From contig JAXHNP010000002.1 in NCBI GenBank assembly GCA_034520365.1, positions 558,001 through 622,000 of the forward strand: a stretch of 64,000 nucleotides of DNA, given 5' to 3'. The notes beneath the pieces were generated by a model. That model saw only the letters and a program-made list of their open reading frames with translations. It was not told where the DNA came from and made no database searches. Source of the stretch: Desulfobacterales bacterium. GTDB lineage: Bacteria; Desulfobacterota; Desulfobacteria; Desulfobacterales; Desulfosalsimonadaceae. Each line of letters starts with the position of its first letter. Positions within the stretch are counted from its first letter, which is position 1. Of this stretch, positions 1-64,000 are shown one piece after another. The position numbers and the translations under genes were made by a program.

Positions 1-2060
1 TAGCTTTTCGATCGATCACGGATTCTATCAGATATCACGGGAGTTATGTCTTCAAAAATTATAGGCAGGCCAAGCGGGTCATCAAAAATTTTTATTATAA
101 ATTTCTCAAATTTCGGAACTCCGATTAACTCAATCAATTGGTCAACCGTTTCGTTAACTGCTTCTATCTTGCCAGCGAGCAACTGGTTTTCGGCTACACA
201 CAGTAATACCCCTGGAGATTTTGGGCGAATATTTTGCGCGCGTCGAAGAAACCAATATCCCCTTTCATATTTATTCAACCGACTAAGGCAAAACCCGATG
301 TCTCTTAGATATTTATAGTTTTCAGGAGACTTTTGAAGGCAAGCTTGTAGAAAGTTCAATGCCTCATTCGGCTTTCCTGTTTTTAACCTTAAAAAACCGT
401 TTCGATAAAGAAAAGAAGTGTCGTGAGGATGTTCTTTAAGCAGTTCATCTAAATATGCCATGGCTTGATCGTAACGTCCGAGCAAACTTAAGGAATCACA
501 CAAAATGAGAGTGCTTGTATGATGAGGGTATATTTCGATAGCTTTTTTTGCATACTCAATTGCTTTCTCATAATCTTTTAAATCCGAAAAATAAATAGAT
601 GCCATATTGTTATAAGTGTCTGCCCTGATCAGAGTAAGATTGGGGGTTAAATTAAGAGCTTTATGATATAACTCCAGAGCTTTGCCAGTCTGCCCTGTGG
701 GTTCGTAGTATCCGTATGCCAAATTATGTAATGGTCTAGCTGAGCCCGGTGCCTTTTTCCTTGCGTCCGCCCAAATACTTTGAACGGATCGCCAATCATA
801 ATTCCGAACATATGTGCTTATTCCCAACCCAATTAAAGCGGTACAAATGGAAAATATTAAAAAAGCAAACATTGGTTTTTTGACCACGAAATAATGATCA
901 AGCCCTTTTTTTATCCCGATTGAAATTGGGACAAACAGAAAGAGCGTGGGAAGATAATTCCTATGTTCAAAAACCATTTCAAGCGGTAGGATTGATGATT
1001 CGATGACATGATTGCAATAATAAAAAAGAATCGCAAAGGACAATACTGGATTCTTTCTAATTCGCCATACTGCAACCCCGATAAGGGACGCGTTGATCAA
1101 TATGGCAGGAAGCGTCGTCCACGGATTTAATAAAGAAACAGAAATGGGAAAATCATGGGTGATGCTGTAGTGTTCTACAGTGGGGTAAAAAATTTGGAAA
1201 AGATAAAATAACAACACGCTCGGCTGTGTCATCAAGCGCTGTTGCCATGAAAAAGGCCTGACCTCGTATATCCTCTCTAGGTATCGATTAAAATTGCCGT
1301 CCATGAAAATAAAAACACCAGCTGCGGCCACAAGAAACGCTCCAATAATAAACATTGAAGCGGCCAACTTTTGTGTTTTCCGGTCTTTTAAATCCCTGAA
1401 AAAAATAAACTCCATAAGCAAAAGGACAACTGGTAGCATCATGGCATTATTTTTAGAACCGATTGCAAACAGAAAAGACAGTGCACAAAAACCCCACCAA
1501 AAAAGACGATGAACTGCAATTTTGGTCATGCGAGCCTTCAGGTAACAGAATATCCCAATAATGTAAAAAAGTGCAGCCATAGATGCCATACGCTGAACAA
1601 TGTAGGTTACAGCCTGGATTTGGATGGGATGAATGCACCATATTGTGGCTGAAAGAAGTGCCACAAAATAAATGGTATTATGATCCAATCCTTTCACATT
1701 GGGCGTGCGAAGCAATAGCCTAACGGTTAGAAAAAGAAAAAACGCTGTGAGCAAATGAATGGTGGTGTTGACAATATGATAGCCGGTGACATCATCTCCA
1801 CCCCAGAGCCAATTTAAAGATAGCGAAAAATATGAGAGTGGCCGATATAAACTATCTTGGGTTGGGGTTGCATAAAAACTGTCGACAACAGCATCCAGAC
1901 TAAAGGACTGCATATGAATTTTCGCATTGCGGGTAATGTTCTGGTAATCATCCAATTGAAATGGACTATTGAAAGTATTGGAATAAATCAGGCAGATAAG
2001 AATGGAAAAAAAAATGAACGGCTTAAAATTATTACTCAGATTCTTTTGAGGTTTATTCAT
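1..2060 (-). CDS. TMTC/DUF1736-like membrane glycosyltransferase with TPR repeats (3' end outside window)
   Basis: The frame from the ATG at 2060 stays open to the window edge (about 686 codons), so the stop lies outside. The protein starts with a membrane anchor followed by a luminal Leu-Asp-Asp motif (QLDDYQNI), typical of GT-C-fold transferases of the TMTC/DUF1736 type. Roughly ten hydrophobic segments follow, including the conserved FEHRNYLPTLFLF block. The last ~280 residues are TPR repeats (KALELYHKALNLTPN, YEKAIEYAKKAIEIYPHH). It is a diverged paralogue of the next gene: TYIVQRMA and FEHRNYLP occur at matching places in both. The 43-bp gap and shared strand suggest one operon behind the pilin gene. 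A role in glycosylating the pilin or another exported protein is inferred from family and neighbourhood only. Confidence 0.75.
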   Translation of the reverse strand, partial: MNKPQKNLSNNFKPFIFFSILICLIYSNTFNSPFQLDDYQNITRNAKIHMQSFSLDAVVDSFYATPTQDSLYRPLSYFSLSLNWLWGGDDVTGYHIVNTTIHLLTAFFLFLTVRLLLRTPNVKGLDHNTIYFVALLSATIWCIHPIQIQAVTYIVQRMASMAALFYIIGIFCYLKARMTKIAVHRLFWWGFCALSFLFAIGSKNNAMMLPVVLLLMEFIFFRDLKDRKTQKLAASMFIIGAFLVAAAGVFIFMDGNFNRYLERIYEVRPFSWQQRLMTQPSVLLFYLFQIFYPTVEHYSITHDFPISVSLLNPWTTLPAILINASLIGVAVWRIRKNPVLSFAILFYYCNHVIESSILPLEMVFEHRNYLPTLFLFVPISIGIKKGLDHYFVVKKPMFAFLIFSICTALIGLGISTYVRNYDWRSVQSIWADARKKAPGSARPLHNLAYGYYEPTGQTGKALELYHKALNLTPNLTLIRADTYNNMASIYFSDLKDYEKAIEYAKKAIEIYPHHTSTLILCDSLSLLGRYDQAMAYLDELLKEHPHDTSFLYRNGFLRLKTGKPNEALNFLQACLQKSPENYKYLRDIGFCLSRLNKYERGYWFLRRAQNIRPKSPGVLLCVAENQLLAGKIEAVNETVDQLIELIGVPKFEKFIIKIFDDPLGLPIIFEDITPVISDRIRDRSKS

Positions 2061-2103
2061 TTTGATCTTTTGTCCGCACAAAGTTTATTTATGGAAAAAT
2101 TGT

Positions 2104-4191
2104 TCAGCTTGCGGGTTTATGATGTTTCTTGAGCACTTGCAAAATGACCGGCTCAATAATCTTTTTAGAGATGGGGGCATACTCCGGGTTATCCGCATAG
2201 GTTTCGAGTCCTTTTTTTATTTTTTGCGCGTTGAATTGATTTGCCACCCTTTCTGAATATTTACATGCATGTTTATTTTCTCCCGCTCTTATACTGTTTT
2301 CGATGATGGCAAAATAAAAAGTTAGAGTGTCTGAATCGTGTTCAATCGCATGAAGCAATAATTTCTCAGCTTCGTCATGCTGACCGGATCGACTCAATGC
2401 AACTGAAGTATTTAAGATTACGCTCGCTTTATCCCATACCAAATCATAGGCTTTTTTAAAAGAGGATAACGCCTCTGAATATTTCCCCTGCCACAATTGA
2501 ATATGTCCTTTAAGATTATGATAAATGCCATTGTTCGGACTTTTTGATAAAAGCATGGAAACATGCGTTAAGGCATCGTCGAATTTTTTTTGAAGGATGA
2601 GGGCATTTGCAAAATCTCTTCTGATTTTAAGATTTCCAGGATTTATTTCCAGTGCTTTGGCAAACAATTCATTTGCCTTTGCAGGATTTTGTTTTTTGTA
2701 ATAATAAAGAAGTGCCATATTACCATAGATATCCGCTTCAACATAATTAGATGGTAAATTTTTGTTCAGAGACTCTTTTAAAAGCTTGAGCGCCATGTCA
2801 TAGCGGTGAGGATGCCTACTGTTATCCCCCCATGCAAGTTTTATGGCAAGAATATTTAAAGCTCTGGCATCATTGGGCGCCTTGTTAACCGCATCCCTCC
2901 ACAAAGTAATATCATTCTTCCATGCCTGGTTTCTGATATAGGTATCGGCTGAAAAAAAAATAACTAACATAAAAATTAGCAGACTGGTAGAAATGGAAAT
3001 GATGATGTTCTTTTTATAGGTTACCAATAAATAATTGAAGAGATAGGCAATTGGCAGGAATAGAAAAAGCGAGGGCAGGTAATTCCTATGCTCAAAAATC
3101 ATCTCAAGGCCAATGATGCTTGATTCGATGATATGGTTCAGAAAAAAAAAGAGAATCGAAAAGGAAAGTATCGGCCTTTTCTTTAACTGGAATACGGATA
3201 TTAAAATAAGAAAAGAAATAAATAAGATGCTCGGCAAAGTCGTCCAAGGTGCGAACAATGACTCAGACACAACAACATCATGAGCGACGGATAGACGATC
3301 CGGCTTGGGATAAAATATTTGGGAAAGATAAAGCGAAATCACCCGCGGTTGTGTAAGCAATCTTTCCGAGAGGGTAAACGGTCTTATCCGGTAAAGATAA
3401 TCTGTAAAGGAAAGCGGGCCACCTTTTATAAATGCCGCCGAGCCGGCTAAAAAAATAATTGCGGCAATAACTGCAGTTGTGAGGTAAACTTTTTTTCTTG
3501 TGATGTGCTCGGCTATATCTTGAAAAAAAGCAATTTCTAACAATATAAGTGCCATCGGCATCATAACGGCATTCTGTTTTGAGCTAATCCCGAGCAAATA
3601 AAAAATTAGGCAAAAAGAAAGCCAGATCAATCGCCGTGAGAACTTTAGACTCAATCTTGCATTTATATAAGATAACATGCCAAGAAGATAAAACATCGCT
3701 GCCAACTGTGCCATTCTTTGAACAATATAAGTAACTGCCTGGGTTTGAATGGGATTGACCGACCAAAAAATACTTGCCAGCAGTGCAATGAAAAATGGAG
3801 TCCCTATATGGTTGTCTCTAAGATTGGGGGTACTGAATAATTTTAAAATCAGTAAATAAAGAAAAAACGCTGTTAATACATGGATAATTGTATTGACAAT
3901 GTGATAGCCAAATACATTGTCCTGACCAAAATACCAATTTAAGGCAAATGTCAGACACGCAAATGGTCGATAAGGTCTGTCCCCTAATGTTTCAGGATTA
4001 TGTGTGTCTGTGAAAAATGTTTTGACGAGGCTGTTCGGATGCAGGGAGTCTATATGAAGGTAATAATTGTTTACAATATTAGGACGGTCATCAAGGTGCC
4101 ATGAGGCGGTGAATGTATTTGAATAGATGGAAAAGAGAATAGTAAGTAGGAAGGTAAAAAAAATAAAATTTCTAACCAAGGGTATACGCAA
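2104..4191 (-). CDS. TMTC/DUF1736-like membrane glycosyltransferase with TPR repeats
   Basis: This 695-residue protein has an N-terminal membrane anchor, a luminal WHLDDRPNI motif near residue 32 (the Asp pair expected in GT-C transferases) and about ten transmembrane segments to residue ~420. FEHRNYLPSLFLFLPIAYL lies in the DUF1736 region. From about 440 to the end there are TPR units (AKANELFAKALEINPGN, YSEALSSFKKAYDLV). Proteins of this build resemble eukaryotic TMTC O-mannosyltransferases; bacterial members are mostly uncharacterised. It is the tandem paralogue of the gene at 1-2060. The pilin gene lies just upstream on the same strand, but a strong terminator at 4213-4243 separates them, so these two genes may be transcribed from read-through or their own promoter. 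Confidence 0.8.
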   Translation of the reverse strand: MRIPLVRNFIFFTFLLTILFSIYSNTFTASWHLDDRPNIVNNYYLHIDSLHPNSLVKTFFTDTHNPETLGDRPYRPFACLTFALNWYFGQDNVFGYHIVNTIIHVLTAFFLYLLILKLFSTPNLRDNHIGTPFFIALLASIFWSVNPIQTQAVTYIVQRMAQLAAMFYLLGMLSYINARLSLKFSRRLIWLSFCLIFYLLGISSKQNAVMMPMALILLEIAFFQDIAEHITRKKVYLTTAVIAAIIFLAGSAAFIKGGPLSFTDYLYRIRPFTLSERLLTQPRVISLYLSQIFYPKPDRLSVAHDVVVSESLFAPWTTLPSILFISFLILISVFQLKKRPILSFSILFFFLNHIIESSIIGLEMIFEHRNYLPSLFLFLPIAYLFNYLLVTYKKNIIISISTSLLIFMLVIFFSADTYIRNQAWKNDITLWRDAVNKAPNDARALNILAIKLAWGDNSRHPHRYDMALKLLKESLNKNLPSNYVEADIYGNMALLYYYKKQNPAKANELFAKALEINPGNLKIRRDFANALILQKKFDDALTHVSMLLSKSPNNGIYHNLKGHIQLWQGKYSEALSSFKKAYDLVWDKASVILNTSVALSRSGQHDEAEKLLLHAIEHDSDTLTFYFAIIENSIRAGENKHACKYSERVANQFNAQKIKKGLETYADNPEYAPISKKIIEPVILQVLKKHHKPAS

Positions 4192-4212
4192 TTCAGATTG
4201 GGGGGTTCAATT

Positions 4213-4243
4213 TAAAAAGTCTGGGTGACTAGTCACCCAGACT
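4213..4243 (-). terminator. Intrinsic terminator after the pilin gene
   Basis: A perfect 26-bp palindrome (4218-4243, arms AGTCTGGGTGACT) is followed in the minus-strand transcript by CTTTTTAAA. It lies 37 bp after the pilin stop codon and before the start of the TPR gene. Confidence 0.85.
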
Positions 4244-4279
4244 CTTTATTTAAATAATTTAGATTATGCTGTCAGAAAT

Positions 4280-4750
4280 TTAGGGTTCGATGATCTTATA
4301 GTAAACGTTAGTGGTTCCATCCCAATATCCCGTCGGATCTCTTGATATATCCATGGCTAACTGATAGTCATCTGGGCATCGACCGCTTCCGTCAGTAACA
4401 CTGATAGTAATTCCGTTATTGGGATCCGTGTCAGCGCCGATGGTCCCGGTGTTCTCACCACTGAGGGCAATACCCGCGCCGGTGTTCCCCTCACGGGATA
4501 AGTCTATTCTATCTGCAGCGGCATTTGCAGCAGTCGGAACTTCGGTAATTGTGGGAATTGCGAAGTAATCAGAAAGCCCGCCAGCAATTGAGTTTGCATC
4601 ACTTTCCGTAGCACTGCAGAAAGACTTGTTTCTGTAGGCAATAAAGTTCGGAATAGCGATGGCCGCCAAGATGCCGATGATGGCAATAACGATCATCAGC
4701 TCGATGAGTGTAAAACCTTTACTGTTGTTTCCTCTTAGTTTTCTTAGCAT
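4280..4750 (-). CDS. pilA: Type IV major pilin-like prepilin (PilA)
   Basis: This 156-residue prepilin has a classic class III signal: a 12-residue basic leader, then the processing site KG|FTLIELMIVIAIIGILAA with Glu at mature position 5. PilD-type peptidase would cleave after Gly12 and N-methylate Phe; such an enzyme is encoded at 47256-48038. The mature part (~144 residues) carries an Asn/Thr/Gly-rich globular domain and two cysteines (SFCSATES, GRCPDDYQ) that could form the C-terminal disulfide loop. It is clearly longer than the ~60-residue Geobacter e-pilin. The start has an excellent ribosome-binding site (AGGAGG four bases upstream). A sigma-54-type promoter lies ~90 bp upstream and a strong terminator follows, so it is probably a monocistronic, highly expressed gene. 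Confidence 0.93.
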   Translation of the reverse strand: MLRKLRGNNSKGFTLIELMIVIAIIGILAAIAIPNFIAYRNKSFCSATESDANSIAGGLSDYFAIPTITEVPTAANAAADRIDLSREGNTGAGIALSGENTGTIGADTDPNNGITISVTDGSGRCPDDYQLAMDISRDPTGYWDGTTNVYYKIIEP

Positions 4751-4840
4751 GGTTCCTCCTTTTTCATTTTTTGTTTAAGTTCCGTGGTGTAATTTTTGGT
4801 CTGCTTAGCTTGATCACAAAAATTATTTGTTTAATATTGA

Positions 4841-4856
4841 TGCAATTGAAATGCCA
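4841..4856 (-). promoter_or_regulatory. Candidate sigma-54 promoter of pilA
   Basis: Read on the minus strand the site is TGGCATTTCAATTGCA. It matches the -24/-12 consensus TGGCAC-N5-TTGCA at every key position except the C at position 6, with exact GG-to-GC spacing. Initiation would fall near 4830, leaving a leader of ~80 nt. Sigma-54/PilR control of pilA is established in Myxococcus, Geobacter and Pseudomonas. Confidence 0.7.
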
Positions 4857-5294
4857 CAATTTAAAAATTTATCCATTTATATTTTTTTCTATTTATTTGG
4901 TTTTTTTCCTGGATGTTATATAGCATCTGATTCGTTTATGTAAAGACAAATTTGATCTATATTCATTTAATTTAACAAATATTGTTAATTCACTGACAAA
5001 TTTTGTCAGCGCGTTATATTTATATCAGAGAAGCTGCAAATCACTTTTCACTCAATGCCATTAACTTAAGCCATTTTACCCTCATCCCGGCCTTTTTTAG
5101 AGGGAGAAGGGGTGAAGCGGAATCGCTGAAATTTAAAATTTACCGTATTTTTTCTTGACCTATGCTTAAAAATATAGGAATATTATAAATTTTAGTAACA
5201 ATTTAGAGGGTTAGCAAGAGCTTCAATACCATCAGGCAAATCTGAATAAGGGTTCATCCGATTAAAATCATAAAAAGAAAGGATTTAAAGGGTT
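4857..5294. other. Intergenic region between pilA and ppdK
   Basis: AT-rich spacer with no credible gene. It holds a fragment of a dispersed repeat end (CAATGCCATTAACTTAAG near 5054, the terminal motif of the MITEs at 23189 and 30325) and a fragment of a Pro/Gly-rich repeat (near 5080-5116) that recurs near 14612-14650. A possible -35 box TTGACC at 5155-5160 precedes an AT-rich stretch and could be part of the ppdK promoter, but no convincing -10 stands at the right spacing. Confidence 0.5.
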
Positions 5295-8003
5295 ATGACA
5301 AAATACGTTTATAAATTCGGAGACGGAACCGCTGAAGGATCTGGTGCGCAGAAGAACCTGCTGGGCGGCAAGGGCGCCAACCTGGCTGAAATGGCAAGGC
5401 TGGGCCTGCCGGTGCCGGCCGGATTTACCATTTCAACCGATGCTTGCATTGACTACATGAAATCAGGTGATTATCCTGACACCCTTGAAGCAGAGGTTGA
5501 AAAAGCGCTCAAGCAGACCGAGGACATCATGGGTATGAAATTCGGGGACCCGGATGACCCGCTTCTGGTTTCCTGCCGGTCAGGGGCCAGAAAATCCATG
5601 CCCGGCATGATGGAGACCGTGTTAAACGTGGGGCTTACCACAAAGACCATTCCCGGCCTGATCAAAAAAACCGGTAAGGAACGGTTTGTGTGGGACTCCT
5701 ACCGCCGCCTGATCCAGATGTTTGCGGATGTGGTCATGGAAAAGGCGGAAGGTTTAGAACCGGAGGAAGGCCAGGAAATCCGGATGCAGCTTGATGCCAT
5801 CATGGATCAGATGAAAGAGGAGAAAGGCTATAAAGAGGACACGGATTTCACCGCCGAAGACCTGAAAATTATATCTGAGAAGTTCAAGGACAAGGTCAAG
5901 GAAGTGATCGGCACGGACTTTCCGGATGACCCCAAAACCCAGCTCTGGCAGGCGATCGGCGCGGTGTTTAAATCCTGGAATGGAAAGCGCGCCGTATCCT
6001 ACCGCCGGATTGAAGGCATTCCGGATGAATGGGGCACCGCCTGCAACGTGCAGAGCATGGTGTTCGGTAATATGGGCGACACGTCGGCGACCGGTGTGGC
6101 CTTTACCCGTAACCCGGCCACCGGTGAAAACAATTTCTACGGCGAATGGCTGCCCAATGCCCAGGGCGAGGACGTGGTGGCCGGGATCCGAACCCCCAAC
6201 CCTTTAAATGATGATACCAAAAACGATCAGAATGAGCACTTGCAGTCTTTGGAGCAGTTCATGCCGGAGGTTTACAAGGAACTCGTCGAGGTTCGCAACA
6301 CCCTTGAAAAAAATTACCAGGATATGCAGGATCTGGAATTTACCATCCAGGAAAACCGGCTGTTCATGCTCCAGACCCGGGTGGGCAAACGTACCGGTCT
6401 GGCGGCGCTTAATATGGCCATGGATATGCGGGAAGAAGGCCTGATTGATGATAAAACCGTTGTCACCCGCGTCACCCCGGCGCAGCTCGATGAAATGCTG
6501 CATCCGCTGGTTGACCCGGATGCCGAGAAAAAGGCCAATGTGATTGCCAAGGGACTGCCCGCCGGGCCGGGCGGCGCCTTCGGGCAGATTGTGTTCAGTT
6601 CCGCAGATGCGGTGAAATGGTATCAGGACGGAAAAGGCGTCATCCTGGTGCGCGAGGAGACCAACCCGGAGGATGTCGAGGGGATGCGCGCGGCCAACGC
6701 CATTTTAACCGCCCGGGGCGGCATGACCAGCCATGCGGCGCTTGTGGCCCGGGGCTGGGGCAAATGCTGCATTGTGGGCGCAGGCGACCTTAAAATCGAT
6801 GCGCTGGGCAAGAAACTGACCGTTGACGGCAAGACCTATAAAGAAGGCGACGTGTTCACCCTAAACGGCACCAAGGGGTTTGTTTACGAAGATAGGCTGC
6901 CCATGATGGATGCCACGGAAAACCCGCGGCTTCAGGGTTTTATGTCTATTGTGGATGAGTACCGCACCATGAAGGTGAGAACCAACGCGGAAACCCCCAA
7001 GGATGTGCAGATTGCCAAAGATTTCGGCGCCCAGGGCATCGGCCTGTTCCGAACCGAGCATATGTTTTACGGCGAAGGCGCGGAGAAGCCGCTGTTTCTG
7101 CTTCGAAAGATGATTCTATGCGACACTGAGGAGGAACGGCGGGCCGCACTTGATGAGCTTTTTCCGTTTGTCAAAGAGGATATTAAAAAGACGCTTGTCA
7201 TTATGGACAACCTGCCGGTCACCTTCCGGCTGCTGGACCCGCCGCTTCATGAGTTCGTGCCCCACAGCGAGGAAAACCAGAAGTTGCTTGCCGAGGCATT
7301 AAATATTGATGTGGAGACAGTTAAAAGAAGGAGCAATGTATTAAAGGAAAGCAACCCCATGATGGGCCATCGCGGGGTACGGCTGGGCGTTACCTATCCG
7401 GAAATCTCGGAAATGCAGGTCCGGGCCATTCTTGAGGCCTCGGCGGAAATGATCAAAGACGGCAAGAAGGCGCTGCCTGAGATCATGATCCCGGTGACCG
7501 CTGATGAAAAGGAACTGATCAATGCCCGGGAGATCGTGGACCGGGTTTACAAAGAGGTGCTGGAAAAACATCAGATCAAAGAGATTGAATTTCAGTACGG
7601 CACCATGATCGAGATTCCGCGGGCCTGCCTGATTGCGGATAAAATGGCGGAAAATTCGCAATTCTTTTCATTCGGCACCAATGACTTAACCCAGATGACG
7701 TTCGGGTTCAGCCGCGACGATATCGGCGGATTCATGAGCGCCTATTTAAACCTGGGGATTTTGAAGCATGATCCGTTCCAGACCATTGATATGGAAGGCA
7801 TCGGCCATCTTATAACGGAGGCGGTCGAGAAAGGCCGGGCCGCGCGGCCGGATCTTAAAATCGGGATCTGCGGCGAGCACGGCGGGGATGCGGAATCGGT
7901 TAAATTCTGCTTTGAATGCGGGTTTGATTATGTGAGCTGCTCGCCGTATCGGCTGCCCATTGCGCGGCTGGCCGGGGCACAGGCGGCGATTGAGGCGGAG
8001 TAA
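5295..8003 (+). CDS. ppdK: Pyruvate, phosphate dikinase
   Basis: Interconverts pyruvate + ATP + Pi with PEP + AMP + PPi in the cytoplasm, feeding gluconeogenesis and PEP for the aromatic pathway. The 902-residue length fits the family. The N-terminal ATP-grasp domain begins NLLGGKGANLAEMARLGLPV. The swivelling phosphohistidine domain carries ARGGMTSHAALVARG with the catalytic His at about residue 480. The C-terminal PEP/pyruvate barrel has GIGLFRTEHMF, FGTNDLTQMTFGFSRDD and GICGEHGGD with the proton-relay Cys. An AGGATTTAAAGGG stretch precedes the ATG. It is a single gene between pilA (divergent) and a convergent toxin-antitoxin pair; nothing suggests an operon. Confidence 0.97.
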   Translation: MTKYVYKFGDGTAEGSGAQKNLLGGKGANLAEMARLGLPVPAGFTISTDACIDYMKSGDYPDTLEAEVEKALKQTEDIMGMKFGDPDDPLLVSCRSGARKSMPGMMETVLNVGLTTKTIPGLIKKTGKERFVWDSYRRLIQMFADVVMEKAEGLEPEEGQEIRMQLDAIMDQMKEEKGYKEDTDFTAEDLKIISEKFKDKVKEVIGTDFPDDPKTQLWQAIGAVFKSWNGKRAVSYRRIEGIPDEWGTACNVQSMVFGNMGDTSATGVAFTRNPATGENNFYGEWLPNAQGEDVVAGIRTPNPLNDDTKNDQNEHLQSLEQFMPEVYKELVEVRNTLEKNYQDMQDLEFTIQENRLFMLQTRVGKRTGLAALNMAMDMREEGLIDDKTVVTRVTPAQLDEMLHPLVDPDAEKKANVIAKGLPAGPGGAFGQIVFSSADAVKWYQDGKGVILVREETNPEDVEGMRAANAILTARGGMTSHAALVARGWGKCCIVGAGDLKIDALGKKLTVDGKTYKEGDVFTLNGTKGFVYEDRLPMMDATENPRLQGFMSIVDEYRTMKVRTNAETPKDVQIAKDFGAQGIGLFRTEHMFYGEGAEKPLFLLRKMILCDTEEERRAALDELFPFVKEDIKKTLVIMDNLPVTFRLLDPPLHEFVPHSEENQKLLAEALNIDVETVKRRSNVLKESNPMMGHRGVRLGVTYPEISEMQVRAILEASAEMIKDGKKALPEIMIPVTADEKELINAREIVDRVYKEVLEKHQIKEIEFQYGTMIEIPRACLIADKMAENSQFFSFGTNDLTQMTFGFSRDDIGGFMSAYLNLGILKHDPFQTIDMEGIGHLITEAVEKGRAARPDLKIGICGEHGGDAESVKFCFECGFDYVSCSPYRLPIARLAGAQAAIEAE

Positions 8004-8121
8004 AGAAGGTACTGAGGGACTTAGGTCCTGAGGGACTGAGGGGATTAGGGATTGGGTCTGTTGTTGGGTTTCGCAGACTCAACCCAACCTACGTACCTAT
8101 TGTTTTGACTATTGCACATTG

Positions 8122-8151
8122 GCTGCAAGCGCCCTTTGAGGTGCTTGCAGC
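8122..8151. repeat. Inverted repeat after ppdK
   Basis: GCTGCAAGCGCC and its near-complement GGTGCTTGCAGC flank a 6-base loop. There is no T-run on either side, so it may be a rho-independent-like pause, a repeat, or both. The preceding 8010-8095 segment (GTTGGGTTTCG...CTCAACCCAACC) also looks like dispersed repeat material. Confidence 0.45.
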
Positions 8152-8203
8152 ATTATGGCTTGTTGGTAAAAACGCCTTGCTACATCCTATCGAAAATTCA
8201 TTT

Positions 8204-8464
8204 TCATTCGTAATGCGTCCACATGCGAAGAACCTTTATAATTTTCTGATCATTCAGAACCTGATAAACTAAACGATGCTGAATGTTTATGCGTCGGGAA
8301 AAAGCACCGGCCAAATCGCCTAACAACTTTTCAAACGGTGGAGGGGTTTGGTAAGGATCTTCGCGCAGAATTTCAATCAGTTTTTCCGCTTTTGGGCGCA
8401 AACCGGCAGCAGATAGTTTTTTGGCGTCTTTTTGAGCCTGTTTGGTAAAAACAACCCGCCACAT
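8204..8464 (-). CDS. YoeB/Txe-family mRNA interferase toxin
   Basis: RelE-superfamily endoribonuclease toxin, expected to cleave mRNA on the ribosome. The ATG at 8464 overlaps the antitoxin stop by one base (TAATG), giving 86 residues; a longer frame would need a TTG start. The family signature is complete: FEKLLGDLAGAFSRRINIQHRLVYQV carries the Glu and Arg catalytic positions, and the end ...RMWTHYE supplies the C-terminal His-Tyr of YoeB. Antitoxin-before-toxin order and translational coupling are typical. It may stabilise the locus or act in stress response; which of these cannot be told from sequence. Confidence 0.92.
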   Translation of the reverse strand: MWRVVFTKQAQKDAKKLSAAGLRPKAEKLIEILREDPYQTPPPFEKLLGDLAGAFSRRINIQHRLVYQVLNDQKIIKVLRMWTHYE

Positions 8465-8706
8465 TACCAATCAAGGTCTTGGCTGCATTCTTCTACCGGC
8501 GTGGCAAGGCCGTCCCGGATGGACTCCCTCATACCTGGAATACCAAGCAAGTAAAGCGTCTCCTGTATAGAACGCCAATCATCCTCTGAGATAAGCACGG
8601 CATTGGCGCGCTTGCCTTTTATGATAATGGGTTCATGTGAAGAAGCTGCTTCATCAATCAAGCCAAAGAGTTTGGCCCTGGCCTCAGTAATGGTAATTGT
8701 CGGCAT
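8464..8706 (-). CDS. YefM/Phd-family antitoxin
   Basis: An 80-residue antitoxin with the N-terminal Phd/YefM DNA-binding fold (MPTITITEARAKLFGLIDEA, then PIIIKGKRANAVLISEDDW) and a flexible acidic C-terminal tail that should wrap the toxin. AGGGGTGG just upstream of the ATG provides a good ribosome-binding site. It should repress its own promoter, where a palindrome is visible (8744-8761), with the toxin as co-repressor as known for YefM-YoeB. Confidence 0.93.
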   Translation of the reverse strand: MPTITITEARAKLFGLIDEAASSHEPIIIKGKRANAVLISEDDWRSIQETLYLLGIPGMRESIRDGLATPVEECSQDLDW

Positions 8707-8743
8707 ATTCCACCCCTTCGATTAATACAGATTGTATTTATAA

Positions 8744-8770
8744 TGTACGCAATTACGTACACTATGTCAA
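8744..8770 (-). promoter_or_regulatory. Promoter and operator of the toxin-antitoxin operon
   Basis: On the minus strand TTGACA (complement of 8765-8770) is a perfect -35 box. A 17-base spacer leads to TACATT as a plausible -10. The palindrome TGTACGcaattaCGTACA (8744-8761) overlaps spacer and -10, where autorepression by the antitoxin would work. Confidence 0.65.
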
Positions 8771-8806
8771 CCTAAATAGAGGGCTAAAGGCTTCCGCTAC
8801 CCAGTT

Positions 8807-9862
8807 TTACTGAGCCTTTGTTTTTTGTTGCAAAAAATGATCAGCCAGCACAAGCCAGACCATGGCCTCGCAGACCACGTTGATCCGGGGAATGGCCGAG
8901 ATATCATGGCGGCCCTTGACGGATATTTTCTGCGGCCGGCTGTGGACATCCACGGTATCCTGTTCAATCCCGATGGAGGGAATCGGTTTGACGGCTGCCC
9001 GGACAATGATCTCATCCCCGCTTGAAATTCCTGCCAGGATCCCGCCCGCATGATTGGAAGCAAATCCATTGGGCGTAAGGGGGTCATTGTGACGCGAGCC
9101 GCGCATTTTGGCAGCCTCAAACCCGGCGCCGATTTCAACCCCTTTTACCGCGCCGATACTCATCAAAGCCTTTGCAAGTTCGGCATCGAGTTTGTCAAAA
9201 ACCGGCTCGCCCAGGCCGGCGGGTACGCCTTTGGCCCGGACTTCAACAATGCCGCCCAATGAATCCCCGGCCGCCTTGACCTCTGCCACGTGCCCGGCCA
9301 TTTTTTCTGCCGCATCTGCATCCGGGCACAGGAAGGGATTCTGATCAATTATTTCCCGATCAACTGATTGAATCTCGATATCGCCCAACCGACGGGTAAA
9401 AGCAAACACATCGATGTTCTGCCGCTTCAGCAGTTCCCCGGCCACCGCACCGGCCGCCACCCGGCCAACGGTTTCCCGGGCGGATGACCGTCCCCCGCCC
9501 CGCCAGTCGCGCGTGCCGTATTTTGCCTGATAGGTGTAATCCCCGTGGCCCGGCCGATACAAATCTTTGTATGGTTCATAGGCTGAGGAGTCGGCATTTT
9601 TGTTTTCGACCATAATCATGATCGGCGTGCCGGTGGTCATGCCATCAAATACGCCGGACAGGATTTTTGCCTGATCCGCCTCTTTCCGGCTGGTGCTGGC
9701 GATTGAATGGCCGGGTTTCCGGCGGTCCAGCATTTTCTGAATCACCGATTCATCAAGGGGCAGGCCGGGCGGACACCCGTCAATCACCACGCCTATGGCC
9801 GGTCCGTGTGACTCTCCCCAGGTGGTTATTTGAAACAATTTACCGAATGTATTTCCGGACAT
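8807..9862 (-). CDS. aroC: Chorismate synthase
   Basis: Converts EPSP to chorismate with reduced FMN, the last common step to Phe, Tyr and Trp. Motifs: [20 protein letters not shown] at the N-terminus, [20 protein letters not shown], and [19 protein letters not shown]. The ATG at 9862 (351 residues) fits the family start and has GAGG six bases upstream; the longer frame starts with TTG. It overlaps the aroK end by 23 bp, so the two are translationally coupled. It is the last gene of the six-gene aromatic operon. Confidence 0.97.
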
Positions 9863-10382
9863 GGGTTTCCTCAATTTTTTTAATTATTTGACGGGAAATT
9901 ACTTCAATTGATTGATTTTCCGTATTTACGATCAGGTCTGCGGCAGATTCATAATAAGGAATTCTTCCCGTAAGGGTGTCCTTGATTTCTTCCAGCAAAG
10001 AGGAATCAGTCAGTGAAGGCCGGGAGGCGGTCGTTTGCGCGTCATTTGTCATACGGTTAAATATGGTCTGAAACGATGCCTGAAGCCAAATCACGAAATT
10101 CTTATCATCTTTTAAGATGGCAAGATTTGCCGGATCAAGGATAATGCCGCCGCCGGTAGCTAAGACCAATTGGTCATGTGCATTTAATTCGGTCAGCGCC
10201 TGCTTTTCCTTTTGCCTGAAAAACTCCCAGCCATGTGCAGCCACCAATTCTGAAATGCTCCTGCCGGCCTTTTCCACAATATGCTGATCCGTATCAATAA
10301 ACCGCCAGCCGAGCTGTTCAGCCAGCATCCGGCCCACAGACGTTTTGCCGGTACAGCGATATCCGATAAGACAAATATTCAT
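9840..10382 (-). CDS. aroK: Shikimate kinase
   Basis: Phosphorylates shikimate to shikimate-3-phosphate with ATP. This 180-residue protein has the Walker A loop [11 protein letters not shown] near residue 7, the shikimate-binding [16 protein letters not shown], the [12 protein letters not shown] segment with its Arg, and [10 protein letters not shown]. The ATG shares one base with the aroA stop (TGATG), so the two are coupled. Confidence 0.95.
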
Positions 10383-11641
10383 CAGGCATACATCCGGTCA
10401 AACATTTCCCAAAACCCGGGAAAGGACTTGGCCACGCACCCCTCATTTTTTATGAAAATCCCGGGGGTGCAAAGGCCGGCCACGGCAAAGCTCATGGCCA
10501 TGCGGTGATCATCATAGGTGTCGATTTCCCCGCCTTTGGGGGCGCCGCCGGTTATAATCAAATCATCGCCCTGGGTGTCGGCGGAAATATCGATTTTATT
10601 GAGTTCATTCTGCACCGCGCTCAGGCGATCGCTTTCCTTATCCCGCAGGTGGCCGACATTTCGGATGACGGTTTGGCCCTTGGCAAATGCGGCCACCACC
10701 GCCAGTGTGGGCACCAGATCCGGCATGTCGGACATGTCCGTATCAATTCCGTCAAGCGGCCCCCCGGCAACCGAGATCCCGTCCGGCGCCTCCTTGACCT
10801 GGCAGCCCATCTGTTCAAGCACCCGGACAAAGCGGACATCTCCCTGAAGAGATCTTGAAGTGATATTTTTAACCTTGATAACGGCGCCGGTCACCGCGGC
10901 GGCCGCCCAAAAGTAGGAGGCCTGGGAGGCATCCGGTTCAACCGTGTATTCGCCGGCCTGATAAGTCTGGCCGCCTTTTACATCAAATCCTGTATATCCC
11001 TGTCTTTCCAGTTGAAGGCCGAACTGATTCAAAACATCCACGGTCATATCGATATAAGGCTTGGAAACCGGGCCTTTTACCACCTGAATGGAAAGTCCGT
11101 TGGCGGTTAACGGAGCCATTAAAAGAAGCGAGGACAGGAACTGGCTGCTGACGCTGCAGTCAATTTCAACCGATCCGCCTGAAATTTGCCCCCCGCTGAT
11201 CCGTACCGGCGGGCAGCCATTGCCGTTAATTGAAAAGGCTTGCACGCCGATCTGGCGCAGCGCGTCAAGCAGATGCTCAATCGGCCGCTGTTTCATCCGT
11301 TCTGTGCCGGTTAATTCGTAGCTGCCCTGCCCTAAGGCCACAACCCCGGTTAAAAGCCGCATGGAGGTGCCGGAATTGCCCAGGTCAATCGGTTCATCAA
11401 CCGGCTGAAAACGGCCGCCTGTGCCTTTAATATCGACATATGCGTCGGCTCTTTCAGCCTTTGCGCCAAGGCCCGTTAATGCCTGGCGCGTATAATTGGT
11501 ATCCTCGCTTTCCAAGGGGTTGTGGATGCGGCACCAGTTTTCTGAAAGCGCTGCGGCAATCAGCATCCGATGCGTATAGCTCTTGGAGCCGGGCAATGAT
11601 ATGTCTGTATTTTTAATCGGTCCGGTTTTAATTTTTCGCAT
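10382..11641 (-). CDS. aroA: 3-phosphoshikimate 1-carboxyvinyltransferase (EPSP synthase)
   Basis: Transfers the enolpyruvyl group of PEP to shikimate-3-phosphate. The 419 residues fit the class. Signature sequences: LPGSKSYTHRMLIAAAL (PEP/S3P-binding Lys and Ser), LGNSGTSMRLLTG, LRDKESDRLSAV, DDHRMAMSFAVAG. PEP comes from central metabolism, where the nearby ppdK acts. It follows aroE by 8 bp and overlaps aroK by one base within the operon. Confidence 0.96.
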   Translation of the reverse strand: MRKIKTGPIKNTDISLPGSKSYTHRMLIAAALSENWCRIHNPLESEDTNYTRQALTGLGAKAERADAYVDIKGTGGRFQPVDEPIDLGNSGTSMRLLTGVVALGQGSYELTGTERMKQRPIEHLLDALRQIGVQAFSINGNGCPPVRISGGQISGGSVEIDCSVSSQFLSSLLLMAPLTANGLSIQVVKGPVSKPYIDMTVDVLNQFGLQLERQGYTGFDVKGGQTYQAGEYTVEPDASQASYFWAAAAVTGAVIKVKNITSRSLQGDVRFVRVLEQMGCQVKEAPDGISVAGGPLDGIDTDMSDMPDLVPTLAVVAAFAKGQTVIRNVGHLRDKESDRLSAVQNELNKIDISADTQGDDLIITGGAPKGGEIDTYDDHRMAMSFAVAGLCTPGIFIKNEGCVAKSFPGFWEMFDRMYA

Positions 11642-11649
11642 AGATGGAG

Positions 11650-12465
11650 TTACCTCAGCGCCTCATAAACCACTTCCTTCATCAAATCCACCGGCGCATT
11701 CAATCCGGTCCATAGCTCAAACTGCCTGGCGCCCTGGTAGACGAACATCGGAACGCCGCTGATCACCTGAGCGCCGATGGACTCCGCAGCCTCAAGGAGC
11801 CGCGTTTTAACCGGATTGTAAATGATATCCATTACCATCATGTGATGATGCAGCCAGTCCCGGGCAACCGGCATGGCATCAACCTCCGGATGCATGCCCA
11901 CCGGCGTGGTATTGATCAGGATATCGCAGGGCGCCTGCTGGAACTGCTCCATTGGATAAACTGCCGCGCCTAAAAACCCGGCAAGGCTCTCCCCTTTTTC
12001 CGCCGAGCGATTCACAATATGAAGCCTTCCGCCCTCTTTTAAAATACCGTCCCCGATGGCCCGGGCCGCCCCGCCGGCGCCGAGAATGACCACATCCTTA
12101 TCCTTGATGTCAGTCTTTTCAGATAAGGCTGTTACCGCCCCATAGGCATCTGTATTATAGCCGATCAACCGGCCCTTATCATTAACAACCGTATTCACCG
12201 CGCCGATTTCTCTGGCTGTCTCATCAATCTGATCCAAATACGGCATTACGGTTTCCTTGTGCGGGATGGTCACGCTGATGCCCCGGACATTCAAAGCGCG
12301 TATCCCGTCCACCGCCGCGCCGATATCCTGAACCTGAAAAGGTACGTAAACCCCGGGATAGCCGGTATTTGAGAACGCCTGGTTGTGCATGACCGGGCTT
12401 AAGCTGTGGGCCACGGGGTTTCCGATTACCCCATAGACGATCGTTTCACCGGTGATTGCAGACAT
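11650..12465 (-). CDS. aroE: Shikimate dehydrogenase
   Basis: Reduces 3-dehydroshikimate to shikimate with NADPH. The 271-residue protein shows GVIGNPVAHSLSPVMHN (shikimate-binding Ser pair), VTIPHKE with the catalytic Lys, NTDAYG with the Asp, and a Rossmann loop GAGGAARAI. It begins 5 bp after the dehydroquinate synthase II stop. A dehydroquinate dehydratase, required between these two steps, is not in this operon. Confidence 0.96.
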   Translation of the reverse strand: MSAITGETIVYGVIGNPVAHSLSPVMHNQAFSNTGYPGVYVPFQVQDIGAAVDGIRALNVRGISVTIPHKETVMPYLDQIDETAREIGAVNTVVNDKGRLIGYNTDAYGAVTALSEKTDIKDKDVVILGAGGAARAIGDGILKEGGRLHIVNRSAEKGESLAGFLGAAVYPMEQFQQAPCDILINTTPVGMHPEVDAMPVARDWLHHHMMVMDIIYNPVKTRLLEAAESIGAQVISGVPMFVYQGARQFELWTGLNAPVDLMKEVVYEALR

Positions 12466-12470
12466 AGACC

Positions 12471-13463
12471 CTATTTCTCCGTGATCGTCTCGTCAATTTT
12501 CATCCCGAAATGCCGGCCCGCCGCTTCCACGGCCACCAGAATCTTATCCCCGGGCTTTAATGATACCACCGAGACCGCCCGGCCCGACGGATCCGTCAAG
12601 CGGATGGTCTCCGCGTTCTGCAGAATGGTGCTGGCCTCTGTGTCCCCGACTTTTGCCCTTAGCAGAACCAGAGGCCGGCGCTCGATTTTAAGCCGCCCCA
12701 CCGTGCCCACGCTGATATTGCCTTCAAAATCGGTAATAAGAATCTGGTCGCCGGATGCCAGTTCTGAGAGATACCGGGTCCTGCCGTCCGCCGCCCGGGT
12801 GTAGGCATGCACCGCGCCGGCATTCACGCGAAAGGGCCTCGGCGATACATAGGGATTTTCTATGCTTTCCGCATGCACCAGGAATAAAACGCGGCTGCTG
12901 TTTCCAACGAGCATGCCCTCGCCCGGCTTCATTTCCGTGCAGGTATCCACGCACACCCGGTCGCCCATGCCGGCGGACCGGATATCTATCACTTCCGCAG
13001 TTTCAAGCGGCACCTGATCCGCGGTCGCCTTTACCAGGTTCAAAGTTTTTTTAAGCTCCACCGGGTCCTGGCCGGTAAACAGGATGTGGCTCACCCCTTT
13101 TTCAAGAATGCCGAACGCGGTTTCCGCCTCTTTCTGGTTTTCAACCGGGGCGATCACATCCGCGCCTTTGGCGATTAAATTCTCAAGCGGGATGATCGAC
13201 CAGTCGCTGATTTCCAGAATCACCCGTTTATCCCGGGCAAGCCGCACGATCTCTTCTTCATCCGCCCCGCTTTGGATCTTATAGACGATGACATCCTCGC
13301 CCGGCTTTAAATCCCCGTCCTCGGAAATGGTCTCGATCCGGCCAAGGGCTTTGACCTGATCGGAATAGCCGGGCGGCACCATTATGCCGTCCGCCCCGCC
13401 TTCCAATGCGGTTTTAACGAGCTCCTTGTCCCAGGGATCGACTTTGACCCATATTTTTCGCAT
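12471..13463 (-). CDS. 3-dehydroquinate synthase II (archaeal type)
   Basis: 330 residues of the archaeal 3-dehydroquinate synthase family (MJ1249 type), unrelated to AroB. It oxidatively deaminates and cyclises 2-amino-3,7-dideoxyheptulosonate to 3-dehydroquinate using NAD+. Recognisable blocks are KIWVKVDPWDKELVKTALE, GMGDRVCVDTCTEMKPGEG and the C-terminal FGMKIDETI. It sits directly after the gene for the enzyme that makes its substrate. The same pair is known in Desulfovibrio and relatives. Confidence 0.93.
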   Translation of the reverse strand: MRKIWVKVDPWDKELVKTALEGGADGIMVPPGYSDQVKALGRIETISEDGDLKPGEDVIVYKIQSGADEEEIVRLARDKRVILEISDWSIIPLENLIAKGADVIAPVENQKEAETAFGILEKGVSHILFTGQDPVELKKTLNLVKATADQVPLETAEVIDIRSAGMGDRVCVDTCTEMKPGEGMLVGNSSRVLFLVHAESIENPYVSPRPFRVNAGAVHAYTRAADGRTRYLSELASGDQILITDFEGNISVGTVGRLKIERRPLVLLRAKVGDTEASTILQNAETIRLTDPSGRAVSVVSLKPGDKILVAVEAAGRHFGMKIDETITEK

Positions 13464-13535
13464 GATTGAATTTTCCTTTTGCTTTGCTTAATTCCAGAAA
13501 TCCCCTAAATCCCACTAAATCCCCCTTTCTGCGGT

Positions 13536-14336
13536 TCATCCCTCAAGCATTTTCAATGCGTCCTCTACCGTCCCGTTTTCAAAAACGACATGCGCCATGG
13601 CGCGGACCATTTTGGTGGGATCATCATGCTGGAATACGTTTCTGCCGATGGAGACGCCGGCGCCACCGGCTTCAAGCGAGCCCTTCACCATCTCGAGGAT
13701 ATCCTTGTCAGAGTCCATTTTCGCGCCCCCGGCAATCACCACCGGAACGGTACAGCCGTCCACCACTTCCCGGAAGCTCTCCGGTGATCCGGTGTATGAG
13801 ACCTTCACCAAATCCGCGCCCATTTCACAGCCAAGCCGTGCCGCATGTTTTACCACAGAAACATCATATTCATCCTTAATTTTTTCACCCCGCGGATAAA
13901 CCATGGCCAGCAGCGGAAGCCCCCAGGTTCTGGCCTCATAGCTGACCCGGCCGAAATCTTTCAACATCTCGCTCTCCTGGCTGTCCCCGATGTTTACGTG
14001 GATGGATACTGCATCCGCGCCAAGCTTTAAGGCCTCCTCCACTGTACAGACAAGGGCCTTGGAGTGTGGCGTGGGGGACAGGCTGGTTGAAGCGGATAAA
14101 TGGATGATCAGGCCGATGTCGCCCCCGCGTTTTCTGTGACCGGCCCCGACCAGTCCCTTATGTTCGACGATGGCTGTTGCTCCGCCTTCGGCAATACTGC
14201 CAACCGTGGTCTTAATGTCGCTGATTCCGTAAATCGGGCCCACAGTTACCCCGTGATCCAGGGGCACAATCAGGGTTCTGCCGGAATTGCGATCAACCAC
14301 CCGTTCCATGCGGATTTGTTTGCCAAGAATCGTCAT
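13536..14336 (-). CDS. 2-amino-3,7-dideoxy-D-threo-hept-6-ulosonate synthase (class I aldolase family)
   Basis: A 266-residue DhnA-type class I aldolase. By analogy with MJ0400 it condenses aspartate semialdehyde with a 6-deoxy-5-ketofructose phosphate-derived unit to give ADH, replacing DAHP synthase. Motifs: [18 protein letters not shown], the Schiff-base Lys in [11 protein letters not shown], and [15 protein letters not shown]. Its neighbour, dehydroquinate synthase II, argues for this role over a glycolytic aldolase. A good AGGAG lies upstream of the ATG. It is the first structural gene and lies behind the attenuator-type leader. Confidence 0.92.
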
Positions 14337-14371
14337 TGTCAGTCTCCTTTCGTTTTGTTTGGGTTAGAACT

Positions 14372-14410
14372 AAAAAGGCCGGGGAGCAGGTTCTGCCCTC
14401 CGGCCTTTTT
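14372..14410 (-). terminator. Second terminator-like hairpin in the aromatic operon leader
   Basis: Minus-strand RNA AAAAAGGCCGG ... CCGGCCUUUUU, with an additional inner stem (GGGCAG/CUGCUC), ends in a U-run only ~36 bp before the first structural gene. It carries GGCAGAACC, which closely resembles the GGCAGACCC of the upstream terminator and could pair with the same leader strand (8 of 9 positions). It is symmetrical enough to work in either direction, but no plus-strand gene ends here. Confidence 0.7.
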
Positions 14411-14411
14411 A

Positions 14412-14452
14412 AAACAAAAAAGCCGCGGGCAGTTTGGGTCTGCCCGCGGCTT
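14412..14452 (-). terminator. Attenuator terminator of the aromatic operon
   Basis: GCCGCGGGCAG and CTGCCCGCGGC (11 bp, 13 with flanking A-T pairs) enclose a 7-base loop; the minus-strand RNA continues UUUUUUGUUUU. It lies between the aromatic leader peptide and the first structural gene. Its 5' arm and loop also contain GGCAGACCC, complementary to the 3' part of the leader ORF. Confidence 0.88.
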
Positions 14453-14498
14453 CTGTATTTTTGCTATGTTGATAAAATCCTAATGCCCAGGCAGACCC
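14436..14498 (-). promoter_or_regulatory. Antiterminator pairing in the aromatic leader
   Basis: GGGUCUGCC inside the last codons of the leader ORF (14490-14498) is perfectly complementary to GGCAGACCC (14436-14444), extendable to ~11 bp with a G-U pair. Forming this helix removes the 5' arm of the terminator. A ribosome halted in the Tyr/Phe codons leaves the strand free; one that reaches the stop codon at 14480 covers it. This is the geometry of trp/phe-type ribosome-mediated attenuation. Confidence 0.8.
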
Positions 14499-14566
14499 GT
14501 CCCGTAAAAATAATAGTAATAATAGCTAAAAAACCAGAACCGAATTTGTTTGGATCTACTGTGCAT
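14480..14566 (-). CDS. Aromatic leader peptide (28 aa) of the shikimate operon
   Basis: An ATG-initiated 28-codon ORF ending in TAG, too short for ordinary gene finding. Residues 10-21 read FWFFSYYYYYFY: eleven of twelve are aromatic (one Trp, four Phe, six Tyr). The rest is MHSRSKQIR before and GTGLPGH after. The GGT-CTG-CC codons of the tail form the antiterminator strand. No strong Shine-Dalgarno is visible (AGACGA is the best). Such a codon run overlapping mutually exclusive hairpins is the hallmark of attenuator leader peptides. It should sense charged tRNA-Tyr, -Phe and perhaps -Trp and control the six downstream genes. Confidence 0.87.
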   Translation of the reverse strand: MHSRSKQIRFWFFSYYYYYFYGTGLPGH

Positions 14567-14589
14567 TATTTTGTCGTCTAAATAAAAGT

Positions 14590-15016
14590 ATGGTTATTGT
14601 TTTTGAAAATTTCCCTCATCCCGCCCTTCTCCCAGGGGAAGAAGGGGAAGTGAATGTTTCGACCAACTTGACGAATCAATCCCTGCTTGTCAAGCATTTT
14701 TTTGGCATTTTTTTTGGCTTCTCAAAAGCGGCTTATGCCGTTCTTACGATATTTTTGCAGAAAGCAACGCAAAAAGGCACTCAAAATCCGTCAATACTGT
14801 CATTTCGAGCGTCAGCGAGAAATCTTTCCAGGCATTTGGCGGATGCGCTGTCGCTTATCCGCCCTACTGATTCGTCCCGCTCTCGCGGGGCTGAATACGA
14901 TGAAGCTCCTTAGAAACCTGAAACCTGAACCCTGAAACCTTTAATTTTACCCCTAATACCTAATACCCAAAACCTAATACCCGTTAAGTTACATAGAAGC
15001 CCGTTAATTCTTATGC
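14590..15016. repeat. Intergenic region made of dispersed repeat fragments
   Basis: No gene seen. 14612-14650 repeats a Pro/Gly-rich fragment also found near 5080. 14803-14832 is half of the TGTCATTTCGAG...GAGAAATCTT palindromic family. 14836-14866 is a GGCGGATGCGCTGTCGCTTATCCGCCCTAC unit (also at 52070). 14915-14990 is a degenerate run of 'cctgaaacct/cctaataccc' motifs like those at 30240, 38540 and 50130. The promoter of the aromatic operon must lie near 14570-14650 but no box pair is convincing. Confidence 0.6.
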
Positions 15017-15679
15017 CTATACCTGGCGGCCGAAATGATCGGCCGGGAGAAAAGCAGCAGCGTTTTTCTGCATTTCCACGAAATCCTCTTCCCCCAGTCC
15101 GGCCCCGGCCGCCACCCGGCGGGCCATATTTGAATCAATCAGATCCCCGGGCGCATGCGCATCCGTATTAATCACCATTTTAGCGCCGAGATCCTTTGCC
15201 AATCCAGCCACATGCCCGTTGGTCAGGCAATGGCCCTTGCGGGCGGAAATCTCTATCAACACCCCATGCTCACGGGCGGCCATCATACATTCTTCGCTGA
15301 TTAAGCCGGGATGGGCCAGCACATCCACCCCCGCCTTGACGGCCGCATGATTGGTCCCCGGCGCCACGGGTTCGGCGATGGTTTCCCCGTGCGCGATCAC
15401 TATCTTTGCGCCCAGTTCACGGGACTTGGTCACAATTTCGGCATACAGGTCGGGCGGCACATGGGTAATCTCGATGCCGGGGATCACGTGAATGCGCATC
15501 ACCCGGTTCAGGATTTCAGCGACCCCCAGAACCCGGGGAATGATAAAATCAATATTGGAAAAATCACCGTGATCAGTGATCCCGATGGCGGTCAAGCCCT
15601 TATGCTCGGCCCTTCTCGCCAGTTCCGAAGGGATCAGGGCGCCGTCGCTGAAAATGGAGTGGGCGTGCAGATCAATCAT
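15017..15679 (-). CDS. PHP-domain phosphoesterase (histidinol-phosphatase-like)
   Basis: A 220-residue PHP metalloenzyme. Metal-binding blocks are MIDLHAHSIFSDG at the start, ITDHGDFSN near 40, a His in KIVIAHGETI, DVLAHPGL near 140 and INTDAHAPGD near 190. These are the expected His/Asp/Glu ligands for a trinuclear metal site. The short length and motif order fit histidinol phosphate phosphatase-domain proteins rather than DNA polymerase X or PolC PHP domains, but the substrate is not evident and the neighbours (DUF151, miaB) do not point to histidine synthesis. The stop is 3 bp from the DUF151 gene end, so they are co-transcribed. Confidence 0.85.
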   Translation of the reverse strand: MIDLHAHSIFSDGALIPSELARRAEHKGLTAIGITDHGDFSNIDFIIPRVLGVAEILNRVMRIHVIPGIEITHVPPDLYAEIVTKSRELGAKIVIAHGETIAEPVAPGTNHAAVKAGVDVLAHPGLISEECMMAAREHGVLIEISARKGHCLTNGHVAGLAKDLGAKMVINTDAHAPGDLIDSNMARRVAAGAGLGEEDFVEMQKNAAAFLPADHFGRQV

Positions 15680-15682
15680 ATA

Positions 15683-16180
15683 TCAAACTTTATACTTGCC
15701 GAAATCATCCGGGGAGAGGTTTTTGAGATATTCTTCCCACTCTTTGCCCTGTTCGCTGTCATCCAGGCTTTCATACTCGCCGTCCTTGACTTTCAGCCGC
15801 TCGACCACCCGCTCATCAACAAATATGGCGCTTTTCAGCCGAAGCGCCAGGGCAATGGCGTCGCTGGGCCTTGCATCCATGATGAACTCTTCGTCCCCGG
15901 CGACGCAGTAAATCTTGGCAAAAAAGGTATTGTCCTTTAGATCACAGACCTCTATTTTGGGAACCGTCACATTGAGTTTTTCAATGAAATTCTTGAACAG
16001 GTCATGGGTCATCGGGCGATCAAAGGAAATATCCTGCAGCACCGATGCGATGGAAGCGGCTTCCAGCAGGCCAATCCAGATGGGGATGGAAAAATCCTTA
16101 TTAACCGCGTTCAGCAGAAGAATCGGGGCATTGGATGACGGGTCCATGGCCAGACCGCCAACAGACACCTCATGCAACAT
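15683..16180 (-). CDS. Bifunctional nuclease family protein (DUF151)
   Basis: 165 residues when started at the ATG at 16180, which has AGGAGG eight bases upstream; longer frames run into miaB. The sequence MLHEVSVGGLAMDP, then LPIWIGL-like PIWIGLLEAASI, RPMTHDLFKNFIEKL and DARPSDAIALALRLK, is diagnostic for the DUF151 bifunctional nuclease fold. Function in bacteria is poorly defined; plant and Mycobacterium members have been reported as nucleases. The start overlaps the miaB stop by 11 bp, implying coupling. Confidence 0.9.
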   Translation of the reverse strand: MLHEVSVGGLAMDPSSNAPILLLNAVNKDFSIPIWIGLLEAASIASVLQDISFDRPMTHDLFKNFIEKLNVTVPKIEVCDLKDNTFFAKIYCVAGDEEFIMDARPSDAIALALRLKSAIFVDERVVERLKVKDGEYESLDDSEQGKEWEEYLKNLSPDDFGKYKV

Positions 16181-17600
16181 ATACATACCCTCCTTTGGTT
16201 TGAGGCTCGGCAGATGCCGTCTCAGCCGGAATCCCCCAGAGTGAATTGGAAAATGCCTTTTCAATCTTAATACTTATAATCTGTCCTTTTAAATCCCGGA
16301 TGTCAAGGCTGCAATCGGTATTCCGGTAAAAGTTGACGATTCGGTTGCCCGATGTCCGGCCGGTCAATTCAAGCGGCGCCTGAGCGTCTTTGTCGGTTAG
16401 CTTTTGCTGCCGCTTGCTCTCCCCTTCAATCAACACTTCAACGGTTTTTCCCACCATGGCCTGCTGTTTCTTTCGGGAGATCGTCTCCTGCAGGGCAAAG
16501 AGTTCACGCAGCCGGCGGTTTTTCTCATCCGGGGCCACCTTGTGCTTGAAGTGGCGGGCCGGCGCATCCGGCCGATCCGAATATTCAAAGGCAAACAGGC
16601 TGTCGTATTCAACCTGCTCAATCAAATCAAGCGTCTGCTTGAAATCCTGTTCGGTCTCGCCCGGAAACCCGGCAATAATATCCGTGGTAACGGCCATATC
16701 CGGCGCTGCCGCCCTGAGACGGCGGACTTTATCCAGGTATTCATCTGCCGTATATTTCCGGTTCATCTTTTTTAAGATCCGGTCAGAGCCGGACTGGACC
16801 GGCAAATGGATGTGGCGGCATAATTTTTCAAGCCGGGCAAACGCGGCAATCAGCTCATCCGATAAATCCTTGGGGTGGGAGGTGACAAACCGGATGCGTC
16901 TCAAACCGCTTATGGCATTTACTTTTTCAAGGAGCTCCGGAAAGGCGCACAGGCCCTCTTTTTTGCCGTAGGAGTTGACATTCTGGCCCAGGAGGGTCAC
17001 CTCTTTCATGCCGGATTTGACCAGGGCCCTGATTTCCGAAACAATATCATCCGGATGCCGGTTGATCTCAGGGCCGCGCACATAGGGCACCACGCAGTAG
17101 GTGCAGTAATTGTCGCAGCCCCGCATGATGGTCACAAATTCGGAAATATCCGTCTGGTGATGCGCAAGCAGCATCTCCGTATCGGTTTTTTCAAGGCTCT
17201 CGGTCATTTCCGTCTCAACCAGCGGGCCGCCGCCGGCTGAAACTTGTTCCAGCATGGCCGGCAGGCGCGGAAAGGCGTGGGTGCCCACCACAATATCGAC
17301 ATACGGAAACCGCTCGATAATTTTTCTGCCCAGCTGCTGGGCCACGCAGCCGGCCACCACGATCCGGGCCCCCGGGTTTCTGCTTTTAAGCCCGGAAAAC
17401 CGGCCGATAAAGGAGGCCATTTTCTGAACCGCCTTTTCCCGGATGGCGCAGGTGTTGACAATAATTACATCCGCCGCCTCCGGCGCCCCGGTTTCCTCAA
17501 ACCCCCGGGCATTTAAAATCGCCATCATCTGCCCGGAATCGTAAACATTCATCTGGCAGCCGATGGTGTTGATATGAACTTTTTGACCATATTCAATCAA
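16170..17600 (-). CDS. miaB: tRNA-2-methylthio-N6-dimethylallyladenosine synthase
   Basis: Radical SAM methylthiotransferase acting on i6A37 of tRNAs reading UNN codons, among them the Phe, Tyr and Trp tRNAs. The UPF0004 domain has NTIGCQMNVYDSGQM, NTCAIREKA and VVAGCVAQ (three cluster-binding Cys). The radical SAM motif is MRGCDNYCTYCVVPYVRG. A TRAM domain ends the protein (VEVLIEGES ... GRTSGNRIVNF). The 476 residues include a ~25-residue C-terminal tail beyond TRAM. Starts 4 bp inside the DUF4911 gene end (ATGA). Confidence 0.96.
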   Translation of the reverse strand: MIEYGQKVHINTIGCQMNVYDSGQMMAILNARGFEETGAPEAADVIIVNTCAIREKAVQKMASFIGRFSGLKSRNPGARIVVAGCVAQQLGRKIIERFPYVDIVVGTHAFPRLPAMLEQVSAGGGPLVETEMTESLEKTDTEMLLAHHQTDISEFVTIMRGCDNYCTYCVVPYVRGPEINRHPDDIVSEIRALVKSGMKEVTLLGQNVNSYGKKEGLCAFPELLEKVNAISGLRRIRFVTSHPKDLSDELIAAFARLEKLCRHIHLPVQSGSDRILKKMNRKYTADEYLDKVRRLRAAAPDMAVTTDIIAGFPGETEQDFKQTLDLIEQVEYDSLFAFEYSDRPDAPARHFKHKVAPDEKNRRLRELFALQETISRKKQQAMVGKTVEVLIEGESKRQQKLTDKDAQAPLELTGRTSGNRIVNFYRNTDCSLDIRDLKGQIISIKIEKAFSNSLWGIPAETASAEPQTKGGYVYVA

Positions 17601-17830
17601 TTGATATGCTCCATCAAATATTCTTTCCGCAAATCATTTAATACCGCGTCCACCTCAGCTTCGCATCCGGGTGCGACATATAGGGCAATTAAGGCCGCAT
17701 GGGGATCAATGGTTTCCATCTGGGCGATACCGTCATAGGCTTCGAAGATAAACTTGATATAGCACACCGCCTTTCGGTCCACCCGGAATAACTGCCGGCT
17801 GGTGGATTCAAATGTTTTGTTTTCCTGCAT
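17597..17830 (-). CDS. DUF4911 domain protein
   Basis: A 77-residue protein (MQENKTFESTSRQLFRVDRKAVCYIKFIFEAYDG ... VAPGCEAEVDAVLNDLRKEY) of the small DUF4911 family, typically found in Desulfobacterota and often next to miaB. No known activity. The ferredoxin-like pattern (beta strand FRVDRKAVCYIKFIFEA, then E-A-Y-D, then ALIALYVAPG) suggests an ACT-like regulatory fold, as inference only. Its stop overlaps the miaB start by 4 bp. Confidence 0.85.
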   Translation of the reverse strand: MQENKTFESTSRQLFRVDRKAVCYIKFIFEAYDGIAQMETIDPHAALIALYVAPGCEAEVDAVLNDLRKEYLMEHIN

Positions 17831-17875
17831 CGTAATTATTTACCATTGCGCCTGAGGGCTGAGCAATAAAAAATA

Positions 17876-18196
17876 AGGTTTTTGGTGGATGCGCTGCCGC
17901 TTATCCACCCTACGGAATCTACGGAATCTAACCGCAAAGCCCATAACCGCGGTCCTGTTAACGGATCGATAGTCGGCACGGTGGCCGACTCTACGACGCA
18001 TGTCGCCGTAGGGCAGGCCACCGTGCCTGCCTAAAAAAAGACAGAACAAATTTACCGTGAAGGTTTTTGGTGGATGCGCTGCCGCTTATCCACCCTACGA
18101 AACTGCCGCTTATCCACCCTACGGAATTACGAAACTCAATTGAGGAAAAAATAAGGTTTTTGGTGGATGCGCTGCCGCTTATCCACCCTACGAAAT
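17876..18196. repeat. Cluster of palindromic intergenic repeats
   Basis: Three copies of a unit beginning 'aaggtttttggtggatgcg' and ending 'gcttatccaccctacg' (17876, 18060, 18154) plus a partial one at 18102. A second type, a facing pair around GGCACGGTGGCC with GTAGGGCAGGCCACCGTGCC, lies at 17974-18036. Every unit is itself palindromic. The open frames here (translating to repeated GWISGSASTK) are artefacts of the repeats. No gene or promoter can be recognised apart from them. Confidence 0.85.
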
Positions 18197-18279
18197 CCTG
18201 CCAGGCAATAGCAAACAGACTGCTGCCGGCGCCGGAAAAACCATTGTCTGTGCACTGATCATAGGGTATACAACGGCAT

Positions 18280-20004
18280 ATGGAAAAACGCATTCACCTG
18301 ATGAGCCCTGATGAAAACCTGATCCGGCAGGTCCGGCAAAAGGCCCGCTGCCATCCGGTGACCGCGGCGGTACTTGCCAACCGAAACATTACAGACGAAG
18401 CCGCCATCCGGGAGTTCTTTAATCCCACGTTCCAATCCATTCCCAACGGATTCTCCATGGCCGATATGACGCCCGCCGTTAATCGCATCGCCCGCGCCAT
18501 CTGCCACAGCGAAAAAATTCTGGTCTTTGGCGACTATGATGTGGACGGCATCACCGCCACCACCCTGCTCCATGAATTTTTGACAGCCTGCGGCGCATGG
18601 GTTTCCTGGTATATCCCGCATCGCGTGGATGAGGGCTATGGCCTGAAAACGGATCACATTCATGACGCGGCCGCCAAAAACCATATTGATCTCATTATAA
18701 CGGTCGACTGCGGCTCCGGCAGCGGAGACGCCGTTATCGAAGCCAATCGCCGGGGAATTGACGTTATCATTACGGATCATCACGCCATTTCAGATCCCAT
18801 GCCCCCGGCGGCCGCGGTGGTGAACCCCTGCCGCTGCGACTGCACCGCAGGAACCGACTGCCTGGCCGGGGTAGGCGTGGCCTTTCTGCTGCTGGTCTGT
18901 CTGCGAAAGCACCTTCGCGATATCAATTACTGGACGGACCATGAAGAGCCCAATCTGAAGGCCCTGTGTGATCTGGTGGCCCTGGGCACGATCGCCGACA
19001 TCGTTCCCCTGGTCAATGAAAACCGGGTGCTGACAAAAATCGGGCTTGAAGTGATAAACACCCGCCCCAGGCCCGGCATCCAGGCCCTGATCGAAGTCAG
19101 CGGGCTGGGCAAAAACTTTATTTCCGCCGAAGATATCGCCTTTCGCCTCGCCCCGCGCTTAAATGCCGCAGGCCGCATGGATCATGCCAAACTGGCTGTG
19201 AAACTACTTCAGGAAAAAACCCCTGAGACCGCCCGGGAACTCGCCGAAACCGTCCATCATCTGAATACCCGGCGGCAAAACATTGAAAACCAGATTTTTA
19301 AGCGCATCTGCATGTACCTTGAGGAAAAGCCTGAACTGCTTGCCAGAAAATCCATGGTGCTTGCCAGTGATGACTGGCATGAAGGGATCCTGGGCATCGT
19401 GGCCTCGCGCCTGGCCAGAATTTACTGGCGGCCGGTGGCGCTTCTCTCGTTTAAGAATGGGGTGGGCAAAGGCTCGGCCCGGAGCATTCCGGCTGTTGAT
19501 CTGTATCAGGCCATTTCTGAATGCGCACCCTGCCTGGATAAATTCGGCGGACACCCCATGGCCGCGGGCTTGAGCCTCAAAACCGAGAGCCTGGAAGAAT
19601 TCAGGGCGGCCTTTGAATCTGCGGTATCCGCAATGGCCGGACCGGCGGATTTTGAGCCCTATGTCCATATTGACGGCATCCTCTCCCTTGACCGGATTTG
19701 CGAGCAGCTCATCAATGAACTCGAGTCCCTTCAGCCTTTTGGGCCGGAAAACGAAGAGCCCCTTTTCTGCGCCAAAGATGTGGCGGTGGTAAACGCCCGG
19801 CCGGTTGGCCAGGGGCATCTGCGGCTCATTTTAAAACAGCAGACAGCCAGACCCCATAGACCCATTGATGCGATCTGGTTTAATGTGCCGCCGGCATATC
19901 AGGATGCCCGGTTTTTTACGCAGATTGTCTACAAACTCAAATGGAATTACTGGAACGGGGACCGCCGGATGCAGATGATCATTGAACAGGCCTCGTTTGA
20001 TTAA
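18280..20004 (+). CDS. recJ: Single-stranded-DNA-specific exonuclease RecJ
   Basis: 5'-3' ssDNA exonuclease of recombination and mismatch repair. The 574 residues contain the DHH domain (VFGDYDVDGITATTLLHEF, TVDCGSGSGDAVIEANRRG, IITDHHAISDPMP, ALGTIADIVPL, RLNAAGRMDHA) and the DHHA1 domain with DKFGGHPMAAGLSL, then an OB-type end. All metal-binding Asp/His positions seen in RecJ are present. Only a weak ribosome-binding site (AGGG, ~12 bases upstream) precedes this start, so a slightly different start is possible. The upstream region is all repeats. Confidence 0.95.
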   Translation: MEKRIHLMSPDENLIRQVRQKARCHPVTAAVLANRNITDEAAIREFFNPTFQSIPNGFSMADMTPAVNRIARAICHSEKILVFGDYDVDGITATTLLHEFLTACGAWVSWYIPHRVDEGYGLKTDHIHDAAAKNHIDLIITVDCGSGSGDAVIEANRRGIDVIITDHHAISDPMPPAAAVVNPCRCDCTAGTDCLAGVGVAFLLLVCLRKHLRDINYWTDHEEPNLKALCDLVALGTIADIVPLVNENRVLTKIGLEVINTRPRPGIQALIEVSGLGKNFISAEDIAFRLAPRLNAAGRMDHAKLAVKLLQEKTPETARELAETVHHLNTRRQNIENQIFKRICMYLEEKPELLARKSMVLASDDWHEGILGIVASRLARIYWRPVALLSFKNGVGKGSARSIPAVDLYQAISECAPCLDKFGGHPMAAGLSLKTESLEEFRAAFESAVSAMAGPADFEPYVHIDGILSLDRICEQLINELESLQPFGPENEEPLFCAKDVAVVNARPVGQGHLRLILKQQTARPHRPIDAIWFNVPPAYQDARFFTQIVYKLKWNYWNGDRRMQMIIEQASFD

Positions 20005-20107
20005 ACCCCGGACGCCGGAGTTTTCCCTTGAAATCCTCTTGTTTAAGGACTATGATGCAAATCCGAAAATAACCATGAATCCAATTACGATATAGAGGGC
20101 AACGATC

Positions 20108-20530
20108 ATGTCAAAGCGATTCCGTCCCAGCAATCACGGAGAAGCAAAACTGATCTCAAAGATTGAATCTTCAAAGGAATATGAACGCAGACGGGCCATC
20201 CATCTGGTTGGCGACCGGCTGGAGACCCTAAGCAATGAGATCTCCATGAAGCTGGTGGAAAATGATCTGGTGGAAACCAGCAGCAAGAATTCACTGCAGG
20301 AACAAATCGCCTACTGCCTGGAAAAACTGATCCACGCGGACGATTTTGATATCGACTACCAGATCGCGCCGGTCCGGCACATTGTCTCCAACCCGCATGT
20401 GGTCAGTCTCTATGTGACGGCGTTTGTGATTGAAAAGCTGATCAACCACAAGGATGTTGTTGATATCTACGGCTCAGACGAGGAAATTTATAACTGCATC
20501 AACCGGCAGGTAGCCAAACAGCTCGCGTAA
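20108..20530 (+). CDS. Conserved hypothetical protein, 140 aa
   Basis: Not recognised. The ATG has GAGG seven bases upstream and the next gene begins 4 bp after the stop, so it is real and coupled to the RNase Z-like gene. The protein is charged, soluble and mostly helical (KLISKIESSKEYERRRAIHLVGDRLETL ... LQEQIAYCLEKLIHADDFDIDY ... VVSLYVTAFVIEKLINHKDVVDIYG). It lacks signal peptide, membrane segment, Cys pairs or nucleotide motif. Its position between RecJ and a tRNase Z-like hydrolase hints at nucleic-acid metabolism, nothing more. Confidence 0.8.
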   Translation: MSKRFRPSNHGEAKLISKIESSKEYERRRAIHLVGDRLETLSNEISMKLVENDLVETSSKNSLQEQIAYCLEKLIHADDFDIDYQIAPVRHIVSNPHVVSLYVTAFVIEKLINHKDVVDIYGSDEEIYNCINRQVAKQLA

Positions 20531-20533
20531 CGC

Positions 20534-21559
20534 ATGCCCCCGTTTGTCTCCCCATGGCTTGTCAATGCGCCATCCGGTGATCCGGGCCTGTTTGTGCCCT
20601 TCTTATACGATCGATTTGCCTATCTTTTCGACATGGGCGATATCCGCCCCCTCTCATCCCGAAACCTGCTGAAAATCAGTCATGTATTCGTAAGCCACAC
20701 CCACATGGACCATTTTATCGGGTTCGATGCCCTGCTCCGCATCATTCTGGGCCGGGAAAAAACGCTTCACCTGTTCGGGCCGGCGGGATTTCTGGCCAAT
20801 GTGGAGGGAAAACTCTCCGGATATGCCTGGAACCTGGTCAACAATTACAGCAACTCGCTTGTTCTGAAAGCCACGGAGCTGACGGATATGTACCGGATCA
20901 CCCGCACGTTTTCCTGCCCGCATCAGTTTCAGTCAGTGGCCGAGGATGTGCGCCAGAGCACCGATATGCCGGCGGTTTTATATCAGGATGCCGGGCATAA
21001 GGTAACTGCCGCGATCCTGGACCACGGCCTGCCCTGTCTCGGATTTTCGCTTGAAGAGCATTTCCGGATCAATATTCGAAAGGATGCCCTGAATCGCCTC
21101 GGCCTGCAGGCCGGTCCCTGGCTGTATGCGCTTAAACAGGCCATATACAATCAGGAAGCACCGGATACGCCCATCTCTGTGCCGACAGATCAAAATAACG
21201 GTGAGGAGCAGATTTTTCGACTGGGGGATCTAACGGATGAACTGGCAATAATCAGCAAAGGACAGAAAATCAGCTATATCGCGGATGCGGCCTATACCCC
21301 GGCAAACCTCTCAAAAATCCGAAAACTGGCAATGCAATCGGATCACCTGTTTATCGAGGCACCTTTTCTTGATGCGGACCAGGCGCATGCCACGCGGAAA
21401 AACCATTTAACCGCCCGCCAAGCCGGTGAAATCGCCGGTCTGGCAAATGCCCGGCGGTTTACCCTGTTTCATTTCTCACCGCGGTATACAGCAGCCGCAA
21501 GTGAATTTTATGCAGAGGCAAATACAGCCTATGAAGCGGCGGCGGCAAAGCAGACATAA
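20534..21559 (+). CDS. RNase Z-like MBL-fold metallohydrolase
   Basis: 341-residue metallo-beta-lactamase fold protein of the ElaC/RNase Z-like group. Zinc ligands: VSHTHMDHFIGFDALLR near residue 57, AAILDHGLPCLGFS near 160, ISYIADAAYTP near 240 and FTLFHFSPRYT near 315. It also has NHLTARQAGEIAGLANARR, typical of tRNase Z ends (HLT..QA). Canonical RNase Z is slightly shorter and the exosite (flexible arm) is not obvious, so a role in tRNA 3' processing is possible but not proven; tRNA-Phe in this window already encodes CCA. Confidence 0.85.
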   Translation: MPPFVSPWLVNAPSGDPGLFVPFLYDRFAYLFDMGDIRPLSSRNLLKISHVFVSHTHMDHFIGFDALLRIILGREKTLHLFGPAGFLANVEGKLSGYAWNLVNNYSNSLVLKATELTDMYRITRTFSCPHQFQSVAEDVRQSTDMPAVLYQDAGHKVTAAILDHGLPCLGFSLEEHFRINIRKDALNRLGLQAGPWLYALKQAIYNQEAPDTPISVPTDQNNGEEQIFRLGDLTDELAIISKGQKISYIADAAYTPANLSKIRKLAMQSDHLFIEAPFLDADQAHATRKNHLTARQAGEIAGLANARRFTLFHFSPRYTAAASEFYAEANTAYEAAAAKQT

Positions 21560-21591
21560 TGCCAGGGCTGGACTGGAGACGTATCAGCTGA

Positions 21592-22209
21592 TCAGGCTTT
21601 TTCCAGCGCATCAATTGCGCTCTGATGCATGATCAACAAGGCCAGCTTGTGCATGGCCCGGCGTTTTTCATCGGCCGTGCGGCCGGGATAATTCCGGAAG
21701 GTCAGCACCACGCCGGCAAGGGATGCAAAAAATGCCTGGGTGTTAAGCCGCAGATTCTCTGCGCCTTCCATCTGCTTTAACACATTTTCAAACATTTTTA
21801 AGAAATAACGCTGCACCCCGTTGAACTTTTTCAGGGCCTGGGGATTGAGTTCCCCGCGAATCATGAAATGGCACATCATCTGGAATGTCGCCTCATTGTC
21901 AATCAGATAATCAACCACCGCAATGCCCAGATCCTCAACGCTCTCCCCCTTATCGACCCGCTCCTGCAGGCGCTGTTCAATGTGATTGATGTCCTGGATC
22001 AGAGCTTCCACAAACAGGTCATCCCGGCTCGGAAAATAACGATAAATGGAAGCTGCGGAAACCCCGGCTTTGACGGCGATATCGCGCATGCCGATGTCAT
22101 GAAACGATTTTTCCTCAAAAAGCTCCATGGCCGCTTTAATAATAAGCTGCTTTCTTACCTCCCTTTCATCTTCCCGTAACTGTTTGAAAGTCGATTTATC
22201 AGACGGCAT
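21592..22209 (-). CDS. TetR-family transcriptional regulator
   Basis: 205 residues from the ATG at 22209. The longer frame adds 54 residues that are translated intergenic repeat (RRAGHRAC repeated), so I reject it. The helix-turn-helix is canonical: LIIKAAMELFEEKSFHDIGMRDIAVKAGVSAASIYRYFPSRDDLF. The C-terminal ligand domain is generic. GGAGG lies 11 bases before the start and GGGAAG just before it. It converges on the RNase Z-like gene and has no same-strand partner, so its target cannot be read from context. Confidence 0.9.
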   Translation of the reverse strand: MPSDKSTFKQLREDEREVRKQLIIKAAMELFEEKSFHDIGMRDIAVKAGVSAASIYRYFPSRDDLFVEALIQDINHIEQRLQERVDKGESVEDLGIAVVDYLIDNEATFQMMCHFMIRGELNPQALKKFNGVQRYFLKMFENVLKQMEGAENLRLNTQAFFASLAGVVLTFRNYPGRTADEKRRAMHKLALLIMHQSAIDALEKA

Positions 22210-22240
22210 TCTTCCCACATCCTCCAAATAAAAGTTTTTC

Positions 22241-22413
22241 AGGCAGGCACGGTGGCCTGCCCTACGCAAGGGTCGGCCACCGCGCCGACCGTTCTTTGTT
22301 CTGTTTTTCTGGCAGGCACAGTGGCCTGCCCTACGCATTTTCTGGCAGGCACGGTGGCCTGCCCTGCGCAAGAGGAAGACCCGCCCGTCGTAGGGTCGGC
22401 CACCGTGCCGACC
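22241..22413. repeat. Cluster of GGCACGGTGGCC palindromic repeats
   Basis: Five units of the GTAGGG(C/T)(A/C)GGCCACCGTGCC(T/G) type in alternating orientation directly upstream of the TetR gene. Related units are at 17974-18036 and 38588-38660. Ends carry CTACG. Confidence 0.8.
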
Positions 22414-22518
22414 ATTCGGGCTTAAAATATGGTAATGTATCAGACTGTATGCAAATTGTTAATTCTTTATCAAAGTTTTGTATAATAAACAATGTTTTTT
22501 CAATTGACACGTATCAAC

Positions 22519-22748
22519 GGGATGCAACGCAACAAAGATATTGGATTCCCAACGAACTAAATAATATATGTTGTAATTCCAAAGTCTTTTGCCACTGTCA
22601 TTCCGAGGAACGATAGTGACGAGGAATCTTGTTGTAAAGATTTCTCGCTGTCGCTCGGAATGACAGTATGGACGAATTTTCAGGGCCCTTTGAGCTACTT
22701 TCTGCAAAAATCCCGTAGCGGCGAAAGAAACCACTTTTTGTAAAGCCA
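22519..22748. repeat. Partial repeat plus palindromic TGTCATTCCGAG element
   Basis: 22519-22551 matches the end of the ~105-bp repeat found in full at 52207 and 60411 (GGGATGCARCGCAACAAAGATATTGG). 22597-22665 is a ~70-bp inverted repeat, TGTCATTCCGAGGAACGA...TCGCTCGGAATGACAGT, of the same family as the cores of the MITEs at 23189 and 30325. Nothing else is seen up to the stop of the NifU-like gene at 22749. Confidence 0.7.
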
Positions 22749-23150
22749 TCAAAGATTGACGGCTTTCTTATTGTAATCCGCCAGGGCCTGATAAAGGGCC
22801 CCGACCGCCAACTCGGCACAGTGGTAGTGATCTTTTGGCAGGGTCTCCAGATAATCGGCGATCATTTCCGGCGTCACCGCCCATGCCGTGTCGATATCCT
22901 TTTTTTCAGCCAGCTCGATAAGCGCATTGGTGCAGGCATTGGTATTGACGCAGCCGTTTACTTGATAGGTGATTTCCTCAATCATGCCCTTATCGACGAT
23001 TAGGAATATTTCTACGGTATCCCCGCAGTCACCGGTCCGGATACCGTATCCGTCCGGATGCTCGAGCCGCCCCTCTTTATCCCTTCGAAAGGCCATTTCC
23101 AAATACTGCACGGAATGGTCCTGCCAAAAATTGAATGCGTTATCTTCCAT
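22749..23150 (-). CDS. NifU/IscU-like iron-sulfur cluster scaffold protein
   Basis: 133-residue NifU N-terminal/IscU-type protein. The three cluster-binding Cys are present: GDCGDTVEIFL near residue 42, NGCVNTNACTNALIEL near 66 and HYHCAELAVGAL near 110. Unlike housekeeping IscU it is not beside iscS, lacks the LPPVK chaperone motif and carries extra Cys/Asn in the second motif, so it belongs to the stand-alone scaffold group common in anaerobes. The upstream side carries a MITE-like repeat and the downstream side palindromic repeats, so it is a single gene. Confidence 0.88.
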   Translation of the reverse strand: MEDNAFNFWQDHSVQYLEMAFRRDKEGRLEHPDGYGIRTGDCGDTVEIFLIVDKGMIEEITYQVNGCVNTNACTNALIELAEKKDIDTAWAVTPEMIADYLETLPKDHYHCAELAVGALYQALADYNKKAVNL

Positions 23151-23188
23151 TCGGTCCCAATTTTTCTATATCTAAGCTTTGAACTACT

Positions 23189-23333
23189 CAATGTCATTAA
23201 CTTTAGCATTCCGCCCCTGTCATTTCGAGGAACGACAGTGACGAGAAATCTTAAAATCATGCAATGACAAGATTTCTCGCTGCCGCTCGAAATGACAACC
23301 GAGCCGATTCTCGCTCTTAAGTTAATGGCATTG
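23189..23333. mobile_element. MITE-like repeat, 145 bp
   Basis: Ends are CAATGTCATTAAC and GTTAATGGCATTG, inverted repeats with 12 of 13 matches. The interior is a large hairpin (TGTCATTTCGAGGAACGACA ... CTCGAAATGACA). A second full copy sits at 30325-30470. There is no coding capacity; mobilisation in trans is inferred. Confidence 0.75.
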
Positions 23334-23372
23334 GTTAATTACTATTTAATAATCTAATCTGAATCGAGCGAT

Positions 23373-23476
23373 TTTCAAGTTTGCCGCAGGTACAAGGAAA
23401 ATGATGTCGAGCTATAGGGACCTATGCGAGACATCATTTGACGCCGTAGATGCGGTGAAATTGGAAATCGCAAAGG
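23373..23476. repeat. Dispersed ~105-bp repeat (family 'TTCAAGTTTGCCGCA')
   Basis: Starts GCGATTTTCAAGTTTGCCGC and ends GATGCGGTGAAATTGGAAAT, with an imperfect inner palindrome around GCGAGCTATAG. A close copy is at 60594-60697 and the last ~35 bp recur at 36764-36800. It ends 2-3 bp from the stop codon of the HD-GYP gene. Confidence 0.75.
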
Positions 23477-23478
23477 TT

Positions 23479-25029
23479 TTAATCCGGATAGCGGTTGTTG
23501 ATTGCCTCAAATTCATCCACGCTTTTTAAGAAAATATCCACCAGCTGCGGATCAAAACGGCGCCCCCGCTGGTCTCGAATAAGCGCTACGACTTTATCGA
23601 TATGCCACTTCTCCTTGTATACGCGCCAGTGCGTCAATGAGTCAAACACATCAGCCAGACCGGTGATCCGGCCGAAGATATGAATCGCTTCACCCTTAAG
23701 GCCGTTGGGGTAGCCGGTGCCGTCCCAGTGCTCATGGTGCTGCTGGGCCACAATCGCCGAAGCCTTCATAATTCGGCGATCTGAGCTTTTAAAAATATCA
23801 TACCCGATGGTGCTGTGATGCTTGATCTCTTCAAATTCCTCGTGCGTCAGGCGGCCGGGCTTGAAAAGGATTTCATCTGATACGGCCACCTTGCCCACGT
23901 CATGCATCGGCGCCACAAGCCGCAGCAGATCAGCGTCATCCCGGCTCAAGCCAGCCTTTAATGCCAGAAGATAGCAGAATATGGCAACCCGGTGCGCATG
24001 CTTGCCGGTTTCCTTTGATCGATTTTCAAGCACCTCGCCCAGTCTCAGCAGCATTTCCTTGTGCGTATCCACGATTTCTCTATTCAACAGCAGGTTATCA
24101 AACGCCACCGCCACGTTATTAGAAAAGATCCGGACCAAATCCCGATCCATTTTGCTCAGATGGCCGCAGTTTCTTAGGAACAGCAGATGTTTTTTTCCGC
24201 TTTTGGTTTCAAAATAGCCTACGTAAACATCGTCCACGAACAGGCTTTCATTTCTGTCAATGGCCATCTGCAGATAATTCAGCACATCTTTGGAAAAAAT
24301 CCGGCTCACATACTGATCCACGGCATGTTCATACTTACCCGTGCCGGCGAGCACCAAAAAATCATTTTTCTCCTTGAATGCGCTGAAGCCTGAAAACTCA
24401 ATATACACCGCGCTTTCATCCAGGCGCAAAATGGAGATCAGCTGCGTCAGCACGCCCTGGGCAAATGCCTTAAGCGACTTATGCTCAAAGAGCTTGCCGG
24501 TGGAGTGAATGATCTGCTCCAGGCCGTTTCGGTTTTTCTCAATAATCCGCAAATCCCGGTGTGCCCTAAGCGCAGAGGTGATGGTGGTGAAAAGCTTCTG
24601 AACGGTTAACTCGGTTTTCTCTTTGTATTCATTGATATCATAGTTGATAATCACATCTTTTTCCGGCGCCTTGCCCGGCTGACCGGTCCGCAGAATAATG
24701 CGGACAAAATGATTTTCAAGCTCACGCCGTATATGGCGCACCACCTGCAGGCCGGAGTCATCGGTTTCCATCACCACATCGAGAAGAATGATCGCCGTAT
24801 CCGGGTGGGCGGCGATTAACGCCTTGGTTTCTTCGCCGGAGTAGGCGCTTAAAAACTTAAGCGGTCGGCCTTCAAACTCGTAGTCATCAAGCACCAGTCG
24901 GGTAATGTTGTGCACATCCGGATCATCGTCGGCAATAATAATTTTCCAGGGCGCCGGCCCGCCTTGTGATGCATTGTGCCGCCGGGTCTCGGACCGTTGG
25001 CCGCTGCTGGTATGGACGCGCTCCGTCAT
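23479..25029 (-). CDS. Response regulator: receiver - DUF3369 - HD-GYP phosphodiesterase
   Basis: 516 residues from the ATG at 25029 (ATGA overlap with the kinase stop; GAGGA eight bases upstream). Residues ~28-145 are a receiver domain (KIIIADDDPDVHNI, phospho-Asp in IILLDVVMETDDSG, Lys in YKEKTEL). A DUF3369 segment with a GAF-like fold follows. The HD-GYP domain has APMHDVGKVAVSDEILFKPG and HHEHWDGTGYPNGLKGEAI, so it should hydrolyse cyclic di-GMP. All catalytic residues are present. The upstream kinase is its evident partner; output is cyclic di-GMP removal rather than transcription. Confidence 0.93.
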   Translation of the reverse strand: MTERVHTSSGQRSETRRHNASQGGPAPWKIIIADDDPDVHNITRLVLDDYEFEGRPLKFLSAYSGEETKALIAAHPDTAIILLDVVMETDDSGLQVVRHIRRELENHFVRIILRTGQPGKAPEKDVIINYDINEYKEKTELTVQKLFTTITSALRAHRDLRIIEKNRNGLEQIIHSTGKLFEHKSLKAFAQGVLTQLISILRLDESAVYIEFSGFSAFKEKNDFLVLAGTGKYEHAVDQYVSRIFSKDVLNYLQMAIDRNESLFVDDVYVGYFETKSGKKHLLFLRNCGHLSKMDRDLVRIFSNNVAVAFDNLLLNREIVDTHKEMLLRLGEVLENRSKETGKHAHRVAIFCYLLALKAGLSRDDADLLRLVAPMHDVGKVAVSDEILFKPGRLTHEEFEEIKHHSTIGYDIFKSSDRRIMKASAIVAQQHHEHWDGTGYPNGLKGEAIHIFGRITGLADVFDSLTHWRVYKEKWHIDKVVALIRDQRGRRFDPQLVDIFLKSVDEFEAINNRYPD

Positions 25030-27104
25030 TTCGCTTCCTCGCACTCCTCCAAGGGAATCATAATACTAATATTTATACCATTGCCGGGTTCGCTTTGACA
25101 AGCAATCTCTCCGCCCAGGCTCTGGGTGACGAGGTTGTAGACGATATGCATGCCCAGGCCCGTCCCCCCCTGACTCCGCCGGGTGGTGAAAAACGGTTCA
25201 AACATCTGGTCAAGGGTTTCTTTCGGCATCCCCCGGCCGTTGTCCTGATACCCGAGATAGAGGCGGCCATCCACCCTTCGGACGCTGATGTCAATCCGGC
25301 CCTTTTCCATGCCATCAAAGCCATGATTCAGCGAATTCATGACCAGATTGGTAATAATCCGGGAAAATACGCCGGGATAGGAATTTATCTCAATATCTTC
25401 ATCACAGTTTACGGCGATGGTGTGGCTGGTGCGTTTAAACTTGGGGTGCAGGCTCAAAAGGATTTCATCCAGATAGGCCTTGATATGAAACCACCGCCGG
25501 CTGTCGGCGGACTGATCCACTGCCACCTGTTTAAAGCTCTGGATCAGCTCCGCGGCGCGTTTTAAGTTGTTTAGGATGGTATGCGAGATTTCTCCGGCGC
25601 TTTTTAGAAACTTCTCCAGGGATTGATCGCTCAGGCGGCCCTCATCGATCTGCTTTTGCATCTCCTGGGTCTTTTCCGCCAAAAACGAGGCCCCGGTGAC
25701 CGTCACCCCGATGGGGGTGTTGATTTCATGGGCCACGCCCGCGACGAGCCCGCCCAGGGAAGCCATTTTCTCGGTCTGCACCAGTTGATCCTGAGTTTTT
25801 TTAAGATGCGCCATAGAGGCTTTAAGCTCCTGGTTGGCAGCCTCCAGCTCCGTGGTGCGCTCCCGCACCAACTCCTCCAGCTCATGCTTGTGACGGGAAA
25901 GCTCCGCATTCATTGCCTTCATCCGGTCGCCGATGCCGAGCGACAGCAGCAGAACCACCAGGCAGGAGCCAAGCTGGTGACTCGCATCGGTTAAAATGTT
26001 GCTGGGCAGAAATCCATAGGATTTGGCGGAAATCATCAGCACCCCCACAATAAACACGAGCCAGGCCAGTATAAAGAATCCCGCTTCCCGCTGGCGCCTG
26101 AACAGCTGCACTATCCCGGTTGTGATGATGGCGATTGCGCAGACAGCTGCAAATAATACGCTAACCTGCGTAGCATAGTAATAATCCACCCAAGGCGCCG
26201 CAAAAGCCAGCATCGCCCCGCATGCCATCAGGATGACGAGTATTCGGTCAAAGTTAACCGCCTTATATCCGGTTAAAAGGAACCTTCGGCTAAACATCAA
26301 AACCGTAAGTCCGCCCAATAACACCATCATCGGATGGCAGATGCTTGCCCACCAGGTCGCATTCGGCCACAGGAGCTGAAACGCATGGCCGTTATGCGCC
26401 ATGGTGAAAAGGGTGATTGTCAGGGTAAACAGCACCAGATACAGGTAGCTGGTCTCCCGAATGAACAGGAAGATAAAAAAATTATAAATCCCCAGGGCGA
26501 GCATAATGCCGTAATAAAGCCACATCAGGGAAAGATCATGGGTCTTTTTGGTTTCAAAGGCCGCCTGGGACCAGGCGTTTAACGGCAGCACGATGGAGCC
26601 CTGGGAGGCAAGCCGGATATAGCATTCGTGCGTGCCGGGCGGCGTGTCTACCGGAAAGACGATGGTCCGGAAAGCAATGGGCCGCACATGAAACGGCCGG
26701 TGATCCCCGCTTTTAAAGTGAAGCCCCGTATCCGGCATGAAAAAGTCGATATAATCAACCACCGGATAGTCATACTCAAGCATCCAGGTAATTGACCGGC
26801 TGGCGGGATTTTCCACCGTAAACCGGAACCAGAAGGCGGCCCGGGAATAACCGAAGCTGCTTTTCGCCCCGTCTCCGGGAAGCGGCTGCCATTTTCGGGC
26901 GGGCGCTGTAACTTCATCAATCGAGCGCTGCCCGGTTTCATCCACCAGGTATTCCACCTGATTCATCAGATGGGCGTGATTAAATCCATCATGAATAACC
27001 AAAGGCTTTGCCGCCCATAACATCTGCGAAGCGGCTGACAACTCTGCGCCGATTAAAACAGCTATTAGCAGCAAAGCCTTTGAAATAAATTGATGACGCC
27101 GCAT
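25026..27104 (-). CDS. Sensor histidine kinase with 7TMR-DISM sensor
   Basis: 692 residues. An N-terminal signal/anchor is followed by an extracytoplasmic 7TMR-DISMED2 jelly-roll (FGYSRAAFWFRFTVENP ... YPVVDYIDFFMPDTG), then a seven-helix 7TMR-DISM membrane block (~190-395). A coiled coil (ELEELVRERTTELEAANQEL) leads to the HisKA H-box LGGLVAGVAHEINTPIGV and a HATPase domain with NLVMNSLNHGF (N), DNGRGMPKE (G1) and GGTGLGMHIV (G2). DISMED2 sensors are thought to bind carbohydrate-like ligands. It is coupled by a 4-bp overlap to the HD-GYP regulator. Confidence 0.94.
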   Translation of the reverse strand: MRRHQFISKALLLIAVLIGAELSAASQMLWAAKPLVIHDGFNHAHLMNQVEYLVDETGQRSIDEVTAPARKWQPLPGDGAKSSFGYSRAAFWFRFTVENPASRSITWMLEYDYPVVDYIDFFMPDTGLHFKSGDHRPFHVRPIAFRTIVFPVDTPPGTHECYIRLASQGSIVLPLNAWSQAAFETKKTHDLSLMWLYYGIMLALGIYNFFIFLFIRETSYLYLVLFTLTITLFTMAHNGHAFQLLWPNATWWASICHPMMVLLGGLTVLMFSRRFLLTGYKAVNFDRILVILMACGAMLAFAAPWVDYYYATQVSVLFAAVCAIAIITTGIVQLFRRQREAGFFILAWLVFIVGVLMISAKSYGFLPSNILTDASHQLGSCLVVLLLSLGIGDRMKAMNAELSRHKHELEELVRERTTELEAANQELKASMAHLKKTQDQLVQTEKMASLGGLVAGVAHEINTPIGVTVTGASFLAEKTQEMQKQIDEGRLSDQSLEKFLKSAGEISHTILNNLKRAAELIQSFKQVAVDQSADSRRWFHIKAYLDEILLSLHPKFKRTSHTIAVNCDEDIEINSYPGVFSRIITNLVMNSLNHGFDGMEKGRIDISVRRVDGRLYLGYQDNGRGMPKETLDQMFEPFFTTRRSQGGTGLGMHIVYNLVTQSLGGEIACQSEPGNGINISIMIPLEECEEAK

Positions 27105-27115
27105 CGTTTATTTTC

Positions 27116-29995
27116 CTACCAGTCGACGGGAATCCGAACCGCCTGCCCCGCCTTGTTCTGAAACAGAAGGTAGCCGTTTTTCCGGCCGTAAAGATAAACC
27201 TCATGGGTAATTTGAACATCTATCCGGCAGTATTCGACGATATCATCCAACCGGCCTTCTTTCCACCATTTTAGCGCTTGCAGCCCATCCGCGCTTTTTT
27301 CGATACCAAGGCTCACCTTGGCCAGATGGTTAAGCGAAAGCCGGTAACCCAGCCGCTGATAAATAACCTCCAGCATATCCAGGGTATTCAAACAAGAAAA
27401 ATCAAAATCCGAATACCCGCTTAGCACCTGATAGTCAAACCGTTTGATGTTAAACCCGATAATGAGTGCCATCTGCTGCATGTGGGCAATCAGGGCCGGC
27501 ACATCCGATTCATAGTAGTTATGATATTGGCCGGTCTTCGAATCATAGAGGACCACGCAGCTAAGCCCCATTTTATGCGACCGGTGCCAGCCGCCAACCT
27601 CATCGGCTGAGCGCTGGGTTTCAAGGTCAAGCACGCCGTAATAAATTTCTTTTTCAGCGTCCTTTTCTGCCGGCTTGGCCGCCGTCTGGTTAGGGGTTGT
27701 ATCTGTTCCGGCATCGCCTGCGGGCGTTAAGGGGGTTTCCGGATCGACAAGCTTGTCCAGAACGCTTAAAGCGGCCAGTTTATCGATCGGCCGGTTTCCG
27801 GAGCCGCATTTGGGCGAGTGCACGCAGGAGGGACAGCCGGCCTCGCAGTCACAGGTGTTTATCACTTGATAGGTATGGTCCATCAGGTCTTCGGCCCGGG
27901 CATAGGCCTGGCGCGTCAGGCCGATCCCGCCCGGGATGCCGTCATAAATAAATACCGCCGCACATCCGACCTGCGGGTGAAACGGGATGGATATGCCGCC
28001 CAGATCATTCCGATCCGTCAGGATAAGGAGCGGGCAAATGCCGATGGCCGCATGCTCCACTGCATGGATGCCGCCCATGAAATGCATCTGCGCCTTTTCG
28101 ACCGCCGCCTGCACCGGGGGCGGAATCTGAAACCACAGGCCATCGGTTTCAAAAATCTGGGGGGGCAGATCCAGGTCAATGATGTTCATCCGTTTTTTTG
28201 AGTGCAGGTGCCATTTTTCATACCCGGTGACCTTGTCCGTGACTTTAAGCCGGCCGAAAAATATCCGGGTGCCGTAGACCGCCTTTTCCGAATACACATC
28301 GAGGATCTCCGTCTGCTTATCCGCCCGGACCCGGGTATAATAGGTGGGCCGGGCCGGGGTGACCGATACGGTCATGGTGCTGATATCCAGTTTCTCCACG
28401 CGAAAGGTCTGGCCCATGTGAAGGTATATGGCGCCGGGATGGGTTTCCCGGAAGGCGCGGAACCCGTCAATATCGCCCAGATTCTCCCCGGTGCTGGACT
28501 CAATGATGCTAAACTGGTCCCCGCCCCCCCGAAGATCCACAAACCGGTGCGGCGACTTTAATGCCGAAAAGTAGCAGTCCCCTTTCGCACTTTTTAAGAG
28601 CTGGCCGTTTTGCTCCAGTTTTTCCGCAGAGCGGCGGACCGGACCAACCTTAAGCCACTCATCACGGGTATCCAGCGGCAGTTCCGCGGCCGCGCAAAGG
28701 AGATGCTTTTTCAGAATATCCGGATTATAGGGATTTATCACCGCGGACTCCGGGCCCTTTTCAAAAAAAGCGGCCGGATGCCGCATGATATATTGATCCA
28801 GCGCGTCCTCACCGGCGATCAGCACCATTGCGGAGTCGTCTCCGGTTCGGCCCACCCGGCCGCCCCGCTGCCAGGTGGACATAATGGTGCCGGGATAGCC
28901 CACCAACAGACACAAATCCAGATCCCCGATATCAATACCAAGCTCTAAGGCGCTGGTTGAAATTACGGCCAAAAGCTCGCCGGAGACCAGCTTCTGCTCG
29001 ATCTCCCGGCGCTGACCCGGCAAAAACCCCGCCCGGTAGGCGCTGATTTTACCGGCAAACTGGCCGCTCCGGCTGCCCGCCCAGACGGAAATGAGCTCGG
29101 TCATTTTCCGGGACTGGGTGTAGACAATGGTTCGCAGGCCCCGGTGAAGGGCGGCCTTTAACAGCATAATCGCCGCATTGGAAGGACTTGCATCCGGATT
29201 TAAAAACACCAGATGGCGTTTTCCCCGGGGCGCGCCGGATCTGGATTCTGTCACCACCGGCATGCCGGTGAGCGATTCACAAAGCTCCGCCGGATTGGCA
29301 ATGGTGGCGGAGCTGAAGACAAATGTGGGGCGGCTGCCGTATTTTTCGCATACCCGGCGGAACCGTTTAAATATCTGGGCCATGTGCGAGCCCATAACCC
29401 CCCGGTACGTATGCACCTCATCCACCACCACGGTTTCCAGGTTGGCAAACAAATCCGCCCATTTGTCATGATAGGGCAAAAATGCGAGATGCAGCATTTC
29501 CGGGTTGGTCAGAATCACATTCGGCAGATTGCTGCGGATTTTTTTGCGATGCCAGGCCGAGGTGTCCCCGTCATAAATGGCGGCCCTTGGCGGATTTTCG
29601 TCAAAATGGGCGGCCATGGCTTCAAATGTGCGCAGCTGATCCTGGGCCAGCGCTTTCAGGGGAAACAAATAGATGGCCCGGGACTTTGGATTGGCCTGGA
29701 TGCGCTCTATCACGGGGAGGTTATAGATCAGGGTCTTGCCGCTGGCCGTTGGGGTTGAAATGACTGTATGCCGGCCGTTTCGGATTTCGTTAACGGCATT
29801 ATACTGGTGGGTATACAGGGCATCGATATCCAGTGCGGACAGCATCTGGCGGATGCCCTGTGAAAAGGCGCTTTTGTCTGTCACATAATCCGGCGGCTTT
29901 TGGGGAATTTCCCGGTGGTAAACCACCTGATGCCGCATCCGCCTGGATGCGCGCAGCGCCTCGATGTATTCATCAATATTTGCCTCAGGGTGCAT
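27116..29995 (-). CDS. DEAD/DEAH helicase fused to a DEDD exonuclease (MrfA-MrfB-like)
   Basis: 959 residues. Residues ~55-500 are a superfamily 2 helicase: motif I STPTASGKT (80-88), motif II VVVDEVHTYRG, motif III FSSATI, motif VI QRGGRVGRTG. A DUF1998-type zinc region follows, with CDCEAGCPSCVHSPKCGSGN near residue 700. These fit MrfA (YprA) of Bacillus, which repairs mitomycin damage with the separate exonuclease MrfB. Residues ~770-959 form an RNase H-like exonuclease (YYGVLDLETQRS, LIIGFNIKRFDYQVL, YCRIDVQITHEVY) equivalent to MrfB, so partners are fused here. A Thr/Pro/Ala linker separates the halves. Excision repair of crosslinked DNA is inferred from the family. Confidence 0.93.
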   Translation of the reverse strand: MHPEANIDEYIEALRASRRMRHQVVYHREIPQKPPDYVTDKSAFSQGIRQMLSALDIDALYTHQYNAVNEIRNGRHTVISTPTASGKTLIYNLPVIERIQANPKSRAIYLFPLKALAQDQLRTFEAMAAHFDENPPRAAIYDGDTSAWHRKKIRSNLPNVILTNPEMLHLAFLPYHDKWADLFANLETVVVDEVHTYRGVMGSHMAQIFKRFRRVCEKYGSRPTFVFSSATIANPAELCESLTGMPVVTESRSGAPRGKRHLVFLNPDASPSNAAIMLLKAALHRGLRTIVYTQSRKMTELISVWAGSRSGQFAGKISAYRAGFLPGQRREIEQKLVSGELLAVISTSALELGIDIGDLDLCLLVGYPGTIMSTWQRGGRVGRTGDDSAMVLIAGEDALDQYIMRHPAAFFEKGPESAVINPYNPDILKKHLLCAAAELPLDTRDEWLKVGPVRRSAEKLEQNGQLLKSAKGDCYFSALKSPHRFVDLRGGGDQFSIIESSTGENLGDIDGFRAFRETHPGAIYLHMGQTFRVEKLDISTMTVSVTPARPTYYTRVRADKQTEILDVYSEKAVYGTRIFFGRLKVTDKVTGYEKWHLHSKKRMNIIDLDLPPQIFETDGLWFQIPPPVQAAVEKAQMHFMGGIHAVEHAAIGICPLLILTDRNDLGGISIPFHPQVGCAAVFIYDGIPGGIGLTRQAYARAEDLMDHTYQVINTCDCEAGCPSCVHSPKCGSGNRPIDKLAALSVLDKLVDPETPLTPAGDAGTDTTPNQTAAKPAEKDAEKEIYYGVLDLETQRSADEVGGWHRSHKMGLSCVVLYDSKTGQYHNYYESDVPALIAHMQQMALIIGFNIKRFDYQVLSGYSDFDFSCLNTLDMLEVIYQRLGYRLSLNHLAKVSLGIEKSADGLQALKWWKEGRLDDIVEYCRIDVQITHEVYLYGRKNGYLLFQNKAGQAVRIPVDW

Positions 29996-30030
29996 GGCGT
30001 ATATGGCGCGTTAAGAAAATATTCAGCGGT

Positions 30031-30234
30031 TCACCGCTTTGCGGAGAACATGTCTTTCAGAATGGCCATCACATTGCCGCCGCGCTGCCTGGCGATGCTA
30101 TGGGCCTGGGAAACGACATCAGCCGCCTGCTGCTTCAGTACTGATTTCTCCGGCAATGGCTGCTCCTGCTGTTTATAGCGCCATTCAAGCAGCTTTAAGG
30201 CAAATTTTTCTTCCTGTTTTCTGATAAATCCCAT
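30031..30234 (-). CDS. Small conserved hypothetical protein, 67 aa
   Basis: Not recognised. MGFIRKQEEKFALKLLEWRY ... LKQQAADVVSQAHSIARQRGGNVMAILKDMFSAKR is basic and helical, with no motif. It lies between holA and the helicase on the same strand, 35 bp before the helicase gene, and has amino-acid composition of a real protein. No clear ribosome-binding site is visible upstream, which lowers confidence. Confidence 0.6.
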   Translation of the reverse strand: MGFIRKQEEKFALKLLEWRYKQQEQPLPEKSVLKQQAADVVSQAHSIARQRGGNVMAILKDMFSAKR

Positions 30235-30324
30235 TTTTAATAGGTATTGGGTGTTGGGTTTTAGGTATTGGGTATTCGGTTTTAGCCAAAATATAATACC
30301 CGGTCCTCAGCTAATTACCGCATT

Positions 30325-30470
30325 AATGTCATTAACTTTAGCCTTTCGCCCCTGTCTTTCCGAGGAGCGCAAGCGACGAGGAATCTTAAAAGTTTATGCA
30401 ATCAAAAGATTTCTCCCTGTCGCTCGAAATGACAACCGAGTCAATTTTCACTCTGAAACTAATGGCATTG
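30325..30470. mobile_element. MITE-like repeat, ~146 bp, overlapping the holA stop
   Basis: Second copy of the element at 23189: left end AATGTCATTAAC, right end CTAATGGCATTG, with the same central hairpin (TGTCTTTCCGAGGAGCGC ... GCTCGAAATGACA). Its right end runs 12 bp into holA and contains the stop codon. The neighbouring 30240-30300 stretch is the degenerate 'ggtattgggtgttgggt' repeat. Confidence 0.75.
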
Positions 30471-31907
30471 ATTGTTACAAATCGAAATAATTACTTCCTG
30501 CAGCACGAATTCCGGGACGCGGCCGGTTGTCTTAAGCGAGACATCGGCCTCATGCAGCCGGTTTATCGCGCCGACCAATTCGTTCCGGGAAAAATTGGCC
30601 GCTTTTCGAAACTGCTGATAAACCGGATACGGATTGTTCGGCTGCCGGGCGATGATCTGCTCGGTGGCCGGTTTCTTCTCCCGGCCGCCGCCGGCTTTAT
30701 TTGAATCATCCGTCCAGGTGCCGATTTTATCCATTAACGCCTTATCATAGGATTGAATCACCGGCATCACAAGATTTTTAAACTGATCATAGGAGATTCC
30801 CGGCTGCCATCGGTGCCCGGCGTCGCTGTCTATAAACCCCTTGATCAACAGGAGGCGCCGCATTTGATTGGTAATCGCCATCAGCACCTGGAGGTAATGA
30901 TAGCCGGCATCCAAAAGTTCGGAAAGCAGCCGCAGGGCAGCCGCCGTATGCTTATCCGATACCGCGCCGGTTAATTCATAAATCGGCTCTTCCCGGCTTT
31001 TGGAAAGCACCGCCTGAACATCTGCTGCCGCGATGGTCTGCCGGGTCCCGGTATAACTGATCAGTTTTTCAAGCCCCCGGGAGAAGGCGTGCATATCAAA
31101 CCCGATCAGCCCATACATGGCGTCAAACGCCCCGGGCGCCATTTTTTTGCCCGCTGCTGAAAGAATCTCTCTGGCCTGATTATATATCAAGCCCTGCCGG
31201 GCATCGCGGTCTTTTTTCCGGGTCCCTTTGGCCACTGAACAGTCGATTGCGATACCGCTGCTTTTGATGGCCTTATACAGGCCGGTACGCTTGTCCGCGG
31301 CATCCGCGGTTAAAATCAGATAATGCCCCTTGGGAAATCCGCGCTTGATGGCATTTAAAAGAAGCGTCGCCTCATCCGAGACTTCCGGCACCTGAAGGCC
31401 CTGATTCTGGCAAAACCGGACAATGCTGTTTATCCAGTCAAGCCCGCCATAGGCATCTGCATCCACTTGGAATTTTTCGGCAAATGCCTGCGGCCCGACA
31501 TCCTCAAGCGCCATATGGGACCGGCCCAGCAGGCGTAAAAACAGATCCGCCGCCTTTTCCCAGTCACTGTTGTCACATGCTTTTTTGATCTTCTTGATCG
31601 CTTCCGCCTGGTTCCGGGTACCGGTAAACACCATGGCATTGCGCAGCACCACGATCCGGCTGCCTGAGAAAAAGGAATAGGTGTTTAAGTCCTCCAAAAG
31701 ATCCGCCACCTGACTCTGGTCCCGGTGCTCGAGCGATTCAACGCTCTTCGCCTGCTCCGCGGGGTCGGGAACAATCGCGTCGATCAAATCCTGGCAGGCC
31801 TTCTGGCAGAGATAGGGCTCGCCGAAAATAAGATAAACCGGGGAAAAACCGGATTTTTTGGCCTCGGAAAGATATTTGGCAAGCGCCTGATGAGCGATTT
31901 CAGCCAT
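30459..31907 (-). CDS. holA: DNA polymerase III delta subunit (clamp-loader HolA)
   Basis: Loads the beta clamp together with gamma/tau and delta prime. The N-terminus (YLIFGEPYLCQKACQDLIDAI), the segment SGSRIVVLRNAM and the C-terminal collar (EEPIYELTGAVSDKHTAAALRLLSELLDAGYHYLQVLMAITNQMRRLL) identify HolA. At 482 residues it is well above the usual ~340. The excess is an inserted block of ~100 residues after residue ~105 (KKIKKACDNSDWEKAADLFLRLLG ... SEVSDEATLLLNAI-type) splitting the N-terminal AAA-like domain, plus a Gly/Lys-rich insertion near 410. The last codons and TAG come from the MITE. The start overlaps the lgt stop by 8 bp. Confidence 0.88.
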   Translation of the reverse strand: MAEIAHQALAKYLSEAKKSGFSPVYLIFGEPYLCQKACQDLIDAIVPDPAEQAKSVESLEHRDQSQVADLLEDLNTYSFFSGSRIVVLRNAMVFTGTRNQAEAIKKIKKACDNSDWEKAADLFLRLLGRSHMALEDVGPQAFAEKFQVDADAYGGLDWINSIVRFCQNQGLQVPEVSDEATLLLNAIKRGFPKGHYLILTADAADKRTGLYKAIKSSGIAIDCSVAKGTRKKDRDARQGLIYNQAREILSAAGKKMAPGAFDAMYGLIGFDMHAFSRGLEKLISYTGTRQTIAAADVQAVLSKSREEPIYELTGAVSDKHTAAALRLLSELLDAGYHYLQVLMAITNQMRRLLLIKGFIDSDAGHRWQPGISYDQFKNLVMPVIQSYDKALMDKIGTWTDDSNKAGGGREKKPATEQIIARQPNNPYPVYQQFRKAANFSRNELVGAINRLHEADVSLKTTGRVPEFVLQEVIISICNNQCH

Positions 31908-32679
31908 TTTTGTCCGAAACTTTGGCCTTTTTGGAAAGGATTGTCAGCATGATCAGCGCCACCACCACAGAGCCTATACCGATGACCTGGGAGACGGAGA
32001 ATACATCCAAAACCATTGCCCCCCGGTAATCCCCGCGGAAAATCTCGATCGTCGACCGGGCCGCGCCGTAAAACAGGACATACAGCCAGAATATCTGGCC
32101 GTTAAACCGTTTGCCGCGGCGCAAAAAAAACAACACCAGAAAGATCAAAAGATTGGCAGCCGAATGATAGAGCTGGGTGGGATGAAGCACCACATTGAGC
32201 GGAGCCAGGGATTGCGGATGGGTAAATGTAATCGCCCAGGGCAGCTCACAGGTCCGGCCATAACAGCATCCGGCGAACAAGCAGCCGATGCGGCCCATAA
32301 AATGGCCGAGCGGAAGGGAGAGCCCTGCAATATCCGCGGTTTTGCCAAGCGGCAGGCGATAGACCCATAAGTAAATGAGCACCACACAGGCCGCCCCGAT
32401 AAACCCGCCGTAAAAGACCAGCCCGCCGTTCCATATCATAAATATCTCAATCGGATGGGCTATAAAATAGGATATGTGCGTGGCCACGTAAAACAGCCGG
32501 GACCCCGCGATGGCGGCCAAAATGATGTAAAAGCAGAGGTCCAGGATTCTGTCCGCGTCCAGGCCCAGCCGCCTGGCTTCATAGCGGGCGAAGAAAATGC
32601 CGGAGAGCACGCCCAGGGCCACGAACATCCCGTATGTGTGGAGGGCGAACCCGTTAAACTGAATTAATATCGGAAACAT
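31900..32679 (-). CDS. lgt: Prolipoprotein diacylglyceryl transferase
   Basis: Inner-membrane enzyme that transfers diacylglycerol from phosphatidylglycerol to the lipobox Cys. The 259-residue polytopic protein has the Lgt signature GHFMGRIGCLFAGCCYGR, the HPTQLYHSAANL segment with the essential His/Tyr and an N-terminal HTYGMFVALG. It lies 23 bp after lspA, the next enzyme of lipoprotein maturation, a logical pairing. Confidence 0.96.
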   Translation of the reverse strand: MFPILIQFNGFALHTYGMFVALGVLSGIFFARYEARRLGLDADRILDLCFYIILAAIAGSRLFYVATHISYFIAHPIEIFMIWNGGLVFYGGFIGAACVVLIYLWVYRLPLGKTADIAGLSLPLGHFMGRIGCLFAGCCYGRTCELPWAITFTHPQSLAPLNVVLHPTQLYHSAANLLIFLVLFFLRRGKRFNGQIFWLYVLFYGAARSTIEIFRGDYRGAMVLDVFSVSQVIGIGSVVVALIMLTILSKKAKVSDKNG

Positions 32680-32702
32680 AGAAGCTTATGCCCTGGCTTG
32701 AG

Positions 32703-33197
32703 TTATTCAACCGGATATTTTTTGGTAATCAGATAGCCGGCGAAAATGATCATGCCGATGGTAATGGCGCTGTCCGCGACATTAAACGCCGGCCAGTGGA
32801 CGGTGCCGACGTACAAATCGATGAAGTCCACCACATGACCGAAGCGGATGCGGTCGATTAAATTGCCGACCGCGCCGCCTACAATCAGGGAAAAGCCGGA
32901 GAGGAGCCATTTGTACTTCGCCGGCGTGCTCCGGTACAAATAAAGGATCAGGGCAACTGCGAGCAGAGAAAAAAAGATAAAAAAAAGCGCCCGCACCTGC
33001 GCGCCCTGCCCGGCAAAAAAACCGAACGCCCCGCCCGGGTTCTGCACATGAACGAGGTTGAAAAAACCGGGAATGACCGGGATCACCTCACTGCGGCCGA
33101 TACCCTGAAGCACCCACCACTTGGTGAGCTGATCCGCAATCACCACTACGCCGGCGATCATTAGCAGCCGTGCATATTTTTTAATCCAGGGGTTCAA
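32703..33197 (-). CDS. lspA: Lipoprotein signal peptidase (signal peptidase II)
   Basis: Aspartic protease cleaving signal peptides of diacylated prolipoproteins. I choose the TTG start at 33197 (AAGGGAG eight bases upstream; 164 residues), because the longer frame's first 32 codons overlap ileS. Catalytic Asp residues are in VGNLIDRIRFGHVVDFID and FNVADSAITIG; the first helix has VVVIADQLTKWWV. Four membrane helices are evident. The ileS stop lies 13 bp upstream, the classical ileS-lspA order. Confidence 0.95.
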   Translation of the reverse strand: MNPWIKKYARLLMIAGVVVIADQLTKWWVLQGIGRSEVIPVIPGFFNLVHVQNPGGAFGFFAGQGAQVRALFFIFFSLLAVALILYLYRSTPAKYKWLLSGFSLIVGGAVGNLIDRIRFGHVVDFIDLYVGTVHWPAFNVADSAITIGMIIFAGYLITKKYPVE

Positions 33198-33210
33198 AGC
33201 GGACGCTCCC

Positions 33211-36012
33211 TTAGCCGGTAATTTGAACAAGGGCCTGGCGGCAGCGGCTGCAGATTTCGGGGTGCTCGTTATCCGCGCCCACCGAAGTATCATGCACCCA
33301 GCAGCGCGGGCATTTGTCCCCGGGCGCGGGCATCACCCTGATAAACAAATCCGTCATATCCGTTCCCTCGCCATCGTTATTTGCGTTTTCGGCGGGTTCT
33401 AACCGAACATCGGATACAATGAATATGGCACGCAGATCCCCGGCATAGGGCAGAAGCAGTTCATACAGATCCTTCCCGGCAAAAAGCCGCACCGAGGCAT
33501 CCAGGGAATGGCCGATGGTTTTTTCCGCCCGGGCTTTTTCAAGCGCCTTGGTAACCTCGCCGCGCACCTCAAGAATTTTCTCCCATCTCGCAGCCAGCTC
33601 ATCATCCTGAAAATCCGGGTTTGGGGCGGGAAAATCCGTCATATGCACGGTATGCGCCTTTTCTCCGGCATAGGGGATGAACTGCCAGATCTCATCCGCG
33701 GTAAACGGCAGAATCGGCGCCATGATCTTTGTCAGCCCATCGATCAGCATGTGCATGACCGTCTGGGCGCTGCGCCGGTCCACGGAGTCCGGCGGAGACG
33801 TGTACAGACGGTCCTTTAAAATGTCCAGATAAAAGGCGGACAAATCAATGGTGCAGTAATTGTAGAGGGTGTGGTAGACCCCATGGAACTCGAATTCATC
33901 ATAGGCGGCCCGGCATTTGCCGATAAGCGCCTGAAGCCCGTGCAGCATATACCGGTCCAGCTCGGGCATGGATTTACTTGCCACGGGGTGGTCCGCCGGA
34001 TCATAATCATAGAGGTTGCCTAAGATAAACCGGCAGGTATTGCGAATCCGCCGGTAGGCATCGCTTAACTGCTTCAGGATGTTATCAGAAATCCGGATAT
34101 CATCCTTGTAATCCGAAGCCGCCACCCAGAGCCTCAAAATTTCCGCGCCGTACTTGTCTATCACCTTTTTCGGGGCGATGACATTGCCCATGGACTTGGA
34201 CATCTTCTTGCCTTCACCGTCTACTACAAAGCCATGGGTCAGCACCATCCGGTACGGGGCCTTGTTCTTAGAGCCCACTGCGGTTAAAAGCGAGCTGTGA
34301 AACCAGCCCCGGTGCTGGTCGCTGCCCTCGAGATAAAGATCCGCGGGCCAGCGAAGATTTTGCCGGTCATCCAAAACCGCGGCATGGCTCACCCCGGAAT
34401 CAAACCAGACATCCAGGATATCGGTCTCCTTATCAAACTCCGTGCTGCCGCAGGCCTCGCATGAAGTGCCCTCAGGCAGAAACAAGCCCGAATCACTTTC
34501 AAACCAGATATCTGCGCCATGTTCGGCAAACAGCTCAAAGATCCGGTCAATCACCGCCTGATCTACGTGGAGTGCGCCGCACTTTCGACAGTAAAAAACA
34601 GTAATGGGCACGCCCCAGGAGCGCTGGCGGGAGACGCACCAGTCCGGCCGGTTGGCGATCATCCCGTAGATCCGGTCACGCCCCCAGGACGGGATCCATT
34701 TTACGGTATCAATGGCCTTAAGGGCTTTTTCGCGCAGTCCGGTTTTATCCATGGAAATAAACCACTGCGGGGTGGCCCGGAAAATCACCGGTTTTTTGCA
34801 CCGCCAGCAGTGCGGATAGGAGTGGCTGAAGGTATCGGATGCAAGCAGGGCCCCGCTTGATTTTAATGCTTCAATAATAGCGGTATCCGCTTTAAACACG
34901 AACTGGCCGGTAAAAAGATCCACTTCGTCGGTAAAACAGCCCTTGTCATCCACCGGGGAAAATGCGGGCAGATCATAGTGGCGGCTGATGTCAAAGTCTT
35001 CGCGGCCGTGGCCGGGCGCGGTATGCACGCACCCGGTGCCCGCCTCCAGGGTCACATGCGAGCCCAGGATAATCAGAGACTCCCGGTCATACAGGGGGTG
35101 CCGGCATTTCAGATTCTCAAACGCATGGGGATCCACATCCGCCGGAATTTTATAATCGGCTATCCCGAACTGCTTCATACAGTTTTCCACCAGGTCCCGG
35201 GCCAGGATATAGACCTCGCCGCCGGCCGCTTCAACAGCCGAATAGGTAAAATCCGGATGCAGCGCCACGGCCAGATTGGCGGGAAGGGTCCAGGGCGTGG
35301 TGGTCCAGATCACCAGATAAACGGACTTTCCGGCAACCTCGGGAATCTTGTCTGCAACGTCATCCTTTAAGGCGAATTTGACATAAATGGACGGGGAGGC
35401 TTCATCCCCGTATTCGATCTCTGCCTCAGCCAACGCGGTTTTACAGCTGCAGCACCAGTGGATGGGCTTTTTGCTGCGAAAGAGGCTCCCGTCCAGGGCA
35501 AACTCGGCGCATTTTTTGGCAATGGTGGCCTCATACCGGTAATTCATGGTCAGATACGGATCATCCCACTGCCCCATCACGCCCAGCCGCTTAAACTCAT
35601 CCTTTTGAATCCCGATGTATTTTTCCGCAAACTCCCGGCAGGCCTTGCGGATTTCAACCCGGAACATATCCTTTTTCTTCGGCCCCAGTGTCTTGTCCAC
35701 GGCGTGTTCGATGGGAAGGCCGTGGCAGTCCCAGCCGGGAACGAACACGGCGTCATAGCCGCTCATCTGATGGGAGCGCACCACAATATCTTTTAATATC
35801 TTATTTAACGCGGTCCCGATATGGATGTTGCCGTTGGCATAGGGCGGGCCGTCATGCAGGATAAAAGGCTCCCGGCCGGCGGACCGGGCCCGGATCTTCT
35901 CATACAAGCCGTCCGCCTCCCACTGCTTTAACTGGGCCGGCTCTTTCTGCGCCAGGTTGGCTTTCATCGGAAATTTGGTTTGCGGCAGATTCAGGGTATC
36001 CTTGTAATTCAT
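33211..36012 (-). CDS. ileS: Isoleucyl-tRNA synthetase
   Basis: 933 residues, class Ia synthetase. HIGH signature [18 protein letters not shown], the CP1 editing region ([35 protein letters not shown]), [20 protein letters not shown] and a C-terminal zinc finger [10 protein letters not shown] ... CSRCRQAL. Proofreads valine. It heads the ileS-lspA-lgt-holA group on the minus strand. A T-box leader was looked for upstream and not seen; the upstream side is occupied by mobile element copy A. Confidence 0.97.
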
Positions 36013-36165
36013 GAAAGTGGCTCCTCGTTCACTGAATCATAAAAGCGATCGTATGGCCGGCGCTTTTCTGCCGGAGATGCGGTCGAGCGATATATTTGAC
36101 GAAATTTAAAATTTATTAAAATAAGCCAGAAAAGATTTCTATGTCAAGGAAATTAGCAGGAAATT

Positions 36166-36717
36166 CAGGGCTAATTTGTTCTGTATCCAAATCGAAATCG
36201 CTATCGGGATCGGGATCGAAATCGAAAAAATATGACCCTTGGACACGAAAAACTGGACGTCTATCGCCTTTCAATAGGCTACGTTGCATGGGTTTACGAG
36301 AAGGCCGACAGCCTGAACGGAGTCCATCGGCCCGCCCGGGATCAATGGCTTCGGGCCAGCCAGTCGATACCGCTCAATATCGCCGAAGGTAATGGCAAGA
36401 CCGCGGAAGCCGACCGAAGGCGTTATTTCGAAATCGCTCGTGGCTCCGCGCTTGAGTGCGCGGCGATTCAAGATGTGCTGGTTGTCGGCAAGGCGCTGGA
36501 CAAGATGGAAAGCCGGAACCGCAAGGATGAACCCGACCGTATGGCCGCGATGCTCAGCCGTCTCGGCGGAAGAGGATACCAAGTTCGAGAGGATCAGGAA
36601 GTCTACAGCATCGATTTCGATCCCGATAGCGATTTCGATCCCGAGGAAAACGAATCCCAACCTTAGCGTTAACAGGACCGGGGGTATGGATTTTGCGGTT
36701 AGAACAAATTAGCCGTG
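36166..36717 (+). mobile_element. IVP-type four-helix-bundle mobile element, copy A (552 bp)
   Basis: Bounded by CAGGGCTAATTTGTTCT and AGAACAAATTAGCCGTG (17-bp inverted repeats, one mismatch). Direct 10-bp target duplications GCAGGAAATT flank it at 36156-36165 and 36718-36727. Removing element and one duplication restores TGTCAAGGAAATTAGC...CCTTGACA, a palindrome, as the empty site. The subterminal GATCGGGATCGAAATCG-type hexamer arrays at left and right are complementary. The only gene is a four-helix-bundle protein; no transposase. Confidence 0.9.
36232..36666 (+). CDS. Four-helix bundle protein (S23/23S rRNA intervening-sequence family), copy A
   Basis: 144 residues. MTLGHEKLDVYRLSIGYVAWVYEKA, SIPLNIAEGNGKTAEADRRRYFEIARGSALECAAIQDVL and KMESRNRKDEPDRMAAMLSRL are typical of the four-helix-bundle family first seen in 23S rRNA intervening sequences and related to Avd of diversity-generating retroelements. 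Members form pentamers and may bind nucleic acid. The C-terminus is an acidic Asp-Phe-Asp-Pro repeat (IDFDPDSDFDPEENESQP) translated from the hexamer array. One residue (DEPDR, others DELDR) separates it from copies C and D. No Shine-Dalgarno is visible; the start lies in the repeat array. Confidence 0.88.
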   Translation: MTLGHEKLDVYRLSIGYVAWVYEKADSLNGVHRPARDQWLRASQSIPLNIAEGNGKTAEADRRRYFEIARGSALECAAIQDVLVVGKALDKMESRNRKDEPDRMAAMLSRLGGRGYQVREDQEVYSIDFDPDSDFDPEENESQP

Positions 36718-36763
36718 GCAGGAAATTAGCATGCCTTGACATCCGGGCCGGGGTCTGTTTAAA

Positions 36764-36800
36764 AAAGTAGATGAAGTGAAATTGGAAATCGGGGAGAAAA
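36764..36800. repeat. Partial copy of the ~105-bp 'TTCAAGTTTGCCGCA' repeat
   Basis: Carries only the distal part, GTAGATGAAGTGAAATTGGAAATC, seen in full at 23373 and 60594. It sits immediately before the ribosome-binding region of dtd. Confidence 0.6.
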
Positions 36801-36804
36801 GGCT

Positions 36805-37260
36805 ATGAAAGCGGTGATCCAGCGGGTAAAGGAAAGCGCGGTATCGGTTGACGGCAAAACCATCAGCCGCATCGGCCCGGGGCTTCTGGTGCTTCTGGGC
36901 GTGTCCCGGACAGATGGCGAATCCGACGCGGCCTTTCTGGCGGATAAAGCCATAAACTTACGTATATTCGAGGATGAAAACAATAAAATGAACCTGTCAT
37001 TGCTGGACACCGGCCGCGCCATGCTCGTGGTCTCCCAGTTTACCCTGCTCGGCGACTGCCGCAAAGGCCGGCGCCCCTCATTTATCAATGCAGCGAAACC
37101 GGAGAACGCCGAGCACCTATATGAATACTTTGTCCGGAAGGTAAGAGAAAACGGGGTGCCGGCTGAAACCGGCCAATTCCGCGCCATGATGGATGTCTCC
37201 CTGATAAATGACGGCCCGGTCACCCTGATCCTGGAAAGCCCGCCGGCGGAAAACGGATAA
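36805..37260 (+). CDS. dtd: D-aminoacyl-tRNA deacylase
   Basis: 151-residue homodimeric enzyme that removes D-amino acids (and glycine) mis-attached to tRNA. The invariant [17 protein letters not shown] and the Gly-cisPro region (written here [14 protein letters not shown]; family usually NPGPVT or NDGPVT) are present. GGGGAGAAAAGG precedes the start. It overlaps nothing but is only 7 bp before the PBP gene, so the two form an operon. Confidence 0.95.
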
Positions 37261-37267
37261 GAGCGGC

Positions 37268-38518
37268 ATGAAGAACTGGATGGGCCGCCAATGCCGGCAC
37301 AAATCTGTTTATTTCCTGTTTTTCCTGATATCTGCTGTTTTCTGCATTTTCGCTTTCTGGATTTCCGGGCCGGCATGTGCGGCCGCAGAAACGCCGGCCG
37401 GGGCCATCAAGGCCATGGCGGGAAAAAATGATGCGGTACTGGTGAGCACGGAATCCGGAGAAGCCGTATTTTCCCATAACAGCCGCAAAAAGCTCGCCCC
37501 CGCCTCCGCGCTCAAGGTCTTAACCGCATTGGCCGCGCTCCATTACTTAGGCCCGGATTATCGATTCCCCACTGAATTCTACCGCACTCAAACAGATGAT
37601 CTGCTGATTAAGGGCTATGGCGATCCGATGCTTGTTTCAGAGGCGGTATCAGACATTGCCAAGGTTTTAAAATCCCGAATTGACCGGGTTCAGAATATTG
37701 TGCTGGATGGCACCTATTTTAAAAACCCTGTTGACGTTCCCGGGGTGGCCGCCGACACGGAGCAGCCCTACAATGCGCCCAGCGGCGCACTTTGCGTTAA
37801 CTTTAACACCATAAATTTTAAAACCCGAAACGGCCGGATCGTCAGCGCCGAGCCGCAGACCCCGATGCTTCCGGTGGCCTTAAGCCGGATTAAAGAAAAG
37901 AATCTGTCCGCAGGCAGGGTTCTCTTATCCGATCATTTTGGCGAGACGCTGGTTTATGCCGGCCAGCTGTTTGAACATTTCTTAACCCAGGCCGGGATCA
38001 CCGTGTCCGGCCGCATCAGAGAGGGGGCCCTTAAGCCGCAAAAGGCGGATCTTATCTATCGGCATGCGTCCGAATATCCGCTGACTGAAATCACAAGGAG
38101 ACTTTTTAAATATTCAAACAACTATATGGCCAATCAGGTCCTTCTGGCTGCCGGGGCAGCGGTTTACGGACCGCCGGCCACCCTGGAAAAGGGCGTGACC
38201 CTGCTTAGGCGATACTGCCAAAAGCAGCTTGGCATAACCGACATTGAACTGGCGGAAGGATCCGGCATTTCGCGTAAAAACCGGGCATCTGCCGCGATGT
38301 TTGATCGGATTCTCGCGGAATTTGCCGGATATTACGAATTGATGCCGAACAGCGGTAACATCTACTACAAAACCGGCACATTGGACGGGATTCAAACCCG
38401 GGTGGGCTATATTAAATCCGGGACAGGGCTTTATCGATTTGTCATCCTGCTAAATACAAAGGGCAAGCGGACGGAACCGATACTCGCAGAAATCAAAAAG
38501 TTGATTCAGGAACAATGA
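37268..38518 (+). CDS. dacB: D-alanyl-D-alanine carboxypeptidase/endopeptidase (PBP4 type)
   Basis: 416-residue class C penicillin-binding protein exported by an N-terminal signal (FLFFLISAVFCIFAFWISGPACAA). Active-site motifs: SALK (in LAPASALKVLTALAAL, near residue 80), SNN in KYSNNYMANQV and KTG in YYKTGTLDGIQTRVG. It trims or cleaves peptidoglycan cross-links in the periplasm. It is a little shorter than E. coli DacB, with a reduced insert domain. Located 7 bp after dtd. Confidence 0.92.
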   Translation: MKNWMGRQCRHKSVYFLFFLISAVFCIFAFWISGPACAAAETPAGAIKAMAGKNDAVLVSTESGEAVFSHNSRKKLAPASALKVLTALAALHYLGPDYRFPTEFYRTQTDDLLIKGYGDPMLVSEAVSDIAKVLKSRIDRVQNIVLDGTYFKNPVDVPGVAADTEQPYNAPSGALCVNFNTINFKTRNGRIVSAEPQTPMLPVALSRIKEKNLSAGRVLLSDHFGETLVYAGQLFEHFLTQAGITVSGRIREGALKPQKADLIYRHASEYPLTEITRRLFKYSNNYMANQVLLAAGAAVYGPPATLEKGVTLLRRYCQKQLGITDIELAEGSGISRKNRASAAMFDRILAEFAGYYELMPNSGNIYYKTGTLDGIQTRVGYIKSGTGLYRFVILLNTKGKRTEPILAEIKKLIQEQ

Positions 38519-38537
38519 CTTCTAAGTAACTTCACGG

Positions 38538-38662
38538 GTATTAGGTTTTGGGTATTAGGTATTAGGTTAATGAAATCAAAAATTTATGGTCGGCACGGTG
38601 GCCGACCCTACGATGAATCGGGTTTTTCCCCATTCGTAGGGCGGGCCACCGTGCCCGCCTGA
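38538..38662. repeat. Dispersed repeats after dacB
   Basis: 38538-38571 is the degenerate 'ttaggttttgggtattaggtattagg' run. 38588-38660 is a facing pair of GGTCGGCACGGTGGCCGACC and GTAGGGCGGGCCACCGTGCCC units that can form a hairpin with a 24-bp loop; it lies between two convergent genes and may act as a terminator. Confidence 0.7.
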
Positions 38663-38765
38663 AAAATAGATAGAACAAATTTACCGTGCCTCAGTGCCTT
38701 TAAAGTTATTTATAGGCTCGGTCCCGGGCGCACGGCCCGGGGGGAATACTTTCAAGGACAGCCTG

Positions 38766-39551
38766 CTAGATTTTTGGTCGATCCCCGCTGGTAATACACG
38801 CATAGGCGTTGTGGTTGTGGATGGACTCATAATTCTCCACCCCCACATCAAACCAGGTGATATTTGCGTCCGACTGCAGTTCAAGGGCGATATCCCGGAC
38901 AATATCCTCCACGAACTTGGGATTGGCATACCCCTTTTCCGTAATAAACTTCTCATCCGAGCGTTTCAGCACCGAATAGATATCACAGGAGGCCGCGCGC
39001 TCAACCAGCTCCACCATGTCCTCAATCCAGATAAACTTTTTAAACCGGGTCCGCAGGCAAACCTTGCCCCGCTGATTATGCGCGCCCTGATCGCTGATTT
39101 CCTTTGAACACGGGCAGACCGAAGAGATCGGCACAACGATCTCGGAAACCAGATCCACCTTGCTGTCAGAATTGATCGAGCCCACAAACTGGCACGTATA
39201 GTCCATCAATCCCGGGGACTTGGACACGGGGGCGATTTTTTCAATAAAATAGGGAAACGTCACCTCGATATGGGCGGAGGCCGCATTTAGGTGGTGCTTC
39301 ATCTGGCCCAGAATATCGGAAAAAGTTTTCAACGACAGCTTGGGACGGAAAAGATGCAGCATCTCCACAAACCGGCTCATGTGGGTGCCCTTGCATTCAT
39401 GGGGCAGATCCACATACATGTTAATGGATGCCACGGTGTGCTGATGCCCGCGCCCGCGGTCCAATACGGTAATCGGATAGCGCAGGTTCTTGATGCCGAC
39501 CTTGTTTATCGGCATATTGCGGTAATCCCGCTCATTCTGAACATCTCTCAT
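38766..39551 (-). CDS. folE2: GTP cyclohydrolase I type IB (FolE2)
   Basis: Makes 7,8-dihydroneopterin triphosphate from GTP for folate or pterin-dependent pathways; the type IB enzyme works with several metals. The start at 39551 (261 residues, MRDVQNERDYRNMPINKVGIKN) matches family N-termini; an upstream frame adds 19 residues with poor similarity. Key residues: VCPCSKEIS (catalytic Cys), QRGKVCLRTRF and HNHNAYACI. The start region lies close behind the ttcA-like gene on the same strand. Confidence 0.93.
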   Translation of the reverse strand: MRDVQNERDYRNMPINKVGIKNLRYPITVLDRGRGHQHTVASINMYVDLPHECKGTHMSRFVEMLHLFRPKLSLKTFSDILGQMKHHLNAASAHIEVTFPYFIEKIAPVSKSPGLMDYTCQFVGSINSDSKVDLVSEIVVPISSVCPCSKEISDQGAHNQRGKVCLRTRFKKFIWIEDMVELVERAASCDIYSVLKRSDEKFITEKGYANPKFVEDIVRDIALELQSDANITWFDVGVENYESIHNHNAYACITSGDRPKI

Positions 39552-39608
39552 GGTATTACAGTGTCGCATGGCTTCGGCTGGTCCTGGTTTGCTCCAGTTA
39601 AAAATCAT

Positions 39609-40331
39609 CTACAGCAGATACTCCTGGTTCACATGACTCAACGAACGAAATATGTTGTCTTTTATATTTTTATTGCCCTGGTAAAGCCGGCCCAGGATAT
39701 CTTTAATCTCCCGCCGCTTTGATGTTTTGGCAGTCGGACAGGGATTGTCAAACTCCGGGAACCCCTGATCGTCTGCAAACCGCTGGAGACGGGCCTCGTC
39801 AACAAATGCGAGCGGCCGTATAATGTGGAAACGGCCCTCAAACATCGGCTGCACCGGGCACATGGTGCCCAGGACGCCGGTGTAGCACATGTTGATAAAA
39901 AATGTCTCGACAATATCATCCTTATGGTGGCCAAAGGCGAGTTTGTTGCATCCCAGCTGCTCGGCGATTTCAAAGAGCCGCTGACGGCGGCGGCGGGCAC
40001 ATAAAAAACAGGGGTTCTCCAGATTTTCGCGGCTGTGGGCCACCACGCCGTTATCCGTATAATCGATGCGAAGCGAAAAACCTTGTGCTTCCGCCCACTC
40101 GTTCAGGCCCCGGTCAAATCCGCCGGGGAAGCCGGGATCGATATAGACCGGAAAGACCTCATAGGAGATCGGTATCCGGGCCAGCCGCTCGGTTAAAAAC
40201 CACAGAAGGGTCAGGCTGTCCTTTCCGCCGGAGACCCCGACCAATATTCGGTCCCCGTCGGCGATCATGTCATACTGATGGATGGCCCGGCCAAGATCCC
40301 GGTTGATGGCTTTGTAATTATATTCTGACAT
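39609..40331 (-). CDS. TtcA-like tRNA 2-thiolation enzyme (PP-loop ATPase)
   Basis: The ATG at 40331 gives about 240 residues; the longer frame overlaps rpoZ. ATP-pyrophosphatase loop ILVGVSGGKDSLTLLWFL, the CxxC pair NPCFLCARRRRQRLF and KLAFGHHKDDIVETFFINMC are those of TtcA/TtuA-type tRNA sulfurtransferases that use a [4Fe-4S] cluster. A third Cys (FDNPCPTAK) fits a cluster ligand. It most likely forms 2-thiocytidine-32 in tRNA, though other TtcA-like substrates cannot be excluded. Confidence 0.9.
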   Translation of the reverse strand: MSEYNYKAINRDLGRAIHQYDMIADGDRILVGVSGGKDSLTLLWFLTERLARIPISYEVFPVYIDPGFPGGFDRGLNEWAEAQGFSLRIDYTDNGVVAHSRENLENPCFLCARRRRQRLFEIAEQLGCNKLAFGHHKDDIVETFFINMCYTGVLGTMCPVQPMFEGRFHIIRPLAFVDEARLQRFADDQGFPEFDNPCPTAKTSKRREIKDILGRLYQGNKNIKDNIFRSLSHVNQEYLL

Positions 40332-40362
40332 GGCAGGTGGAGATTCGGCCCAGATCAGCCGA

Positions 40363-40584
40363 TTATTCCGTTGATTCTTCTTCTGCCTCGGTTTCCGCTT
40401 CCTTGATAAAGACGTGACCCGCGGCAATTTCGCGCAGCGCAGTCACCACATCCTCGTTATCCGAATCTTTAATCAGGCGCGGGGCGCCCTCATTTAATTG
40501 ACGGACCCGTTTGGTCGCCACATGGACCAGAAAAAAACGGTTTGGAATTCGTTTCAGGCAATCCTCTACGGTCACGCGTGCCAT
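40363..40584 (-). CDS. rpoZ: RNA polymerase omega subunit
   Basis: 73 residues ([33 protein letters not shown], then AAGHVFIKE). It binds the beta prime C-terminus and aids RNA polymerase assembly; in proteobacteria it forms part of the ppGpp site. The usual RxxxL-rich N-terminal block is intact. GGAGG before the ATG. It lies between greA and the ttcA-like gene. Confidence 0.93.
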
Positions 40585-40603
40585 TGTTAACCCTCCAAAT
40601 AAT

Positions 40604-41071
40604 TTACAATATATCGATTAATTCGTAGTTGCGTTTGCCGGCCGGGGCCTGTATCACAATTTCATCGCCGAGCTGCTTGCCGATAATGGCCCCGCCGAGC
40701 GGGGATGTCACCGAGATCCGCCCCGCTTTGATACTTGACTCCTCCGGGCCCACCAGCTGATAGGTCACCTCATCGCCGGTATCAATATTTTCAAGCACCA
40801 CCGTACAGCCGAATACGGCCTTATCTTTGGAGATATTGCGGGGGTCAATGATGTCGGCATTGGCCAGCTTATATTCCAGTTCGTTGATTCGGCTCTCCAG
40901 AAAACTCTGTCTTTCCTTGGCTGCATCAAATTCGGCGTTTTCAGACAAATCCCCGTGGGCCCGGGCGTCTTCAATGGCCTGAATATTACGCGGCCGTTCA
41001 ACGGATTTCAATTGCTGCAATTCGGTTTTCAGGGTTTCATAGCCCTGGGGGGTCATGGGTATCTGTTTCAC
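40604..41071 (-). CDS. greA: Transcription elongation factor GreA
   Basis: 155 residues. Coiled-coil N-domain ([51 protein letters not shown]) with the acidic tip [13 protein letters not shown] that stimulates RNA polymerase cleavage of backtracked transcripts, and a C-terminal FKBP-like domain ([23 protein letters not shown]). It starts 3 bp after the isopropylmalate dehydrogenase gene and precedes rpoZ, another polymerase subunit. Confidence 0.96.
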
Positions 41072-41074
41072 TGC

Positions 41075-42154
41075 TTAGGCTCCTGTTTGTCCGGATTTAA
41101 TATAGCTTGCGACGAGATCGCCGACCTCGCTGGTCGAGTATCCCATCTTTCCGGCAGAAACATCCTTGATGTCATCCTTTAAAACTTTTTGAACCGCGGC
41201 CTCAACCGCATCCGCAGCCGGCTGTTCGCCGATCGTCTCCAAGAGCAGCTGTGTCGATAAAATGGCGGCGATGGGGTTAATAATCTGCTTCCCGGTGTAC
41301 CGGGGGGCGGAGCCGCCAATGGGCTCAAACATGGAAACCCCTTCCGGATTAATGTTGCCGCCTGCGGCAATGCCCATGCCGCCCTGAATCATGGCGCCCA
41401 GGTCTGTGATGATGTCGCCGAACATATTGTCTGTGACGATTACATCGAACCACTCCGGATTCTTTACCATCCACATGCAAATGGCATCCACATGGGCATA
41501 GTCGGTTTCAATGTCCGGGTAATCCTTAGCCACTTCATAAAAGGTGCGCTCCCAGAGGTCAAAGGCATAGGTCAGCACATTGGTCTTGCCGCAAAGGGTG
41601 ATCTTTTTGGACTTATTCCGGCCCCGGCAGTACTCAAAGGCAAACCGGATGCAGCGCTCCACCCCTTTCCGGGTATTGATCGATTCCTGAACCGCCACCT
41701 CGTCCGGGGTGCCCTGCTTTAGAATGCCGCCTGCCCCGGCATAAAGCCCTTCGCTGTTTTCCCGCACCACCACAAAATCAATGTCATCGGAGGTTTTGTT
41801 TTTTATTGGGGTATATACCCCTTCATAAAGCTTTACCGGCCGCAGATTAATATACTGATCCAGCGAAAACCGGAGATTTAACAAAAGCCCCTTTTCCAAG
41901 ATGCCGGGCTTGACATCCGGATGGCCGATGGCGCCCAGAAAAATGCTGTCCACCTGCCTGAGTTCCTCGATCACAGAATCGGGCAGCACCTCGCCGGTTT
42001 TCATGTAGCGCTCGCCGCCCAGATCATAGTGATGATATTTCATTTCAAATCCATATTCAGCGGCTGCGGCATCCAGGGCCTTAAGCCCCTCGGCCACCAC
42101 TTCCGGGCCGGTGCCGTCACCGGGGATTACTGCAATATTGTAGGCTTTCGTCAT
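41075..42154 (-). CDS. leuB: 3-isopropylmalate dehydrogenase-family decarboxylating dehydrogenase
   Basis: 359 residues of the beta-decarboxylating dehydrogenase family. [37 protein letters not shown] (substrate Arg), [24 protein letters not shown] with the Lys/Asp metal-site region and [20 protein letters not shown] are present. The sequence is nearest to bacterial 3-isopropylmalate dehydrogenase, but tartrate or isocitrate dehydrogenase-type activity cannot be excluded because leuA/C/D are not nearby. It lies 47 bp after psd and 3 bp before greA. Confidence 0.85.
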
Positions 42155-42201
42155 TCCTGTCGCTCCTTACGGTTGAATCAGTTCCAAAATTTAAATTTTT
42201 T

Positions 42202-42876
42202 CTACTCTAGATATCCGATAATCGATTGTCCCGCTTTCACCTTGTCGCCTTTGGCCACTTCGGCCGAGGCCTCCGCCGGCAGGTAGACGTCCAGCCGCGA
42301 TCCGAAACATATCATCCCGAATCGCTCCCCCCGGCTTACTGCATCCCCGGGCTGGACCCGGCAGATGATGCGCCGGGCCACCAGGCCGGCGATCTGAACA
42401 AATCCGATTTTTTGCCCTTTTTCCGTTTCCAGGACAAGCGCCTGCTGCTCATTTTGCAAGGAGGCGGCCGCTTTGTCTGCTGAAACAAACTTGCCGGGCT
42501 TGTAAATCGTATTTTCAATGGTACCTGTATACGGAATCCGGTTTACATGCACATTAAAAATGGACATGAATATGCCGATTTTTAAGCACCGCCCCTCAAT
42601 AAAGGGATTCTGATCAACCACTTCCGCCTGGACCACCCGCCCGTCCGCAGGGGATACCACGGCATTTTCCGGCGACGGCACAAACCGCTCCGGATCCCGA
42701 AAAAAATAGGTAATAAAAAAAGTGGCAATCAACCCCAGAATAGCGAGCCATGCGATTTCGAGCAGGGCAAAAACAAACGTGCAGAATGCGGCGGCCCCGA
42801 TAAAGGGATACCCCGCATTTGCAACGGGCAAAGCGCTCGTCTGGGGAGGGTCCACTCGATTAAACCGATAATCCAT
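42202..42876 (-). CDS. psd: Phosphatidylserine decarboxylase (short, class II type)
   Basis: 224 residues from the ATG at 42876 (GGGTGG six bases upstream). The short form lacks the long N-terminal beta barrel of E. coli Psd. A membrane-spanning stretch at ~25-60 (FIGAAAFCTFVFALLEIAWLAIL) precedes the catalytic domain (PADGRVVQAE, FMSIFNVHVNRIP, CFGSRLDVYLP). Self-cleavage would fall within FGS to give the pyruvoyl group. This Gly-Ser variant is typical of short bacterial/archaeal enzymes. It heads the minus-strand group psd-leuB-greA-rpoZ. Confidence 0.92.
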   Translation of the reverse strand: MDYRFNRVDPPQTSALPVANAGYPFIGAAAFCTFVFALLEIAWLAILGLIATFFITYFFRDPERFVPSPENAVVSPADGRVVQAEVVDQNPFIEGRCLKIGIFMSIFNVHVNRIPYTGTIENTIYKPGKFVSADKAAASLQNEQQALVLETEKGQKIGFVQIAGLVARRIICRVQPGDAVSRGERFGMICFGSRLDVYLPAEASAEVAKGDKVKAGQSIIGYLE

Positions 42877-42963
42877 GACCATCCACCCAGCTTGATATGT
42901 ATAATGTAATCAAATTAATATACTTTAAGGAAGGAATTTTGTCAATAAATTTGGTGAGGCTGT

Positions 42964-43689
42964 CACGGCTAATTTGTTCTAACCGCAAAATCCATACCCC
43001 CGGTCCTGTTAAAGCTAAGGTTGGGATTCGTTTTCTTCGCTATCGGGATCGAAATCGGGATCGAAATCGCTATCGCTATCGAAATCGATGCTGTAGACTT
43101 CCTGATCCTTTCGAACTTGGTATCCTCTTCCGCCGAGACGGCTGAGCATCGCGGCCATACGGTCGAGTTCATCCTTGCGGTTCCGGCTTTCCATCTTGTC
43201 CAGCGCCTTGCCGACAACCAGCACATCTTGAATCGCCGCGCACTCAAGCGCGGAGCCACGAGCGATTTCGAAATAACGCCTTCGGTCGGCTTCCGCGGTC
43301 TTGCCATTACCTTCGGCGATATTGAGCGGTATCGACTGGCTGGCCCGAAGCCATTGATCCCGGGCGGGCCGAGGCTGTCGGCCTTCTCGTAAACCCATGC
43401 AACGTAGCCTATTGAAAGGCGATAGACGTCCAGTTTTTCGTGTCCAAGGGTCATATTTTTTCGATTTCGATCCCGATCCCGATAGCGATTTCGATTTGGA
43501 TCTGGCCCGAAGCCATTGATCCCGGGCGGGCCGATGGACTCCGTTCAGGCTGTCGGCCTTCTCGTAAACCCATGCAACGTAGCCTATTGAAAGGCGATAG
43601 ACGTCCAGCTTTTCGTGTCCAAGGGTATATTTTTTTCGATTTCGATCCCGATAGCGATTTCGATTTGGATACAGAACAAATTTGCCCTG
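42964..43689 (-). mobile_element. IVP-type four-helix-bundle mobile element, copy B (726 bp, rearranged)
   Basis: Inverted relative to the other copies. Ends are CACGGCTAATTTGTTCT and AGAACAAATTTGCCCTG (two changes). Flanks carry TGAGGCTGT at 42955-42963 and 43691-43699, a 9-bp target duplication. The gene-start end (~190 bp) is duplicated: the outer copy (43500-43689) retains the full start region, while the inner one carries a 13-bp deletion. This implies an internal recombination after insertion. Confidence 0.88.
43015..43454 (-). pseudogene. Four-helix bundle protein, frameshifted copy B
   Basis: The frame begins MTLGHEKLDVYRLSIGYVAWVYEKADSL at 43454, then loses 13 bases (the codons for the Asn-Gly-Val-His region). 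Downstream reading continues in another frame (PARDQWLRASQSIPLNIAEGNG) to a stop at 43015. A second partial start (43640 region) has lost the G of the ATG. The duplicated, broken structure makes a functional protein unlikely. Its Asp-Phe tail differs from the other copies (IDFDSDSDFDPDFDPDSEE). Confidence 0.85.
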
Positions 43690-43707
43690 ATGAGGCTGTC
43701 CCGGGGA

Positions 43708-44454
43708 TTATCCGGCTTGCTCCTGGTTTGCCCGGCCTAATAAAGATTGACCGCCCATTTTTTGTTCAGCATCAGAAGGCCGAATATACCAGGGATTCAG
43801 CTGGTAAAGCGGGGAGAACTGCCCTTGGATTAGCCGCCCTATTCCCAGTTTCCCGACGGTGGCGGCCCGAATGTCATCCTGTCCGGCCGGCGCAAAAGCG
43901 GCCCGGCGGCCGAGCAGCCCGGCGATTTTGTCCTGATACAGGCGGGCGCCGCTGCCGACAAACAGACACTCCCCGGCTATACCGTCGGATATGCCTGTGG
44001 ACATGCCGGCCACTGCATCTTCAAGGGTTACGGCCGCGGCCGGCCAGACTTCTACCGGTGCGCCATTCCTCAATATATATCCCGCCGCATAAACCTCCCC
44101 TTTTCTGGCATCAATCATGGAACAGATCGGGCGGCCGGCACAGGAAAACTGATGGGCCAATACCTCCAGGGCGGACACGCCGGCAGCCGGCTTTCCGGTG
44201 GCAAAAGCAAGCCCCTTGATCGTGCTCAATCCGATGCGCAAACCGGTAAAACTGCCCGGGCCGATGGTCACGGCAAAGCCGTCCAGATCATGAACAGAAA
44301 GCCGGCACTGGGAAAGAAGCTGGTCGATCATGGGCATCAAGTGCGTGGAATGGGTATGCCCGTGATTGACCGTCAACTCGGCAAGCAGTCCCTGATTTTC
44401 AACCACGGCCACACTGCAGACCCGGGTGGCCGTGTCAACAGCAAGCACCCTCAT
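43708..44454 (-). CDS. tsaB: tRNA threonylcarbamoyladenosine biosynthesis protein TsaB
   Basis: 248-residue ASKHA-fold protein that binds TsaD in t6A37 synthesis. [64 protein letters not shown] and [16 protein letters not shown] are the standard TsaB blocks. Its start overlaps the lon stop by 4 bp, so the pair is translationally coupled. Element copy B ends 18 bp after its stop codon. Confidence 0.94.
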
Positions 44455-46907
44455 TTGGCAGTACCCGCCCGGCCTTTATTCGCCGGCTTTTTGGTCCGGG
44501 CAGCGGTCTTTTTTTTGGGGGATGCTGATTGGATGAGGTCATCGCCAATGGCAATGGCAATCACTTCATCAATGGAGCCTACCGGGATAAAGCGGATTTT
44601 TCGCTTCACGCTCTTTGGAATCTCCGGGAGTTCATTCTTGTTTTTCTCGGGTATGATAATGGTCTTAATCCCGGCGCGCAAGGCACCGATAGCTTTTTCC
44701 TTAAGCCCGCCAATGGGCAGGACCCGGCCGCGAAGGGTAATTTCGCCGGTCATGGCCACAAAGGTATTGACCGGCCGATTGGTTAAGGCCGAGATCAGGG
44801 CGGTGGCCATAGAAATGCCGGCAGACGGCCCGTCCTTGGGAATTGCGCCGGCCGGGACATGGATATGCACATCCAGATTTTCAAAAAAATTTTTTTTCAG
44901 ACCAAAATCCTCGCGATGCGCCCGCGCATAGCTGACTGCGGCCCGGGCCGATTCCTGCATGACCTCCCCCAGCTGGCCGGTGATGATCAGATCCCCTTTG
45001 CCTTCCAGAAGCGAGGCTTCCACATAGAGGGGCTCGCCGCCCGCCTGGGTCCAGGCAAGCCCGGTGGCCAGCCCTACCTGGCTTTCCTCCTGATCCATTT
45101 CCGGCTGATATTTCGGCACTCCCAGATAATGATGCAGGTTATTGCGCGATATATGGAAAGGGGGTTTTTTGCCTTCCGCGATGTTGCGGGCCACCTTACG
45201 GCAGATGCTGCCGAGCTCGCGCTCCAGATTCCGCAAACCCGCCTCTGACGTATATTCGGTGATGATCTGATTGAGCGCCTGGTCGCTTATCCGCAGATCC
45301 GCATCTTTTAGGCCGCACTCGTTTTTCTGGCGGGGGAACAGATGCTTTTTGGCGATAATCTCCTTTTCCTCCGTGGTATAGCCGGATAAGTGCACCACCT
45401 CCATCCGGTCAAGGAGCGCCGACGGAATGGTATCGGTCAGATTGGCGGTCAGGATGAAAAGCACACTGGACAGATCAAACGGGACATTCAGGTAGTGGTC
45501 GCTGAAGTTGGCATTCTGCTCCGGGTCGAGCGCCTCCAGAAGCGCAGCCGAGGGATCGCCCCGGAAATCACTGCCGACCTTATCGATTTCATCCATCATA
45601 AAGACCGGATTTTTGGTGCCGCACTGCTTCAACCCCTGAAGAATGCGGCCCGGCATGGAGCCGATATAGGTCCGCCGATGGCCCCGGATCTCCGCCTCAT
45701 CATGGATGCCGCCCAAAGAAAACCGGAAAAATTTGCGGTTCATGGACGTGGCAATGGCCTGGCCAAGCGAGGTTTTGCCCACCCCGGGGGGACCCACGAA
45801 ACACAGGATCTGCCCCTTCTTTTGGGGATTGAGCTTGCGGACGCTTAAGTATTCGAGAATCCGGTCCTTGACGTTTTTCAGGCCGTAATGGTGCTCATCC
45901 AGCATTTGCTTGACCCGCGGGATCTCAAGTACATCCTTGGTGGTCTTGCTCCAGGGAAGCTCCACCAGCCAGTCGAGATAAGTCCGGACAATCGTGGCCT
46001 CAGAGGAATCCGGGTGCATCTGCTCCAGCCGTTTTAACTGCTTTTCCGCTTCCTTGGCCGGCTCCTTGGGCAGCTTGGCCTTTTTGAGCTTTTTGCGGTA
46101 ATCAGAGACCTCCTCTGTTTTCTCGTCATCGCCCAGCTCCCGGTTGATGGCCCGGACCTGCTCCCTGAGAAAATAATCCCGCTGGCTCCTGGAGATCTCA
46201 TCGCGTACATCCGACTGAATCTTGGCTTGTACCGTAGAGAGCTCAACCTCCCGGGTCAGCAGATCATTGACCTTTCTGAGCCGTTCAATCGGATCCGAAA
46301 TCTCAAGCAGCTCCTGGGCCTCCTCGATCTTTAGCTTTAAGTTCGAAGCCACCAGATCGGCCAGTTTGCCGGGATCTTCAATATCCTCTAACAGCATACC
46401 GATTTCGCTGGTATACTCACCGCGAATGTTTAGAATTTTTTCGCAGCTTTCCCGGATGTTACGCATCAATGCCTGATGTTCTACTTCAACAGATTCATAT
46501 GAAATATCCGGAATTAAATTAATTTTTACATTGTAAAAATACTTTTTGGCGGTAAAGCGGGCGACCTGTGCTTTTTCAAGGCCCTGAATCAGCACCTTGA
46601 AATGGCCTTCCGGAAGTTTTAAAACGCGCAGAATCCGGCACACCGTACCGATCCGAAAGATGTCATCCGGCCTGGGATCTTCCACCGACGGATCCTTCTG
46701 GGTGGCGAGAAACAACATCCGTTCGTTGTCCATGGCCGCTTCAACCGCCTGGATGGATTTCTCCCGGCCGACATAGAGCGGCAGGACCATATCCGGAAAA
46801 ATTACCACGTCCCGGACCGGCAGCAGCGCTAGTTTTTCAGGTATATCCTCAACCTGGTCATCTTCCTGGAGCAGAGTAACAAGATCATCTTTATCTGTTT
46901 CAGCCAT
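44451..46907 (-). CDS. lon: ATP-dependent protease Lon
   Basis: 818 residues. N-terminal substrate domain (LALLPVRDVVIFPDMVLPLYVGREKSI), AAA+ module with Walker A VGPPGVGKTSLGQAIA and Walker B FMMDEIDKVGSD, and the C-terminal protease domain with the Ser-Lys dyad: PKDGPSAGISMATAL and LPIGGLKEKAIGALRAG. A basic tail (KKKTAARTKKPANKGRAG) ends the protein. Degrades damaged and regulatory proteins. AGGAG lies just upstream of the ATG. The spacer to the divergent prepilin peptidase is AT-rich. Confidence 0.97.
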   Translation of the reverse strand: MAETDKDDLVTLLQEDDQVEDIPEKLALLPVRDVVIFPDMVLPLYVGREKSIQAVEAAMDNERMLFLATQKDPSVEDPRPDDIFRIGTVCRILRVLKLPEGHFKVLIQGLEKAQVARFTAKKYFYNVKINLIPDISYESVEVEHQALMRNIRESCEKILNIRGEYTSEIGMLLEDIEDPGKLADLVASNLKLKIEEAQELLEISDPIERLRKVNDLLTREVELSTVQAKIQSDVRDEISRSQRDYFLREQVRAINRELGDDEKTEEVSDYRKKLKKAKLPKEPAKEAEKQLKRLEQMHPDSSEATIVRTYLDWLVELPWSKTTKDVLEIPRVKQMLDEHHYGLKNVKDRILEYLSVRKLNPQKKGQILCFVGPPGVGKTSLGQAIATSMNRKFFRFSLGGIHDEAEIRGHRRTYIGSMPGRILQGLKQCGTKNPVFMMDEIDKVGSDFRGDPSAALLEALDPEQNANFSDHYLNVPFDLSSVLFILTANLTDTIPSALLDRMEVVHLSGYTTEEKEIIAKKHLFPRQKNECGLKDADLRISDQALNQIITEYTSEAGLRNLERELGSICRKVARNIAEGKKPPFHISRNNLHHYLGVPKYQPEMDQEESQVGLATGLAWTQAGGEPLYVEASLLEGKGDLIITGQLGEVMQESARAAVSYARAHREDFGLKKNFFENLDVHIHVPAGAIPKDGPSAGISMATALISALTNRPVNTFVAMTGEITLRGRVLPIGGLKEKAIGALRAGIKTIIIPEKNKNELPEIPKSVKRKIRFIPVGSIDEVIAIAIGDDLIQSASPKKKTAARTKKPANKGRAGTAK

Positions 46908-47255
46908 GTTTCTCCTATATATCGGATAAGTAAATTTTTTTAATTTTATTTAATTTTATATTGATGCTCAAGCGGACGGTTATAAAGACCGATTTATATC
47001 ACTAAACAAAATAATCACATACCAGTAAAACTCAATGGCACAAAGTCAGATTCATTCATCCATGCGGGCCCGGCGGACATATCCGCTCCCTCCCTATAAT
47101 AATCCCTGCAATCTTCAATACCAGCGAACAGATGTCAATAATAAAAAAACATCTTAACCTGACGCCGCACTTGTGCTATGACAGGCAAGGCTTGCGGATT
47201 TATAAAACACGCGGGGGTACCCGCCCATCCAATCAACGCAATAGTATTTCAACAG
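46908..47255. other. Divergent spacer between lon and the prepilin peptidase
   Basis: About 350 bp, with an AT-rich half next to lon (46930-47040). No repeats, no RNA gene and no clear promoter box pair. A frame starting at 47178 could extend the peptidase by 26 residues, but these do not look like a prepilin peptidase N-terminus. Confidence 0.45.
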
Positions 47256-48038
47256 ATGACAGCCTATCCTCTCATATTGATCATGGCCTTTATCGCCGGG
47301 GCCTGCATCGGCAGCTTTTTAAATGTCTGCATCGCCCGCATTCCGCGTGCCGAATCCCTTGCCTTCCCGGGTTCCAACTGCCCCGCCTGCCGCCATTCCA
47401 TCCGTTTCTATGACAATATTCCGATTCTAAGCTATATCTGGCTGCGGGGCAAATGCCGGCATTGCAGCCAGCCGATATCGTTTCGCTACCCTATGGTCGA
47501 AGCCCTCACCGGTCTGATGGCCGCGGTGGTGATCCTATATTTCGGCCTGAGCGTGGATGCCCTGATCTATTTTATACTGATCTGCGCATTCATTATTGTC
47601 ATCTATATTGATCTGGACCACCAGATCATACCGGACGGCATCTCCCTGCCCGGCATTCCCATTGGCTTTGCCGCCTCTTTTTTCCTGGATCGGCTGAGTT
47701 ATATCGATTCGATTATCGGCATTCTCCTGGGCGGCGGCCTCCTTTTTGCCATCGCCTGGGGCTATTATTTAATCACCCGCAAAGAGGGCATGGGCGGCGG
47801 CGACATCAAACTGCTGGCCATGATCGGGGCTTTTTTGGGATGGCAGGGCGTTTGTTTCACGATTTTTATCGCATCAGTTACCGGCACCCTAACCGGTGTC
47901 CTGCTTATGCTGCTTGCCCGGAAAGATTTAAAATTTGCCCTGCCCTTTGGACCGTTTCTTTCCATCGGGGCTATCGTGTACCTGTTTCTCGGCCCCCGGC
48001 TAATCGCTTGGTATTTTTATGGCATTGCGCCATTTTAG
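47256..48038 (+). CDS. pilD: Prepilin peptidase / N-methyltransferase
   Basis: About 260 residues from the ATG at 47256 (MTAYPLILIMAFIAGACIGSFLNVCIARIPRAES). The zinc motif CPACRHSIRFYDNIPILSY ... CRHCSQPISFRYP marks the methyltransferase domain. The two catalytic Asp residues lie in YIDLDHQIIPD and GGGDIKLLAMIGAFLG. Eight membrane helices. It should process the PilA precursor encoded at 4280-4750. No good ribosome-binding site precedes either possible start; the family N-terminus supports this one. Confidence 0.93.
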   Translation: MTAYPLILIMAFIAGACIGSFLNVCIARIPRAESLAFPGSNCPACRHSIRFYDNIPILSYIWLRGKCRHCSQPISFRYPMVEALTGLMAAVVILYFGLSVDALIYFILICAFIIVIYIDLDHQIIPDGISLPGIPIGFAASFFLDRLSYIDSIIGILLGGGLLFAIAWGYYLITRKEGMGGGDIKLLAMIGAFLGWQGVCFTIFIASVTGTLTGVLLMLLARKDLKFALPFGPFLSIGAIVYLFLGPRLIAWYFYGIAPF

Positions 48039-48449
48039 GCGAAAGCCTGATCAACCGGCATTAGTTCTTTCAGGATAAAAATTAAAATATAAATTTCAGC
48101 GGCTTAATATATAGTTAACTTTTTTCATTGCCAAAAATTATAAGCTGACCGCATCGATACAAACGCTATGACGGCAAACGGCATATCGGAATTTTGCTTG
48201 ACACGTGAAATTCATGTAAGTAAGGTCTGTTTATACTACTGATCGCTGTTGATGGCGCCATTTAAGCGGCCGGCGATCCGGGGCGATATCCAATTTATTG
48301 ATTCGATTTATTAAATTGATGATTTAATACCGTATGATAGGGTAGGAAAAATCGCCTGATCATATAAAACCCGGTATTCGGGTTCAAGTTACGGAAGGGG
48401 CCAAACGAGTCTTTTAATCCATTTGAACAACAAAGAAAGGAGTCATGCG
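48039..48449. other. Upstream region of the HU gene
   Basis: No protein gene. TTGACA at 48198-48203 is a good -35 box but the segment 17 bp on (TAAGGT) is a poor -10. A small hairpin AACCCGgtattCGGGTT lies at 48367-48383 in the probable HU leader. A small RNA cannot be excluded. Confidence 0.4.
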
Positions 48450-48719
48450 GTGAACAAAAAAGATTTAGTCAACGAGGTGGCAAAAGTCGTCAGTACCAAG
48501 AAGGAAGCCCAGGCAGCCGTGGATTGCATGTTATCCACCATCACTGATGCCATGAAAAAAGGAGATTCCGTCACATTGGTCGGATTTGGGACATTCAAAC
48601 CGGTAAAACGGGAGGCCAGAAAAGGCCGCAACCCGCAGACTGGCGCCCCCATCGACATCAAAGCCAGAAAAGTGCCCAAATTTACTCCCGGCAAGGCGCT
48701 CAAAGACGCCGTCAGTTAA
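48450..48719 (+). CDS. hup: HU-family DNA-binding protein
   Basis: 89 residues from GTG at 48450, with AAAGGAG seven bases upstream; a TTG nine codons earlier would start before the ribosome-binding site. MNKKDLVNEVAKVVSTKKEAQAAVDCMLSTI, VTLVGFGTFKPVKREARKGRNPQTG and the end KVPKFTPGKALKDAVS are the HU/IHF consensus. Histone-like protein that bends DNA. Unusual only in having a Cys in helix 2. Confidence 0.95.
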   Translation: MNKKDLVNEVAKVVSTKKEAQAAVDCMLSTITDAMKKGDSVTLVGFGTFKPVKREARKGRNPQTGAPIDIKARKVPKFTPGKALKDAVS

Positions 48720-48752
48720 TTCTCCCGTCAGTCAATCTTTCACCAGGCTTTT

Positions 48753-48799
48753 AATTATGCCTCAATGTTCGGTTGAAACAATCGGCTTGAGGCATAATT
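48753..48799 (+). terminator. Hairpin after the HU gene
   Basis: AATTATGCCTCAA and TTGAGGCATAATT form a perfect 13-bp stem with a 21-base loop. No U-run follows, so termination is uncertain; it could equally be a regulatory hairpin in front of the permease gene, whose ATG is 23 bp downstream. Confidence 0.5.
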
Positions 48800-48821
48800 G
48801 CTTCAACTGACCGCACCGGAC

Positions 48822-50114
48822 ATGCCCATCCTTGATCACATCCCGGCGATTATCCGCGTCTGCATTGTTTTTGCGGCGATTCTTTTTGCCATCCGCAAAA
48901 AATTCTCCCTGGGAAACGCATTTCTGTTGGGCGCCCTGCTGTTAAGCCTTCTGTTTACCATGCCGGTGCTAAACCTGCTGGCTGCCTCAGGAAAAGCGGT
49001 GATCTATCCAAAAACCCTTTCATTGGCCCTGATCGTCGCCCTCATACTGATCTTAAGCAGCAGCATGGAACAAACCGGACAAATGCAGCGGATGCTGGAT
49101 GCCTTCAAAGGCTTGCTCGCCAATCCCCGGCTAAACCTTATCGTGTTCCCCGCCCTGATCGGTCTGCTGCCCATGCCCGGCGGCGCGGTATTCTCGGCGC
49201 CAATGGTCAAACAACTCGGCGAGGACTCGAATTTATCCGGCAGCCAGTTGAGTTTTACCAATTACTGGTTCCGGCATATTTGGGAATACTGGTGGCCGCT
49301 CTATCCCGGGATTCTTCTGGCCACCGTATTGGCAGATGTCAATCTGGCCCTGTTGGTATTGATCATGTCTCCGCTAACCGTGATTGCCGTTTCCTTTGGC
49401 TACACGATCCTAAAACAGGCCGGTGCGGACGCCCCCGATGCCAAGCCCGCAGGCCATCGCCCGGCTATGCCGTTCTGGATCGAATTGCTGCCGATTCTTA
49501 TTGTGATCGTTCCGGGGCTCTTGATGGGCCTGCTTATATCCCGGCTCGCTCCGGAAATCCACGTCGGAAAAGAGATTGGTCTGATCATTTCGCTTTTCCT
49601 TGCCATCGGATGGGTGGCGCATAAAAACCGCCAGGGCATTCTCCTGCTGTTTAAACGCTCAGCCAGCCGGGAGCTTTTGAAGATGGTGTATATGATACTC
49701 GCCATTCTTGTTTTCAAGGAGATCCTGGAAAAAAGCGGAGCGGTGGAAATGATCAGCGAGGAACTGATCATGTTAAAAATCCCCATTTTTTTGATCGCCC
49801 TTGTGCTGCCCTTTCTGGTGGGCACAATCACCGGGATCACTGTGGCGTTTGTGGGCAGCACGTTTCCGATTTTAATCCCCTTGATCCATTCCCTGGATCC
49901 CGGCGCCTCCCTGATGCCCTATATCATGCTGGCCATGACCTGCGGGTTTGCGGGCGTACTCATCTCCCCGCTGCATCTTTGCCTGATTCTCTCAAATGAA
50001 TACTTTAAGGCGGATATGAAGGCCGTCTACCGGCTCCTCTGGCTGCCGTGCCTTGGCCTCATTATGGTGAGCTGTCTTTATTTTTTCGGGCTGCAGTTGT
50101 TTTTTGGACAATAG
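48822..50114 (+). CDS. DUF401 family integral membrane protein (putative permease)
   Basis: About 430 residues from the ATG at 48822; an alternative TTG lies at 48798. Polytopic with ~11 hydrophobic segments. GLLPMPGGAVFSAPMVKQLGED, SFTNYWFRHIWEYWWPLYPG and FVGSTFPILIPL resemble the DUF401 (AF0261) and gluconate-permease-like transporter fold. The substrate is unknown. Gene order (after HU) gives no clue. Followed by repeats. Confidence 0.88.
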   Translation: MPILDHIPAIIRVCIVFAAILFAIRKKFSLGNAFLLGALLLSLLFTMPVLNLLAASGKAVIYPKTLSLALIVALILILSSSMEQTGQMQRMLDAFKGLLANPRLNLIVFPALIGLLPMPGGAVFSAPMVKQLGEDSNLSGSQLSFTNYWFRHIWEYWWPLYPGILLATVLADVNLALLVLIMSPLTVIAVSFGYTILKQAGADAPDAKPAGHRPAMPFWIELLPILIVIVPGLLMGLLISRLAPEIHVGKEIGLIISLFLAIGWVAHKNRQGILLLFKRSASRELLKMVYMILAILVFKEILEKSGAVEMISEELIMLKIPIFLIALVLPFLVGTITGITVAFVGSTFPILIPLIHSLDPGASLMPYIMLAMTCGFAGVLISPLHLCLILSNEYFKADMKAVYRLLWLPCLGLIMVSCLYFFGLQLFFGQ

Positions 50115-50127
50115 AAGACTTTAGAAG

Positions 50128-50345
50128 TTTTGGGTATTGGGTGTTGGGTATTAGGTGTTGGGTGTAAAGTTCAAGGTTTCAGTGTTCAGTGTTCAGGCTT
50201 CTAAGGAACTTTATCGTACTCAGTCCCGCGAGAGCGGGACGGTTCTCGTACTCGTACTCGTACTCGTTAAAATTAAAAGCCGATTACGAGCACGAGTACG
50301 AATCAGTAGGGTGGATAAGCGAAAGCGCATCCGCCAAATATTTTT
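50128..50345. repeat. Dispersed repeats after the DUF401 gene
   Basis: 50128-50165 is the 'ttgggtattgggtgttggg' degenerate run. 50222-50304 has facing CTCGTACTCGTACTC and GAGCACGAGTACGA segments. 50307-50337 is a GTAGGGTGGATAAGCGAAAGCGCATCCGCC unit of the family clustered at 17876. Confidence 0.65.
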
Positions 50346-50384
50346 GAGATCACAGTTTAAAAGACTTAGTGCCTCAGCCCTTAC

Positions 50385-50699
50385 CTAGCAGCAGGTGCTG
50401 GATGTACCGCACCCCCCGCAGCCGCCGGCAGACGGCTGGAAGCTGGATGTGATTTCAAAACCGACATTTTTGAAATCAACAGTCACGGGCTGCGCCTCAG
50501 CCAGCAATTCTTTGTTGGCAACAAACTGAAACCCGTTAATATCAAACACCTTGTCTTGTTCTGTTGGGTCATCCAGACCCAAAGCCAGTGACGGCCCGCC
50601 TCACCCAGCGGAATTCAAAAACAGCCGAATCGGGCGTATTTCCTTATCCTGAAAAAACTCCTTAATTTTTTCCTGTGCGGATTCGGTGACTTCAAACAT
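50385..50699 (-). CDS. HesB/IscA-like selenoprotein (in-frame UGA)
   Basis: 104 codons from the ATG at 50699 (AGGAGGG four bases upstream) to TAG, interrupted by one TGA at codon 33 (50601-50603). The frame is otherwise continuous: MFEVTESAQEKIKEFFQDKE before, GGPSLALGLDDPTEQDKVFDI after, and the ending GGCGGCGTSSTCC. The TGA stands at the first conserved Cys of IscA proteins (LNSAG-U-GGP), the place where the known HesB-like selenoprotein family carries selenocysteine. A hairpin sits 20 nt downstream. Probably an iron-sulfur or redox protein; activity unknown. Reading only the 65-residue downstream frame would lose the N-terminal domain. Confidence 0.9.
50566..50600 (-). promoter_or_regulatory. 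Candidate bacterial SECIS hairpin
   Basis: Immediately after the UGA the RNA folds to GGGUC-UGGAU-GACCC (50566-50580), extendable by UU/AA and a CUG/CAG pair across a bulge. Its apical loop is ~25-30 nt from the UGA, within the spacing of bacterial SECIS elements read by SelB. Confidence 0.6.
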
Positions 50700-50885
50700 G
50701 ATTCCCTCCTATGCATAAATAAAAATGATAAAATTTTTTCTCCTGAAGAAAAATGTAAAAGAAGTTAGTCACATAAGAAGCCGCTGTCAACCATTTTATT
50801 CACTGCCGCCCAAAAAACCGGGGGGGCAGCTACCTAAGCGAGTCAATATACGTGACAATAATAACCTGACAACGTTGATCATCGC

Positions 50886-51454
50886 CAGGGCTAATTTGTT
50901 CTGTATCCAAATCGAAATCGCTATCGGGATCGGGATCGAAATCGAAAAAATATGACCCTTGGACACGAAAAACTGGACGTCTATCGCCTTTCAATAGGCT
51001 ACGTTGCATGGGTTTACGAGAAGGCCGACAGCCTGAACGGAGTCCATCGGCCCGCCCGGGATCAATGGCTTCGGGCCAGCCAGTCGATACCGCTCAATAT
51101 CGCCGAAGGTAATGGCAAGACCGCGGAAGCCGACCGAAGGCGTTATTTCGAAATCGCTCGTGGCTCCGCGCTTGAGTGCGCGGCGATTCAAGATGTGCTG
51201 GTTGTCGGCAAGGCGCTGGACAAGATGGAAAGCCGGAACCGCAAGGATGAACTCGACCGTATGGCCGCGATGCTCAGCCGTCTCGGCGGAAGAGGATACC
51301 AAGTTCGAGAGGATCAGGAAGTCTACAGCATCGATTTCGATCCCGATAGCGATTTCGATCCCGATTTCGATCCCGATAGCGAAGAAAACGAATCCCAACC
51401 TTAGCGTTAACAGGACCGGGGGTATGGATTTGGCGTTAGAACAAATTAGCCGTG
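50886..51454 (+). mobile_element. IVP-type four-helix-bundle mobile element, copy C (569 bp)
   Basis: Ends CAGGGCTAATTTGTTCT / AGAACAAATTAGCCGTG. Target duplication GATCATCGC at 50877-50885 and 51455-51463. Inserted between the selenoprotein gene and ndk. It has one more Asp-Phe-Asp-Pro coding unit than copy D and two more than copy A. Confidence 0.9.
50952..51404 (+). CDS. Four-helix bundle protein, copy C
   Basis: 150 residues, identical to copy A except for Leu in DELDR and the longer tail IDFDPDSDFDPDFDPDSEE. Intact and in frame, so it is probably expressible. The 5' leader (CGAAATCGCTATCGGGATCG) is complementary to the part coding for the tail. The next gene, ndk, has its own strong ribosome-binding site, so no operon is implied. 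Confidence 0.88.
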   Translation: MTLGHEKLDVYRLSIGYVAWVYEKADSLNGVHRPARDQWLRASQSIPLNIAEGNGKTAEADRRRYFEIARGSALECAAIQDVLVVGKALDKMESRNRKDELDRMAAMLSRLGGRGYQVREDQEVYSIDFDPDSDFDPDFDPDSEENESQP

Positions 51455-51547
51455 GATCATCGCCGACATGGCTTGACTTCATAGGGGGCCGTCTGATAGA
51501 GGAAGCATTTCAATTTACCGACCAAACCAAATGAAAGGAGTAAGCAT

Positions 51548-51967
51548 ATGGAGCGCACACTATCAATTATAAAGCCGGACGGGGTGCAGCAGGGGCTGAT
51601 CGGCGAGGTCATCAAGCGGTTTGAGGCCAATAATATCCGAATTGTCGCCATGAAAATGCTTCAAATGGATAAGGAGCAGGCCAAGGGGTTTTATGCCGTC
51701 CATAAGGAGCGCCCGTTTTTTGACAGCCTGACCGATTTCATGTCCTCCGGCCCGATCGTGGTCATGGTCCTTGAAGGCGAGCAGGTAATCGAGAAAAACC
51801 GCACGTTAATGGGGGCCACCAATTACAAGGAAGCAGCTGAAGGGACCATCCGCCGGGATTTTGCCACGGATATCGAAAAAAACGTGGTGCACGGCTCCGA
51901 TTCCCCGGAAACCGCGGAATTTGAAATCAACTATTTCTTTAACAGCTTTGAAATCTGCGGCAAATAA
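51548..51967 (+). CDS. ndk: Nucleoside diphosphate kinase
   Basis: 139 residues: [25 protein letters not shown] (Lys for ATP), the Arg/Thr active-site region [17 protein letters not shown], and the phospho-His in [16 protein letters not shown]. Balances NTP pools. GAAAGGAG lies ten bases before the ATG. The promoter region is partly displaced by element copy C, whose target duplication ends 84 bp upstream. Confidence 0.97.
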
Positions 51968-52313
51968 TTTCCCGGATCAATGCCGTTAATTTAAGACCCA
52001 AAATGGACTCGGCTGTCATTTCTGGATGCGATCGAGTCATTGAACCGTGAACTGTGAACTCGAAACATTTGGCGGATGCGCTGTCGCTTATCCGCCCTAC
52101 TGATTCGTACTATAGCAAACAAGATTTCTCGGCGCTCACGCGCCTCGGAATGACATCAGCCAAAGCTTCTGGAGTAAATATTATTTTTGAGATGGCAAAG
52201 CAAAATGTTCAAGATCGCGGCGCGCAAATCCCGAGGAATGCATCGTACTGACTCGTACGTGAAATTCCGAGGGATGCAGCGCAACAAAGATATTGGACTT
52301 TTTGCGAAGCCAT
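51968..52313. repeat. Repeat-filled region between ndk and lepA
   Basis: No gene. 51978-51996 carries a CAATGCCGTTAATTTAAG fragment (MITE end). 52070-52100 is a GGCGGATGCGCTGTCGCTTATCCGCC unit. 52112-52155 is half of the TGTCATTCCGAG palindrome family. 52207-52313 is a full ~105-bp repeat (TTCAAGATCGCGGCGCGCAAATCCC ... GGACTTTTTGCGAAGCC), copied at 60411-60515. Confidence 0.75.
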
Positions 52314-54106
52314 CAATCCTTACTCTTTAACACCGCCAGGAAAGCCGACTGCGGAATCATCACGTCCCCGGCCATCTTCATCCGCTTCTTGCCCTTTTTC
52401 TGATTCTCCAGAAGCTTGCGCTTCCGGGTCACGTCTCCGCCGTAGCATTTGGCGGTGACATCCTTGCGATAGGCGTTAATCGTCTTTCGGGCGATGACTT
52501 TGGCGCCAATGGCTCCCTGCAGCGCAATCTTGAACATATGCCGCGGGATTTCATCCCGCAGCTTTTCACACGCGTACTTGGCCCGCTCCACGGCCTTATC
52601 CCTGTGGACCAGCTGGGACAGGGCATCCACGCGCTCGCCATTTACAAGGATATCGAGTTTCACCAGATCGGATTCCCGGTAATCAATGATTTCATAGTCA
52701 AAAGAGCCGTATCCCTGGGTCACGGTTTTGAGCTTGTCATAGAAATCATAAACAACCTCGGCCAGCGGCAGCTCAAATATCATCTCCAGCCGGTTGCTGG
52801 TAAAATACTGGTAATTCGTATTAACACCCCTTCGTTCGAGGCAAAGGTTCATCACAACGCCCATGTAGCTGTCCGGGACAATAATGGATGCCCGGATGTA
52901 GGGCTCCCGGGTGGCGGCAAGTTTCCCCGGATCCGGGTAATCCGCCGGATTGTCGATGATCTGCCTTGTGCCGTCGATGTATTCGATCTCATACTCCACA
53001 GACGGCGCCGTGATAATGAGCGAGAGATCGTATTCCCGTTCCAGGCGCTGCTGCACCACCTCCAGATGAAGGAGTCCCAGAAATCCGCACCGAAAACCGA
53101 ATCCCAACGCCACGGAGGAGTCTTTCTGATAAATCAGGGATGCATCATTTAGCTTTAATTTGTCCAGAGCGGCCGCAAGCTCAGGATAATCATCTGTAGA
53201 AACCGGATAAATGGAGGAGAACACCACCGGCTTGGACTCCTGGAATCCGCTTAAGGGTTTGTCGCAGGGCGCTTTTTTATGCGTAATCGTATCCCCGCAC
53301 CGGGTGTCGCCAACTGTCTTGATGCCGGCAATCAGATACCCGACCCGGCCGGCGGCCACCTCTTTCTGGGGTACGCGCTTTAGCTGGAACATCCCCACCT
53401 CTTCCACTGTATAGGAGGCCCGGTTGAACATGAACATGATTTCATCGCCCGGCCTCACCCGACCATCCAGTACGCGGAAATGCACGATGGTGCCCCTGAA
53501 CTGATCATAATGCGAATCAAAGATAAGGGCCTTTAAAGGCGCCTCCGGATTTCCGACCGGCGGCGGCAGCCGGGTAATAATCGCCTCAAAAATATCCTCA
53601 ATGCCGATCCCCTCCTTGGCGGAGCAAAGAATCGCCTCATCCGGGTCCAGGCCGAGGTCTTCGGCGATCTGCTCCTTAACGTTTTCCACTTCAGCCGAGG
53701 GCAGATCAATTTTATTGATCACCGGGATAATCTCTAAGTCATTGCCAACCGCCAGATACATATTGGCGATGGTCTGGGCCTCCACGCCCTGGCTTGCGTC
53801 AATCAGAAGCAGTGCTCCCTCGCAGGACGCAAGCGCCCGGGATACCTCATAGCTGAAATCCACGTGTCCGGGGGTATCAATCAGGTTCAAATAATACAGC
53901 CGGCCGTCCGAGGCCGTGTAAGGCAGACAGATGGTCTGGCTCTTTATGGTAATGCCCCGCTCTCTTTCGATATCCATGTTGTCCAGGATCTGATCCATAA
54001 AATCCCTGTCCGCGACTATATCCGCGGTTTGGATCAACCGGTCGGACAGGGTGGATTTACCATGGTCGATATGGGCGATGATACTGAAATTCCTTATATT
54101 ATCCAT
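52313..54106 (-). CDS. lepA: Elongation factor 4 (LepA)
   Basis: GTPase that can back-translocate the ribosome. 597 residues from the ATG at 54106, where the family starts (MDNIRNFSIIAHIDHGKSTL). A longer frame reaches 54181 but has no ribosome-binding site. G motifs: AHIDHGKST, LIDTPGHVDFSYEV, VINKIDLP, CSAKEGIGIED. The LepA-specific end is KKRMKMAGDVMIPQSAFLAVL. A 105-bp repeat abuts the stop codon. Element copy D lies upstream. Confidence 0.97.
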   Translation of the reverse strand: MDNIRNFSIIAHIDHGKSTLSDRLIQTADIVADRDFMDQILDNMDIERERGITIKSQTICLPYTASDGRLYYLNLIDTPGHVDFSYEVSRALASCEGALLLIDASQGVEAQTIANMYLAVGNDLEIIPVINKIDLPSAEVENVKEQIAEDLGLDPDEAILCSAKEGIGIEDIFEAIITRLPPPVGNPEAPLKALIFDSHYDQFRGTIVHFRVLDGRVRPGDEIMFMFNRASYTVEEVGMFQLKRVPQKEVAAGRVGYLIAGIKTVGDTRCGDTITHKKAPCDKPLSGFQESKPVVFSSIYPVSTDDYPELAAALDKLKLNDASLIYQKDSSVALGFGFRCGFLGLLHLEVVQQRLEREYDLSLIITAPSVEYEIEYIDGTRQIIDNPADYPDPGKLAATREPYIRASIIVPDSYMGVVMNLCLERRGVNTNYQYFTSNRLEMIFELPLAEVVYDFYDKLKTVTQGYGSFDYEIIDYRESDLVKLDILVNGERVDALSQLVHRDKAVERAKYACEKLRDEIPRHMFKIALQGAIGAKVIARKTINAYRKDVTAKCYGGDVTRKRKLLENQKKGKKRMKMAGDVMIPQSAFLAVLKSKD

Positions 54107-54251
54107 TTGGCTATCCGTTTTTCGCCTGTTTGGCGAAAAGAAATTTGACATATTTTGATTTGGCGTGATATATATTAGCACTTAATCTTTTTGAGAACAC
54201 GCATACTTATCAATTATCCGGATTCATGTCAATGCGTCTTTCAATCCCTTA

Positions 54252-54804
54252 CACGGCTAATTTGTTCTGTATCCAAATCGAAATCGCTATCGGGATCGGG
54301 ATCGAAAAAAATATGACCCTTGAACACGAAAAACTGGACGTCTATCGCCTTTCAATAGGCTACGTTGCATGGGTTTACGAGAAGGCCGACAGCCTGAACG
54401 AAGTCCATCGGCCCGCCCGGGATCAATGGCTTCGGGCCAGCCAGTCGATACCGCTCAATATCGCCGAAGGTAATGGCAAGACCGCGGAAGCCGACCGAAG
54501 GCGTTACTTCGAAATCGCTCGTGGCTCCGCGCTTGAGTGCGCGGCGATTCAAGATGTGCTGGTTGTCGGCAAGGCGCTGGACAAGATGGAAAGCCGGAAC
54601 CGCAAGGATGAACTCGACCGTATGGCCGCGATGCTCAGCCGTCTCGGCGGAAGAGGATACCAAGTTCGAGAGGATCAGGAAGTCTACAGCATCGATTTCG
54701 ATCCCGATCCCGATTTCGATCCCGATAGCGAAGAAAACGAATCCCAACCTTAGCGTTAACAGGACCGGGGGTATGGATTTTGCGGTTAGAACAAATTAGC
54801 CGTG
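54252..54804 (+). mobile_element. IVP-type four-helix-bundle mobile element, copy D (553 bp)
   Basis: Perfect 17-bp inverted repeats CACGGCTAATTTGTTCT ... AGAACAAATTAGCCGTG. Perfect 10-bp target duplication CAATCCCTTA at 54242-54251 and 54805-54814. The insertion lies only 32 bp upstream of the REC-GGDEF start codon, separating that gene from its original promoter. Confidence 0.92.
54313..54753 (+). CDS. Four-helix bundle protein, copy D
   Basis: 146 residues, starting MTLEHEKLDVYRLSIGYVAWVYEKADSLNEVHRP (Glu at position 4 and Glu in NEV instead of Gly). The tail is IDFDPDPDFDPDSEENESQP. The longer frame from 54226 is an artefact of reading across the left inverted repeat. Intact. Confidence 0.88.
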   Translation: MTLEHEKLDVYRLSIGYVAWVYEKADSLNEVHRPARDQWLRASQSIPLNIAEGNGKTAEADRRRYFEIARGSALECAAIQDVLVVGKALDKMESRNRKDELDRMAAMLSRLGGRGYQVREDQEVYSIDFDPDPDFDPDSEENESQP

Positions 54805-54836
54805 CAATCCCTTAAAAAAGCAGCGGGCAGCGCTAT

Positions 54837-55748
54837 ATGTCGGCCAGAATTTTAATCGTTGATGATGATCCGGCGGTTAGGGATTCCATCCATGAGTTCC
54901 TGACCATCATGGAATATCAGGCATATGCCGTGGGCAGCGCGGAAGAGGCCATGGAGCTTCTCCGCAGCCAGCATATGGATGTTATTATCACCGACATCAT
55001 CATGGACGGCATGGACGGACTGGAGCTGACCCGCCATATCAAGGGACACTATGACAGTGATATAATCGTCATCACCGGCTACACCGGTGACTACACCTAT
55101 GAGGAAGCGATTTACAAGGGCGCGGATGATTTTGTTTTCAAGCCCATCAAGTTCGAGGAGCTTCAGCTGCGCTTAAAGCGCGTTTTGCGGGAACGCCGCC
55201 TGACCCAGGAGCGGGCCCTGATTCTTGAACAGTTAAAGGAACTGGCCATCACCGACGATCTGACCAAGCTGTTCAACTCCCGCCATTTCTACAATCAAAT
55301 CGATCAGGAGGTCAATCGGTACCACCGCTATAAGCGGCCGTTCTCCATCCTGCTCATTGATGTGGACCACTTCAAACATTTCAATGATACTTACGGGCAT
55401 CTGGAGGGAGACCGGATTCTCAGGCGGGTGGCGCGCATGATCACTTCATGCATGCGGACCATGGACACCGCCTATCGATACGGCGGCGAGGAGTTTACAG
55501 TCCTTCTGCCGGAAACCGCCTGCGATGCCGCCCTGACCGTGGCGGAACGGATCAAAGAAGCGGTTAATACGGAAACCCTTGATCATATCAATGATTCGAA
55601 AGTGACTGTCAGCATCGGGGTTACCGAGTATACGGATACGGATTCGGTTTCAGACCTGGTCAAACGGGCGGATCGCGCCATGTACATCGCCAAGCAGAAT
55701 GGCCGCAACCGCATCGCCCATCTGCTGCCGGAACAGCCGCCCGGCTGA
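54837..55748 (+). CDS. Response regulator with GGDEF diguanylate cyclase output
   Basis: 303 residues. Receiver domain at 1-120 (ILIVDDDPAVRDS, phospho-Asp in VIITDIIMDGMDG, Lys in FVFKPIKFEE), then a short coil and a GGDEF domain with active-site GGEEF and an I-site RTMD five residues before it. It should make cyclic di-GMP when phosphorylated. It may act with the kinase/HD-GYP pair at 23.5-27 kb, but no kinase gene is adjacent. The ribosome-binding site is weak and element D sits just upstream. Confidence 0.94.
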   Translation: MSARILIVDDDPAVRDSIHEFLTIMEYQAYAVGSAEEAMELLRSQHMDVIITDIIMDGMDGLELTRHIKGHYDSDIIVITGYTGDYTYEEAIYKGADDFVFKPIKFEELQLRLKRVLRERRLTQERALILEQLKELAITDDLTKLFNSRHFYNQIDQEVNRYHRYKRPFSILLIDVDHFKHFNDTYGHLEGDRILRRVARMITSCMRTMDTAYRYGGEEFTVLLPETACDAALTVAERIKEAVNTETLDHINDSKVTVSIGVTEYTDTDSVSDLVKRADRAMYIAKQNGRNRIAHLLPEQPPG

Positions 55749-55752
55749 CCCT

Positions 55753-56745
55753 TTACCGGTGCTGATTAAAGGGCTGTTCAATCTTTACGCTTAAATACAG
55801 ATCCCCCCTCTCCCCGTCCGGTGCCTGCCTGCCCAGCCCCCGCAGCCGCAGCACATTGCCATCCTTTATGCCCGGCGGAATAGTGACCCGATAGAACCGG
55901 TTATAAAACCCCCATGGGATATTAACGGTTTTTCTCGCACCGGCTGCCGCTTCATAGGGTGTAATGCCTATGGTTTCATAAAGGTCTATATCCTGGCCGC
56001 GACCGGACGGCTGGATCATCTGGAGCCGCGGCGACTTTTTCTTCTGCATGGAGGCCCGCCGCAGGGTATCTCCAAACTTGGTTTCCGGAAAGATCCCCAA
56101 AGCTTTTAACGCGAGAACCCCGAAAACAAAACCGCCGATGTGGGCCCACCAGGCAATGCCGCTCATCGCGCCCCCGCCCAGTGTGGCATTAAAAAGCTGC
56201 AGGAAAAACCAGAGCCCCAGAAAGAAAAACGCCGGAATCTCGATAAACAATGGAAAAATGAGAATGGGGATAAGCGTTAGAATCCGGGAGTGGGGATAAA
56301 GAATAAAATATGCGCCCATGACCCCGGCAATCGCCCCGCTCGCCCCGATAGTGGGGGTGGTGGAGGTCATGTTGAGAAAAAAATGAAACAATCCGGATAC
56401 AATGCCGGCCAGAAGATAAAACCCCAGATAATAAACCGAGCCCAGCCGATCCTCCACATTGTCGCCGAATATATACAAAGACCACATATTGCCCAGAATA
56501 TGCAGGAAACTGCCGTGCAAAAACATAAAGGAAAACAGGGAAAAAAGAATTTGGCCGGGCGTAAAATGCGCAGCGATCTGGGGCACCGTGAGTTTGGCCG
56601 GCACCAGGCCGTAAGTGTAGACAAATTCGGTGAGCTGGCGTCCCTGGGCCATCTGGACAAAGTAAATCACGACATTGATCCCGATCAGGCAATTATTGAC
56701 GATCGGATAGTTCCTGGACGGAACGGTGTCGCGAATGGGGATCAT
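55753..56745 (-). CDS. Rhomboid intramembrane protease with DnaJ C-terminal-like domain
   Basis: 330 residues. Residues 1-215 are a rhomboid: HGSFLHILGNMWSLYIFGDNVED, the Ser in IGASGAIAGVMGAYF and the His in WWAHIGGFVFGVLAL form the catalytic dyad. After a linker, residues ~255-325 (DLYETIGITPYEAAAGARKT, FYRVTIPPGIKDGNVLRLRG, GERGDLYLSVKIEQ) match the C-terminal client-binding domain of DnaJ-type chaperones, with no J domain. The tail could present misfolded membrane clients to the protease; this is inferred. It lies downstream of nadC. Confidence 0.9.
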   Translation of the reverse strand: MIPIRDTVPSRNYPIVNNCLIGINVVIYFVQMAQGRQLTEFVYTYGLVPAKLTVPQIAAHFTPGQILFSLFSFMFLHGSFLHILGNMWSLYIFGDNVEDRLGSVYYLGFYLLAGIVSGLFHFFLNMTSTTPTIGASGAIAGVMGAYFILYPHSRILTLIPILIFPLFIEIPAFFFLGLWFFLQLFNATLGGGAMSGIAWWAHIGGFVFGVLALKALGIFPETKFGDTLRRASMQKKKSPRLQMIQPSGRGQDIDLYETIGITPYEAAAGARKTVNIPWGFYNRFYRVTIPPGIKDGNVLRLRGLGRQAPDGERGDLYLSVKIEQPFNQHR

Positions 56746-56807
56746 GGATCAGGGGTCACCTATGTTGGGTTGTTCTTTTATGTTAACGGTCTGAAGTAAA
56801 GCCGTTA

Positions 56808-57680
56808 CTAAGATTCTGCCGGGGCCGACAGCTGGATGCGCATGCTCAAGTCAACAAACCGGGCGGCGTGGATCAAGGCGCCAACGGAAATGATATCAAC
56901 GCCCATATCAGCCAGGGATTGCAGGCTGCTGCGGGACACCCGGCCGGAAACCTCTATTGAGGCACGGCCCTTGATTTCAGAAACCGCCTGCCGAATATCG
57001 GTATCGCTCATATTATCCAGCATAATCACATCCGCGCCCGCTGCAAGCGCTTCTTGAACCTGGTTAAGGCTTGAGACCTCAATTTCAACTTTTAAGAGGT
57101 GGGATGCGGCTTGACGGGCGGATGCCACCGCAGTGCGGATATCGCCGAATGCCGCAATATGGTTGTCCTTAATCAGGATGCCGTCATAAAGCCCCATGCG
57201 GTGATTGGCTGCCCCGCCCATGCGGACCGCATATTTTTCAAGCGCCCGCCACCCGGGAATAGTCTTGCGGGTATCCACCAGCCGGACCGGCTTTGCCGCA
57301 AGCTCCCGGACATAGCCGCGCACATGGGTAGCGATGCCGGATAGCCGCTGCAGAAAATTAAGGGCAATCCGCTCGGCCATTAACAATGAGCGAAAATCGC
57401 CCGCAACCCGCGCAATCTCCTGCCCGGCAGGGGCTTCATCCCCATCTGAAGCGAGGGCGGAAAAAGCAACCTTGGGATCAATGCGCTCAAACACCCGGCG
57501 CGCCGCCTCAAGCCCGGCGATGACCACCGGCTCCTTGGCAAGAATAACCCCCTCGCCGCTTGAGGGGCGGTCGGGCAGCGCGGCGGTGGTGATATCACCC
57601 GGGCCGATGTCCTCGATAATGGCAAGCTCAATCAGCTGATCCAGGTGGTACGGGGCAAGGCTGAAGTCTTCGTTTTCCAT
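56808..57680 (-). CDS. nadC: Nicotinate-nucleotide pyrophosphorylase (carboxylating)
   Basis: 290 residues. Quinolinate + PRPP to nicotinate mononucleotide, CO2 and PPi. EDIGPGDITTAAL, LNFLQRLSGIATHVRGYV, DTRKTIPGWRALEKYAVRMGGAANHRMGL and the C-terminal barrel loops (ADVIMLDNMS, SIEVSGRVS, DIISVGALIHAA) are diagnostic. nadA/nadB are not in the window. It starts 2 bp before the valS stop on the same strand. Confidence 0.96.
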   Translation of the reverse strand: MENEDFSLAPYHLDQLIELAIIEDIGPGDITTAALPDRPSSGEGVILAKEPVVIAGLEAARRVFERIDPKVAFSALASDGDEAPAGQEIARVAGDFRSLLMAERIALNFLQRLSGIATHVRGYVRELAAKPVRLVDTRKTIPGWRALEKYAVRMGGAANHRMGLYDGILIKDNHIAAFGDIRTAVASARQAASHLLKVEIEVSSLNQVQEALAAGADVIMLDNMSDTDIRQAVSEIKGRASIEVSGRVSRSSLQSLADMGVDIISVGALIHAARFVDLSMRIQLSAPAES

Positions 57681-57682
57681 GG

Positions 57683-60349
57683 CTACTGCGAAATCGTTTG
57701 TATCATGTGAAGATTGTTTTTAAGCTTTTCCTTTTTTCCCATATACTCGCTGTGCTGGTTCCGGGCCTTTTCAATCACCTCAGCCGGCGCCTTGCTGATA
57801 AAGTTTTCATTTTCCAGTTTTTTGGAAAGCGCCTGAAGCTCTTTATCCAGCTTGCCGATTTCCTTTTCAAGCCGCTGGGACTCCTTGGCAAAATCAATAA
57901 CCCCCTCCAGATAGACCGAGATCACCATATCCGCAACAATGGCTGTGGCCGTGGCCTTTGGCTTTTCCCCTGCAGGCGCCGCATCCAGGGATTCGAGACG
58001 CGCCAGGCTGGCGATCAACTCCTGATTGCCCCGGATGAGCGATTGGTGGTCGGCATTGTCGGTCTGAACCAGCACCGACAAATTTAGTGATGGGGCGATA
58101 TTCATCTCGCCGCGAATATTTCGGATGCCGGTAATAATCTCTATCACAAGATCCATGTCCGCTTCTGCCGCCGGGTCCTTTTTGATTTGATCAAAGTCCG
58201 GGGCATCTGACGGATAAACGGCCTCCATGATGGAGCCTTGCGTGCCGGGCAGCAGATGCCAGATCTCTTCGGTGACAAACGGAATAAAAGCATGCAGAAG
58301 AATGAGCGTCTCATGCAGAACGCGCCAGGACACGCTCAATGCCGCCTTCTGGCAATCCGCCCCCCATTTGCCGTATAAGGCCGGCTTGGCCGCTTCGAGA
58401 TACCAGTCGCAGAATTCATGCCATACAAACTGGTAGATCTCATTGGCCGCGGTGTTGAAGTGATATCCGTCAATGGCTTCCGCCATATTATGGGTCACCG
58501 TATTCAGGCGCGAGAGCATCCACCGGTCTGCCAGGGATAAAATCGCCGGATCAATGGGCCCGGGCTTTTCCGTCACGTGCATCAGGGTCAGCCGGGCGGC
58601 ATTCCAGAGTTTGTTGATGAAATTCCGATATCCCTCGATCCGCTTTTCAGAAAGTTTGATGTCCCGGCCCTGGGCGGCAAAGGCGGCCAGGGTAAACCGC
58701 AGGGCATCGGTGCCGTATTCCTCGATGATGACCATCGGGTCAATGACATTGCCGGAGGATTTGCTCATTTTCTTGCCGCTTTCATCCCTTACCAGGGCAT
58801 GGACATAAACATCTTTAAACGGCACCTCCTGCATAAAATGGCAGCCCATCATCATCATCCGGGCCACCCAGAAAAACAAAATATCGAACCCGGTCACCAG
58901 GACCGAGGTGGGATAAAAGGTTTGCAGTAATTTGGTCTGATCCGGCCACCCCATAGTGGAAAACGGCCACAGGGCGGAGCTGAACCACGTATCCAGCACA
59001 TCGGAATCCGGTTCGAGCCGGTCGCTGTCGCAGGCCGGGCATATTTTGGGATCTTCAAACGCCACCGCCAGGTGGCCGCAGTCCGCGCATTTCCATGCCG
59101 GAATCGGATGCCCCCACCAGATCTGGCGGGAAATACACCAGTCCCGAATGTTTTCCATCCACTTGTAATAATCATTCTGCCATTTTTCCGGGACAATGCC
59201 GGTTTCGCCGTTTTTTACCGCATCAACGGCTTTTTCAGCCAGCGGCCGGGTCCTGACAAACCACTGTTTGGAAAGATTGGGCTCCACAAGGGTCTGGCAG
59301 CGGTAGCAGTGGCCGATGCTGTGCTTGTAATCCTCGACTTTTTTGAGCAGGCCCTGATCCTTAAGGTCCGCCACCACCCGGCGCCGGCATTCAAACCGAT
59401 CCAGACCGGCATAGGCGGCACCGGCCGCCTCCGTCATGCGGCCGTCTTCGCCGATCACCTTAACAGTGGGCAGTTCATGGGTCTTTCCGATTTCAAAGTC
59501 ATTGGGATCATGGGCCGGGGTGATCTTCAAGGCGCCTGTGCCAAAAGAGACGTCCACATAGGCGTCCGTTATCACCGGGATGTCCCGGTCAGTGAGGGGC
59601 AGCCTCACGCTTTTACCATGCAGATGCTGATACCGCCCATCTTCCGGATGAACGGCCACGGCCGTATCCCCCAGCATGGTCTCCGGCCGGGTGGTGGCCA
59701 CGATAGGGCCGTCGCCGCCATCTGCCATCGGGTAATGGATATGGTAGATATGGCCGTCAGACTCCTCGTGCTCGACTTCAAGCTCCGCAAGCGCGGTCTG
59801 GCATCGCGGGCACCAGTTGATAATATAGTTGCCCCGGTAAATGAGGCCGGCTTCATAGAGCTCAACAAACACTTTGCGCACCGCCCGCGAAAGCCCCTCG
59901 TCCATGGTGAAGCGCTCCCGGTCCCAGTCGCAGGAGGCCCCCAGCCGTTTTAACTGATTGATAATCGCATCCCCGTATTTCCGGCGCCACTCCCATACGG
60001 CCTCGACAAATTTCTCCCGGCCGATCTGGTGCCGATCAATCCCCTTTTCCGCAAGGTTTCTCTCCACCACATTCTGGGTGGCAATGCCCGCATGGTCCGT
60101 GCCGGGCATCCAGAGCACATTGTCGCCGCGAAGGCGGCGGTACCGGCAGAGGATATCCTGCAGGGTAATATTCAGGGAATGCCCCATATGCAGCACACCG
60201 GTGACATTGGGGGGCGGAATGACAATGGAATACGGCTTCTTTGCGCTATCTTCGGACGCAGCGAACAATCCGTTATTTTCCCAGTATTCATACCATTTGG
60301 TTTCAACTTCCTCAGGCGCGTATCCTTTTTTCATTGCTTCTGCTTCCAT
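57683..60349 (-). CDS. valS: Valyl-tRNA synthetase
   Basis: About 888 residues from 60349 (AGGA upstream); a frame to 60490 only adds translated repeat (MLRCIPRN). HIGH motif PPPNVTGVLHMGHSLNITL, editing domain (VATTRPETMLGDTAVAVHP), KMSKSSGNVIDPM, and the ValRS C-terminal coiled coil (AKESQRLEKEIGKLDKELQALSKKLENENF). Aminoacylates tRNA-Val and edits threonine. Co-transcribed with nadC. Confidence 0.96.
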   Translation of the reverse strand: MEAEAMKKGYAPEEVETKWYEYWENNGLFAASEDSAKKPYSIVIPPPNVTGVLHMGHSLNITLQDILCRYRRLRGDNVLWMPGTDHAGIATQNVVERNLAEKGIDRHQIGREKFVEAVWEWRRKYGDAIINQLKRLGASCDWDRERFTMDEGLSRAVRKVFVELYEAGLIYRGNYIINWCPRCQTALAELEVEHEESDGHIYHIHYPMADGGDGPIVATTRPETMLGDTAVAVHPEDGRYQHLHGKSVRLPLTDRDIPVITDAYVDVSFGTGALKITPAHDPNDFEIGKTHELPTVKVIGEDGRMTEAAGAAYAGLDRFECRRRVVADLKDQGLLKKVEDYKHSIGHCYRCQTLVEPNLSKQWFVRTRPLAEKAVDAVKNGETGIVPEKWQNDYYKWMENIRDWCISRQIWWGHPIPAWKCADCGHLAVAFEDPKICPACDSDRLEPDSDVLDTWFSSALWPFSTMGWPDQTKLLQTFYPTSVLVTGFDILFFWVARMMMMGCHFMQEVPFKDVYVHALVRDESGKKMSKSSGNVIDPMVIIEEYGTDALRFTLAAFAAQGRDIKLSEKRIEGYRNFINKLWNAARLTLMHVTEKPGPIDPAILSLADRWMLSRLNTVTHNMAEAIDGYHFNTAANEIYQFVWHEFCDWYLEAAKPALYGKWGADCQKAALSVSWRVLHETLILLHAFIPFVTEEIWHLLPGTQGSIMEAVYPSDAPDFDQIKKDPAAEADMDLVIEIITGIRNIRGEMNIAPSLNLSVLVQTDNADHQSLIRGNQELIASLARLESLDAAPAGEKPKATATAIVADMVISVYLEGVIDFAKESQRLEKEIGKLDKELQALSKKLENENFISKAPAEVIEKARNQHSEYMGKKEKLKNNLHMIQTISQ

Positions 60350-60529
60350 TTTCAAAAATCCTGCGTGATGGACTCGTAAAAAGTCGATTCTGGGACGGCA
60401 AAGAAAAAAGTTCAAGATCGCGGCGCGCAAATCCCGAGGAATGCAGCGTACTGACTCGTACGTGAAATTCCGAGGGATGCAGCGCAACAAAGATATTGGA
60501 CTTTTTGCGAAGCCGTCCTGCGTGGCACT
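60350..60529. repeat. Repeat region upstream of valS
   Basis: 60411-60515 is the second full copy of the ~105-bp repeat at 52207 (TTCAAGATCGCGGCGCGC ... GGACTTTTTGCGAAGCC). It lies within the leader of valS. No T-box leader seen. Confidence 0.75.
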
Positions 60530-60566
60530 AAAAAAATGGGGATTAATGCATAACCAACCCCCATTT
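60530..60566 (-). terminator. Intrinsic terminator
   Basis: AAATGGGG and CCCCATTT form an 8-bp stem with a 17-base loop; on the minus strand it is followed by a run of seven T. It would end transcripts from the acidic protein gene (stop at 60818) before valS. Confidence 0.7.
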
Positions 60567-60593
60567 CAAAAGTTAATTAAACCTAAATTGAGC

Positions 60594-60697
60594 GATTTTC
60601 AAGTTTGCCGCAGATACAAGGAAGATGCAGGCGAGCTATAGTGAACTATGCGAGGCTGCATCTGACGCAGTAGATGCGGTAAAATTGGAAATCCCGG
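60594..60697. repeat. Dispersed ~105-bp repeat (family 'TTCAAGTTTGCCGCA')
   Basis: Near-identical to 23373-23476, with the inner GCGAGCTATAG core and the ending GATGCGGTAAAATTGGAAAT. 60698-60817 is AT-rich and shows no gene. Confidence 0.75.
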
Positions 60698-60817
60698 AGG
60701 GTTTCAGAGTGTTAAAATATAAATTGGTATAATCCTTTACAAAATCATATTCTTAAAAATCTGAAACGGTCAATTTAGGTTAAACGGTCAATTAATAAGG
60801 TTTGCCAAAGGCTGGCG

Positions 60818-61441
60818 CTACTTCTGTCCGGCCTCAAGCAGTTCCTGCTTCAGCTGTTCCATGGATTCTTTAAGTCGGGCATCGATGATGTCGGCGAACA
60901 TCTTTTCAAATCGGTCCGCAAACTTCTCCTCGATAACCCGCTCGATGGTGGCTTCCAGTTCCGTGTGAGGGGTGTCCGGCCCGGATGGCCGTTCTGATTC
61001 AGCCGCCTCTTCCGGCGGCTGACCGGTTTCCGGGGCAGAAGGCGCGAATTGACCCGTCTCATCCTCTCCGAAGAAATCATCCAGTTCCTGGGAAATATGT
61101 TCTTCAACCTCCTCGGATTCTTCTTCATCCAAACTCAGAGGCTCCTGAGGGGTAACTGCGTCTTCCCCTTTGCTTAATGCTGAATCCTCGAAAGTTTCTC
61201 CTGCGCCGAATTTTTCAGCTTCGGAGAGATCGAGCGTCTCTCCCTCCTCAGAATCCCCGGTGGCGCTTGAAACCGCCCCCATGGCCTCATCAAGGACCTC
61301 TTCGGTTAACTCTATGATTTCTTCATCCTCCTGCGTGGTGCCGATCGCGATATCGGACAACTCAATCACATCTTCGGATGCCCCTGACTCCTGACCTGGC
61401 TCCTTATCTTCAGGCCGGTTTTCGGAATTTTCGACCATCAT
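60818..61441 (-). CDS. Acidic low-complexity protein with amphipathic C-terminus
   Basis: About 207 residues (start at 61441; AAAGGGG just upstream). Not recognised. Residues 1-140 are Glu/Asp/Ser-rich (VIELSDIAIGTTQEDEEIIELTEEVL, DLSEAEKFGAGETFEDSAL). Residues ~160-205 form an amphipathic helix (LEATIERVIEEKFADRFEKMFADIIDARLKESMEQLKQELLEAG). Such proteins often act as polar scaffolds or regulators of chromosome/motility organisation, but nothing fixes a role. No close operon partner. Confidence 0.75.
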   Translation of the reverse strand: MMVENSENRPEDKEPGQESGASEDVIELSDIAIGTTQEDEEIIELTEEVLDEAMGAVSSATGDSEEGETLDLSEAEKFGAGETFEDSALSKGEDAVTPQEPLSLDEEESEEVEEHISQELDDFFGEDETGQFAPSAPETGQPPEEAAESERPSGPDTPHTELEATIERVIEEKFADRFEKMFADIIDARLKESMEQLKQELLEAGQK

Positions 61442-61628
61442 CCCCACCCCTTTGGCATAAAATTATATAAAAGTATCAAAAGATTATCTTATTTTTTTAG
61501 CAAAACCGGCAGTTGGTGTCAAGAAAATTGAATTTTCGGTTATTGACGTCAAGACCCGGGCAGCATAATCTCTTTATCAGTATTTCATTTACTTTAAAAT
61601 ACAGAATCCAAAGTTTTTAAAAAAACAA

Positions 61629-62378
61629 ATGCGGCGCTTTTTTACTGAAAACAGACTGTTTCCGGATTCCATGGCTACCATTTCCGGCACCGAGGCCCGG
61701 CATATCAAAACCGTGCTGCGCATGCAGCCGGGCGATTTCGTCGAACTCGTGGACGGCTCCGGTTATGCCTATATCGCGGAAATTGAAGAGATAACCGATA
61801 CCCGCGTGCAGGTTCGGGTGCATGAAAAATATGCCACGGGCTCTGAATCGAATATCAGGGTGACCATGGCGATCGGATTTTTAAAAGAAAAAAAAATGGA
61901 TCTCCTGGTCCGCCACCTGACCGAACTCGGCATTGCTGTGTTTTTGCCCATAATCACCGCCCGCTCCATCGCCCGGCCGCCTGAAAAACGACTCGCCTCG
62001 CGCATTGAGCGGTGGCAGACCATTGCCAAAGAAGCGGTGAAGCAAAGCCAACGCGGCCGTATTCCCGAAATCGCATGGCCAGCCGCTTTTGACGAGGCGC
62101 TTGAATTGAGCCAAAAGGCGGATAAAAAGCTCATCTTCTGGGAAAACGCCGAAGCCGCCCTCCCCGCAGCGGATGCGCCGGTTCCTGATACCGCAGAGGC
62201 CTTTGTCATGATCGGCCCGGAAGGCGGTTTTACTGAAAAGGAAGCGCTGGCAGCCGCGGATCAGGGGTTTACCCCCCTTACCATGGGCCCTCGCATCCTG
62301 CGGGCGGAAACCGCTGCCATTGCCGCTTGCACGCTGATTCAATACCTCTATGGCGATATTCGTAAAAAAAGGCCTTGA
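61629..62378 (+). CDS. rsmE: 16S rRNA (uracil-1498-N3)-methyltransferase
   Basis: 249-residue SPOUT methyltransferase. N-terminal PUA-like part (MRRFFTENRLF, EARHIKTVLRMQPGDFVELVDGSG) and the knotted SAM site (FVMIGPEGGFTEKEALAAA, MGPRILRAETAAIAACTLIQY). Methylates U1498 of 16S rRNA. Diverges from the acidic protein gene; no strong ribosome-binding site. Confidence 0.95.
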   Translation: MRRFFTENRLFPDSMATISGTEARHIKTVLRMQPGDFVELVDGSGYAYIAEIEEITDTRVQVRVHEKYATGSESNIRVTMAIGFLKEKKMDLLVRHLTELGIAVFLPIITARSIARPPEKRLASRIERWQTIAKEAVKQSQRGRIPEIAWPAAFDEALELSQKADKKLIFWENAEAALPAADAPVPDTAEAFVMIGPEGGFTEKEALAAADQGFTPLTMGPRILRAETAAIAACTLIQYLYGDIRKKRP

Positions 62379-62420
62379 CAGGCAATCAGGTTATTCTTTA
62401 TACCACTTATTAAATTTTGG

Positions 62421-62496
62421 GCCGAGGTAGCTCAGTCGGTAGAGCAGGTGACTGAAAATCCCCGTGTCGGTGGTTCGATTCCGCCCCTCGGCACCA
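62421..62496 (+). tRNA. tRNA-Phe (GAA)
   Basis: 76 bases with encoded CCA. Acceptor GCCGAGG/CCTCGGC, D-arm GCTC..GAGC, anticodon loop CTGAAAA (GAA), T-arm GGTGG-TTCGATT-CCGCC. The anticodon stem GGTGA/TCCCC has a T-C mismatch at positions 29-41. All other pairs hold. A decayed defence island begins just downstream. Confidence 0.96.
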
Positions 62497-62512
62497 ATAA
62501 AATCAATGAGTT

Positions 62513-62546
62513 AAGGCGCCCCCCGCGGTCGCCTTTCTTATTTTTT
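62513..62546 (+). terminator. Terminator after tRNA-Phe
   Basis: AAGGCG and CGCCTT form a 6-bp stem followed by TCTTATTTTTTA, 17 bp after the tRNA. Confidence 0.6.
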
Positions 62547-62613
62547 ATGATGTTCATTCATTAAAGGCCTTTTTCCGGCGCATCACTGTCAATGAGGCAG
62601 ACGATACTCTATG

Positions 62614-62960
62614 TTACTCCACCCCGAGCGCCTTAAACACCGCATCCACGGGATCTGAATAAAAGCTGGTCTGGAACTTGGCAAAAAGCTCGCCCGGTAC
62701 GCTGGGGATATCGTTTACATTGCTCATGGGAAGCAGGATCCGCTTTGCCCCGGAGTCAAAGGCCACCTGGAGGGTTTCTGCGATGTTGGCCCCGGGCACG
62801 ATGTTTCCGCCAAGGCTCATGTCTCCGATCACCACGAGCTGACCCATCACGGGCTTGCCTATAAGCCCGTAGCAGAACGCAATTACGCTGCACAGGGTCA
62901 GGAGCCGGGCCGGTGTTGTGGATCTCAACCATGTGCATGTGGCAATCATGGTCTCCCGCC
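62614..62960 (-). pseudogene. brxL: BREX protease-like BrxL, 3' remnant
   Basis: The end reads GKPVMGQLVVIGDMSLGGNIVP ... KRILLPMSNVNDIPSVPGELFAKFQTSF ... VFKALGVE, the C-terminal end of the Lon-like BrxL of type 1 BREX. The preceding HMHMVEIHNTGPA (62905-62941) is also BrxL but in another frame, so a frameshift lies near 62905. The ATPase part is absent. Joined to a pglZ remnant. Confidence 0.85.
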
Positions 62961-63508
62961 TTGCTAGCGGTGCCTTGATTTTTTGCCAGGATATTTTCGC
63001 GCTGCTTTATCGTTGATGTTGGTTTTCCGTCTGCCAGCACATCCCCGTTATCCTTGATCGACAACGTGTCATGCGGCAGCAGCGCTGCCATGCTAAGGGC
63101 CGTATATCCGGGCAGCACCCCGAGCATGCCCGAGATCTCCGCCAGAAAGGCGCCTGCCCAGTAGCCGTCAAGCCGCCTGTTGATAATTTCTTTTGCCGGT
63201 TTGAAATCCCGCTGTCCGTTTTCAACAACCGCATCCCGCAGGCGGATGTCAATGAGCCAGTCGTTTTCCGGCGCAGGCACTTCATGGGGGGCATACAGCA
63301 GATACCGGCCGCTGGTATCCCCGATTTCCAGGCGGATTTTTGCCTCCAGGGGGCTGCACTCATCGAGCCGCAGCACGCAAACATCCTCCATGCCCAGTTC
63401 CGGCAGAGCTTCTTCAAACTCCCGCACTCCGTCATACCAGAACACGATCCGGTGCTTTTCCCTGTCAAATATATCGCCCAGGGCTTCTGTTATCTGTTTG
63501 GTGTCCAT
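62961..63508 (-). pseudogene. pglZ: BREX phosphatase PglZ, internally deleted remnant
   Basis: Residues 1-90 (IVFWYDGVREFEEALPELGM ... VCVLRLDECSPLEAKIRLE ... RYLLYAPHEVPAPENDWLIDIR) are the N-terminus of PglZ type A. The frame then jumps to its central part (AEISGMLGVLPGYTALSMAALLPHDTLS ... DGKPTSTIKQRENIL), omitting several hundred residues including most of the alkaline-phosphatase fold, and runs straight into brxL sequence. Two deletions in one frame, so nonfunctional. Confidence 0.85.
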
Positions 63509-63527
63509 GGGATCACTTTTAATGGTT

Positions 63528-64000
63528 TTAAGATTTCCCGTTCAGCAATCTGCTGCCTTTTTCAGTGAGACGATATTTCTGCAGCCTGCTTTTGGGCTTT
63601 TCCGGTATGGTCATTTCTACAAGCCCATTCTCAAGCGCGGGATGCAGGTAGTTCTTTCGCAATGTCGGCCGGTGCTTGAGTTTCAGCAGATCCCTTATCT
63701 CGGCTGATGATAACGGTCCATGCGCCAATATTCTTATGAGCCGGATTACCGGATCACTCGACTGGGTCGCTGACTGGGTCGCTGACTGGGTCGCCGACTG
63801 GGTCGTTAAATCCGGTTTTTCCGCAAACGGTTTTAAAGTCAGATAAACCGCACCTCCCGAAAGTGACCATTCCGGATCAGGATTCTTATTTTCCCTGCAC
63901 CAGTCGATAATGTTTAACGTACCGGTTCCCCATTGCTCAATAATACCCGCCCGGTAAAACACATTGGCTATCAGGGGATTCCAGGGCTTGGACTCATGAG
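63528..64000 (-). CDS. C-terminal part of AlbA/DivAAA-type ATP-binding transcriptional regulator (5' end outside window)
   Basis: The frame is open to the right edge (SKPWNPLIANVFYRAGIIEQWGTGTLNIIDWCRE), so the N-terminus lies outside. NPLIANVFYRAG.IEQWG.GT is the signature of the HATPase-like C-domain of AlbA_2/RecG-like regulators. A spacer with four tandem SATQ repeats (12-bp units, 63760-63805) leads to a winged helix (LIRILAHGPLSSAEIRDLLKL) and a basic end. Such genes are frequent in defence islands. It is 19 bp from the pglZ remnant on the same strand. Confidence 0.78.
   Translation of the reverse strand, partial: HESKPWNPLIANVFYRAGIIEQWGTGTLNIIDWCRENKNPDPEWSLSGGAVYLTLKPFAEKPDLTTQSATQSATQSATQSSDPVIRLIRILAHGPLSSAEIRDLLKLKHRPTLRKNYLHPALENGLVEMTIPEKPKSRLQKYRLTEKGSRLLNGKS

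Follow-up and report, generated by a model that had tools for sequence, protein, structure and literature searches.

The 64,000-nucleotide stretch of Desulfobacterales DNA analysed here (the window) carries a gene that almost certainly encodes a full-length, 104-residue protein of the IscA/HesB type, with the UGA at codon 33 decoded as selenocysteine (Sec). This reading is drawn from sequence comparison. The gene occupies positions 50385 to 50699 on the minus strand and consists of 104 codons followed by a TAG stop; it is defined by its translation with TGA read as U, by a match to the curated family NF038090, and by its homologues in related genomes. The initial annotation had given the correct coordinates but left the minus strand unstated. 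On the plus strand, the same positions yield an unrelated translation with nothing recognizable. On the minus strand, the frame runs from an ATG at 50699 to the TAG at 50387-50385, preceded by the good ribosome-binding site that had been described (AGGAGGG, 50710-50704), and the UGA of codon 33 (50601-50603, minus strand; context LNSAG-U-GGPSLALGLDDP) is its sole interruption. Conventional gene calling leaves a 65-residue C-terminal piece, as had been anticipated: the open reading frame list gives 50385-50582 on the minus strand, with a TTG start.

Family membership and predicted fold

The closest curated family of the protein is NCBIfam NF038090 (IscA_HesB_Se), which was matched with 109 bits (cut-off 85) over residues 1-96 of the read-through protein and positions 1-101 of the profile. 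The likeness extends over the whole length, and no difference that would set the protein apart from this family was found. Scored in parts, the piece after the UGA alone reached 63 bits, and the 31 residues before it matched the same profile independently with 28.5 bits (E 1.4e-6). The Pfam family PF01521 (Fe-S_biosyn) was matched by the read-through protein with 31.6 bits (cut-off 26.3) and with 25.7 bits in a whole-genome search where UGA counts as a stop. The initial assignment as HesB/IscA-like is borne out by these matches, with the refinement that the closest family is NF038090 and not TIGR01911 (HesB_rel_seleno). The latter belongs to the same superfamily, and the protein shares with it a Sec in the UxGP motif given for the HesB-like selenoprotein (PMC13188914), here UGGP, but its score of 32.3 bits lies under the TIGR01911 cut-off of 66.35. 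The scores against the IscA, SufA, and ErpA equivalogs were likewise below the respective cut-offs (34.8/150.6, 30.2/136.2, and 22.5/117 bits). With these A-type Fe-S carriers, which contain Cys only, the protein has in common the fold and the position of the first conserved Cys; it differs from them by these scores, by Sec in place of Cys, and by a different Cys-rich tail. This tail (C94-x-x-C97 ... C103-C104; 50388-50420, minus strand) has C94, C97, and C103 conserved in at least 90% of 40 aligned homologues, chosen from the 151 homologous places described below. The IscA tail is CGC, unlike the C94xxC97 spacing found here. All 40 members of alignment A1 matched NF038090 at E ≤ 0.001.

By sequence, the nearest relatives of solved structure are AQ_1857 and E. 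coli IscA. Their conserved Cys aligned under the UGA in two alignments, in agreement with the earlier claim that the UGA stands at the first conserved Cys position. Nine PDB chains were found at E ≤ 0.001, all of them IscA, SufA, HI1723, DsrR, or AQ_1857. A structure model built on an 18-row alignment reached a pLDDT of 72.9 and was weakest at residues 31-33 and 89-99 (pLDDT <50); it therefore does not predict how the Sec site is arranged and serves for the fold only.

The family as such is already known: the curated NCBI model has 'Se' in its name, and HesB-like selenoproteins have been published, in 2006 for Geobacter, Desulfovibrio, Syntrophobacter, and others (PMC1794560). The statement of the initial annotation that such proteins are known in this group thus has a published basis for the Deltaproteobacteria from 2006 or earlier. 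For NF038090 itself, no paper was found in the open-licence literature. Of 297 genomes sampled from the whole phylum, 125 had a match over its cut-off, many with a TGA somewhere in frame.

Codon 33 in homologues and the selenocysteine machinery

Homologues were searched in 146 genomes drawn from the genus, family, and order of the window, its own genome included, and a match was obtained in 130. No homologue at E ≤ 1e-5 was found in 16 of the 146 genomes, and three more (G040, G068, G092) had weak unlisted matches only. The comparison comprises 151 places, that is, 150 listed matches (149 loci) plus the paralogue from the window's own genome, or 150 loci in all; the count excludes weaker matches that were not listed, including every match of the three genomes just named. 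At codon 33, TGA was present in 123 of the 151 places and a Cys codon in the other 28 (TGC 18, TGT 10). No other codon occurred, neither TAA nor TAG, and the column was never Trp. Counted by genome, the UGA form was found in 121 of the 127 examined and Cys only in 6. These places thus display the pattern that marks a bacterial selenoprotein, an in-frame UGA at a position where homologues have Cys. For the 52 codons after the UGA, dN/dS ranged from 0.02 to 0.15 in 13 hand-chosen pairs (one with the Cys orthologue L057), 4 of which are near synonymous saturation (pS ~0.7). These values indicate that the codons downstream of the UGA are under purifying selection.

Were the UGA a genuine stop, the gene would be a pseudogene or a truncated open reading frame, maybe restarting at the TTG of the 65-residue piece that standard calling yields. 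We regard this as very improbable, since UGA recurs at codon 33 in 123 of the 151 places with TAA or TAG in none, the downstream codons show the low dN/dS values given above, and the 31 residues upstream match NF038090 on their own. A sequencing or assembly error, with a TGC or TGT read as TGA, would fit the TGC of the same-genus relative L057, but UGA stands in 122 further places of other genomes, and the window gene retains a 7-bp hairpin that is lost in L057; an error is extremely improbable.

Trees and scans add some context to these counts. In a tree of the 151 rows (quick method), 73 of 148 inner branches were open, and at least 10 Sec/Cys changes would be needed on it, or 4 when starred branches only are counted; from this tree, only the pairing of the window gene with L057 (SH-aLRT 99) is relied on. 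A profile scan of the genome contigs with alignment A1 returned 17 loci; the profile has C at the Sec position, so only Cys-coded genes are findable in this way. Viral contigs scanned with the window protein, a search that finds close relatives only, contained no relative.

The genome of the window encodes SelA (623 bits), SelB (361 bits), a tRNA-Sec with anticodon UCA (78.2 bits), and SelD (382 bits). All four genes, selA, selB, selC, and selD, scored over their curated cut-offs, so that the complete machinery inferred by the initial annotation was indeed detected. SelD itself has an in-frame UGA (SGUAAKLGP), in the UxxK motif given for this protein (PMC13188914). Among the 146 genomes, SelB was over the cut-off in 120 and tRNA-Sec in 119; SelB and/or tRNA-Sec were detected in 118 of the 121 genomes with the UGA form, and both went undetected in the other three (G042, G125, and G136, which are 79-89% complete). 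The initial annotation had named two outcomes that would speak against its reading, a genome without selB or selC and homologues that stop at the same place without downstream conservation. Both were examined and neither was seen.

Decoding of the UGA as a standard amino acid such as Trp instead of Sec, through code reassignment or a suppressor, is very unlikely. Nothing was found in favour of such decoding, whereas 46 of the 123 UGA-form genes themselves terminate with UGA, the codon 33 column holds UGA or Cys and Trp in 0 of 151 places, and the Sec machinery of the genome is complete.

A second selB match was observed in 12 of the 146 genomes. In all 11 of the corresponding regions that were fetched from these relatives' genomes (L114/L224, L149/L223, L160, L222, and L225-L231; G131:C70 was left out), a second tRNA-Sec(UCA) is encoded on the same strand no more than 0.5 kb upstream. 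Some of the second SelBs are without the DTDR-type stretch, which we take to be the usual SelB motif. In three of the regions (L114, L149, and L160), a Cys-codon HesB gene clusters with the second selB and tRNA-Sec. The idea that this tRNA-Sec reads the Cys codons of the neighbouring HesB genes as Sec was rejected, because its anticodon is UCA wherever it was found. Genomes with several tRNA-Sec genes are on record (PMC5330540). On second selB genes nothing was found in the open-licence literature, and the available text of PMC5330540 gives no selB-linked second copy for this group.

The hairpin downstream of the UGA

The initial annotation had pointed to a hairpin after the UGA. It is located at 50564-50582 on the minus strand and has a 7-bp stem (UUGGGUC/GACCCAA) and a 5-nt loop (UGGAU); 18 nt separate it from the UGA (start at offset 21, with the U of UGA as 0), and the loop follows at 25 nt. 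Published rules for bacterial SECIS elements (bSECIS) ask for a loop of 3-9 nt, an upper stem of 4-16 bp, a G within the first two loop positions, a distance of 16-37 nt from UGA to loop, and an MFE ≤ -7.5 kcal/mol (PMC13188914). The window hairpin falls within all of these limits and, folded alone, is the centroid structure with -10.2 kcal/mol. Taken by itself, the window sequence has an unexceptional folding energy (z = -1.30, equalled by 23 of 200 shuffles). The assignment as a bacterial SECIS hairpin is based on conservation, covariation, and codon constraint in the UGA genes.

In a fixed register, on average 5.6 of the 7 stem pairs were formed in UGA genes compared to 2.6 in Cys genes, and shifting the partners by 1-3 bases left at most 3.4 pairs in UGA genes. 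The loop reads UGGA in 123 of 123 UGA genes. Measured against synonymous recodings, the stability of the hairpin had a mean z of -1.17 in UGA genes and 0.09 in Cys genes (Mann-Whitney p 4e-8), and 31% of the 123 UGA genes were within the best 5% of recodings compared to 3.6% of the Cys genes. Exceptions occur on both sides: four pairs or fewer were formed in 7 of the 123 UGA genes, and 5 pairs are kept in 2 of the 28 Cys genes. The outer pairs 21-39 and 22-38 (formed in 15/123 and 83/123 UGA genes) did not exceed the shuffle level, which leaves the inner 5-6 pairs as the conserved core of the hairpin.

Covariation was found at the pair of offsets 25 and 35, which in UGA genes is C-G in 89, T-A in 28, and G-C in one, the window gene; the remaining 5 have a C-A mismatch. 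It is thus paired in 118 of 123 UGA genes, a number reached by none of 500 shuffles (mean 95.8), and in 7 of 28 Cys genes. The T-A state was present in 28 of 29 UGA genes of family f1, and C-G in 89 of 94 UGA genes of the other families. Since T-A is confined to f1, the independent double changes may be just two, one of them in the window's own lineage, whose copy stands out among the 123 UGA genes by a Gly41/Asp44 variant of the hairpin. At the protein level, the pair corresponds to covarying codons 41 and 44, with the combinations GCT-GAG, GTT-GAA, and, in the window, GGT-GAC. Codon choice is equally biased at neighbouring sites. Leu42 is encoded by CTG in 122 of 123 UGA genes, compared to 221 of 675 Leu codons elsewhere in these aligned stretches. 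Ala41 is GCT in 89 of 93 UGA genes; among the remaining Ala codons of the stretches this holds for 109 of 780, and at the same site in Cys genes for 6 of 18. As judged from the aligned genes, codon use at the hairpin shows selection on the RNA. Taken together, codon choice and compensatory change conserve the core of the hairpin in UGA genes, and most Cys genes have lost it. An RNA signal is in this way tied to the choice of amino acids, with the SECIS pair 25-35 coupling residues 41 and 44.

The steps of the SelA/SelB/SelD/tRNA-Sec pathway are established knowledge. At the UGA of the window gene, SelB would bind the hairpin 18 nt downstream of the codon and bring Sec-tRNA-Sec to the ribosome; the latter would be made by SelA with selenophosphate from SelD.

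Cys forms, gene neighbourhood, and predicted function

In a sister species of the same genus (G003), the orthologue L057 is found in a syntenic place, flanked by genes resembling lon and prepilin peptidase (named by eye) and by ndk. It has TGC at codon 33 and retains 2 of the 7 hairpin pairs. The G003 genome, which is 71% complete and in 650 contigs, yielded no SelB at E ≤ 1e-70 and no tRNA-Sec at E ≤ 1e-10. The window's family contains 29 UGA genes, with Cys alone in G003 and G024 only. Because most of the family has UGA, we infer for G003 a change from Sec to Cys accompanied by decay of the SECIS. Sec-to-Cys changes are on record for HesB-like proteins, with two events listed (PMC1794560). 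Two other genomes of the genus (G001 and G002) possess SelB and tRNA-Sec and gave no homologue at E ≤ 1e-5, so in part of the genus the gene has either disappeared or escaped the search.

The window's own genome also contains a paralogue in the Cys form (L054/L204, C6:1124550-1124870), which is 35% identical to the window protein and scores 79.7 bits against NF038090, just below the cut-off of 85. Its flagged TGA proved on inspection to be an ordinary stop. A count of stops is for this reason no evidence by itself, and codon 33 was read directly in the homologues. Across the phylum sample, at least 14 of the 297 genomes (G159, G184, G219, G231, G259, G279, G305, G311, G329, G351, G372, G392, G412, and G427) have two NF038090 matches separated by roughly 1 kb at most, of which one contains a TGA somewhere in frame and the other does not. 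These are candidates for recurrent tandem Sec/Cys pairs.

The window gene is flanked by a gene for a DUF401 membrane protein, by a repeated cassette with an open reading frame for a 23S rRNA IVP four-helix-bundle protein, and by ndk. In the fetched stretches, ndk was present at 54 of 123 UGA-form loci and at 1 of 27 Cys-only loci. At 56 of the 123 UGA-form loci, a macro-domain gene of the same orientation is located 92-392 bp upstream; none of the 27 Cys-only loci has one. Because the loci are related and some are truncated by contig ends, neither set of counts is independent. The copy at L058 is O-acetyl-ADP-ribose deacetylase-like (NF001664, 218.5 bits, cut-off 200). No macro-domain gene was found beside the window copy. 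A Sec-ligated carrier of Fe-S clusters or metal that shares one pathway with an ADP-ribose-handling macro-domain enzyme could be imagined, and selenium would then couple Fe-S delivery to the control of ADP-ribosylation. We consider this unlikely, as the 56 related loci may simply have inherited a common gene order and contig ends interrupt many loci. No paper that treats selenoproteins, macro domains, and HesB together was found in the open-licence literature.

The repeated cassette is about 550 bp long, contains the 23S rRNA IVP open reading frame (PF05635), and is flanked by hexamer runs of the GATCGG/GATTTC type. In the window, it occurs at 50886-51435 and 54252-54784, with more copies from about 36166 and 42984. 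At least 40 copies are present in the genome (500+ bp, 91-100% identity; 40 of 88 candidates scored). One cassette adjoins the HesB gene and another its Cys paralogue L054.

The product would have the predicted fold of an A-type Fe-S carrier, with Sec33 where IscA has its first conserved Cys, and the tail cysteines C94xxC97...C103 would be likely partner ligands or thiols for Sec33. From the fold and the conserved residues, we lean slightly towards a site for metal or an [Fe-S] cluster formed by Sec33 together with the tail cysteines. The protein could also be a thiol/selenol redox switch or a chaperone, in which Sec33 is joined to a tail Cys as a selenenylsulfide redox pair and no Fe-S cluster or metal is carried. 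The C94xxC97 spacing, unlike that of the IscA tail, would agree with such a pair. Most uncharacterized selenoproteins are thought to have redox functions (PMC13188914). The clear A-type carrier fold and the position of the Cys argue against the selenenylsulfide pair, which on the same residues appears possible but rather unlikely. A HesB-like selenoprotein of Methanococcus maripaludis was identified through mutagenesis and labelling with 75Se; the authors call its function not clear and mention, as an unpublished result, that a disruption mutant fixes nitrogen normally (PMC11097638). For the window protein, a general thiol/Fe-S role of anaerobes may be envisaged.

To the known family, the present analysis adds strong SECIS conservation and covariation, a Sec/Cys pair within one genus, and the linkage to a macro-domain gene. 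A gene otherwise truncated by ordinary annotation is recovered, and it almost certainly represents a conserved selenoprotein gene of these bacteria, with the UGA form in 121 of the 127 genomes examined.
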